Assembly (NCBI GenBank): GCA_000980495.1
Contig: LARN01000020.1
Span: forward strand, 1-41,165
Reading direction: 5' to 3'
DNA: 41,165 nucleotides
DNA from: Acinetobacter sp. N54.MGS-139
Lineage (GTDB): Bacteria > Pseudomonadota > Gammaproteobacteria > Burkholderiales > Burkholderiaceae_F
Part shown: positions 1 to 41,165 of the stretch, piece by piece
Numbering within the stretch: the first letter of the stretch is position 1
How the letters are laid out: each line of letters starts with the position of its first letter
Position numbers and translations under genes: made by a program
Notes under the pieces: model-generated
What the model saw: the letters and a program-made list of their open reading frames with translations, nothing else
What the model was told of the DNA's origin: nothing
Database searches by the model: none

Positions 1-1071
1 AGCTCGGAGAAAACAACGATGAAGTGCTCGATCGACGAACTCGCCAAAACTTACAAGATTACAAACGCCGTTGTTGTTGCAGACAACGGACTCAACACGA
101 ATGCGAACCTGATCCGCTTGGTCAAAGAAAATCAGGGCTTCCTGCTGGCGCACAGCTTGTCCAAAGCCAAGCAAGGTTCTGTAGATGAATGGCTTAAAGA
201 CACAGGCTGGCAATGGGATAAGGAAAAAGAACGAAAGATAAAAATCATTCCTTCAAGTCTTATCGATGAAGACGGAGTCGTTCAAACCAATTACCGAATG
301 GTCATTGGCTGGAGCGAGAAACGGTATCGGGAAGACATGTTCAAAATTGAAATGCATGAGCAAGGTGCCAGAGAAGCTATTGCTCATCATGCCAAGCTCC
401 CGCTGGCCACATTCGGTTGGAAAAAATACATTGAGACCGGGAAAAATAAAGCCCAGAAAATCAACGAGAAGAAGCTCGCTAAAGATAAGAAGCTTGCCGG
501 TTATTACGCCTATTTGTTTAAAGACTCTCGAGAGTTCGACAAGGAATGGGTAAAACTTCCGGCAGAAGAAAAGAAAGAACTGTCGGGCTGGGAGATTATC
601 GAACAATACAAAAAGCAGGCGCAGATTGAAGAATGCTTCCGGATTATGAAGACAAACTTCAATTTAAGGCCGATGTATGTCTACACAGATGAACACATTG
701 AAGCACAGGTCTTGATCTGCGTTTTGGCTCTCATCCTGCTTCGAATATTAAGCAAGAAGCTCAAGCTTGCAGGCAGCCCAATGACGACAGAACAAATACT
801 TGCGGCACTCAACACCGCCAAGCTGTCGGTTCAGCTGGACAAAGAACAGCCGGCCCTTTATAGGCCGTTAAGACAAATCCTGCGTCGGCCTAAAGATGAT
901 GATCCACATGCACCGATACACCTGTACGAAGAGACAGACCTAAGCCGGATCATGAACTGCGTAGATTTAACTCCTCTGCCGCCCGTAGCAGACAAGAACG
1001 AGCTTGCACACTGTCTGAAGACACGCTTCGATACGGACAAGGAAGCTCTGGGCGCCGTTTATCAGATTTAG
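1..1071 (+). CDS. IS1634-like DDE transposase, C-terminal part (5' end outside window)
   Basis: The reading frame is open from base 1 with no stop, so the N-terminus lies outside the window. The visible part resembles IS4/IS1634-type DDE transposases, which cut and join DNA at the ends of their element. A segment VVADNGL near the start fits the strand carrying the second catalytic Asp. The segment IEECFRIMKTNFNLRPMYV fits the C-terminal block with the catalytic Glu and the downstream Lys. It is followed by a hydrophobic helix rich in Leu and Ile, as in this family. Stop is TAG at 1069. The family call is by recognition of these blocks. Whether the element is intact cannot be judged from this window. 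Confidence 0.8.
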   Translation, partial: SSEKTTMKCSIDELAKTYKITNAVVVADNGLNTNANLIRLVKENQGFLLAHSLSKAKQGSVDEWLKDTGWQWDKEKERKIKIIPSSLIDEDGVVQTNYRMVIGWSEKRYREDMFKIEMHEQGAREAIAHHAKLPLATFGWKKYIETGKNKAQKINEKKLAKDKKLAGYYAYLFKDSREFDKEWVKLPAEEKKELSGWEIIEQYKKQAQIEECFRIMKTNFNLRPMYVYTDEHIEAQVLICVLALILLRILSKKLKLAGSPMTTEQILAALNTAKLSVQLDKEQPALYRPLRQILRRPKDDDPHAPIHLYEETDLSRIMNCVDLTPLPPVADKNELAHCLKTRFDTDKEALGAVYQI

Positions 1072-1172
1072 CGAAAGACGAAATAAAAATCCGGAGGGGA
1101 GTTTTACAGTTAAAAAACTTAATTAAAGCCGAAAGCACTCTGGGGACCCAGTGATTTTGGTGTCAAAGACAG
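1..1172 (+). mobile_element. Insertion sequence, right-hand part with inferred terminus
   Basis: The transposase gene is followed by about 100 non-coding bases. At about 1173 a new reading frame begins that encodes the C-terminus of an unrelated transporter. The junction is placed near 1160-1172 because the transporter frame reads sensibly from 1173 but meets a stop codon at 1152. The sequence GTGTCAAAGACAG just before the junction is a plausible element end. The left end is outside the window, so the inverted repeat cannot be confirmed. Confidence 0.5.
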
Positions 1173-1358
1173 GCGATTTCTATGGGCGCCGTTTTCATGG
1201 GTGCGATGACCTACATCGGCAATGCCCCGAACTTCATGGTGGTCAGTATCGTTCAAAACCGCGGCGTCAAGATGCCTTCCTTCTTCGGCTTCATGGCCTG
1301 GTCGTACGGTATTTTGGTTCCGATCTTCCTCGTTCTTACATGGCTCTTCTTAATGTAA
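1173..1358 (+). pseudogene. C-terminal remnant of a NhaD/CitM-type ion transporter
   Basis: In the frame ending at the TAA at 1356 the translation includes [20 protein letters not shown] and a final hydrophobic helix ending TWLFLM. This pattern (TYIGNAPN, then KMPSFFG, then a last membrane helix) is typical of the C-terminus of sodium:proton antiporters of the NhaD and arsenite/citrate permease group. There is no start codon or ribosome binding site for it, and the frame is closed upstream by a stop at 1152 inside the insertion sequence. It is best read as the tail of a host gene cut by the element. A rho-independent terminator follows in the right place for the original gene. Confidence 0.7.
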
Positions 1359-1382
1359 GCCACTTAGGATAGATATCATTCC

Positions 1383-1421
1383 AACCGCTCCTTTCATTCG
1401 TGATCGGAGCGGTTTGTTTTT
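1383..1421 (+). terminator. Rho-independent terminator of the truncated transporter
   Basis: A 9-bp stem (AACCGCTCC with GGAGCGGTT) encloses a 14-base loop and is followed by a T-rich tract. It lies 25 bases after the stop codon of the remnant, so it was probably the native terminator of that gene. Confidence 0.8.
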
Positions 1422-1548
1422 GCCGAAACAAAACGTTCGGAAAAGAAGAGGCTGACCGCACAACTTAGGATGCAAAGCGTCAGATCGTGCGTTTGGAAAG
1501 ATACAATGATCGTATTTACGAACAGTAGAAACGAACCACACGCAATAT

Positions 1549-2262
1549 ATGTCTCACACTCATTACTATCAGGAAGACACCGATGAGGGGCTGAAGATCG
1601 CTGCGCTATTAAATCAGCTGATTGAATCCCCCGGAGCTCTGTCTAAAAAGGAATGGGAGTACCTGAATACGCTGCCCATCGGCACGCTGATGCGCGAAGC
1701 CGGCATCAGTCGTAAAGAAGCGGTTCATGTTTTTAATCAAATCGACCGGATTGAGGCAGATGTGAGCAAGATCGGGCGGTTTGAACATCTGACCGATGCT
1801 TTCATGATGTGGCTCGTAGGCGGAAGCTTCGTACTGGCCGGTGTGCTTTTGGCCTTAATTTCTATTCCTGAAAGTGTGTGGGGAAGAATCACGATTCCGA
1901 TAAGTATCGGTATTGGCCTTATCTTTATTTTTGTTCCGTTCATAGCCAGGAAGCGCGCTCTGACTTATGACAAAGACTGCTTCAGACACACCATTGTCGA
2001 AATCTTAGGCCAAGGATTGATGAAGCGCTCGGTTTTAACCACAGACGCGCTGATTCGAGAAATTCAGCCGCACGAACCAAAGAAAGCTTTGTTGGAGGTA
2101 GTTGAGAAATTTGCCCAGACGCAGAATCGAAAGATCTCAAAATACGAAGAGATTTGTCTGATTAAGCAGCTTTTGGACGGCTACAACCTTAAAATTTCTG
2201 ACCTGCCATTTGAAGTAATTGAGGAAATTGACGGCGTTTGTCCGGCAAGAAATCCGGCATGA
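1549..2262 (+). CDS. Unknown membrane protein, two predicted helices
   Basis: A 237-residue protein that I do not recognise. The first 85 residues are hydrophilic and contain a possible helix-turn-helix-like stretch (GTLMREAGISRKEAVHVFN), which is only a resemblance. Two hydrophobic segments follow at about residues 84-106 and 112-134. The last 100 residues are charged and look soluble, with alternating helices. There is no signal peptide, so the protein is likely an inner-membrane protein with cytoplasmic ends. No clear ribosome binding site precedes the ATG. The stop codon overlaps the next ATG as ATGA at 2259-2262, which suggests translation coupled to the downstream metal exporter. Confidence 0.6.
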   Translation: MSHTHYYQEDTDEGLKIAALLNQLIESPGALSKKEWEYLNTLPIGTLMREAGISRKEAVHVFNQIDRIEADVSKIGRFEHLTDAFMMWLVGGSFVLAGVLLALISIPESVWGRITIPISIGIGLIFIFVPFIARKRALTYDKDCFRHTIVEILGQGLMKRSVLTTDALIREIQPHEPKKALLEVVEKFAQTQNRKISKYEEICLIKQLLDGYNLKISDLPFEVIEEIDGVCPARNPA

Positions 2263-3212
2263 AAAAAGTAATTGAATCGACGAATTTAGAAGAGCAGCTG
2301 ACGCGCCATCACGAAGGCGACAGCGACTACACCCATCAGGGCACGGGTTCATCCAAAAAAGTACTGATCGCCGCAGTGTGTCTCACCCTGGGTTATGCAG
2401 TGATTGAGGTTATCGGCGGTTTCTTGTCGAATTCACTGGCTTTGTTGTCTGATGCGGGGCACATGGTCACCGACTCTGCCTCTCTCTTCTTTGCGCTGCT
2501 GGCTAACGTCCTGGCCGGCCGTCCCGCAAGCGGCAAGTATTCTTTTGGGTTTGCAAAACTTGAAGTATTGGCGGCGCTTTTGAATGCGCTGGCTATGTTT
2601 GTGGTGGTGCTCTGGATTGTGGTTGAAGCGGTGGAACGCTTCAGCAGTCCTGTGCCTGTCAACGGCTCGAGTGTATTTTTAGTGGCTACGCTGGGTCTGC
2701 TGATCAATATTGCCGTTGCCTGGACTCTTTCCAGAGATCAAAAAAGCATCAATACTCGCGCTGCGCTTCTGCATGTGATGGGCGACTTGCTGGGTTCCGT
2801 CGCTGCGATCACCGCCGGTATTGTGATTTACTTCGGCGGTCCTGTGATTGTCGACCCGATCCTGTCTATTTTTGTGAGTGCTTTAATCCTGCATTCTTCC
2901 TGGGGCGTCGTCAAAACTTCAGTACATCTTCTTTTGGATGGCGTTCCGGAAAATATTCCTTACCAGGAAGTCGGTTCGACCCTGGAAGCAATTCCTGGCG
3001 TTTACGCCGTGCATGATCTCCATATTTGGGACATGACGGCAAACGAAGCTGCCCTGTCTTCTCACATCGTTTTGGAACGCATGGACGAGTGGCCTCAGGT
3101 TTTAGAGAAAGCTCGTGAGATTCTGGAGAAAAAATATGGAATTTCTCACATCACGCTTCAGCCTGAACCTGTTGAGGAAATGAAAAAGCGTTTCATGTGC
3201 ATTGGTGAATAA
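2259..3212 (+). CDS. Cation diffusion facilitator, CzcD/ZitB-like metal exporter
   Basis: A member of the CDF family, which exports Zn2+ and related divalent metals from the cytoplasm in exchange for protons. Six membrane helices can be traced. The metal-site pattern is visible as D65 and H68-x3-D72 in the second helix (SDAGHMVTD) and H172-x3-D176 in the fifth (HVMGD). The His-Asp arrangement favours zinc, as in E. coli ZitB. A cytoplasmic C-terminal domain with VHDLHIWD follows. The ATG at 2259 overlaps the stop of the upstream gene and is preferred over an in-frame TTG at 2238. The N-terminus contains a short His/Asp patch (HHEGDSD) that could bind metal. Confidence 0.88.
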   Translation: MKKVIESTNLEEQLTRHHEGDSDYTHQGTGSSKKVLIAAVCLTLGYAVIEVIGGFLSNSLALLSDAGHMVTDSASLFFALLANVLAGRPASGKYSFGFAKLEVLAALLNALAMFVVVLWIVVEAVERFSSPVPVNGSSVFLVATLGLLINIAVAWTLSRDQKSINTRAALLHVMGDLLGSVAAITAGIVIYFGGPVIVDPILSIFVSALILHSSWGVVKTSVHLLLDGVPENIPYQEVGSTLEAIPGVYAVHDLHIWDMTANEAALSSHIVLERMDEWPQVLEKAREILEKKYGISHITLQPEPVEEMKKRFMCIGE

Positions 3213-3265
3213 CTTTCAGCGGTGAGGCGGACTTGTATCAAACCGTCAGGAGGGGCCTTGGAGAA

Positions 3266-3294
3266 GTTACAAATAGGCTCCCGACCGCTATAAT
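3266..3294 (+). promoter_or_regulatory. Sigma-70-type promoter upstream of pyrG
   Basis: A perfect TATAAT at 3289-3294 is preceded, with a 17-base spacer, by GTTACA at 3266-3271 (four of six matches to the -35 consensus). Transcription would start near 3301 and give a leader of about 64 bases containing ten consecutive T residues at 3341-3350. Confidence 0.65.
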
Positions 3295-3310
3295 TGATTG
3301 AATTTTGTAA

Positions 3311-5008
<1,698 letters not shown>

Positions 5009-5013
5009 TCGAC

Positions 5014-5868
5014 ATGCAGTTATGCGGTTTTGAAGTCGGTCTGAACCGACCCTTTATTCTTCTTGCCGGTCCGTGCGTCATCGAGAGCGAGCAGCTCACA
5101 CTTGATATCGCTGGCAAGATGAAAGAGATCACCGATAAACTCGGGATCCCTTATGTGTTTAAAGCAAGCTACGACAAGGCAAATCGTTCCTCGGATACGA
5201 GTTTTCGCGGCTTGGGAATGGCTAACGGCCTGCGTATTTTGGAAGAAGTTCGTCGTCAGATCGGCGTTCCGGTCGTCACCGACGTTCATACGGCCGATGA
5301 GGTTCCGGAAGTCGCCTCTGTCGTTGATCTTCTTCAGACGCCGGCTTTCCTTTGCCGTCAGACAGACTTCATTGCCGCCTGTGCCAAGAGCGGTAAGCCC
5401 GTCAATATCAAGAAGGGCCAGTTCTTGGCTCCTCAGGATATGAAGCAGGTCGTGCTCAAAGCTCGACACGCAGCTGCCGCGGCCGGTCTTTCCGAAGACC
5501 GTTTTATGGTTTGCGAGCGCGGTGCCTGTTTCGGATACAACAACCTTGTGTCCGATATGCGCAGTCTTGTGATCATGCGCGACTGCGACGCTCCGGTGAT
5601 TTTCGATGCGACGCATTCCGTTCAGCTCCCCGGCGGTCAGGGCACAAGCTCCGGCGGCCGCAGAGAATTTGTTCCTCCTCTGGCCCGCGCGGCTGTTGCG
5701 GTCGGTGTTTCCGGTCTCTTTATGGAAACGCACCCGAATCCCTGCTGCGCCAAGAGCGACGGACCGAACATGGTGCCGCTCGATAAGATGGAAGCGCTGC
5801 TGACTAATTTGCAGGGCATTGACCGACTTGTAAAGTCCGGTGAATTTTTAGAAAACCAGTTGCATTAA
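5014..5868 (+). CDS. kdsA: 3-deoxy-D-manno-octulosonate 8-phosphate synthase
   Basis: Condenses phosphoenolpyruvate with arabinose 5-phosphate to make KDO-8-phosphate, the precursor of the KDO sugar of lipopolysaccharide. The 284 residues are the family's normal length. Typical blocks are [10 protein letters not shown] near the N-terminus, [12 protein letters not shown], and [17 protein letters not shown] near the C-terminus. It starts only 5 bases after the pyrG stop, so it is very probably co-transcribed. Its substrate phosphoenolpyruvate is the product of the next gene, eno. The protein confirms a Gram-negative outer membrane. Confidence 0.96.
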
Positions 5869-5876
5869 CTTTTTAA

Positions 5877-7172
<1,296 letters not shown>

Positions 7173-7175
7173 TTT

Positions 7176-7481
7176 ATGGCGCGTCTGACGAAAAAGGTAA
7201 AGCTCGGAGTACCTCGATTTCTAGTCCTGGTACTCGTCGCTGCCGTTTGCGGCATTCAATATCCTTTGTGGGTCGGAAAGGGCAGCAATGCCACGCTTCT
7301 GGATTTACAAGATCAGCTGAAGACTCAGAAAGAGAAGAATGCCGCGCTGGAGCTCGAAATCTCCAGACTTGAAGGGGAGGCAGACAGCCTTCGCCAAGGA
7401 AGTGAAGCCTTAGAGAGCAGGGCCCGTGAAAAACTGAACATGATTCGCGAGAACGAATACCTAATTCGAATTGCGCCGTAA
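7176..7481 (+). CDS. ftsB: Cell division protein FtsB (septum formation initiator)
   Basis: A small single-pass inner-membrane protein of the divisome that forms a complex with FtsL and FtsQ. The 101 residues show a short basic cytoplasmic end, one hydrophobic segment at about residues 14-30, then a periplasmic coiled coil rich in Leu, Glu and Lys (about 40-75), and a C-terminal REKLNMIRENEYLIRI block typical of the DivIC/FtsB family. The gene follows eno by 3 bases and ends the pyrG-kdsA-eno-ftsB run. A terminator lies just downstream. Confidence 0.9.
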   Translation: MARLTKKVKLGVPRFLVLVLVAAVCGIQYPLWVGKGSNATLLDLQDQLKTQKEKNAALELEISRLEGEADSLRQGSEALESRAREKLNMIRENEYLIRIAP

Positions 7482-7506
7482 TTGATTACTCAAGAATCAA
7501 GAAAAT

Positions 7507-7533
7507 GCCGGAACTAAAAACTCCGGCTTTTTT
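7507..7533 (+). terminator. Rho-independent terminator after ftsB
   Basis: Stem GCCGGA with TCCGGC around a nine-base loop, directly followed by six T residues. It closes the pyrG-ftsB transcription unit. Confidence 0.8.
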
Positions 7534-7652
7534 GTGTCCGTGTCAGGCAGAAAAGACGCTTCACTTACGCGATTGAGAGTAGTCTCGATTTCAAAATTAG
7601 GAATTGAGACTTACAACAATGACGAAGTCGGATCTTTTTGTTAGGAGTGAAC

Positions 7653-8555
7653 ATGAGTAAGCCGATGACGGTGGCACGCTATGCAAAGGAGCATCGGGGT
7701 TGGTTTTACGGATGTCTGCTCCTGTTTGCACTCGTCGCTTTCTTCTGTCTGAAAGCGATTTACGATATGACGGTGTATGGCGCAAAGGCACCGCTATACG
7801 CCTTCACCGCCGGTATGGTCGGTTTCGGAGCGACGGCTCTGGGATCGCTGCCGGGCTTTTATTTTCATAAACTTTCCGATAAAGCGGAAGACTGGATGCT
7901 CGGGAGTTCGGCCGGCATGATGCTTGCTGCGGCCATCTTCTCCCTTTTACTTCCCAGTATAGATGCCAGTGAAAAGCTTTTTGCTTCTGAGTTGGCAGCA
8001 ACTCTTTGGGTTCTCTTCGGTGTTTTTCTGGGAGTTGTTTTTCTCCTCATCATTAATGCGTTGACTCCGCATGAGCATGCGGATCAGACCTATGAAGGTC
8101 CCGAGATCGAAGTTAGGAGCGGCATCTGGCTTTTTGTTCTTGCCATCATCATTCATAACATTCCCGAAGGCTTAGCGATGGGTATTTCCTTTTCCGCAGA
8201 AGATATGCAGATCGGTGTGCCTCTGACGATCGCTATTGCGCTGCAAGATTTTCCGGAAGGGCTGGCCGTGGTGCTTGCACTTTGCACGACCAATATTTCT
8301 CGAGGGAAAGCCGTCGTGATCGGAGTATTTTCCGGTTTGATGGAGCCGGTCGGCGCTTTATTCGGCGTGAGTTTAGCGGGCGGCCTGGGATATGTCTATC
8401 CGCTGGGTTTGGCCTTGTCGGCAGGAGCCATGATGTTTGTGGTTTTCCATGAAGTGATTCCGGAAACGCATCGACGAGGCCACCACAGCACCGCAACAAT
8501 CGGATTGATGTGCGGTTTCGGGCTGATGATGATTCTGGAGAAAATTTTCAGTTAG
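7653..8555 (+). CDS. ZIP family metal ion transporter (GufA/ZupT-like)
   Basis: A membrane importer of the ZIP family, which typically moves Zn2+, Fe2+ or Mn2+ into the cytoplasm. Eight hydrophobic segments can be traced over 300 residues. The family's metal-site motifs are visible as HNIPEG starting at H168 in the fourth helix and QDFPEG at about 198 in the fifth. The second motif has Asp where many members have Asn. A further EVIPETH lies in a later helix. The ATG at 7653 is chosen because AGGAG lies five bases upstream; an in-frame TTG at 7638 would lack this. The gene stands alone between the ftsB terminator and alr. Confidence 0.87.
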   Translation: MSKPMTVARYAKEHRGWFYGCLLLFALVAFFCLKAIYDMTVYGAKAPLYAFTAGMVGFGATALGSLPGFYFHKLSDKAEDWMLGSSAGMMLAAAIFSLLLPSIDASEKLFASELAATLWVLFGVFLGVVFLLIINALTPHEHADQTYEGPEIEVRSGIWLFVLAIIIHNIPEGLAMGISFSAEDMQIGVPLTIAIALQDFPEGLAVVLALCTTNISRGKAVVIGVFSGLMEPVGALFGVSLAGGLGYVYPLGLALSAGAMMFVVFHEVIPETHRRGHHSTATIGLMCGFGLMMILEKIFS

Positions 8556-8623
8556 AAAAATCTTTTCCACGACTCCTGTCGGTTTGTAGTTCACTCTAAA
8601 ATATCGCAATAGTCTTCAGCGAC

Positions 8624-9718
8624 ATGGAAAAAAGAATGACAAGACCGATTAGAGCCCTCATTGACACATACGCACTTGAAAAGAATTTGTCCTTGCTTCG
8701 TGCAAAAAGCGGTAATCGATTTTTGTGGGGCGTTGTTAAAGCCAACGCTTACGGGCACGGTTTGATCGGTCTGCTTCCAATCTTTGATAACTGGGTCGAC
8801 GGACTGGCGCTTCTTGATCCGAAAGAGGGTGTGGATATCCGCAAGGCCGGCTGGGCGAAAGCGGTATTGTTAATTGAAGGCGTCTTTGCAGCCTCCGATA
8901 TCGACATCGCGGATGAATACGGATTTGAAACCGTCATTCACAACGAAAGACAGATTGAATGGCTGGAAAAAGCCGAACTCAAGAACACGCTTCGTGTTCA
9001 CTTGAAGTGCAATACCGGTATGAACCGTTTGGGTTTCAGACCGGATGCCATCCCGCAGGTTTTATTCCGCTTGAACCATATTCCTAAAGTTGAAGTCGTC
9101 GACCTTTTGGCGCACTTTGCCAACGCTGAAGTGACCTATGGACAGGACAAACCGGTTACCGTCCAAAATCAGCTTTCTGCGCTGACTCAGCTTCGCGGTC
9201 TGTTGCCGATGTGTTTATCCAACACAGGCGGCATTTTGTGGCATGAAGCCGGAGATGAAGCGGTGCGCGCAGGTATTGCGATGTACGGTGTAAGCCCCGA
9301 CGGCAATATTTCTTCTGCTTCTTTAGGCATCGATCCCGTGATGACGCTGGAGAGCGAAATCATTGCCTTCCAGGATCTGCAGCCGGGCGAGGCCTGCGGT
9401 TACGGCTCCAAGTTTATTGCGCATCGGCCGACAAGACTGGCTGTCGTTGCCTGCGGATATGCAGACGGTTATCCCCGTAAAGACAACCCGCACCGAGAGG
9501 TCGTGGTAGAGGGCAAGAAAGTTCCTGTTATCGGCAACGTTTCTATGGACATGCTGACGATTGACGTCACCGACCAGCCGAATGCCCGGCTAGGCTCTAA
9601 AGTGGAAATTTGGGGTAAGAACCTGCCGGTCAATGAAGTCGCAAAGGGATTCGGCACGATCGGATACGAGCTTCTTTGCGACGTGAACCAGCGTGTTCCC
9701 CGCGTCTTGATTAAATAA
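8624..9718 (+). CDS. alr: Alanine racemase
   Basis: A pyridoxal-phosphate enzyme that interconverts L- and D-alanine, supplying D-alanine for peptidoglycan. The 364 residues match the family. The PLP-binding lysine is K39 in WGVVKANAYGHG. The C-terminal domain shows GYGSKF with the second catalytic base Tyr, then GYADGYPR and GNVSMDMLTIDV. An alternative ATG twelve bases downstream (8636) gives MTRPIRAL, which looks like the usual family start, and a GGAAAAAAG stretch precedes it. The true start could be either. Its last 8 bases overlap the convergent permease gene. Confidence 0.93.
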   Translation: MEKRMTRPIRALIDTYALEKNLSLLRAKSGNRFLWGVVKANAYGHGLIGLLPIFDNWVDGLALLDPKEGVDIRKAGWAKAVLLIEGVFAASDIDIADEYGFETVIHNERQIEWLEKAELKNTLRVHLKCNTGMNRLGFRPDAIPQVLFRLNHIPKVEVVDLLAHFANAEVTYGQDKPVTVQNQLSALTQLRGLLPMCLSNTGGILWHEAGDEAVRAGIAMYGVSPDGNISSASLGIDPVMTLESEIIAFQDLQPGEACGYGSKFIAHRPTRLAVVACGYADGYPRKDNPHREVVVEGKKVPVIGNVSMDMLTIDVTDQPNARLGSKVEIWGKNLPVNEVAKGFGTIGYELLCDVNQRVPRVLIK

Positions 9719-10472
9719 CAAAGCGAGTTATCAGCGAGAGCAGCAGCATGACTAAAACAAAGTAGAGCATGCTGCGAACGAGCGTCGGACCGATTTTGAC
9801 GGCATAGATTGCGCCTAAGCGGTTGCCCAAGATGCTGGCAACCGCGCAGGGGAGAGCCAACGAGTAATAAAGCGTTCCTGCGGAAGCAAACGTTGTGACC
9901 GCACCTAAATTGGCGGCGATATTAAATGATTTTGCCGTACCGGAAGCTTTAACCAAACCGGCCTTGAGTAAGAGGTGAATGCCGATCAAAAAGAAACTTC
10001 CGGCGCCCGGACCGAAAAAGCCTTCATAGAAACCGACGGACAAACCGATTACCGAGACTCTCCACCACAACCCTTTCTTCGGAAGGTCTTCTTCCGTCAG
10101 TTTGAGAGTTCCGCAAAAAAGCGAAAGGAGAATCGCAACTGGCAGAAGAAAAATCATGATGATTGTCATCTTCTCATTGGAAATGAGAAGTGTCGTCGCA
10201 GAGGCGATTACTGCGCCGAAGTAGGAAGTAATCACGCCCAACAGGACGACTTCTTTGATGACGGCGCCTCTTTTCCAGAAGGTAATCAACGCTGTAATTG
10301 AACCGAGGCTGGAAGCGAGCTTTCCGGTTCCGAGCGTGTAGTGAGCGGGAACGCCTAAGAGCAAAAGGACCGGCATTGTGATGAGACCGCCTCCGCCCGC
10401 AATAGCATCGATAAAGCCTGCAATAAAGAAAACAACGAAGCAGACGAGTATGACGGTAAGAGTGATGTCCAT
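9711..10472 (-). CDS. TSUP (TauE/SafE) family permease, YfcA-like
   Basis: A 253-residue polytopic membrane protein of the TSUP family, whose members move sulfite, sulfonates or other small organic anions. The N-terminus FFIAGFIDAIAGGGGLITMPVLL is the characteristic first repeat with its Gly-rich turn. A second related repeat occurs near the middle (GFYEGFFGPGAGSFF), as expected for this internally duplicated family. At least seven hydrophobic helices can be followed. It converges on alr with an 8-base overlap and is divergent from the histidine kinase. The substrate cannot be told from sequence; sharing an upstream region with a sensor kinase could mean common control. Confidence 0.85.
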   Translation of the reverse strand: MDITLTVILVCFVVFFIAGFIDAIAGGGGLITMPVLLLLGVPAHYTLGTGKLASSLGSITALITFWKRGAVIKEVVLLGVITSYFGAVIASATTLLISNEKMTIIMIFLLPVAILLSLFCGTLKLTEEDLPKKGLWWRVSVIGLSVGFYEGFFGPGAGSFFLIGIHLLLKAGLVKASGTAKSFNIAANLGAVTTFASAGTLYYSLALPCAVASILGNRLGAIYAVKIGPTLVRSMLYFVLVMLLLSLITRFVI

Positions 10473-10568
10473 GATTCGGATCGAGGCAGTGTTTTAATAA
10501 TGAAGAAATTATGCTCGTCCGAAATTGCCAAAAGCCAAAATGTTCTTAAGTAAAAATCCTCAGAGAGT

Positions 10569-10591
10569 CCCTGAGTTTCTCGGGGGATAAT
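10569..10591 (+). promoter_or_regulatory. Hairpin overlapping a candidate -10 box before the kinase gene
   Basis: In the 147-base divergent region, CCCTGAG (10569-10575) and CTCGGGG (10579-10585) can pair with one G-U pair around a three-base loop. A GATAAT at 10586-10591 directly follows and could be a -10 box. No good -35 is seen. An operator for the regulator encoded here is possible but unproven. Confidence 0.3.
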
Positions 10592-10619
10592 TTCTAAAGA
10601 TTATTTCTCTGAACTTCCC

Positions 10620-12707
10620 ATGCGTTTCCGGACTCTATTATTTTTTATCTCGGCTGCGGCCGTAACCATTCCCTGTTTGGTCATGGGATGGTTTCAATAT
10701 ACTGCGGTCGAAAGAGAGTTCGCCGAAGATGATAGGACGCGGGCTGAGATCTCATTATTGGTTTCTGAGCGTCTTGAGGCGAAAGTCGACAATGCTGTTT
10801 CCTTGGTAACCGCCGCTGCAGAAATCTTGAAATCCGAAGAAGGAGTGCCCACTGAAAAACTGAATCAGATATTAGAAGAGCTGCGCAAGGCTTCCCCGGA
10901 TATTCTGAATATGCATTTCGACAATCCGTCGGCGGTAAGCATGGCGTTCTCTCCTCAGAAAAATAAACACGGGGAATCGAATATCGGCGTCTCTCATAAA
11001 GAGCGATCTCACTGGCAGAACCCTCATGTCTTGGATGGACTGTCGGTTTCCAGCCTTGTTCAAGCGGTCGGCGCATCTGACAGAAAGATTGTGAATATTA
11101 CTAAGCCTGTTTATTCGAACGGGCGCTTCGTCGGTTTGGCTGTTGCCGCGCTCGATCTTGAGCAGATTGCCGCACAGGTTCTAAAGGGTTTTGCGACAGA
11201 TGCTTATCAAATCGGTATTTTCGGCAGGAACGGAGAAGTCATCTTTTCTTCCGGAAAGTCGGTTCCGCTTCACAATCTCACGATTGAAGAAAGAACCCAT
11301 CGCAGCTTTACTTTCTCGAATGCGGAGTACTACGGTTATGTCCGACCTCTGGCTGTCACGGATTGGTCTGTAGGTGTGTTTTCTCGAACCGTTGATAGAA
11401 AGGCCGTTCTGGTCCAGCTTTTTATACGCAACGTATTCGTTTGGCTCGCCACGTTCCTGACGGCGATTGTGATCGGCTTTTTGGCTTCTATCTCTGTCGT
11501 TCGAGCCGTTGAAAAACTGACGCGCCAAATGACAGCCGCAAGAATTCTTCCGGACAAAAGCGAAAGAATTAAGTCGCCGAGAGAGCTTGTTCAGCTGCAG
11601 CGCACATACGGCCGAATGCAGGAAAGACTGATTACGGCGCAAAACCGCCTGAAGGAACTGAATTTTTCTCTTGAAGAGAAGGTCAAAAAGCAAGTTCAAA
11701 CAATCCAGCGTCATGAGGCGCTTCTAACTTCCTTGTTTTCAGATATGAAGGAGGGCATTGTTCTCTTTAATGAGAAACTTGAAATGCGTTTCTGTAATCC
11801 CTCGGCCGTTCGGCTTCTCAATCTTTCTGAGGAAGAAGCGAAAAAACGCTTTTTGGCTTTGGTCAAAGAAATGCTTCAGAGCAGGGATAAACATCTCTTT
11901 ATTCAGTCACAGGGTTTTGATCTTGAGCTTCGAATGTTTGAGAGCGGAGCCAAAGACGTTTTCTGTGTGTTTGTGCGGGATGCGACATCCGAATTGCAGA
12001 TCGATCGACTGAAAGATGAATTAATCGGAATCGCCGCCCATGAACTTAAAACGCCGCTTGCCGGAGTGCGCATGGCGGCAGAATGCCTGAGCAAAACGGT
12101 TCAGGATCCGGAAAGCAAAGAGACGGCGGCCGAGCTGCTGGAAAGCGCCGACGAAATGAAAAGCATGATCTCCCGCTGGCTGGATGTTGCCAAACTCCAG
12201 ACAGGCTCTTATGAAATTCACCCGGAATTCTGTTTGATTAAGCCCATGATACGAAAGGCGCTCAAACATTTTTCCGGCTTTAAAGATTTTGAGTGTTCTT
12301 TGGAAATTTCACCTGATGCTGCTGCGGCGAACGTCGATAAACAGGCCTTTATGCAGATCGTTCAGAATCTTCTTTCCAATGCTTATAAATATCGAAAAGA
12401 GGGCGGTGTCTGCCGAGTGAAAATTCAAACCAGGAAGTCAGGAGATTTTTTGGAGCTCAAGGTAGAAGATGAAGGAATAGGGCTCCCTGAATCTGCTATT
12501 GATAAGATCTTCGATCGGTTCTATCAGGTCCGAATGGACCCGGCCAGAAAAATCGGCGGAACAGGTTTGGGTTTATACATTACAAAAGAATTGGTGCTGC
12601 TGCATAAAGGAAAGATTACGGTTGCCAGTACCTTGGGCGAGGGAACTGTCTTTACGCTCGAACTGCCGGCGCTTCCGACAGAGACCGAAAAAGGGAAAGA
12701 CGAATGA
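10620..12707 (+). CDS. Membrane sensor histidine kinase with periplasmic sensing domain, HAMP and PAS-like regions
   Basis: A two-component sensor of 695 residues. In order: a membrane helix at about 5-27; a periplasmic domain of about 240 residues, of the size and pattern of Cache-type ligand domains; a second helix at about 268-292; a HAMP linker and coiled coil to about 365; a PAS-like region to about 460; the phosphoacceptor helix with H474 in AAHELKTPLAG; and the ATPase domain with the N box (QNLLSNAYKY, about 580), DEGIGLP and GGTGLGLYI (about 645). All kinase motifs are intact. It overlaps the response regulator gene by four bases. With a reductase operon directly downstream, its ligand may be the substrate of that reductase (inference). 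Confidence 0.9.
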   Translation: MRFRTLLFFISAAAVTIPCLVMGWFQYTAVEREFAEDDRTRAEISLLVSERLEAKVDNAVSLVTAAAEILKSEEGVPTEKLNQILEELRKASPDILNMHFDNPSAVSMAFSPQKNKHGESNIGVSHKERSHWQNPHVLDGLSVSSLVQAVGASDRKIVNITKPVYSNGRFVGLAVAALDLEQIAAQVLKGFATDAYQIGIFGRNGEVIFSSGKSVPLHNLTIEERTHRSFTFSNAEYYGYVRPLAVTDWSVGVFSRTVDRKAVLVQLFIRNVFVWLATFLTAIVIGFLASISVVRAVEKLTRQMTAARILPDKSERIKSPRELVQLQRTYGRMQERLITAQNRLKELNFSLEEKVKKQVQTIQRHEALLTSLFSDMKEGIVLFNEKLEMRFCNPSAVRLLNLSEEEAKKRFLALVKEMLQSRDKHLFIQSQGFDLELRMFESGAKDVFCVFVRDATSELQIDRLKDELIGIAAHELKTPLAGVRMAAECLSKTVQDPESKETAAELLESADEMKSMISRWLDVAKLQTGSYEIHPEFCLIKPMIRKALKHFSGFKDFECSLEISPDAAAANVDKQAFMQIVQNLLSNAYKYRKEGGVCRVKIQTRKSGDFLELKVEDEGIGLPESAIDKIFDRFYQVRMDPARKIGGTGLGLYITKELVLLHKGKITVASTLGEGTVFTLELPALPTETEKGKDE

Positions 12708-13417
12708 CGGAAAGAACGACGATTTTGATAGTTGATGATGAAAGCAAGATCCGCAGACTGCTTTCCCGCTCTCTGGAAACAGAAGGATTTGATGTTGCTG
12801 TTGCCGATTCGGCAATGAGCGCTTCTGAGTTCTTAAAGAACGGTCATTGTGATCTTATTATCCTCGATTACATGATGCCCGAGATCGACGGAATGGCTTT
12901 CTTAGCAGAATTAAGAAAGAAATCGTCAATCCCCGTGATCATGCTTTCGGCCCGGGAGGAGATTGCCAAGAAAACCCAGGCGTTGGAACTCGGAGCCGAC
13001 GACTATGTGGTCAAGCCTTTCTCGATCGAAGAGATGACGGCGAGGATTCGAGCCATCCTGAGACGCTCCGGCGGGATTAAATCCGGGCCTGCAGCGCCGA
13101 CCTTGGCAGTGAACGGACCGCTTGTTATGGATCCGGATAAACGTACCTGTCGATATAAGAATCAGGAAATTAAGCTCGCCGACACCGAGTTTCGTCTTCT
13201 GTTTATCTTGGTTAAACGCCCCGGAACCATATTTACCCATGAAGATTTGCTGCGCCGAGTGTGGGGCGCGGAATTTATCGGAGAACTCAACTATTTGCGT
13301 GTGTCTCTCTCCAGAATAAGAAAGAAACTAACGGCTGCAGGCTTCCCAGGCTCGGCCATTTCCTCTTATTCAGGTATTGGTTATTACATCGAAGACCTCT
13401 CGGAAGAAAAGTTGTAA
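12704..13417 (+). CDS. OmpR/PhoB-type response regulator
   Basis: The transcription factor partner of the preceding kinase. The receiver domain has the acid pair DDE near the N-terminus, the phosphorylated Asp at D55 in LIILDYMMPEIDG, and the conserved K104 in VVKPFS. After a short linker comes a winged-helix DNA-binding domain (about 130-235) with LADTEFRLLFIL and RRVWGAEF, typical of OmpR/PhoB. The ATG overlaps the kinase stop as ATGA, so the pair is translationally coupled. About 100 bases separate it from the reductase gene, without a visible terminator, so read-through or direct activation of that gene is plausible. Confidence 0.92.
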   Translation: MTERTTILIVDDESKIRRLLSRSLETEGFDVAVADSAMSASEFLKNGHCDLIILDYMMPEIDGMAFLAELRKKSSIPVIMLSAREEIAKKTQALELGADDYVVKPFSIEEMTARIRAILRRSGGIKSGPAAPTLAVNGPLVMDPDKRTCRYKNQEIKLADTEFRLLFILVKRPGTIFTHEDLLRRVWGAEFIGELNYLRVSLSRIRKKLTAAGFPGSAISSYSGIGYYIEDLSEEKL

Positions 13418-13517
13418 TGTTTTTGTAATCTTTTCGAAAATTTTTTGGCGGCGCTGAAAGTTTATTTTTAGAAAATAACAGTCATAGACCACCTCAACCC
13501 ATAGCAAGAGGAAAAAT

Positions 13518-15047
13518 ATGACAACATCCGCTCTGAAACGCCGTTCGTTTCTCCAAGGATCTCTGCTTGCAGCCGCTGTTATCGGCTCTGCTCCTGTCGC
13601 TGCCGCTGAAGCTGCTAAACCCAAATTCGATGAAAGCTTCGACGTGATCGTCGTAGGCAGCGGTATTGCCGGTACGATGGCCGCACTTTCTGCCGCCGAT
13701 AAAGGCGCCAATGTTTTAATGATTGAAAAGATGAGCCGCCTCGGCGGTACTTCCCGCATCAGCGGTCTGAACTTCGCCTGCGTCGGCTCTCCCGCCCAAA
13801 AGGCTAAAGGCGTTAAAGACACGCCCGAACAGCTCGCTTCCGACATGTATAAAGTCTCAGGCAATATGGGCGATTATGAAAAAGCCCTCGAAATGGCGAA
13901 GAACACTGCCCGTGCAGAAGCCTTTATGACCCAGCGCGGTGTCAAGTGGGACGGCCGTCTGCTGAAATTAGGCGGTCACTCTCAGCCTCGTGTTCTTGTC
14001 TCCGAAGGTGACGGCGCCGGCCTGCTTAATGCTCTTTGGACCTACATGAAAGGTTTGAAGAACGTGACGGTTCGCACCCATGTGAAGGCCGATGAAGTTC
14101 TCTTTAACGATAAAGGCGTTGCGGTCGGTGTAAAGGTTAGAGAAAAATATTTCTTTGACACGCCGGAAACGGACGACAACGAAAACAAGACCGGTGTTGA
14201 AAAACGCATCGAAGCTAAGAAAGGCGTGATTTTCGCAACCGGCGGTTATGCCAGAGATAAAGCGTTCCGTTCTTCGGAAGTTCCTTTCTTAGCGGGCGTA
14301 GCCACCACCACAAACCCGGGCGCAACCGCCGGAGCATTAAAGATTTTGGTCAACGCCGGTGCCCAGCCGATGCACTTGTCTCTTTTCCGTTTCGCTTATC
14401 CGCTGCCGACCGAAGACATGATCTGGGGCATGATGGTCGATCCGGCGACAGGACGCCGTTTTATCAATGAAGGTTTAACCCGCAATGCGCTTGCACAGGC
14501 AGTTCTTCTGAAGAGACTGCAGAACGGAGACAAGAAACCGTTCATCATTTATGACGAAAAGTCTCTGGGTAAATTCCACAACCTCAATCGCGTCCAGCGC
14601 AGTCTTAACGGCTTAAACGGCATCGACGGCACAATGGTCAAGTACGACAATCTGAGCGAACTTTGCAAGGCCTTCGGTGCTGATCCTAAGATTGTTGAAG
14701 ATGAGCTCGTTAAATACAACGCCATGATCTTGGAAGGCAAAGACGCTCAGTTTGATAAACCGCTCGAACGTTCCGGCCGCAAGGTTGAAGCGCTCGATCT
14801 GAAGGGACCGCTCTTTGCGATGGTCATCAACCCGAGGCTGAACTACACACCGGGCGGAATTCGCACGGATTTACAGGGCAGAGCAATTGCGCTGAAGGAC
14901 GGTAAACCGATCGAAGGTTTGTATGTGGTCGGTGAAGCCAGCGGCGGACTGCATGGCCAAGAACGTATGACCGGCTGCTCAATGCCTGAATGCGCTGTCT
15001 TCGGCATGATTGCCGGTGAAAGTGCTGCTCAACGCAAAAGTATCTAG
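13518..15047 (+). CDS. Tat-exported flavoprotein reductase, flavocytochrome c (FccA/UrdA) flavin-subunit type
   Basis: A periplasmic FAD enzyme of the fumarate reductase/succinate dehydrogenase flavoprotein superfamily. The N-terminus KRRSFLQG followed by a hydrophobic stretch and an Ala-rich cleavage region is a twin-arginine signal. The FAD-binding motif VVGSGIAG (from about 45) and LGGTSRISG follow, with HGQERMTG near the C-terminus. By eye against Shewanella FccA, the two substrate-binding arginines are kept (R322 in NEGLTRN, R483 in QERMTG). The two histidines appear replaced by Tyr (Y294 in FAYP, Y443 in NYTPGG). Fumarate may therefore not be the substrate; other unsaturated carboxylates are candidates. 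It has no haem domain; that is supplied by the next gene, 9 bases downstream. A RBS (AGAGGA) precedes the ATG. Confidence 0.88.
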   Translation: MTTSALKRRSFLQGSLLAAAVIGSAPVAAAEAAKPKFDESFDVIVVGSGIAGTMAALSAADKGANVLMIEKMSRLGGTSRISGLNFACVGSPAQKAKGVKDTPEQLASDMYKVSGNMGDYEKALEMAKNTARAEAFMTQRGVKWDGRLLKLGGHSQPRVLVSEGDGAGLLNALWTYMKGLKNVTVRTHVKADEVLFNDKGVAVGVKVREKYFFDTPETDDNENKTGVEKRIEAKKGVIFATGGYARDKAFRSSEVPFLAGVATTTNPGATAGALKILVNAGAQPMHLSLFRFAYPLPTEDMIWGMMVDPATGRRFINEGLTRNALAQAVLLKRLQNGDKKPFIIYDEKSLGKFHNLNRVQRSLNGLNGIDGTMVKYDNLSELCKAFGADPKIVEDELVKYNAMILEGKDAQFDKPLERSGRKVEALDLKGPLFAMVINPRLNYTPGGIRTDLQGRAIALKDGKPIEGLYVVGEASGGLHGQERMTGCSMPECAVFGMIAGESAAQRKSI

Positions 15048-15056
15048 GAGGAAGCC

Positions 15057-15464
15057 ATGAAACTTATTTATAAAGCCGCACTCTTAATCTGCTCATCCGT
15101 TTTTGCAATGTCCGTTCAGGCAGCAGGTATGCCTCAGTCCAGTAAGCACGCCCAGCGCGGTGTGAACTGCACACAGTGTCATACCACCGGCAAGTTTGAA
15201 CCGGTTGAAACCAAGCAGTGCCAGACTTGCCACAATCAAGATCAGCTGGCCCAAAAAACCGACCGTCTCAATTACATTTCGCGCATGAAGAATCCGAAGA
15301 CCGGCGAAGTCAAGGAACACCTCGCCAGAATCAATCCTCATGACAGCTATCACTTCGGCAAGACGGAAGACTGCACCGACTGCCATCGTGAACATCGTCC
15401 GAGTGTTAACGACTGTGCAACCTGCCATGACGTTAAAGCTTGGAATATGGAAGATCCGAAGTAA
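15057..15464 (+). CDS. Periplasmic tetraheme cytochrome c (electron donor subunit)
   Basis: A 135-residue exported protein with a Sec signal peptide (about 1-22, ending VQA) and four CxxCH haem-binding motifs starting at C38, C55, C106 and C120. Size and motif number match the haem domain of Shewanella flavocytochrome c and the small subunit of split versions. It would pass electrons to the flavoprotein encoded 9 bases upstream. A strong ribosome binding site (AGGAGGAAG) precedes the ATG. No membrane quinol dehydrogenase of the NapC/NrfH/CymA type is encoded in this window, so the electron source must be encoded elsewhere. Confidence 0.92.
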   Translation: MKLIYKAALLICSSVFAMSVQAAGMPQSSKHAQRGVNCTQCHTTGKFEPVETKQCQTCHNQDQLAQKTDRLNYISRMKNPKTGEVKEHLARINPHDSYHFGKTEDCTDCHREHRPSVNDCATCHDVKAWNMEDPK

Positions 15465-15477
15465 AGAATCCCTCCTA

Positions 15478-15533
15478 GGTCTCCCTAGAGACCAAAAAAG
15501 CTCGGCTATGTATCTTCAGCCGAGCTCTTTTTA
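15478..15533. terminator. Double hairpin, bidirectional terminator between cytochrome and hslO
   Basis: First a perfect 6-bp hairpin (GGTCTC-CCTA-GAGACC, 15478-15493), then a 9-bp hairpin (AGCTCGGCT with AGCCGAGCT, 15499-15526). The second has a T-rich run on the plus side and six T residues on the minus side. It can stop transcription from both convergent units. Confidence 0.85.
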
Positions 15534-15550
15534 TTGGAAGTCATTGGAAA

Positions 15551-16501
15551 TTACTGAGGGCGTTTCGGATCGGTTCCCATGGCAGCTGCATCAATATTCG
15601 GTTCCACGAATAAGGCTTCCACTTCTTCGGGCGTGTAAACCTGCTTGCGGTTGCAGAATCGGCAGTTAACTTCAATCTTGCCCTCTGCCTTCAGAATATC
15701 CATGCATTCCTGCTTGCCTAACTGCAGCAGCATGCTGTCTGTCTTGTCGCGGGAGCAGTTGCACTCAAAAGTGATATCCGTTTCAGTAACAGGGACGAGT
15801 TTTTCCTGCCAGAAAAGGCGATGAAGAACATCGGTCGCCGGAACGTTAAGCAGCTCTTCTTTAGTAACGGTATGAGCCAGCTGCATGATTCTGCCCCAGG
15901 CATCCGGGTCGGAAATTTCGCTGACATTGCCGCCGACAGACGGCATCTTCTGAATAACAAGGCCGCCCAACTTCTTGCAGTCTGCTGCAAGGTAAAGTTT
16001 GGTTTCGAGCTGCTCGCTCTTGGCCATGTAGTTTTCAAGATTTTCTGCAACGGAATTGCTTTCCAGCGAAACCATTCCTTGATAGGGCTGAACACCGGGC
16101 CTGCGGTCCTTCGGATCGAGAATAAGGGCGCAGAGGCCTTTTCCGTCTTTGTTGATCAGTTCCTGCAGATCCATTTCCGGTTTAATTTCGGCCCCTTCGC
16201 GGATCTCAGCCATCGCGCGAACGCTCATCGGATTGCGGACTTCGGCATAAATGAAGGCAATCGGGCCGGAACCCTTCACTTGAAGAATCAGGCTGCCTTC
16301 AAACTTAATGGTGCTCGAAAGAAGCAGAGCGCCGGCCGTGAACTGTCCGAGTAAAGCGGCCACGTTTTCAGGATAGTGATGGAATTTAATCATCTCCTGC
16401 CATTCTTCGGCCATTTGTACGCAGGCTCCGCGAACCGGCGCACCCTCGAACAAAAATTTAATCATGCGGTTGTTAAGATTTTCCTTTTTATTTTCTGTCA
16501 T
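15551..16501 (-). CDS. hslO: Redox-regulated chaperone Hsp33
   Basis: A cytoplasmic holdase chaperone that is activated when its zinc-bound cysteines are oxidised. The 316 residues include the conserved N-terminal fold (RMIKFLFEGAPVRGACVQ) and the C-terminal zinc site seen as CNC in FECNCSRD and CRFC in NCRFCNRKQ, the normal CxC...CxxC arrangement. After that the tail reaches into VEALFVEPNIDAA. The ATG at 16501 is the natural family start allowing a short N-terminal extension (TENKKENLNN). Presence in an apparent anaerobe fits protection during oxygen exposure. Confidence 0.93.
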   Translation of the reverse strand: MTENKKENLNNRMIKFLFEGAPVRGACVQMAEEWQEMIKFHHYPENVAALLGQFTAGALLLSSTIKFEGSLILQVKGSGPIAFIYAEVRNPMSVRAMAEIREGAEIKPEMDLQELINKDGKGLCALILDPKDRRPGVQPYQGMVSLESNSVAENLENYMAKSEQLETKLYLAADCKKLGGLVIQKMPSVGGNVSEISDPDAWGRIMQLAHTVTKEELLNVPATDVLHRLFWQEKLVPVTETDITFECNCSRDKTDSMLLQLGKQECMDILKAEGKIEVNCRFCNRKQVYTPEEVEALFVEPNIDAAAMGTDPKRPQ

Positions 16502-16636
16502 AGATTGATGTGGTTACTTAAACTTATACATATTTTCACTAACCGGTGAATTTTAATATTTCGTTCGCTCGGGGTACACCACCGATATGTTCAAAACGGA
16601 CAAAGAGTAAACGTCTCACAGATAGTAGGGCCGTAC

Positions 16637-17482
16637 ATGAAACAAATTAAACGCGCTGATCTGCATATGCATTCGACATTTTCCGATGGTGTGGAAGAAC
16701 CGGAGGAATTGGTTGTTCGAGCAAAAAACAACGGAGTCGAACTGATTTCGCTGACCGACCATGATGAGACAGGCGGATTGGAGCGTATGAGAGCAGCGGC
16801 CGCGCAGCACGGGCTGCAGTTCGTGAACGGTGTAGAAATCAGCGCTGATTACGGAGAAGTCTCCATCCACGTTGTGGGGCTGGATTTTGATCCGGAAGAC
16901 GAAATGCTTCAAGCACTGCTTAGCCGTATCCGTGACAACCGCTTTGAACGAGCAGTGCAGATGGCTGAAAAATTAGAAAAGCTCGGCATGAAAGGTGTCT
17001 GGGAAGGGGTTTTGAAAATTGTGACGAATCCTCGGCTCATCGGGCGCCCGCATTTCGCGGCGTGGCTCGCCCAAAACGGCTATGTTGAGGATTACAACGC
17101 CGCGTTCTCGAAGTACCTTTCGCGTGGGAAACCCGGCTACGTGGAGCGCGCCAAAACCTCGATACATGAGGCAACCTCCGCGATTCTTCGTGCCAAAGGC
17201 ATTCCGGTTCTGGCGCATCCGGGACGATACAAGCTCAATGAATGGGAATTTGACTGCATGTTCGAAGAGTTCACCGGAGCAGGCGGCCATGCTATCGAGG
17301 TGACAACCGGCAGCCACACACCGGGGCAGAACCTGCTTTTCTGTGATTTTGCTCAGTCCAGGAATCTTTGGGCTTCCACGGGAAGTGACTTCCATCGTCC
17401 CATGAACCGCTGCGAACCCGGATTGCAAGGAGACTTGCCGGGAACCGTTGATCCCGTTTGGAATCATTTCCGTGCCGCTTAA
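16637..17482 (+). CDS. rnm: PHP-domain phosphoesterase, RNase AM/YciV (TrpH) type
   Basis: A 281-residue metal-dependent phosphoesterase of the PHP superfamily. The N-terminal motif ADLHMHSTFSDG (H10, H12, D17) supplies metal ligands. LTDHDETGG, VEISADYG, VLAHPGRY and the C-terminal GSDFHRP supply the rest. This is the family of E. coli YciV (RNase AM), which trims 5' ends of rRNA and nucleotides such as pAp. The next gene is YciO-like, the neighbour also found in E. coli and many betaproteobacteria, which supports the assignment. The exact substrate is inferred from the family. Confidence 0.85.
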   Translation: MKQIKRADLHMHSTFSDGVEEPEELVVRAKNNGVELISLTDHDETGGLERMRAAAAQHGLQFVNGVEISADYGEVSIHVVGLDFDPEDEMLQALLSRIRDNRFERAVQMAEKLEKLGMKGVWEGVLKIVTNPRLIGRPHFAAWLAQNGYVEDYNAAFSKYLSRGKPGYVERAKTSIHEATSAILRAKGIPVLAHPGRYKLNEWEFDCMFEEFTGAGGHAIEVTTGSHTPGQNLLFCDFAQSRNLWASTGSDFHRPMNRCEPGLQGDLPGTVDPVWNHFRAA

Positions 17483-17515
17483 GGCGTGCACCTATACAAT
17501 ATTGACCTAAAAATC

Positions 17516-17533
17516 AGGCAGCTTCGGCTGCCT
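17516..17533 (+). promoter_or_regulatory. UUCG tetraloop hairpin upstream of the YciO-like gene
   Basis: A perfect 7-bp stem (AGGCAGC with GCTGCCT) is capped by TTCG, an exceptionally stable RNA loop. There is no T run after it on the plus strand, so it is not a standard terminator. It sits 30 bases before the next start codon and could stabilise or separate the mRNA segments. Confidence 0.45.
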
Positions 17534-17563
17534 AAAGTTAGACGAACATAAAAGGTCATACTG

Positions 17564-18187
17564 ATGGGATACACACTGCAAGTGATGCCTGAGAGCCCTC
17601 AGCCTCATCGCATCGAACAAGCCGCCAAACTTCTTTCAAAGGGACAGGTCGCTGCTGTTTCTACCGATACCGGATTTTCTTTGGTTTGCCGTTTGGATGA
17701 CAAGGAAGCGCTGGACAAAATTCGTTTGATTCGTCAGCTGAGCGAGAAGAAGCACTTCACGCTTTTCTGTGACTCCTTGTCTCAGATGAGCAAGCTTGCT
17801 CGAGTCAATAACACCGGCTACCGCATGGCAAAAAGTGTCACGCCGGGGCCTTATACCTTTATTTTGGAAGCGACAAAAGAAGTTCCTCGCCGGCTCTCTC
17901 ATCCGTCTAAAAAAACAATCGGTTTAAGAGTTCCTTCCAACAAAGCACTCCATGCTTTACTGGAAAAGATCGGTGAACCGCTTGTCGGTACGACGATCAT
18001 CATGCCGGGCGAAGAAGCACCGCTTTCTTCCGCTTGGGAAATCCAAGATCGAATCGGAGATCAGCTGGCGTTCATTTTGGATGACGGTACTTCCGTGATC
18101 GGAGATACGACGGTGGTCGATCTTTCCGGAGACGAACCTGAGGTTATCCGTGAAGGCTTAGGCTCGGTTTCGGCTTTAGGTCTGTAG
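17564..18187 (+). CDS. YciO/YrdC/Sua5-family protein
   Basis: A 207-residue protein of the YrdC fold. YrdC/Sua5 enzymes make threonylcarbamoyl-AMP for the t6A modification of tRNA. YciO is a related protein with a less certain role. Typical blocks are AAVSTDTGFSLVCRL near the N-terminus, KKHFTLFC, TPGPYTFIL, IGLRVPSN and a final VVDLSG...VIREGLG. The neighbour order PHP enzyme then YrdC-like is that of yciV and yciO, which favours YciO over the essential TsaC. It starts 81 bases after the PHP gene, with the UUCG hairpin between. Confidence 0.82.
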   Translation: MGYTLQVMPESPQPHRIEQAAKLLSKGQVAAVSTDTGFSLVCRLDDKEALDKIRLIRQLSEKKHFTLFCDSLSQMSKLARVNNTGYRMAKSVTPGPYTFILEATKEVPRRLSHPSKKTIGLRVPSNKALHALLEKIGEPLVGTTIIMPGEEAPLSSAWEIQDRIGDQLAFILDDGTSVIGDTTVVDLSGDEPEVIREGLGSVSALGL

Positions 18188-18222
18188 TCAGCCTTCCTTA
18201 ATTAGCACCTATAAAGAGATAT

Positions 18223-18876
18223 ATGGACATTTCTTCAATTGTTCAGACTATCGCGGTTTACGCGATCCCACTGATCTTCGCGATCACGATTCATGAAACG
18301 GCGCACGGTTACGTCGCTAAGCTCTGCGGCGACCAGACCGCTTACATGCTCGGCCGTTTAACGCTGAATCCGATTAAGCACATTGACCCTGTGGGTACGA
18401 TCCTGGTTCCGGGTGCACTGCTGATCGGCAGTGCGCTGACCGGCATGAGCGGTATCGTGTTCGGATGGGCAAAGCCCGTGCCGATCAATTTCCGTAATCT
18501 TCGCAACCCGAAAACCGACATGATCTGGGTGGCGGCAGCAGGCCCCGGTGCGAATTTGATCCAGGCCATTCTTTGGGCAATTGTGCTCAAGTTTTTGATC
18601 TCCATGGGCATTTACGAAGACTTCTTCATAAAAATGTGTGTGGCAGGCGTCAGCTGCAACATCGTGCTCATGGCTTTAAACCTAATTCCGATTCCTCCCC
18701 TGGACGGAGGCCGTATCGTCACAGGACTTTTGCCTCCGGGAATGGCTTGGCAGTATTCGAGAATCGAACCGTACGGAATGTGGATTCTGTTTGCACTGAT
18801 TCTGACCGGAACATTGTCTATTTTCATGCGCCCCTTTATGAGAATGGGGCAGGCCATCGTTCAGTGGTTCATTTAG
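18223..18876 (+). CDS. Site-2 protease family (M50) membrane metalloprotease
   Basis: A polytopic membrane protein of 217 residues with the M50 zinc protease motif HETAH (H24-E25...H28) in the first helix and the second motif LIPIPPLDGGRI, which brings the Asp ligand. No PDZ domain is present, so it belongs to the small compact branch, not to RseP. Four to five hydrophobic helices can be traced. Such proteins are common in this neighbourhood in betaproteobacteria, but their substrates are mostly unknown. It follows the YciO-like gene by 35 bases. Confidence 0.85.
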   Translation: MDISSIVQTIAVYAIPLIFAITIHETAHGYVAKLCGDQTAYMLGRLTLNPIKHIDPVGTILVPGALLIGSALTGMSGIVFGWAKPVPINFRNLRNPKTDMIWVAAAGPGANLIQAILWAIVLKFLISMGIYEDFFIKMCVAGVSCNIVLMALNLIPIPPLDGGRIVTGLLPPGMAWQYSRIEPYGMWILFALILTGTLSIFMRPFMRMGQAIVQWFI

Positions 18877-18892
18877 TTTGAGGACAAGCATC

Positions 18893-19483
18893 ATGAGAGC
18901 ACCATATATTCCGTCCGAGCATGTTGTTAAAGGGTTAAACGCAGAACCTTCGGTATGGATTAAGCGTTTTTGTCCGCTCTTTTCTCCCAACGCCAAGGTG
19001 CTGGATATGGCCTGCGGCGCCGGCCGAAACACCAAGCTTTTGGCGTCCTTCGGAAACCAAGTGACGGGATTGGATATTGATGAGCGCTGCAGACCTTACA
19101 TTGAAGCAATTCCGGGTGCGACTTTTATGCAGGCGGATTTAGAAGGGGCCCCGTGGCCTTTCGAGGATGAAGTCTTTGACGTCATTGTCGTAAGTTTCTA
19201 TTTGGAGCGTTCGCTGTTTCCGCATTTGGTTAAATCTTTAAAGCAGGGCGGATATCTTATTTATGAGACGTTCATGCTCCCCTTCGAAGGATTTGACGGC
19301 AATCGCGCAAAGAGTCCGGATTTTGTGCTGAAGCCTTTGGAGCTCATCGATGCTTTCCGCGAAACGATGGAAGTGTTCGCATACGAAGAGTCGCTTATTG
19401 AGAAGGGCGACTGCTTCCAGCGGTTTGCGGCGAGAAAGCCAATCAACGGGAAAAATGTTCCGGTGATCCTGCCAAAAGAATAA
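18893..19483 (+). CDS. Class I SAM-dependent methyltransferase
   Basis: A soluble protein of 196 residues with the Rossmann methyltransferase fold. Motif I is visible as VLDMACGAGRNT, followed by VTGLDID at the end of strand 2 (ribose-binding acid), ADLEGAPWPFED, and VIVVSFYLERSLFP, where the residues after strand 4 lack the NPPY of DNA or protein-glutamine methylases. The target is therefore probably a small molecule or not predictable. The ATG at 18893 has GAGG upstream with a 9-base spacer; an in-frame TTG at 18878 is less likely. It follows the protease gene by 16 bases. Confidence 0.8.
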   Translation: MRAPYIPSEHVVKGLNAEPSVWIKRFCPLFSPNAKVLDMACGAGRNTKLLASFGNQVTGLDIDERCRPYIEAIPGATFMQADLEGAPWPFEDEVFDVIVVSFYLERSLFPHLVKSLKQGGYLIYETFMLPFEGFDGNRAKSPDFVLKPLELIDAFRETMEVFAYEESLIEKGDCFQRFAARKPINGKNVPVILPKE

Positions 19484-19502
19484 ATCTTAGTGAAATCAAT
19501 GA

Positions 19503-19528
19503 TTATGGAGCCTCGTTAGGCTCCATAA
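19503..19528 (+). terminator. Perfect 10-bp hairpin between methyltransferase and dapA
   Basis: TTATGGAGCC and GGCTCCATAA pair perfectly around a six-base loop. The following bases CTTCTAT are only weakly T-rich, so termination efficiency is uncertain. It separates the rnm-methyltransferase run from dapA. Confidence 0.5.
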
Positions 19529-19587
19529 CTTCTATACAATGAATTTGATAAACCAACCAAGGATCTCACCTCAAGGAGTGACTGATA

Positions 19588-20469
19588 ATGATTAAAGGCA
19601 GTATTGTTGCACTGGTCTCGCCGATGTTCGAAGACGGCACCATTGACTACGACTCTTACCGCAACCTCATTGAAATGCACATTGCCGCCGGCACGAACGC
19701 CATCGTAGCCGTTGGTACAACCGGCGAAAGCCCGACGGTTGATTATGACGAACATAACGAACTGGTTCGCGTAGCTGTCGAAACGGCCGCCGGCCGCATC
19801 CCCGTGATTGCCGGCACAGGCTCTAACTCCACCAAAGAAGCGATTGAGCTTTCTGCCTACGCAGCCTCAGTCGGAGCAGATGCAACACTTCAAGTTGTTC
19901 CGTATTACAACAAACCGACACAGGAAGGTCTCTTCCAGCATTTCAAGGCGATTTCCGAAGCCGTGGATATTCCGATCATTCTCTACAACGTTCCAGGAAG
20001 AACAGTTGCTGATCTGAAGAACGACACCGTGCTTCGCCTCTTGGAACTGCCGAATGTTATCGGTTTGAAAGACGCCACCGGTGATTTGGGCCGCGCTTCC
20101 GAACTCTTGAGCCGTCTGCCGAAAGACCGTGAATTTGCGATTTACAGCGGCAACGACGATTCCGCGCTTGCCTTGATGCTGATGGGCGGCTCCGGCGTTA
20201 TTTCCGTGACTGCCAACGTGGCTCCGGAACTCATGAGCCGCATGTGTGCGATGGCTCTGGCCAATGATGTCATGGGTGCCCGTGAAATCAATGATCGCCT
20301 GATGCCCCTGCACAAAGAACTCTTCTGTGAACCGAACCCGATTGTTCCTAAGTGGGCTCTCCACAGAATGGGTCTGATTCCTCCGGGAATCCGTCTTCCT
20401 CTGACTCCGCTTTCCCCCTCGAAACACGAGCAGGTTGAGCGAGCATTGATGGTCGGCGGATGCATCTAA
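19588..20469 (+). CDS. dapA: 4-hydroxy-tetrahydrodipicolinate synthase
   Basis: Condenses aspartate semialdehyde with pyruvate, the first committed step of lysine and diaminopimelate synthesis. The 293 residues are the standard length. The Schiff-base lysine is K161 in VIGLKDATGD; the catalytic Tyr is Y133 in ILYNVPGRT; the substrate loop GTTGESPT is near residue 45. A strong AAGGAG ribosome binding site precedes the ATG. The bamC gene follows, the same pair as dapA-bamC in E. coli. Confidence 0.96.
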   Translation: MIKGSIVALVSPMFEDGTIDYDSYRNLIEMHIAAGTNAIVAVGTTGESPTVDYDEHNELVRVAVETAAGRIPVIAGTGSNSTKEAIELSAYAASVGADATLQVVPYYNKPTQEGLFQHFKAISEAVDIPIILYNVPGRTVADLKNDTVLRLLELPNVIGLKDATGDLGRASELLSRLPKDREFAIYSGNDDSALALMLMGGSGVISVTANVAPELMSRMCAMALANDVMGAREINDRLMPLHKELFCEPNPIVPKWALHRMGLIPPGIRLPLTPLSPSKHEQVERALMVGGCI

Positions 20470-20489
20470 TCTACTGAGCACCACGAAAG

Positions 20490-20516
20490 AGGCGGTATAA
20501 GCTAAAATTACCGCCT
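20490..20516 (+). terminator. Hairpin between dapA and bamC (attenuator or weak terminator)
   Basis: An 8-bp perfect stem (AGGCGGTA with TACCGCCT) lies 20 bases after dapA. The bases after it are T-rich but interrupted (TAATAGTTTTAATTTT). It probably reduces rather than blocks transcription into bamC. Confidence 0.5.
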
Positions 20517-20562
20517 TAATAGTTTTAATTTTCCCGATTTTCCAGGGAGTTGGAGTGACTAA

Positions 20563-21735
20563 ATGAGCAGATTTCCTCTGCGTGCCTGTACTGTTGCCGT
20601 CATTGCGGCCTCTTTGACCGGATGTCAGTACTTGGGTTCTAAATTTACAGACGAAAAGATTCAGTACGAGAGCACAACCAGCCGCGCTCCGTTAGAAATT
20701 CCGCCTGATCTTTCTCAGCTCCCGATGGACGATCGTTTTACCGTTCCCGGTAAGACTCAGACCGTTACCGCCACTCAGGTTGCTGAAACCGAACAGGCTC
20801 GCAAGAACGCTTCCGGCGCCGCTGTCGAAAACGGCACTGCTCCGGTTCTGCCCGCAACCGTCGTGACAAAAATTGTTAAAGACGGCAGCGAAAGATATAT
20901 CCAAGTCAACCTCCCGCCGGAACAGGTTTGGGAATCTCTGCTGGACTTCTGGCCTTCCGTCGGTCTTCAGGTTGAACGGGAAGATCCGCGCGCCGGCGTG
21001 ATGGAAACCAACTGGGCAGAAAACAAAGCCAATCTGCCGCAGGACATTATTCGAGCTACGCTCGGCAAACTTCTCGACTCCGTTTACTCCACCGGCGAAC
21101 GTGACCGTTACCGCACTCGTATCGAACGCAATGCAAACGGCGGTACGGATATTTACATCACGAACCGCCGCATGGTTGAAGTCTATACCAGCTCCAGCGA
21201 AGAGCACACCGCCTGGCAGCCGGCTCCGGCTGACAAAGAGCTCGAAGCTGAAATGCTGACTCGCTTGTCGCTGCGCTTGGAAAATGACTTCAATCCGAAG
21301 CAGAAGACCAGAGAAGAGATCGAAAAACAGCCTGCACTGCAGAAAGCCGCTCCGGTTTATGTCAGCCGTGAAATCAAGGGTGCCGACGGCAAGACCGAAG
21401 CCCTTGAAATCGACGAAGACTTCGACCGCGCCTGGAGACGCGTGGGCGTCGGCCTCGATCGTGTCGGTCTGAACATTGAAGACCGCGACCGTTCTGCCGG
21501 CATTTACTACATCCGTTACCTGGATCCGGACTACGAAGTTAAGAAGCGCAACGACGAAGGTCTCTTCAGCCGCTGGTTCTCGAAAGAAAAACCCGTCGAT
21601 GCACCGCTTTATCGTGTCAAACTTGTTTCTGACGGTAATAAGACAACTGTCACCGCAATGCCTGACAGTGATAAGACCGATCCTTTGAGCACTTCTGCAA
21701 GAATTTTGAATCTGCTCCAAGAACAAGTCAGATAA
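20563..21735 (+). CDS. bamC: Outer membrane assembly lipoprotein BamC
   Basis: A lipoprotein of the BAM complex, which inserts beta-barrel proteins into the outer membrane. The signal peptide ends in a lipobox LTGC, so Cys21 would be lipidated. After a flexible stretch with the conserved YESTTSRAPLEIPPDL region (the part that contacts BamD), two helix-grip domains follow at about 105-220 and 260-390, as known for BamC. The 390 residues are within the family's range. Gene order after dapA matches E. coli. A terminator follows. Confidence 0.9.
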   Translation: MSRFPLRACTVAVIAASLTGCQYLGSKFTDEKIQYESTTSRAPLEIPPDLSQLPMDDRFTVPGKTQTVTATQVAETEQARKNASGAAVENGTAPVLPATVVTKIVKDGSERYIQVNLPPEQVWESLLDFWPSVGLQVEREDPRAGVMETNWAENKANLPQDIIRATLGKLLDSVYSTGERDRYRTRIERNANGGTDIYITNRRMVEVYTSSSEEHTAWQPAPADKELEAEMLTRLSLRLENDFNPKQKTREEIEKQPALQKAAPVYVSREIKGADGKTEALEIDEDFDRAWRRVGVGLDRVGLNIEDRDRSAGIYYIRYLDPDYEVKKRNDEGLFSRWFSKEKPVDAPLYRVKLVSDGNKTTVTAMPDSDKTDPLSTSARILNLLQEQVR

Positions 21736-21753
21736 AAATTCAAATCAAATTCG

Positions 21754-21784
21754 AAGCCGGCGCCCTGAAAACGTCGGCTTTTTC
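21754..21784 (+). terminator. Rho-independent terminator after bamC
   Basis: Stem AAGCCGGCG with CGTCGGCTT (one G-U pair) around a nine-base loop, followed by four T residues. Confidence 0.75.
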
Positions 21785-21799
21785 ATAGGAGAATATAAA

Positions 21800-22275
21800 T
21801 TGCGCAGAACTGACCGCGAAGTTACTGATGCTCAGAAGATGAAAGCGATTCTTGATCGCTGCAAAATCGTGAGCTACGCCATGTGGGACGGGAAAAACCT
21901 TACGCAGTGATCATGAACTTCGGCTACGAATTTACGCCCGAAGGGAAGCTCCGTCTCTACAGCCACAGCGCTCTTGAAGGTAAGAAAGTTTCCATCATCC
22001 GCGGCATCTGCAATAAAGCGGCTGCGATTATGGAGTGCGGAGAACGCGTCGTCATTGATCCCGAAATTCCCTGCAAGAGCGGCTCGGCTTTCCAAAGCAT
22101 CATGGCCAGCGGCACAATGAAAATCCTTCAAGGTTCGGAAGCTCGTCACGCGCTCGAAGTTTTCTATCGCCACCAGACCGGAGTGGTGCCTCCCTTCCCG
22201 GAAGGTGCGGAAAACTTCGTCACGATGTTCTGCCTTGAGTGCGATGAGTACACCTGCAAAATCTGCGTGAAATAA
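21800..22275 (+). pseudogene. PNPOx-like flavin-binding protein (NimA-related), frame broken by one base
   Basis: A TTG start at 21800 with AGGAGA seven bases upstream gives RRTDREVTDAQKMKAIL and then SYAMWDG, the typical opening of NimA-like pyridoxamine-phosphate-oxidase-fold proteins. The frame then ends at TGA 21908. Shifting back one base at 21892-21898 (sequence GAAAAAC) joins it to EKPYAVIMNFGYEFTPEGKLRLY and on to 22275, ending CDEYTCKICVK. Together they form about 158 residues, a normal family length. The break is either a deletion of one G from a run, a sequencing error, or -1 frameshifting. The downstream part alone could start at GTG 21883 but would lack the N-terminal helix. Confidence 0.8.
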
Positions 22276-22354
22276 CCGTTCTGAGGCAATTTACCGTCTG
22301 AACAGCGTCGCAGACTGCTAGGATGAGGCACGTCAAAAAGGAAGATTTAAAACG

Positions 22355-22873
22355 ATGGCAGAAACAGTAATTGGAAAAGATACGGTTGCTTGGCTGAAGA
22401 TCGATGTTTTTGATCTCACCGGAAATCAGTTGCAGGAAGGTCCGGAAGAAGGCTGGCAGGTGCTCTTCGGACACAATGATATTTTTCCGAAACTCGAACA
22501 AGCCTTGATGAGCAAGAAGGCCGGAGATTCCGTTACGCTGACCCTGGAACCGGAAGATGCTTTCGGAGAAAGCGAACCGGAACTGATTCGCTCTGTTCCG
22601 CTGAATTTGCTCGGCGATAATGTTGAACCCGGCATGAAAGTGGAAGGCGTCCCCGGAGAGCCGAGTGACGGAAGAATATATACCGTGATCGGCAGCGATG
22701 AAAATCACGTTTTCTTAGACGGCAATCATCCGTTCGCAGGCTGGGCGCTCAAGTTTGTTGTTAAAGTCCTGAAGGTGGAAAAAGCGACTCCCGAAGAAGT
22801 CGAGGAGATGGAGGCTCCGGAACTCTTAGAAGTTGCAGACCTCGTTAAAGAGGCTTCTGAAACTAAACATTGA
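22355..22873 (+). CDS. FKBP-type peptidyl-prolyl isomerase, SlyD/SlpA-like
   Basis: A cytoplasmic prolyl isomerase and chaperone of 172 residues. The FKBP core is visible in VLFGHNDIFPKLEQAL, KAGDSVTLTLEPEDAFGE and the C-terminal strand. The middle of the protein is the inserted IF chaperone domain of SlyD-type proteins, and HVFLDGNHPFAGWALKF is its characteristic return to the core. The His-rich metal tail of E. coli SlyD is absent; only a short acidic tail is seen. The start ATG at 22355 follows AAGGAAG by about ten bases. Confidence 0.87.
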   Translation: MAETVIGKDTVAWLKIDVFDLTGNQLQEGPEEGWQVLFGHNDIFPKLEQALMSKKAGDSVTLTLEPEDAFGESEPELIRSVPLNLLGDNVEPGMKVEGVPGEPSDGRIYTVIGSDENHVFLDGNHPFAGWALKFVVKVLKVEKATPEEVEEMEAPELLEVADLVKEASETKH

Positions 22874-22905
22874 TTCACACAGGAATCACGGTCCCAGAAA
22901 TAAGA

Positions 22906-22930
22906 ACGGCTCGATAACTTGTCGAGCCGT
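22906..22930. terminator. Hairpin between convergent FKBP gene and mutS
   Basis: Perfect 9-bp stem ACGGCTCGA with TCGAGCCGT around a seven-base loop, between two converging genes. T-rich bases on both sides are interrupted, so it is probably a bidirectional terminator of moderate strength. Confidence 0.6.
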
Positions 22931-22958
22931 CTGTCTAATCGGATACGCCGGAAGAATG

Positions 22959-25604
22959 CTATTTGGTTTCTTTTGCTTTCTTTTGCAGGTCAGCCAATAA
23001 TTCCCAAGCCTGGCGCGGCGAGAGATCATCCATCGAAACATCTGCGAGCTTATCCCTGAGTTCGAGCAGCTCGGGATCCTCTTCGGGAAGCTCTTCTTCC
23101 GGGAAGATCGTTGTCGAAGCCTCTGAGGCAACGAACAGGTCTAATTGTTTATCGTCCGTTTGAGCCGCGCGTTCTTCAAGTTTTAAGAGCACCTTTTGTG
23201 CGCCTCGAATCACGCTTCTCGGAATGCCTGCGAGCTTAGCAACAGCGATACCGTAGCTTTGATTGGCGGCGCCGGGTCGGATTTCGTGCAGGAAAACAAT
23301 GTTCTTCGAGCTTTCTGCGGCAGCGACATGAACATTGACGACATCGGGCAGCGTCTTTTCTAACTGCGTCAGCTCAAAATAATGTGTTGCAAAGAGCGTC
23401 AGGCTTCTGCAGTTAACAACCAAATCCTCTGCGATCGCGGCTGCCAGAGATAACCCGTCAAAGGTAGATGTACCCCGACCGACTTCATCCATAAGAACCA
23501 GGCTCTTATCGGTGGCCTGACGAAGGATCGAAGCGGTTTCGGTCATTTCTACCATGAACGTGGAAAGTCCTCTTGCCAGATCGTCTGCGGCGCCGATACG
23601 GGTCAGGATTTTATCGATGACGCCGATGTCCGCGCTCTCTGCGGGAACAAAGCTTCCGCTGTAAGCCAAAAGAACAATCAGAGCGATGGAACGCATGTAC
23701 GTGGATTTACCGCCCATGTTCGGGCCGGTAATGATGTGCAGACGATGCTGGGCATCGAGATCGCAGTCATTAGGTACATAGTTCTCGATCGTTTCTTCAA
23801 CGACCGGGTGCCGGGCGCCCTTGATCTCAACAGAGGTCACCGGAACGAAATTCGGCTTGATCCAACGGTACGTATCGGCGTGCTGAGCAAAAGAAGAAAG
23901 CGCATCAAGGACGCTGACGCCGTGGGCAGAATTCAGAAGATCCTGACAGAAAGGCTTGCACTTAAGAATGAGTTCTTCGTAGAGCTGTTTTTCCAAGGCT
24001 TTGGATCGTTCCTCGGCGCTGACCGCTTTATCTTCAAAAGCTTTGAGCTCCGGCGTGATGTAGCGCTCAACGTTTTTCAGCGTTTGGCGGCGGCGGTAAT
24101 CGGTCGGTACTTTGTCGATCTGACCTTTTGGTACCTCAATGAAGTAACCTTGAACGCTGTTGAATTCCACTCGAAGATTAGGAATGCCCGTCCGTTCTTT
24201 TTCACGGGCTTCGTAGTCAACTAAGAATTGACCGCCGTGATTCTTAAGAGCGCGGAGTTCGTCGAGTTCAGCATTAAAGCCTTCCGCGATGACATTTCCG
24301 TCGCGAATAAAGGTACTGGGCTCTTTTTTGAGCGAAGCACAAAGAAGCTGATAAAGCTCTTCAGGAAGCGGCAGCTCTTCTGCGGTTTCTTTAAGAAGTT
24401 CGGAATCGAGATCCGAAAGATTCTCAGCAATCACATTGAGAGAGGGAAGGGCATCGCGTAAAGCGGCAAGCTCTCGAGGTTTGACCGAGCCTAAGGCAAT
24501 GCGGGTAGCCGTTCGTTCGAAGTCAGGAATGCCTTTTAAGAACTCGTTGATGTTTTCTAACTTCTCCATCGAGTCCAATAGGATCTCGACGGCATCCGAA
24601 CGTTTAGCAGCTTGAGCCTGTTCTCTGCATGGGGAAGTCAGCCAGGAGGCGAGACGGCGGCTTCCCATCGCCGTACGGCAATGGTCCATTGTCGAGAAGA
24701 GCGTGTTGGTCTGCTCTCCGCGAAGCGTTCGGACGATTTCTAAGTTTCTGCGGGAGGCCGCATCAAGGCCTAAGTGGTCATTGTCCGTTTCGCGGGTAAT
24801 TGCCGTGATGTGCGTTAAGTCGGTTCCCTGAGTAGAGCGGGCATATTCGGCTACGACGCCGGCGGCCGTGATCAAAATGTCGGAGTCTGCAATCCCGAAA
24901 GGCTCAAGAGTGGAGGTTCCGAATTGCTTCAGCAGTGTCTTTTCGGCACGAATTCGATCAAAGTGCCAGTCGGGGAGGGCAGAAACGGAACGATCCGGGA
25001 AACGCTCTTCGGCGAGTTCGCGGTCACGGTCTGCAATCAAAATCTCGGACGGATTGATGCGTTCGATTTCATTGATAAGGCCGGCCTCAGTCGTTTCCAT
25101 GGCCTTGAAGACACCGGAAGAAATGGTCATCCAAGCTAATCCGACGGCGCTCCCTTTGCCCTGAAGATAAACGGCGAGCAGCGTGCTTTCCGACCGATCA
25201 TTTAAAAGACTTTCATCGGTTAGCGTGCCCGGCGTGATCGTACGAACCAGCTTCCTTTCCATTAAGCCTTTGCCCGGAGTGCCGAGCTGCTCGCAGATGC
25301 CGACGCTGAAGCCTTGATTGACCAAACGAACCAAATACTGATCCAAGGTCATGTAGGGAATTCCGGCCATCGGAATGCGCGTTCCGGAGTTGGTAGAAGA
25401 ACGCGATGTCAGCGTAAGCCCGAGCACCTTATGGACGAGTTCGGCGTCTTCGAAAAAGGTTTCGTAGAAGTCGCCCATTCGATACATGATCAATAAGGTC
25501 GGGTTGTCGCGTTTGATCTGAATAAACTGATGCATTGCCGGCGTAAAGCTCAGCAGATCCTGCTCACTAATATTGGCAATCGAGGCGATAGACTTGTCGG
25601 TCAT
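22959..25604 (-). CDS. mutS: DNA mismatch repair protein MutS
   Basis: Recognises mismatches and small loops and starts methyl- or nick-directed repair with MutL. The mismatch-contact motif is visible as MGDFYETFF close to the N-terminus. The C-terminal ABC-type ATPase has Walker A GPNMGGKSTYMR (about residue 625) and Walker B LVLMDEVGRGTSTFDGL. About 881 residues, the usual length. The ATG at 25604 gives MTDKSIAS. A longer in-frame ATG at 25700 is rejected because the extra codons run through the terminator of suhB. No clear ribosome binding site precedes 25604. Confidence 0.95.
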   Translation of the reverse strand: MTDKSIASIANISEQDLLSFTPAMHQFIQIKRDNPTLLIMYRMGDFYETFFEDAELVHKVLGLTLTSRSSTNSGTRIPMAGIPYMTLDQYLVRLVNQGFSVGICEQLGTPGKGLMERKLVRTITPGTLTDESLLNDRSESTLLAVYLQGKGSAVGLAWMTISSGVFKAMETTEAGLINEIERINPSEILIADRDRELAEERFPDRSVSALPDWHFDRIRAEKTLLKQFGTSTLEPFGIADSDILITAAGVVAEYARSTQGTDLTHITAITRETDNDHLGLDAASRRNLEIVRTLRGEQTNTLFSTMDHCRTAMGSRRLASWLTSPCREQAQAAKRSDAVEILLDSMEKLENINEFLKGIPDFERTATRIALGSVKPRELAALRDALPSLNVIAENLSDLDSELLKETAEELPLPEELYQLLCASLKKEPSTFIRDGNVIAEGFNAELDELRALKNHGGQFLVDYEAREKERTGIPNLRVEFNSVQGYFIEVPKGQIDKVPTDYRRRQTLKNVERYITPELKAFEDKAVSAEERSKALEKQLYEELILKCKPFCQDLLNSAHGVSVLDALSSFAQHADTYRWIKPNFVPVTSVEIKGARHPVVEETIENYVPNDCDLDAQHRLHIITGPNMGGKSTYMRSIALIVLLAYSGSFVPAESADIGVIDKILTRIGAADDLARGLSTFMVEMTETASILRQATDKSLVLMDEVGRGTSTFDGLSLAAAIAEDLVVNCRSLTLFATHYFELTQLEKTLPDVVNVHVAAAESSKNIVFLHEIRPGAANQSYGIAVAKLAGIPRSVIRGAQKVLLKLEERAAQTDDKQLDLFVASEASTTIFPEEELPEEDPELLELRDKLADVSMDDLSPRQAWELLADLQKKAKETK

Positions 25605-25661
25605 TGATACTAAAAAATAAGCGGCGTTGGTTGATGATATCTCAACGGACGAAAAATCGAT

Positions 25662-25693
25662 AAAAAAAGCCTTCGGACGGTTCGCCGAAGGCT
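25662..25693 (-). terminator. Rho-independent terminator after suhB
   Basis: Read on the minus strand, AGCCTTCGG and CCGAAGGCT form a 9-bp stem with an eight-base loop, followed by seven T residues. It separates suhB from mutS. Confidence 0.85.
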
Positions 25694-25715
25694 GTATCAA
25701 AGTTTGCGCTAAAGA

Positions 25716-26645
25716 TTAAGCTTGGCGGCCTTGAATGACGCTGATCATTTCCGGGAAGATCTTCGGAGCGGCGGCAATGATTTCACCTTTCTGAAGATAA
25801 TCACCTTCGCCGGAGAAGTCGGTAACGAAGGCGCCGGCTTCACGGGCAATCAAAGCTCCGGCGGCGATATCCCAAATCTTGATGCCTTTTTCCCAATAGC
25901 CGTCAAAACGACCGCAGGCCGTCCAGCACAGATCTAAGGCGGCGGAACCGATACGGCGCAGACCGCAGGTCTTTTCCATCATGACCTTCATAGACTTGAT
26001 GTAAGCGTCGTAGTTATCGCCTTCGCGGAAGGGGAAGCCGGTGGCAAGCAGTGCATCCTGCATGGAATTGCAGCCGGAGACGCGGATACGGCGGGAATCA
26101 AGGTAAGCACCTTTGCCTTTGGTAGCGGTAAAGAGCTCATTGGCCATCGCGTGGTAGACGACGGCATGGAGCGGCTGACCGTTTTTCAGCAAAGCGATGG
26201 AAACGGCAAACTGAGGAATTCCGTGAATAAAGTTGGTAGTGCCGTCGAGCGGATCAATGACCCAAGTGTATTCGGCGTCTTTCTTGCCGCTCTCGCCGGA
26301 TTCTTCACCGAGGAATGCGTGATCGGGATAGGCAGTCTTAAGCGTTTCTAAGATAACGCGTTCGCATTCTTTGTCGACTTCAGTGACGTAGTCGCCGAGG
26401 CTCTTGTTGGAGATCTGAAGATTGCTGCGGTCACGGAAAGCAATGACCTGGATCTTGCCGGCATCGCGAGCAGCCTTAATTGCCATATTGAGCATACCTT
26501 CATTCTGCATGGGCAGAGAAGGAGCGGGGCGGTAATGTTTCTTCTGATCGCCGTTTTCAGCGCTTTTACGGCTGGCTGAGCGAGGAGCGCGTTTTTTTTC
26601 GGTAGCCTTTGTCGTTTTTGCCATCGGCTTAGTTGTGGTTGCCAT
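25716..26645 (-). CDS. suhB: Inositol monophosphatase family protein SuhB with basic N-terminal extension
   Basis: A Mg2+-dependent phosphatase of the inositol monophosphatase family; E. coli SuhB also acts in rRNA antitermination. The catalytic motifs are GEESG (metal Glu), WVIDPLDGTTNF (metal Asp residues) and WDIAAG near the C-terminus. The family core normally begins near MLNMAIKAARDAGK, which here is residue 51. The first 50 residues are an extra Lys/Arg/Thr-rich, low-complexity stretch. The long start is supported by AGAGGA five bases before the ATG at 26645. The extension may bind nucleic acid, which is inference. It is divergent from trmJ. Confidence 0.9.
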   Translation of the reverse strand: MATTTKPMAKTTKATEKKRAPRSASRKSAENGDQKKHYRPAPSLPMQNEGMLNMAIKAARDAGKIQVIAFRDRSNLQISNKSLGDYVTEVDKECERVILETLKTAYPDHAFLGEESGESGKKDAEYTWVIDPLDGTTNFIHGIPQFAVSIALLKNGQPLHAVVYHAMANELFTATKGKGAYLDSRRIRVSGCNSMQDALLATGFPFREGDNYDAYIKSMKVMMEKTCGLRRIGSAALDLCWTACGRFDGYWEKGIKIWDIAAGALIAREAGAFVTDFSGEGDYLQKGEIIAAAPKIFPEMISVIQGRQA

Positions 26646-26670
26646 TTATTCCTCTGATGAACTTTTTATG

Positions 26671-26686
26671 CACCGCCTCAGCGGTG
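26671..26686. promoter_or_regulatory. Inverted repeat in the suhB-trmJ divergent region
   Basis: CACCGC-CTCA-GCGGTG is a perfect 6-bp inverted repeat in the 87-base gap between the two divergent starts. It could be an operator or an mRNA hairpin; it has no T run. Confidence 0.35.
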
Positions 26687-26732
26687 AAGTAAACTTTAGA
26701 ATCCGAAATTTTACCTCAAGAGACAGTAGTTT

Positions 26733-27530
26733 ATGGACTTCCTTCCCCAACGAGGGCGTATCCGCTTCGTTCTCGTTTCACCGAGCCACCCGGGCAATAT
26801 CGGTTCTGCCGCAAGGGCGATTAAGACCATGGGATTTAACCGTCTATACGTCGTGAGCCCCCGTCATCCCGAGTACCGCACCGATTTGGATGCGATTGCT
26901 TTTTCTACCCATGCGGTCGATGTCCTGCAAAACAGCGTCTGCACTGAGACACTTTTGGAAGCGTTAAAAGATGTTTCTTTTGCCTGTGCGCTCTCCGGCT
27001 ACGATCGTGAGTTCGGACCTCCTTTGGCAGACCTGCAGACTTCCTGCGAAATGGTCAAGGCCCGTTTAGAAGAAAACCCGCAGGAAGAGATCGCCTTTGT
27101 ATTCGGAACGGAAAGGAGCGGTCTCACAAACGAAGAAATGATGCTCTGTCAGCTGTGTACGGCAATTCCTGCCAATCCGGAGTGCGACTCTTTGAATTTA
27201 GCTCAGGCAGTGCAGGTGACCGCTTACCAGGCTCAGCAGACCCTTCGCGGAAGGGCCCTGGACGCACATGCTAATCGTTTTGAAGGTGAGCCGCCCGCAA
27301 GTGTTGAAGCCATTGAAGGACTGTATGAACATCTCGAAGCGGCAATGATTGCATGCGGAGCTCTGAACCCGGAACGCCCGAAGCTGATGATGCCCAAACT
27401 GAAAAGAATTTTGTCTCGATCCGGTTTAAGCGCTCCTGATGTCGATATGCTTAGGGGTATCTGCGCTGCGATTATTTGTCCGCGGGCAGAGCGCAGCGGA
27501 AGAAAAACGAATAAAGACGGACAGCAATAA
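26733..27530 (+). CDS. trmJ: tRNA (cytidine/uridine-2'-O-)-methyltransferase TrmJ
   Basis: Methylates the 2'-hydroxyl of nucleotide 32 in the anticodon loop of several tRNAs. It is a SPOUT-class enzyme. [23 protein letters not shown] is the N-terminal SPOUT signature with the catalytic Arg. [13 protein letters not shown] and [16 protein letters not shown] are the knot motifs that bind SAM. A helical C-terminal extension (about 170-265) is typical of TrmJ and distinguishes it from shorter TrmL. It is followed after 16 bases by cysE. Confidence 0.92.
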
Positions 27531-27546
27531 AAAATCAGAGGGAAGG

Positions 27547-28245
27547 ATGTTTTCGAGAATCAAAGGCGACGTCGACTCCATTTACGAAAGAGATCCAGCT
27601 GCTCATTCACGCTGGGAGGTTCTGCTTTGTTATCCCGGGCTGCATGCCATCATTGCGCACCGTGCTGCGCACTGGTTATGGAATAAAAACTGGAAAGTAA
27701 CGGCAAGAGCACTTTCTCAGTGCAATCGTTTCCTCACCGGTATTGAAATCCATCCCGCTGCCAAGATCGGAGACCGGGTGCTGATCGATCACGGAATGGG
27801 TGTTGTGATCGGAGAGACGGCAGAAGTCGGAGACGACTGCACGATTTACCACGGCGTGACCTTGGGCGGAACGTCCCTTGCCTCGGGAACGAAGCGGCAT
27901 CCGACGATCGGTAAAAACGTTATTGTCGGGGCCGGCGCCAAGATTCTCGGCGGCTTTGAAATTGGGGACAACTGCCGCATCGGCAGTAATGCTGTTGTGA
28001 TCAAAGCGCTCCCGCCGAATTCAACGGCGGTGGGAAACCCGGCTCGAATTGTTGATAAATCAAAGAAAGCCGAGCCCAAAAAAGAGCCGGAAACCCAGCC
28101 TGATCCGAAAACCCAGGTTCGCTTAGCAGCCTACGGTGTGGTCGCAAACGAAGAAGACCCGTACGTAGAGAAGATCAAATCGCTTGAAAAACTGCTTCAG
28201 GCGCAGCAGGCTCGCTTGGACGAAATGGAAAAGAAGATCAGCTGA
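27547..28245 (+). CDS. cysE: Serine O-acetyltransferase
   Basis: Makes O-acetylserine from serine and acetyl-CoA, the entry to cysteine synthesis. The 232 residues show an N-terminal helical part with [17 protein letters not shown], then a left-handed beta-helix of hexapeptide repeats with [17 protein letters not shown] and the coenzyme A loop [18 protein letters not shown]. The last 60 residues are a Lys/Pro/Glu-rich linker and a short coiled coil, longer than in E. coli CysE. The start at ATG 27547 follows GGAAGG closely; an upstream in-frame ATG at 27439 lies inside trmJ and is rejected. Confidence 0.93.
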
Positions 28246-28264
28246 GCGCACCTGAAACAATCCT

Positions 28265-28291
28265 CAAAAAAGTGCAGCCCGCAGGCTGCAC
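28265..28291 (-). terminator. Terminator of the acyl-CoA synthetase operon
   Basis: Perfect 8-bp stem GTGCAGCC with GGCTGCAC around a four-base loop. On the minus strand six T residues follow directly, so it mainly ends the minus-strand operon; it may also affect cysE. Confidence 0.8.
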
Positions 28292-28314
28292 GAATCAAAC
28301 AGACCAAATCCGGG

Positions 28315-30147
28315 TTACACGTTATTTTGCGGGACAGTGTAGAGCTCGTCGATCTCAGCGCGAAGTTTCTCGCGGATGATCGGCCGGCGCAGCTTCATGG
28401 TGACTGTCAGGCATCCGTTATCTACGGTCCAGTGTTCCTTCAAAAGACGAATATTGCGCGGAATACCGTACTGCGGAAAACGAGAGGCGGCTTTCTTTAA
28501 CCGCTTCAGCGCGGCCATACGGATGTCGCGCCGCATGAGCATGCGTTCGTCAGTCGGATCCACGTTGAATTCCTCAGCAAATTTCTCCCATTCTGCTTCG
28601 TTGACGACAGCCAAAGCCGTGATGAAGGGACGCGCTTCTCCGACAACCATGACTTGCTCAAAGAGCGGATCCGTCTGAATGGCGAGCTCCATATCGGTCG
28701 GAGGGATCTTCTCTCCTGTGGAGGTCACGATGATTTCTTTAATTCGGCCTTTGATGCGGATGCGGCCGGCATCCGACAAGTCCGCTTGGTCTCCGGTCTT
28801 GAACCAGCCGTCTTCGGTAAAGACTTCGGCTGTTGCGTCGGGACGCTTCCAGTAGCCTTTCATGACAGTCGGGCCTTTAACCTGCAGCTCTTCCATATCC
28901 CCGAGTCGAATTTGCAGCCCGGGAATCGGCTGACCGACCGTGACAGGATTGTTGCAGTTCTCGCGATTAACAGAAATAACCGGAGAGGTTTCGGTCAGTC
29001 CGTAGCCTTGCCTCAGTTCAACGCCCATGGCATTGTAGAAGCGGCCGATGGCATTGTTTAATGCAGCGCCCCCGGCAATTGCAATTCTCAGGCGCCCTCC
29101 GAAAACGTCGCGAATCGGCAGGACGATGCGGCTTTCCAGCATCGGCCAAATGAAAGAATAGAGCCAGGAAGCAGACGAAGAAGGGACGGCTAAACCGTTG
29201 CGGCGGCAAAACCTTCTCCAGCCGATCATTTCGGCTTGATCGGCAAGTGTGGCAGCAATGCTTCCCTTGGATTTCAAGCTCACTTTAATGCGATTATGGA
29301 ATTGTTCAAAGACACGCGGTACGGCCACAAAAATCGTCGGGCGAATGACCTTCAAATCCTCGGCGAGTTTCAAGACAGAACGTGCGAAACCGACCTCTGC
29401 GCCTAAGAACAAAGTGAAGTAGAAAGTCACGGTTCTTTCGAACGTATGAGAAAACGGCAGGAATGACAAGAAGACATCATCGGGACCGACATCGATCACT
29501 TGAGAGAAGGATTTCACATTGCTCAAGACGTTGTCGTGCGTCAGCATGACGCCCTTTGGCTTCCCGGTGGTTCCGGATGTGTAGACGATGGCGGCAAGAT
29601 CATTCGGATCGATCGAGACGTCCTCAAGCTCCGTTTTCTCACTTTGCTTTAACCAATCCGAAAGATTCACAACAGGCACCGGAGAATCCGGCGAGGCGCT
29701 CTCTGCGTCATTTCCTGTGGTCACAACGAGCTCGAGATACGGATATTCTTTCTGGACGTTTAACATTGCGTTCCAGCGCAGTGTGCGCGGTACAAAAAGA
29801 ATCTTGGCTTCTGAGTTGTTCAGAATGAAGGCGCTGGAGGAAGGCGTATCAACCGCGTGGAGAGGGACCGGCACCATTCCTTGGGAAAGGATGCTCAGAT
29901 CACAAGCCGTTGCCGTAATGGAATTAGGTAGGAGGACAGCTGCGTGGTCGCCTTTTTTTAATCCGAAAGCTGTGAAGGCTTTGCGCCAGCTGCGGACCAT
30001 ATCGGCGAACTCTTTCCAAGTTACACCGATCCATGTCTTAGATTTGTCGTTAAACTGGCGGTAAGCAACCTTGCTCGGACGAACGTTTTCGTTGATCACA
30101 AGCAAATCCGGAATGACGCGCACGTTGTTAAGGTTGTCAGCTGTCAT
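28315..30147 (-). CDS. AMP-binding long-chain acyl-CoA synthetase (second of tandem pair)
   Basis: A 610-residue member of the ANL superfamily that activates fatty acids to acyl-CoA through an acyl-AMP intermediate. The AMP-binding motif YTSGTTGKPKGVMLTH is intact, as are QGYGLTETSP, FKTGDQADLSDAGRIRIKGRIKEII and the C-terminal hinge. It resembles the FadD15-like long-chain branch. It starts directly after the stop codon of the preceding synthetase gene (TAAATG), so translation is coupled. It is similar in length and motif order to its neighbour, which indicates an old tandem duplication. Confidence 0.88.
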   Translation of the reverse strand: MTADNLNNVRVIPDLLVINENVRPSKVAYRQFNDKSKTWIGVTWKEFADMVRSWRKAFTAFGLKKGDHAAVLLPNSITATACDLSILSQGMVPVPLHAVDTPSSSAFILNNSEAKILFVPRTLRWNAMLNVQKEYPYLELVVTTGNDAESASPDSPVPVVNLSDWLKQSEKTELEDVSIDPNDLAAIVYTSGTTGKPKGVMLTHDNVLSNVKSFSQVIDVGPDDVFLSFLPFSHTFERTVTFYFTLFLGAEVGFARSVLKLAEDLKVIRPTIFVAVPRVFEQFHNRIKVSLKSKGSIAATLADQAEMIGWRRFCRRNGLAVPSSSASWLYSFIWPMLESRIVLPIRDVFGGRLRIAIAGGAALNNAIGRFYNAMGVELRQGYGLTETSPVISVNRENCNNPVTVGQPIPGLQIRLGDMEELQVKGPTVMKGYWKRPDATAEVFTEDGWFKTGDQADLSDAGRIRIKGRIKEIIVTSTGEKIPPTDMELAIQTDPLFEQVMVVGEARPFITALAVVNEAEWEKFAEEFNVDPTDERMLMRRDIRMAALKRLKKAASRFPQYGIPRNIRLLKEHWTVDNGCLTVTMKLRRPIIREKLRAEIDELYTVPQNNV

Positions 30148-31995
30148 TTATTTTCCAAAGTCTTCATAAAGTTTTTCGATTTCGTTCCCGTGTTTGGCGA
30201 GAATGACGCGGCGCTTCAATTTCAGTGTGGGCGTTAAAGAATCGTTTTCAATGGTCCACGGATCCTTAAGGAGAAGCACAGAACGAGGTACACCATACTG
30301 CGGAAATGATTTGCAGGCGCTCTTGATGCGTTTAAGGATTTCCCTGATGACGGCTTTATTGGTCAAAATCTCGGGGTCTTTGGAATCCAAATTCAGAGAA
30401 CCGGCAAAACGTTCGAAGTTGTCTTTGTTGAGTACCAAGAGACCCACGATAAACGGACGATTGTCCCCGTAAACCATTGCCTGATCAAAAAGCGGGTCGG
30501 TTTCGATCGCCTGTTCGATATCGACGGGCGGTACCTTTTCACCTGTGGAGGTGACGATGATTTCTTTGATGCGTCCTTTGATCTTCAGATAATTTCCGGG
30601 AAGAATGTCAGCTTGGTCTCCGGTAGAGAGCCAGCCTTCGGGATCCAGAGTCTTGAAAGTGTCTTCCGGGCGCTTCCAGTAGCCTCTCATGACCTGCGGC
30701 CCGCGAACTAAGAGTTCATCCTTTTCTCCTAGTTTGGCTTCGATGCCCTGAAGGATTGGACCGACAGTGTCGGGATGATTGGCTCCGATCTTATTGACGG
30801 AGATAATCGGAGAGGTTTCGGTCATGCCGTAGCCTTGGAAAATTTCGATTCCTAAGCCGATGATGGTTTTTGCAACTTCCGGGCTCAGCGCTGCGCCGCC
30901 GGAGACGGCGACGCGCATGCGGCCGCCGAATGAATTCTTGATTTGATTGCGGACCAGTTTGTCGTAAACAGGATCCATCAGTCGATCAAATGCCGCCGGA
31001 ACAGAGGAGTCGACGGGGAGGCCATTCCTGCGGCTGAAGTTGCGGTAGCCCGCATCGACAGCAGCTTGGAAAACGAGACGGCTTACAGCGCCTTTTTGTT
31101 TCAGACGCTCATTGATTTTGGCGGCAACTTTTTCAAAGACTCTCGGAACGGACATCATGATGGAAGGACGGACAGTCTTTAAATCGTCGAGGATGCGTGA
31201 GACGCCTCGGCTGAAAGTGACTTTATTGCCCATTCCCAGGCCGATGTAATAGGATGTGGTGCGCTCAAATGTGTGAGACAGAGGCAGGAAGGACAACCAG
31301 GTGTCGGATGGATTCGGCGCAATGTTGTACAGCAGCGCAGAAATGTCACTCATGATGTTTTTGTGCGTGAGCATGACGCCTTTGGGTTTGCCTGTTGTTC
31401 CCGAGGTGTATACCAAAGCGGCCAAGTCTTCTTCTTCCGGACCGGGTGGGAGAGTTCCGACAGAATCGCCTTCTTTCAGCCACTCGTTCACATTGACGCA
31501 GCAAACATCTTTACTGTCAGGCTCGGACGCGTCATCGACGTAGACGACTGTATGGAGCTGGGATAAATCGGCTCCTGCAGCTTGAATAGCATGCCAGCGG
31601 GCGCGGTTTACCGTTACCAGGAGCTTCGTGTCCGAATCTTCCAGAATGTAGGCGCAGTTCGCCGGCGTATCGATGATATGCAGCGGGACCGGGACAAGGC
31701 CGACGATCAGGGCGCCTTGATCAAAGCAAACGGCATCAAAACCGTTGGGCAGGAGCATAGCGACTCTGTCGCCCTTCTTAAGTCCGGAAGCGACAAAAGC
31801 ATTGGCCCATTCAAGAGAACGAGCGTAGAGCTCTTTAAAAGAAAGTGTTTCCCATTCTTTAGTTTTTGAATTGAATTGACAAACTGCTGGATCATCTCCG
31901 CGAATTTCGAGGTGATGCGAAACGAGCTCAGGGATGACATGGAGCTTTCTTATCTCCTCAGCGCGGGTAAATTCATTATCTTGTTCTTGCTGCAT
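30148..31995 (-). CDS. AMP-binding long-chain acyl-CoA synthetase (first of tandem pair)
   Basis: A 615-residue paralogue of the downstream gene with the same motif set: YTSGTTGKPKGVMLTH, QGYGMTETSP, LSTGDQADILPGNYLKIKGRIKEII. Both would activate long-chain acids at the inner membrane face. No transport protein FadL or beta-oxidation gene is in the window, so use in phospholipid synthesis or fatty-acid scavenging is as likely as degradation. It begins three bases after the HTH gene stop, so the HTH gene and the two synthetases form one operon. Confidence 0.88.
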   Translation of the reverse strand: MQQEQDNEFTRAEEIRKLHVIPELVSHHLEIRGDDPAVCQFNSKTKEWETLSFKELYARSLEWANAFVASGLKKGDRVAMLLPNGFDAVCFDQGALIVGLVPVPLHIIDTPANCAYILEDSDTKLLVTVNRARWHAIQAAGADLSQLHTVVYVDDASEPDSKDVCCVNVNEWLKEGDSVGTLPPGPEEEDLAALVYTSGTTGKPKGVMLTHKNIMSDISALLYNIAPNPSDTWLSFLPLSHTFERTTSYYIGLGMGNKVTFSRGVSRILDDLKTVRPSIMMSVPRVFEKVAAKINERLKQKGAVSRLVFQAAVDAGYRNFSRRNGLPVDSSVPAAFDRLMDPVYDKLVRNQIKNSFGGRMRVAVSGGAALSPEVAKTIIGLGIEIFQGYGMTETSPIISVNKIGANHPDTVGPILQGIEAKLGEKDELLVRGPQVMRGYWKRPEDTFKTLDPEGWLSTGDQADILPGNYLKIKGRIKEIIVTSTGEKVPPVDIEQAIETDPLFDQAMVYGDNRPFIVGLLVLNKDNFERFAGSLNLDSKDPEILTNKAVIREILKRIKSACKSFPQYGVPRSVLLLKDPWTIENDSLTPTLKLKRRVILAKHGNEIEKLYEDFGK

Positions 31996-31998
31996 GAT

Positions 31999-32295
31999 TT
32001 ATTTCGAAGAGTTTTCCGTGACGGCAAAATTCAGATTTAAGGCACGGATAATTTTGAGAATGGTTGAAAATTCCGGAGAGCACTGCCCCGAAAGCGTGCG
32101 GTAAAGGCTTTCTCTGGAAAGACCCGTTTCGCGGGCAAGGCGGGACATGCCGTAATTCTTGGCAATACGCCCGAGCGCGGCTGCAATTTCTGCAGCGTCG
32201 TTCTGAGCGCTCTGTAGCATTCGATTGAGCGTACTGACGAGCTCTTCCGAGTCCTCTTTAAGGGAAGAGGACGGTGTTTTTGTCGATAAATTCAT
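31999..32295 (-). CDS. HigA-like antidote/HTH transcription regulator without a toxin partner
   Basis: A 98-residue protein like the putative addiction-module antidote family (HigA-like, partner of RelE/Gp49-type toxins). The helix-turn-helix is visible in NYGMSRLARETGLSRESLYRTLSG, followed by PEFSTILKIIRALNL, the family's typical end. The usual toxin gene just upstream is absent: only 88 non-coding bases lie between it and the next gene. It instead heads an operon with two acyl-CoA synthetases. A perfect palindrome 33 bases upstream of its start could be its operator. A role as a local repressor of that operon is inferred. Confidence 0.8.
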   Translation of the reverse strand: MNLSTKTPSSSLKEDSEELVSTLNRMLQSAQNDAAEIAAALGRIAKNYGMSRLARETGLSRESLYRTLSGQCSPEFSTILKIIRALNLNFAVTENSSK

Positions 32296-32299
32296 AACT

Positions 32300-32345
32300 T
32301 CGGCAAATGAAAGGAAACTTTGCCGAGTGTAGCCTATGGGCTACA
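32300..32345 (-). promoter_or_regulatory. Candidate operator and leader hairpin of the HTH-acyl-CoA synthetase operon
   Basis: TGTAGCC-TATG-GGCTACA at 32328-32345 is a perfect 7-bp inverted repeat with a four-base centre, suited to a dimeric HTH protein. Closer to the gene, CGGCAAA (32301-32307) and TTTGCCG (32319-32325) form a second repeat, flanking the purine-free area before the start. Both lie in the promoter or leader of the operon. Confidence 0.55.
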
Positions 32346-32383
32346 GAAATTCAAAAATTCGGATAGGAATGCCGGAAGGTTAA

Positions 32384-33196
32384 TTAATTCGCCATGATCG
32401 GAAGTTTCATCGGCTGCAGGATCATGGAGGTAATTTCCTCTGAGCGGATGACATCCGGAAGCTCTTTATGCGCGTCTCGGAAGTAATCCATAACGACCTT
32501 AATGCATTCGGTGTAGTAGCGCTGAGCAATGTTTTCCATGAGATTGTAGGTTTTACCGCTCTCGTCATGGAAATTAGGGTAGTCAAGAAGTGAATAATCA
32601 AGCAAATCTTCGACGGTGAGCATTCCCTCGCTGACCGTATAGTACTGAGTCAGAGTAGCGAAGGCTTCGTTCTGCTTGTTGAAAAGGCGAGAGGTAAGTA
32701 CCAGATCCAAAGAATCGGAAGAAATATCTTCGTCGCTGTCTTCATCGCAGAAAGTTTCAGGCTTAACGCTCTCGATTGTTAAGGAAGCCTGGTTGATCAT
32801 GCTCCATAAAGCATGACAATCATATTTCTTCAAGCGATAGCTCTGTGCCTTGATACGGAAAGTTGCGTCACCGTCCTCATCGTGTCCGAAATCGGCTGTG
32901 AAATTGTTGATCAGATCATCGGCTCTCTGGAGGGCTTCTTCTTCGGAAAAGAATGCGCCGGCGTCTGCCAAAAAAGAAAGATATTTCTGCAGACGGCGAG
33001 TGTCATAGCCTTTACGGTCAAGTTTCACTTGTTCAAATGCATACTGGCCGGCAATCATACCCGGCGTAAAAGTTACTCCGTCCTCAACATACTCTCCGCT
33101 GTTGTTGATGAAGTCGGCAACACGATCGAGCTGTCCGCAACCATAGATTGCCAAACAGATCGAAGGGATCGTACGACTCGGAGAAGTAAAACGCAT
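32384..33196 (-). CDS. Hypothetical protein, 270 residues, acidic
   Basis: I do not recognise this protein. It has no signal peptide or membrane helix. The middle holds a strongly acidic stretch (EDSDEDISSDSLD, about 150-162), and the rest is predicted mixed helix with many aromatic residues. No ribosome binding site is seen before the ATG at 33196, so the true start could be an internal Met such as that in MIAGQYAF (about residue 46). It lies upstream of the antidote gene on the same strand, 88 bases away. Base composition is lower in GC toward its 5' end, and the AT-rich stretch begins directly beyond it. Confidence 0.55.
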   Translation of the reverse strand: MRFTSPSRTIPSICLAIYGCGQLDRVADFINNSGEYVEDGVTFTPGMIAGQYAFEQVKLDRKGYDTRRLQKYLSFLADAGAFFSEEEALQRADDLINNFTADFGHDEDGDATFRIKAQSYRLKKYDCHALWSMINQASLTIESVKPETFCDEDSDEDISSDSLDLVLTSRLFNKQNEAFATLTQYYTVSEGMLTVEDLLDYSLLDYPNFHDESGKTYNLMENIAQRYYTECIKVVMDYFRDAHKELPDVIRSEEITSMILQPMKLPIMAN

Positions 33197-33640
33197 TTGA
33201 AAACTCGAACAAAAAATAATGAAACAGGGACGACCATTTTAACGACTCCGAGACAGAGAGGAGCACAAGACGGGACTCGAAAAAATCTGTATTTACAATT
33301 CGTCGTCCGTCATTGAGCTTATGGGCCTGAGCGATTTTTAACTTGATAAGAAAGGAAAAAAAATGCATAAAAATCGGCAAGAAATTACCCACAGTCACCG
33401 ACGGAATATTAGGGAAAATGCCTATATAAATAATGACAATATTTCAATGTGCTATTAAAATAGTGACAGATAGAAGCGATTTTTTAAAGGGAATAGGTTG
33501 GAAAAATTGGGTATTCTTTAAAAGTATTTATTATTTAATATATACAAAGGGATGAAAAATTTTCTTACTAACTGAATTTTCTATATTTTATTTAAAAATT
33601 CTTCAAAAAAATAGGTATTCTATTCATACAGTCTTACGAA

Positions 33641-33738
33641 AGCGTTGCTCCTCAAACATAACGCTGAGCAGTTTGGTTGGTCCCGGACTGTTCAATAGAC
33701 AACTAAAAGCCGTCGAGAATCCCCGACGGCTTTTCCTT
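33641..33738 (+). ncRNA. Candidate small RNA with three consecutive stem-loops and a terminator
   Basis: Three stem-loops lie in line: AGCGTT with AACGCT (33641-33665), GAGCAGT with ACTGTTC (33666-33693, one G-U pair), and an 11-bp stem AAAAGCCGTCG with CGACGGCTTTT (33705-33734). The last one is a strong rho-independent terminator, also usable on the minus strand because of its A-rich left arm. No protein gene ends before it. The promoter is not clear; TATTCT at 33616-33621 is one candidate -10 box. Alternative: a leftover terminator of a lost gene. Confidence 0.5.
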
Positions 33739-33767
33739 ATATAGAAATTTTCTAGAAATTCTTTTTA

Positions 33768-33817
33768 AGCTGCTGTCATGCCAAATGAGGCCGAAGGAGG
33801 CCAGCTAATGCCTGACA
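33768..33817 (+). repeat. Nested inverted repeats with alternative pairings
   Basis: TGTCATGC (33774-33781) can pair with GCCTGACA (33810-33817) with one mismatch, enclosing two GGCC copies six bases apart. A competing pair AGCTG (33768-33772) with CAGCT (33802-33806) excludes the outer one. It lies just downstream of the candidate small RNA. Confidence 0.35.
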
Positions 33818-33884
33818 TAGGTTTTCAAATAATTTTTGTCCGGGCATTCAGTTGAATCCCTGATAATTGAATTGAAAATATAGG

Positions 33885-33909
33885 TATAAAGCGGAGGTAC
33901 TCCACTATA
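33885..33909 (+). repeat. Imperfect hairpin in the AT-rich stretch
   Basis: GGAG-GTA-CTCC forms the centre of a longer, bulged inverted repeat flanked by TATA on both sides. Function unknown. Confidence 0.3.
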
Positions 33910-34020
33910 AGTAATTTTCCTTAGTAAAACTCATATTATTTCATGAAGCTAGATAAATTTTAAACTGACACTATTTAATTAGGTTAAAACCGGTTTGTTC
34001 TACTAAATATAACGAAATAA

Positions 34021-34037
34021 TATTCTTATTAAGAATA
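34021..34037. repeat. 17-base palindrome TATTCTTATTAAGAATA
   Basis: Perfect 7-bp arms around three bases, in the upstream region of nrdD. It could bind a dimeric regulator; in this AT-rich stretch chance is also possible. Confidence 0.35.
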
Positions 34038-34440
34038 ATTTCAAAAAATCGGTCTCGATAGAGGTTTTTGCGCGAATCTAAGACTGATGAGAAAAAAGAA
34101 GAATAACTTTTTGAATTAAATCCAAAAACACAAAATTTACATTTTTGTTCTTACATACCTATTTTGAGTGATGAATTTTCGGAAGGGCTCAGGGGAAAAA
34201 AGATAGTTACAAAATCATCTCAAAAAAACGATTCTCAACCTATTGTGTTTTTTCGGTTTTGCGATTTTTCATGTGTTTCTCGCAGGTCCTTTTATCTACA
34301 AGGATTTTGATTTTTTGTTCTTGATTTTGACTATACAAGAGATTTTTGATAACCCCTCATATTTCCGTATATTGTTATCTTTTTCGAGTTCTAACACCAT
34401 CCGTTGTATGAGATTATCATTTGGAGTAGATTAACTGGTA

Positions 34441-34458
34441 CGATGGTTTGAACCATCG
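34441..34458. promoter_or_regulatory. 18-base perfect palindrome upstream of nrdD
   Basis: CGATGGTTTGAACCATCG has 8-bp arms around TG and lies 100 bases before the nrdD start, in otherwise AT-rich DNA. The position suits an operator or a leader hairpin. It does not match the NrdR-box or FNR consensus as I know them. Confidence 0.45.
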
Positions 34459-34558
34459 GACCACCTTAAAAGTTTCAAATTGGAAAAAAGCAGTACATGA
34501 CTATTTTTAAATTAATGTATTTGCGAATATGAATTAATTAGAGAAGGAGACTAGGCAG

Positions 34559-36580
34559 ATGAGCCCTACGATGGAGACGCCGATGTACGTCATCAAGCGT
34601 GACGGCACGGTAAAAGACTTCGATATTTCAAAAATTGCAGCCGCCCTCGAAAAAGCCGGTAAAGCTACCGGTGAATTCGATGCAGCGACCGCAAACCGCA
34701 TCACTCATATCGAAGTGATGAACCGTCTGGCTCAGCAGAATGTTGCGACTCCTACTATTGAACAGATTCAGGACGCCGTAGAAAACGCGCTCTTTGATAC
34801 CGGATTCCGTAAGACTCTGCGTGCTTATATTGTTTATCGCGAACAGCGTGCAAAGGCTCGCGATGCCCGTCGCAGTCTCGTGGATGTCGAAAGCTCCATG
34901 AATGAGTATCTGCAGCATCTGGATTGGCGTGTGAATGCCAATGCCAACCAGGGCTATTCTTTGGGCGGTTTGATTCTTAACGTTTCCGGTAAAGTCGTGG
35001 CCAACTATTGGCTCAACTATATTTATCCTCCGGAAGTCGGCAACGCCCACAGACAAGCCGATATCCACATCCATGACTTGGATATGCTTTCCGGATACTG
35101 CGCAGGATGGTCTCTTAAGACACTTTTGAATGAAGGTCTGAACGGCGTTCCGGGCAAAGTTGAAGCCGGTGCTCCGAAACACTTAACCAGTGCTGTCGGA
35201 CAGATCGTTAATTTCCTCGGCACCATGCAGAATGAATGGGCCGGTGCTCAGGCTTTCAGCTCTTTTGACACCTACCTCGCCCCTTTCATCCGCATCGACA
35301 ACCTTGATTACAAGGAAGTCCGTCAGTGCATTCAGGAACTCATTTACAACCTGAATGTCCCGAGCCGCTGGGGTACACAGACTCCGTTTACAAACCTGAC
35401 GTTTGACTGGGTCTGCCCGCAGGACCTTCGCGATCAGCATCCTTTGATCGGCGGAGAAGAAGTTGATTTCACGTACGGTGAGCTCCAGAAAGAAATGGAC
35501 ATGATCAACCGTGCGTATATTGAGGTCATGCTTGAAGGCGACGCTAAGGGCCGTGTATTTACATTCCCGATCCCAACATACAACATGACGCCGGATTTCA
35601 ATTGGGACAGCCCCAACGCACATCTGCTTTTCAGCATGACAGCCCGCTATGGTCTGCCGTATTTCCAAAACTTCATCAACTCTGAACTCAAGCCGAACAT
35701 GATTCGTTCGATGTGCTGCCGTCTGCAGCTTGACTTGAGAGAGCTGCTGAAACGCGGCAACGGACTTTTCGGCTCTGCCGAACAAACCGGTTCCTTAGGC
35801 GTTGTGACAATCAACTGCGCTCGTTTGGGTTATGTTTTTGCTCAGGACGAAGAAGGTTTGTTCAATCGTCTGAACTATCTGCTTGACTTGGCCCGCAACA
35901 GCCTGGAGATTAAGCGCAAGATCATTCAGCGCCATATGGATCAGGGCCTGTTCCCGTATACAAGACGTTATCTCGGCACGCTGCGTAATCACTTCTCTAC
36001 GATCGGTGTGAACGGCATCAATGAAATGATCCGCAACTTCACACAGGACAAAGAAGATATTACGACGGAAGCTGGCCACGCCTTTGCCGCCAAAGTGCTT
36101 GATTTCATCCGCGACAAGATGGTCATGTTCCAGGAAGAAACAGGACACATGTACAACCTCGAAGCCACACCGGCTGAAGGTACAACTTATCGCTTTGCCA
36201 AAGAAGATAAGAAGCGCTTCCCGAAGATCCTTCAGGCCGGTACGCCGGATCATCCTTACTACACCAACAGCTCTCAGCTGCCGGTCTCCTATACGGACGA
36301 TCCTTTCGAAGCTTTGGAAATGCAGGAAGATCTGCAGAAGAAATACACGGGCGGTACCGTACTGCATCTGTACATGAACGAAGCCATTTCGAGCCCCGAG
36401 CTCTGCCGCGACATCGTTCGCCGTGCTCTGACACGTTTCAGACTGCCGTACATCACCATCACACCGACGTTCTCAGTTTGTCCGAAACACGGTTATATTC
36501 CTGGCAATCATGAGTTCTGTCCGAAGTGCGACGCAGAATTGATTGCCAAGAAGAAGCTGGAAATGGCTTCCAACGGTTAA
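34559..36580 (+). CDS. nrdD: Anaerobic ribonucleoside-triphosphate reductase, catalytic body lacking the glycyl-radical tail
   Basis: Class III ribonucleotide reductase makes deoxynucleotides without oxygen. The 673 residues begin with an ATP-cone (about 8-95, YVIKRDGTVKDFDISKI), then the ten-stranded barrel with TPFTNLTFDW and the active-site SMCCRL (C386, C387). The C-terminus has the zinc site CPKH (C641, H644) and CPKC (C654, C657), but stops sixteen residues later. The glycyl-radical segment that normally follows is missing and lies in a separate small gene downstream, in another frame. AAGGAGA eight bases before the ATG supports the start. No formate-linked feature can be judged. The gene is preceded by the AT-rich region. 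Confidence 0.92.
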   Translation: MSPTMETPMYVIKRDGTVKDFDISKIAAALEKAGKATGEFDAATANRITHIEVMNRLAQQNVATPTIEQIQDAVENALFDTGFRKTLRAYIVYREQRAKARDARRSLVDVESSMNEYLQHLDWRVNANANQGYSLGGLILNVSGKVVANYWLNYIYPPEVGNAHRQADIHIHDLDMLSGYCAGWSLKTLLNEGLNGVPGKVEAGAPKHLTSAVGQIVNFLGTMQNEWAGAQAFSSFDTYLAPFIRIDNLDYKEVRQCIQELIYNLNVPSRWGTQTPFTNLTFDWVCPQDLRDQHPLIGGEEVDFTYGELQKEMDMINRAYIEVMLEGDAKGRVFTFPIPTYNMTPDFNWDSPNAHLLFSMTARYGLPYFQNFINSELKPNMIRSMCCRLQLDLRELLKRGNGLFGSAEQTGSLGVVTINCARLGYVFAQDEEGLFNRLNYLLDLARNSLEIKRKIIQRHMDQGLFPYTRRYLGTLRNHFSTIGVNGINEMIRNFTQDKEDITTEAGHAFAAKVLDFIRDKMVMFQEETGHMYNLEATPAEGTTYRFAKEDKKRFPKILQAGTPDHPYYTNSSQLPVSYTDDPFEALEMQEDLQKKYTGGTVLHLYMNEAISSPELCRDIVRRALTRFRLPYITITPTFSVCPKHGYIPGNHEFCPKCDAELIAKKKLEMASNG

Positions 36581-36633
36581 GAAACAGTAAAGATTAATTT
36601 TTTAGGATTGATTTATTCACACAGGAGACTGCA

Positions 36634-36813
36634 ATGAATGAAAATGTTAAAGACACAAACATCGAACTGAAGGACGAAGAACGCACAAAATGCGAAATCT
36701 GGACCCGTGTAATGGGTTATCACCGTCCGATTTCTTCTTTCAATATCGGCAAGCAGGGTGAATTTGCAGAACGTAAATACTTCGACGAAAAGAAGTGCGG
36801 CTGTAGCAAGTAA
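36634..36813 (+). CDS. Stand-alone glycyl-radical domain of class III ribonucleotide reductase
   Basis: A 59-residue protein starting at ATG 36634, six bases after CAGGAGA. It contains RVMGYHRPISSFNIGKQGEF, which matches the C-terminal glycyl-radical motif of NrdD; G28 would carry the radical. A CEIW before it resembles the segment that follows the zinc site in full-length NrdD, and the end KKCGCSK holds a Cys-Gly-Cys pair. The gap to nrdD is 53 bases, the frame differs, and the ribosome binding site is good, so this is not a simple stop mutation. It would dock into NrdD and be activated by NrdG. It is comparable in concept to YfiD, the spare glycyl-radical part for pyruvate formate-lyase. 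Confidence 0.9.
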   Translation: MNENVKDTNIELKDEERTKCEIWTRVMGYHRPISSFNIGKQGEFAERKYFDEKKCGCSK

Positions 36814-36831
36814 TCTTTGATTAAAGAAAAT

Positions 36832-36876
36832 CCTCTCGTTGCTTCGCGCTTCGAGAGGTTTTTTGTTTTGATTTTT
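36832..36876 (+). terminator. Strong terminator between the glycyl-radical gene and nrdG
   Basis: CCTCTCG (36832-36838) and CGAGAGG (36852-36858) form a 7-bp stem, followed by TTTTTT, then further T runs up to 36876, five bases before the nrdG ATG. It should reduce transcription into nrdG. Confidence 0.85.
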
Positions 36877-36881
36877 TCTTT

Positions 36882-37649
36882 ATGACGGACGTTTTTATTC
36901 CTATCGAACCCGAAGTGACGGATAAACCTGCCGAGGAACTCTTGGTAGGAGGCTTAACACGTATGACAACCATCGACTTTCCGGATTACCTGTCTGCCGT
37001 GGTTTTCATCAAAGGGTGTCCTTGGAAGTGCGTTTATTGCCAGAACGAAGATCTCCAAAGTCGAGAGATGAACGAGGGGGACGGCTACGTTTCCTGGGCA
37101 TACATCGACCATTTCCTCGATAGAAGAAAAGGTTTAATTGACGGCGTGGTTTTCAGCGGAGGAGAACCCTGTGTTGATCCTGCGCTTCCCGATGCCGTTA
37201 AGAGAGTCAAAGAGAAGGGCTATAAGATCGGACTGCATACCGGAGGAATGTATCCGCGCAGACTGCGGGCGGTTCTTCCCTTTTTAGACTGGGTCGGGCT
37301 AGATATCAAGGCTCCTTTGTCTGATGAAGCCGCTTATGAAAAAGTTGTCCGCCGTAAAGGCGCAGCAGCAAAAGTTCGTTCCTCTCTGGAAATGCTGTTA
37401 GAAGCAGGTGTTTCATTAGAAACGCGTACAACCGTACATCCCGAATATCACACTGAAGAGCAGATCCTTCAGCTCGCACGAGAGCTTTCTGACGCAGGTG
37501 TTGAAACCTATGCGCTGCAGATTTATCGTCAGCCCAGAGGGCTTCCGGAAGAGCATCTTCTTGAACGAGTCGGAAGCGATTACCCGCATGAAGAGACTCT
37601 AAAAACGCTCGAATCATTGTTTAAGAAATTTATTTACCGCAGAAGTTAA
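36882..37649 (+). CDS. nrdG: Anaerobic ribonucleotide reductase activating protein (radical SAM)
   Basis: A radical SAM enzyme that abstracts hydrogen from the glycyl residue to activate class III reductase. The cluster-binding motif is C46-x3-C50-x2-C53 in GCPWKCVYCQN. DGVVFSGGEPC follows as the SAM-binding GGE motif. At 255 residues it is about 100 longer than E. coli NrdG (154) and resembles the longer NrdG type, near in size to pyruvate formate-lyase activases. The family core starts near GGLTRMTTIDFP (residue 23), so the first 22 residues are an extension. No ribosome binding site precedes ATG 36882, only the terminator T tract; low expression is likely. Confidence 0.9.
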   Translation: MTDVFIPIEPEVTDKPAEELLVGGLTRMTTIDFPDYLSAVVFIKGCPWKCVYCQNEDLQSREMNEGDGYVSWAYIDHFLDRRKGLIDGVVFSGGEPCVDPALPDAVKRVKEKGYKIGLHTGGMYPRRLRAVLPFLDWVGLDIKAPLSDEAAYEKVVRRKGAAAKVRSSLEMLLEAGVSLETRTTVHPEYHTEEQILQLARELSDAGVETYALQIYRQPRGLPEEHLLERVGSDYPHEETLKTLESLFKKFIYRRS

Positions 37650-37673
37650 CGCTTTTCTTTTCAAACTTAATGG

Positions 37674-37706
37674 GACCGCCTCAAATAAAAAAGAGGCCGG
37701 TCTTCT
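37674..37706 (+). terminator. Terminator after nrdG
   Basis: GACCGCCTC pairs with GAGGCCGGTC (one bulged base) around an A-rich loop, followed by TTCTT. It ends the nrdG transcript. Confidence 0.65.
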
Positions 37707-37808
37707 TAAACTCGGAATAGAGAAGCACTGATCTCAACTTCGGCGGCATCTTTTCTCCGGGACAAATCTCCTTGCTAGACTTTGACCAATCTTTTTCGGA
37801 GCTTTTTC

Positions 37809-38435
37809 ATGAAAAACAACGGCAGCTTCAAAAACGCCGGATCTTCCCGCGCCAAGATGTGGAGAAACATCCTCTTGATATTGGGAGCTGTCGCTCTTAT
37901 CGCCAGCTATTTTGCTGATATTCGCGATCCGCATCCCGGGACCGAAACTCAGGACAATCGGCCGTACGTTGAACAAGCTCATAAAGACGGGTTTCAAACA
38001 CTGCATGCCCGCGTTACTCGTGTTGCCGACGGGGATACTGTTTATATCAAGGATGACGAAGGAAAAGAAGCTCGCGTTCGACTTCTCGGGATCGATGCGC
38101 CGGAAAGCAAACAAGCCTATGGTGTCCAAAGTGCCGAACATTTGAAGCGCAATCTTCGGGATGCTGGGTATCACGTTCAAGTGATTTACCGCGGCAGAGA
38201 TCAGTACGGCAGAATCATCGGTAAATTGGTTGCTGACGGAAAAGATCTGAATCTCGATCAAGTCAGAACTGGAAATGCCTGGGTCTATAGAAATTATTTG
38301 CGTGACCTTCAGCCCGGAGATAAAAATCTATATCTCAACGCAGAGGAAAACGCTCGTGCCAAGCGAATCGGTTTGTGGGCCGATCCGAATCCGCAGAATC
38401 CTCGGGATTGGAGAAGAGATCATCCGAGAAATTAG
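37809..38435 (+). CDS. Thermonuclease-family (SNase-like) nuclease, membrane-anchored or secreted
   Basis: A 208-residue protein with one N-terminal hydrophobic segment (about 19-36, after a basic start) that serves as anchor or signal. The staphylococcal nuclease fold follows: ARVTRVADGDTVYI, VRLLGIDAPESKQ with the catalytic Arg and Glu, and GRDQYGRIIGKLVADG with the second Arg. All expected catalytic residues are present, so a Ca2+-dependent nuclease acting outside the cytoplasm is likely. The ATG at 37809 has GGAG seven bases upstream; an in-frame TTG at 37782 is less likely. It stands as a single gene between two terminators. Confidence 0.85.
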   Translation: MKNNGSFKNAGSSRAKMWRNILLILGAVALIASYFADIRDPHPGTETQDNRPYVEQAHKDGFQTLHARVTRVADGDTVYIKDDEGKEARVRLLGIDAPESKQAYGVQSAEHLKRNLRDAGYHVQVIYRGRDQYGRIIGKLVADGKDLNLDQVRTGNAWVYRNYLRDLQPGDKNLYLNAEENARAKRIGLWADPNPQNPRDWRRDHPRN

Positions 38436-38474
38436 GATTTCAGTACAGAATACTGCCGAGCTGCAGGCAAACCA

Positions 38475-38508
38475 AAAGGCCGTTTCTTATGATGATTCGG
38501 CCTTTCTT
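38475..38508 (+). terminator. Terminator after the nuclease gene
   Basis: AAAGGCCG and CGGCCTTT form an 8-bp stem around a 15-base loop, followed by CTT. It lies just before the 3' end of the convergent unknown gene and can work on both strands. Confidence 0.7.
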
Positions 38509-38513
38509 GTCGG

Positions 38514-39023
38514 CTAGTTCAGCATTTGCTTGTCAGGAAAATCCGGATTTTTTTCGAAACACTGAGGAGCAACCAAAATCGCTACTTTCCCTTCGTCTCC
38601 GCGAATGGATTCGGTTAGGAAAGGAATGCTAAGAGGCGACTCTCCGCCGACAGGCTTCGGATCCTGCATGGAAACCAAGATTTCAGGAACACTGGTCAGG
38701 AGGGCCTCAGAGCCTTTCTTCAGCCAATATCTCGGAAATTCATTCGTGAAAAAGGATAAGGTCGATTCGGCAAGTTCCAGTTCTTCGACATTAGCCATTT
38801 TGCGGCTGCCGATATACTCTAGATTTGCTACCAAATTATCTAATCTGCTCGGGACAATGCAGTGCTTGAGCATATTCATCGCTACCGGCTTGAATCGGTA
38901 AACCGGAAACGGATCGTATTTCTCGTCCTCAAAGTCGATATCTTTGCCCTTGAAAGAGCAGAAGTCGTCAGGATTATCTATCGTCATTTTTTGTCCGGTA
39001 CTTCTAAAACTACTTACGTCCAT
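38514..39023 (-). CDS. Hypothetical protein, 169 residues
   Basis: Not recognised. It is a soluble-looking acidic protein without signal peptide or membrane helix. The C-terminal half has a pattern that may be strand-rich (KVAILVAPQCFEKNP). The start is uncertain: ATG 39023 has no ribosome binding site, and an in-frame ATG at 38987 (MTIDNPDDF) has only a weak GGAC upstream. It lies alone between a nuclease gene and an antiporter gene, with terminators on both sides, so no operon partner helps. Confidence 0.5.
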   Translation of the reverse strand: MDVSSFRSTGQKMTIDNPDDFCSFKGKDIDFEDEKYDPFPVYRFKPVAMNMLKHCIVPSRLDNLVANLEYIGSRKMANVEELELAESTLSFFTNEFPRYWLKKGSEALLTSVPEILVSMQDPKPVGGESPLSIPFLTESIRGDEGKVAILVAPQCFEKNPDFPDKQMLN

Positions 39024-39082
39024 ATTATCAAAGAGATTCGACGCTTGGTTATTAGGAATAACTGAATTAGACGCGAAAATGA

Positions 39083-39104
39083 AAAACGCCCCGAAGGGCG
39101 TTTT
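39083..39104. terminator. Bidirectional terminator after the NhaC-type antiporter gene
   Basis: AAAACGCCC and GGGCGTTTT form a 9-bp stem with a CGAA loop (TTCG on the minus strand). It lies between the antiporter gene and the unknown gene upstream, in position to end the minus-strand antiporter transcript. Confidence 0.85.
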
Positions 39105-39123
39105 GAGAGGGTTTTAAATCGGA

Positions 39124-40701
39124 TTATCCGATATTGATCGGGCTATGAATGTTCTTTGCAAAAGCGCGAACATTAAAGCTTCGATTCCACATGAAGGCTA
39201 AGAAGCCGGCGAAGCAGACTGCTGTTGCGCCGAAGCTGATGATCCAGCTTCCTTTACTGAAGCCTGCAGCGACGTAACCAACGAAACAGCAGCAAGCCAC
39301 GAACCATGCGTAAGGCAGCTGTGTTGACACGTGCGAAATATGACTGCATCCGCTGCCCGCACTCGAAAGAATCGTTGTATCTGAAATCGGTGAGCAGTGG
39401 TCGCCGAAAACAGAGCCGGCCAGCGTGGCAGACAAACAGACGATTGTCAGAGAGGGGTCGACGGCTGCAGCAACCGGCACAGCGATCGGGATCAGGATAC
39501 CGAAAGTACCCCAGGCAGTACCTGTAGAGAAACTCAGGAATGCGGCAACGAGGAAGATCGCGGCAGGAAGGAAAAGGTCAAGACCGGAACCGCTGGAAAC
39601 CATACCCTGAACAAATGTCTGGGTAGTAAGCAGGTCGCGGCAAACACCGGAAAGCGTCCAAGCTAAAACCAAAATTACGTTGGCAGGAAGCATGAGCTTC
39701 ATACCCTCGATGGTACCTTCCATGAAGTTATGGAAAGAAACCACGCGGCGCGGAATGTACATGAGGAATGCAACGCCTAAAGCGCCGAAGGAAGCCCAAA
39801 CTAGAGCTTTGGAAGCGGAGCAGTTGCCGAGCGCGGCAGCGATGGTGTGGTAGGCAGCATCTTTTCCCCAGTATCCGCCGTCATAAAGAAGGGCCAGAAC
39901 AGCAAAAACGATCAAGGCAATGAGAGGAAGAAGCATGTCCCAAATCGTGCCTTTATCACTTTGCGCATGTTTGGGTTTCTCGGCGGTGGCTCCGCTGCCT
40001 TCATCCTCTACTGACTTAAGGAGAGCGTTTTCTTCTGCTTTTTTCATCGGACCGAAGTCACGATTGGTCCAGGAAAGATACAGAACCAAAAGCAGGCAGA
40101 AAATTGCGTAGAAGTTGTAGGGAATCGTCGAGACGAAAGCCTGGAAGTCGCTCTGGAAAGCGCCAGTTGATTTCAAAGAGCTTCCTACGGCGGCAGCCCA
40201 GGAAGAAACCGGAGCGATGATACACATCGGAGCTGCAGTCGAGTCGATGATGTATGCCAGCTTCTCGCGGGAGACACGATAAGAGTCGGTGAGCGGTTTC
40301 ATGACTGTACCGACCGTCAGACAGTTAAAGTAGTCGTCAATAAAGATGAAGAAGCTCAGACCGCAAGTAGCGAGAACCGAAGTTTCGCGGTTTTTGATTT
40401 TCCTGCGGGCAATCTCACCGTACTTCTTAGTGCCGCCGGACATGTTCAGAACATAGACAAGCGCACCCAAAAGAGTACAGAAGAGAAGAATCTGGAAGTC
40501 TACTTTTTGGCCCATGAGCGAAAAAGTGACATCAAGCATCTTGATTAGCGGATCGGGTACGCCAGAGCCGAAAGTGTATATGGCGGCGCCGGAAAAGATA
40601 CCGATTAACAGAGAAGAAAAGACTTCTTTGGTAATCAGAGCAAGGACGATAGCAATAATTGGGGGCAGGATTGATAACCAGCCGGCTGCATAAGGTTCCA
40701 T
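39124..40701 (-). CDS. NhaC-type Na+/H+ antiporter family protein
   Basis: A large polytopic inner-membrane protein, about 525 residues from the ATG at 40701 (MEPYAAGWLSILPP). It matches the NhaC-like antiporter family. Typical parts are SILPPIIAIVLALITKEV at the start, FIDDYFNCLTVGTVM with its conserved acids, and GDHCSPISDTTILSS near the C-terminus. About eleven hydrophobic helices can be traced; a charged cytoplasmic loop lies near the middle. Transport of sodium in exchange for protons, or of an amino acid or organic acid, is possible, since the family is broad. A longer in-frame start at 40794 lies across an inverted repeat and is less likely. Confidence 0.87.
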   Translation of the reverse strand: MEPYAAGWLSILPPIIAIVLALITKEVFSSLLIGIFSGAAIYTFGSGVPDPLIKMLDVTFSLMGQKVDFQILLFCTLLGALVYVLNMSGGTKKYGEIARRKIKNRETSVLATCGLSFFIFIDDYFNCLTVGTVMKPLTDSYRVSREKLAYIIDSTAAPMCIIAPVSSWAAAVGSSLKSTGAFQSDFQAFVSTIPYNFYAIFCLLLVLYLSWTNRDFGPMKKAEENALLKSVEDEGSGATAEKPKHAQSDKGTIWDMLLPLIALIVFAVLALLYDGGYWGKDAAYHTIAAALGNCSASKALVWASFGALGVAFLMYIPRRVVSFHNFMEGTIEGMKLMLPANVILVLAWTLSGVCRDLLTTQTFVQGMVSSGSGLDLFLPAAIFLVAAFLSFSTGTAWGTFGILIPIAVPVAAAVDPSLTIVCLSATLAGSVFGDHCSPISDTTILSSAGSGCSHISHVSTQLPYAWFVACCCFVGYVAAGFSKGSWIISFGATAVCFAGFLAFMWNRSFNVRAFAKNIHSPINIG

Positions 40702-40884
40702 GGTCGAAGGTTTAATTAAATTATTAATGGATATAGGCGATTGTAATTGATTGTTTTCGATCAACCCCGCATTTGCGGAAAAATTACCGCACAATCCGAA
40801 AATAAACCGTGATTAAGCGATACCAGGAACCTGTTTGTCAGTGATTTCGATTAAGGATATGGAGCGCAAGCATTGTCGCCCAAG

Positions 40885-40975
40885 AGAATGATTAGAAAGA
40901 AAACTCGTTCTCTCGGGATTTTTAGCCCAAACTCCCGTGAAATAGCCCGTGATTTTTTTTAATCGGGCTATTTTT
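40885..40975 (+). ncRNA. Three consecutive hairpins ending in a terminator (candidate RNA)
   Basis: AGAGAATGA pairs with TCGTTCTCT (one G-U pair) near 40885-40917; CGGGA pairs with TCCCG next (about 40916-40937); then a 9-bp stem AATAGCCCG (40941-40949) with CGGGCTATT (40964-40972) is followed by T residues, a clear terminator. No protein gene precedes it on the plus strand. It may be a small RNA, the leader of the following transposase gene, or a leftover terminator. Confidence 0.4.
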
Positions 40976-41033
40976 CTTCAACTAATTCCCTGATTTCTTT
41001 AAATAAAAGATTTCAAGATCGGCGTTCTCATGC

Positions 41034-41039
41034 TATAAT
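41034..41039 (+). promoter_or_regulatory. TATAAT -10 box before the second transposase gene
   Basis: Perfect TATAAT lies 34 bases before the ATG at 41073. Only a weak -35 (TTTCAA at 41011-41016, 17-base spacer) is seen. Confidence 0.5.
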
Positions 41040-41072
41040 AGATCGGTATTTTAATAATGTAGGTCTATTAAA

Positions 41073-41165
41073 ATGGGTCGCCCTAGAATTTACGACACTC
41101 CGCACTTCTGCCTCCACACATACGTTAGGAAGGGACACACTTACGTCGAGGCTTATAGAAATGAA
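41073..41165 (+). CDS. N-terminal start of a second IS1634-like transposase (runs out of window)
   Basis: An open frame from ATG 41073 to the window end encodes GRPRIYDTPHFC, LHTYVRKGHTYVEAYRNE. The segment YVRKGHTYVEAYRNE resembles the opening of transposases of the IS1634 group from Sutterellaceae; this is from memory and rests on 31 residues. The left flank has no match to the inferred end of the element at window start, so it may be a different copy or element. Confidence 0.55.
   Translation, partial: MGRPRIYDTPHFCLHTYVRKGHTYVEAYRNE

Follow-up and report, generated by a model that had tools for sequence, protein, structure and literature searches.

Introduction

In one-chain class III ribonucleotide reductases the activase NrdG makes a glycyl radical on NrdD, and a cysteine of the finger loop is then oxidised. 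The radical domain of the Prevotella copri enzyme consists of a zinc site, the radical loop and the tail, and according to the available part of its description it becomes mobile with dATP (PMC11226230). MCCR is one of the two dominant finger-loop motifs of class III; in the excerpted source, the methionine of the loop is linked with formate use and a double cysteine with thioredoxin (PMC9669993).

Free-standing glycyl-radical proteins are known from pyruvate formate-lyase, for which YfiD (GrcA) of E. coli and Y06I of phage T4 act as spares. In the available sections of the 2021 paper only these two are validated, spares for other glycyl-radical enzymes are held to be possible, and YfiD is not detectably activated without its partner (PMC8683613). 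Both class III reductases and spare-part glycyl proteins are known as kinds. Here we describe a class III locus in which the catalytic body and the radical-bearing tail are encoded by two genes, and follow this arrangement through bacterial genomes, plasmids and viral contigs.

A class III reductase divided over two genes

In the window, i.e. the whole stretch of 41,165 nucleotides of a gut bacterium that was analysed, an nrdD body, a separate glycyl-radical tail gene and nrdG follow each other on the forward strand (Table 1). The NrdD is 99% identical to that of Parasutterella excrementihominis. The body matches PF13597 (NRDD, 562 positions) at 2-529 with E 1.1e-178 and the tail protein matches it at 531-562 with E 1.4e-7 and 31 bits (cut-off 26.2), so that together they cover one domain almost without a gap. 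The body has the features of class III: the NRDD domain, an ATP-cone, a PRK08270 match over the cut-off, the finger-loop cysteine motif and, nearby, a partner activase (NrdG2 over the cut-off). The glycyl-radical motif, however, lies on a separate ORF and not on the same polypeptide. The finger loop holds both the methionine and the double cysteine. Identity with the split class II reductase NrdJa+NrdJb was rejected, the body being NRDD and the tail carrying RVMGY.

An earlier sequence-only reading had claimed that the body ends 16 residues after the CPKC of the zinc module, and that a 59-residue gene beginning 53 bases further on, in another frame and with a good ribosome binding site, encodes the missing tail (RTKCEIWTRVMGYHRP...FNIGKQGEF) with Gly28 of RVMGY as the radical glycine. 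Rereading the DNA gave the same picture in every point. An assembly error, which that reading had wanted excluded, is indeed excluded: the layout is found again in P. excrementihominis YIT 11859, whose sequence is a separate one with differences from the window inside the body, and in most relatives that were read.

Table 1. Features of the split nrdD locus, in positions of the window.
Feature	Position	Strand	Details
nrdD body, encoding the catalytic chain (no glycyl-radical loop) of a class III ribonucleotide reductase	34559..36580	+	673 aa, 76.5 kDa; PF13597 2-529; PRK08270 1142 bits
ATP-cone, body residues 9-98	34583..34852	+	PF03477 E 1.6e-22
MCCR finger loop (residues 385-388), where the transient thiyl radical is expected	35711..35722	+	motif class from PMC9669993 (excerpt)
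Zinc module CPKH...CPKC (C641, H644, C654, C657)	36479..36529	+	ligands predicted from sequence
AGGAG ribosome binding site of tail gene	36623..36627	+	six bases before ATG
Separate glycyl-radical tail gene, 59 aa	36634..36813	+	PF13597 531-562
Codon of radical glycine Gly28 in RVMGY	36715..36717	+	alignment via natural fusion L066
Terminator-like hairpin then T run, between tail gene and nrdG	36832..36858	+	z -3.5; 1/200 shuffles as good
nrdG2-type radical SAM activase, 255 aa	36882..37649	+	NrdG2 over cut-off

The glycine was placed through a natural fusion of body and tail (L066), whose RVMGY aligns with the RITGY/RIVGY of solved NrdDs. In an AlphaFold model of this fusion (pLDDT 79, pTM 0.70) confidence falls below 50 at residues 671-685, which hold the radical glycine. 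Compared with P. copri, the split falls inside the glycyl radical domain and leaves the zinc part on the body. Between the end of the tail gene and nrdG there are 68 bases, and the hairpin found there was missed by a consensus scan for terminators. Further downstream the window encodes a staphylococcal-nuclease-like protein (37782-38435) and a Na+/H+ antiporter (39124-40794), neither with an evident link to nrdD.

The tail is, like YfiD/GrcA, a small free-standing protein with a glycyl-radical motif. Homology of the pyruvate formate-lyase type was not found: only PF13597 was listed up to E 10, in a search where the HMMER filters drop most matches above about 0.1. As the tail matches NRDD only, it should serve ribonucleotide reductase.

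Conservation of the split

We read the best 80 of 477 relatives found in genome contigs. Two of these loci (L028, L031) are cut inside the body and the other 78 reach its end; a separate tail ORF follows in 70 of the 78, while one, L066, is fused. In seven no tail was seen: L007, L036, L038, L039, L040 (~3 kb downstream), L041, L047 (near contig end). Four Holosporaceae are among these loci, and their tails were not found.

The sequence-only reading had suggested looking in relatives for a conserved split, frame and spacing. The split is conserved, and the other two vary. Tails are distributed over the three frames relative to the body as 18/23/28 (69 loci; L062, whose body is broken, is left out), and the gap has a median of 49 nt (70 tails) and reaches 260 bases, or 664 in L062. 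An SD-like tetramer or longer lies within 20 nt upstream of 62 of the 70 tails, by a permissive pattern for which no control was run. These figures make it extremely improbable that recoding (frameshifting, stop readthrough or other) joins body and tail in one chain. Some genomes do have the two in one frame with a single stop between them (e.g. L148, L149), but use of all three frames, the longer gaps, tails with start codons of their own and tails lying far away or on other contigs (see below) speak against it.

A protein search with the tail gave, at E <=1e-3, 1931 clusters similar to it in length (the best 120 of 1931 shown), some of which may be fragments on short contigs. L074 has, besides the tail adjacent to its body, a second tail ORF on the opposite strand of the same 8-kb locus. 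L030 (labelled Coriobacteriia) and L057 (Lactobacillaceae) are MAG contigs whose NrdD bodies group with Proteobacteria; they are perhaps mis-binned.

Sequence gained at the break

Fused forms give a reference for what the break has changed. The stretch between the last zinc cysteine and the radical glycine measures 14-15 residues in five of eight fused forms (L165, L179, L180, L181, L141), 20 in L166 and L167, and 26 in L066. In split enzymes, by contrast, the body runs on past that cysteine by a median of 18 residues (76 bodies), and the tail has a median of 26 residues ahead of the radical glycine (70 tails). The break has thus left each half with added sequence, which plausibly forms the interface of body and tail. 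A re-fusion is suggested for L066, which contains both added pieces and stands next to split Holosporaceae. In the tree the fused forms lie among the split ones, and well-supported branches force at least three changes.

Further, free tails share a nearly invariant cysteine, placed eight residues ahead of the radical glycine in the motif CE[VI]WTRVMGY. All 53 viral tail matches and 68 of the 72 from hosts have it (the fused tail of L066 counts among the 72); four fused forms (L165, L179, L180, L181) lack it.

Breadth across Pseudomonadota and plasmids

A survey of 398 Pseudomonadota genomes was centred on the genome nearest to the window (G001), with the rest drawn evenly. The PRK08270-type enzyme is over the cut-off in 16 of them, split in 13 and fused in three (G136, G487, G223), or split in 12 of 15 when G001 is omitted; the call was made from profile ends and tail matches, and for 8 of the 16 genomes also from DNA. 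The split is therefore the commoner state of this subfamily among the 398 genomes and not an oddity of Sutterellaceae.

Plasmid records contain the split form in Cupriavidus necator, Sulfuricurvum, Bradyrhizobium, Paracoccus, Shinella and Azospira, and the fused form in Acidiphilium, Actinomyces oris and Geoalkalibacter. On the Azospira plasmid pAZI09 (L173) a class I and a split class III reductase are interleaved, in the order nrdA, nrdD body, tail, nrdG, nrdB. Allochromatium vinosum pALVIN01 has a tail gene (L168:4010-4219) with no annotated NrdD body within 4 kb in an incomplete gene table. Several small tail proteins are named 'nrdD, anaerobic ribonucleoside-triphosphate reductase' in RefSeq, so annotation does recognise the homology.

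A second split is seen in a distant NrdD. In G014 (L161) a PRK07111-type NrdD over the cut-off, 23-32% identical to that of the window, ends after the zinc cysteines and is followed by a 57-aa ORF with its own type of tail, RRITGYLVGT...WNNAKRAEERDRVKH. Judged by match rows, G015 has the same pattern, with a body of 1-531 and, 137 bases downstream, a tail frame of 58 aa; another copy of this second tail type was read on contig C90. Hence the break probably arose at least twice.

Other reductases in the same genomes

The sequence-only reading had named two cases that would speak against it: a full-length NrdD in all relatives with a frameshift in this genome, or a second, intact nrdD elsewhere in the genome beside a decayed copy here. 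This does not apply, since the nearest genome, G001, has no full-length NrdD; besides the split enzyme it holds only class I NrdAB, with the large chain over the NrdA-type cut-off. Class I NrdAB is also present in G003, G004 and G005. A class I reductase as a rule needs O2. For P. excrementihominis, which lives strictly anaerobically, this would leave the split enzyme as the sole reductase able to work without oxygen.

In the family of G001 we surveyed 67 genomes, 43 of which have NrdD matches. A full-length NrdD is present as well in 31 of the 43, and a class I/II-type gene in 49 of the 67, as would be expected if the split nrdD were decayed or misassembled and another reductase did the work. 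This explanation is nevertheless highly improbable: the same layout recurs in separate assemblies and complete plasmid records, and the motifs are intact. Further, five of the 43 (G002, G014, G015, G019, whose body is cut by a contig end, and G041) yielded no reductase other than the split class III enzyme; these genomes gave no match to PF02867 or PF00268, and may be incomplete. The pN/pS of tail cores is low, 0.16-0.30, a value biased downwards because the cores were extracted by motif.

In Cupriavidus necator nrdD is also split, into a body of 676 aa and 76.2 kDa and a separate tail gene of 66 aa. The abstract of a 1999 study of this organism (Siedow et al.) reportedly gives 76.2 kDa for NrdD, i.e. 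the body alone. Its nrdDG is said to be essential for complete denitrification, in the part of the source available (PMC2864759).

Tails apart from their bodies

Not all tails adjoin a body. In three family genomes (G040, G050, G053) nrdG comes directly after the body, and the single free tail of the genome lies 1.3 Mb from the body in G050 and on a different contig in the other two; each of the three has a full-length NrdD as well. L007, one of the closest loci in which no tail was seen, matches G040 in its body end. In G421 (L175:997-12425) tail and nrdG are clustered about 9 kb from the body.

An extra, unlinked tail besides the adjacent one is found in 12 of the 43 genomes (G001, G004, G005, G007, G008, G009, G011, G012, G013, G015, G016, G059). 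The extra tail of G059, at 23.9 bits, falls short of the cut-off, the one in G009 starts 292 bases into its contig, and the one in G015 is of the second type, belonging to PRK07111-type NrdDs. Four of the 12 are in prophage-like stretches: in G001, G004 and G005 they adjoin endolysin and Rz-like spanin genes, and in G059 integrase-like and Rz-like ORFs (judged by eye). Several extra tails in Aphodousia, P. secunda and their kin are near a phosphoribosyltransferase-like ORF, again by eye.

These copies bear on whether the small chain is exchanged at all. The enzyme might be a permanent two-chain one that assembles once, the product of a neutral gene fission with no role in repair. The tail mostly adjoins the body (70 of 78), and the fused forms scattered among split ones suggest that splitting may be near-neutral. 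Against this stand the 12 genomes with an extra tail, the three with an unlinked tail only, and the tail-only viral contigs described next; taken together we find a permanent pairing possible but rather unlikely.

Tails on viral contigs

A first scan of IMG/VR gave 54 loci with a tail. In 52 of them the NrdD body is absent from the fetched stretch (up to 5 kb on each side, with the tail within 500 bases of the start of that stretch in six loci); the exceptions are L089, which is split, and L141, which is fused. For 42 of these 54 loci the whole viral record was searched, and 40 have the tail only, although records may be fragments. In a profile scan, the best 80 of 211 relatives, a set that overlaps the first 54, include none with a body piece of more than 60 residues within up to 6 kb. 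The two viral nrdD genes also contain insertions: L141:868-3762 a clear intein with a LAGLIDADG domain, and L089:2383-4809 an inserted stretch that matches inteins weakly, below the cut-off (E 0.0022).

According to gene lists of 12 loci and to Pfam matches, viral tails occur near ThyA and DNA polymerase A (L106), ThyX (L138), SSB and a helicase (L135), and a phage lysozyme (L105). The tail matches positions 108-155 of the 179 of PHROG 4132, a family of unknown function. Among 50,697 named phage records only two match the tail, both in reductase genes, which counts against breadth.

Phage-borne tails could also be inhibitors or decoys that occupy the host body, since a tail that docks but resists activation would leave the enzyme blocked. 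We consider this quite unlikely, as the RVMGY core with its radical glycine is intact in 53 of the 54 viral loci (L136 has a stop), and the location of some tails beside thymidylate synthase or replication genes fits dNTP supply. On balance we lean towards a wider reading, in which class III reductase is widely a body with an exchangeable radical cartridge: phages of anaerobes would carry the cartridge alone (~44-75 aa), to dock on the host body, be charged by host NrdG and re-arm or boost the host reductase for viral DNA.

Proposed mechanism

Given the split, its conservation, the intact motifs and the unlinked and virus-borne copies, the locus very probably encodes a working two-chain class III reductase, in which the radical chain would dock, be activated by NrdG on the complex and be exchangeable. 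The small chain would then be to ribonucleotide reductase what YfiD and Y06I are to pyruvate formate-lyase. The body would supply the ATP-cone, the barrel, the finger-loop cysteines and the zinc module, and the 59-aa protein the radical glycine loop and the C-terminal tail. The small chain is expected to dock into the barrel, in the position taken by the tail in a one-chain NrdD. NrdG would then put the radical on Gly28 of the docked protein, from which it would pass to a finger-loop cysteine. The small chain may also leave the body. Since no covalent bond ties it to the body, a fresh copy could take the place of one that oxygen has cleaved, and such copies could come from other loci or from phage.

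That the catalytic centre is assembled from two chains, as the sequence-only reading had proposed, gains support from the conservation of the split with variable frame and spacing, the unlinked tails and the low pN/pS of the tail core. Its parallel with YfiD needs qualifying: the small free-standing radical protein is there, but since the body always lacks a tail, the small protein is an obligate subunit. True 'spares' would be the extra tail copies elsewhere in the genome and in phages.

The locus and its kin provide a natural, testable case in an enzyme that makes DNA precursors without oxygen, and a two-chain enzyme lets the radical chain be titrated, labelled or swapped. The same loci also offer a function for part of PHROG family 4132, and suggest how little a phage may need in order to take over anaerobic dNTP synthesis.

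Comparison with known systems

In the literature searched, part of it available as excerpts, neither an obligate two-chain form nor a lone radical chain on phages appears to have been described. Phage nrdD and nrdA genes split by inteins, introns and endonucleases are likewise broken reductase genes; their breaks are mostly inserted elements, and the available part of the source reports no conserved separate radical tail (PMC3653736). Split class II NrdJa+NrdJb also has a C-terminal reductase domain on its own gene, but according to the excerpted sources NrdJb is a cysteine-rich domain for re-reduction and no radical carrier, in a B12-dependent class II enzyme (PMC5704485, PMC9669993).

The one-chain NrdDs of known structure (T4, Thermotoga maritima, Prevotella copri and Streptococcus thermophilus) are alike in ATP-cone, NRDD barrel, finger-loop cysteines, zinc module, RVxGY-like glycyl motif and NrdG activase; the difference is that here the radical loop and C-terminal tail are a separate protein. 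YfiD/GrcA and Y06I share with the window's tail the form of a small stand-alone glycyl-radical protein, found in bacteria and in phage (PMC8683613, in part), and dock on the body of a large radical enzyme, as the window's tail presumably does. In their case the partner is a damaged enzyme, while the body of the window is born tailless.
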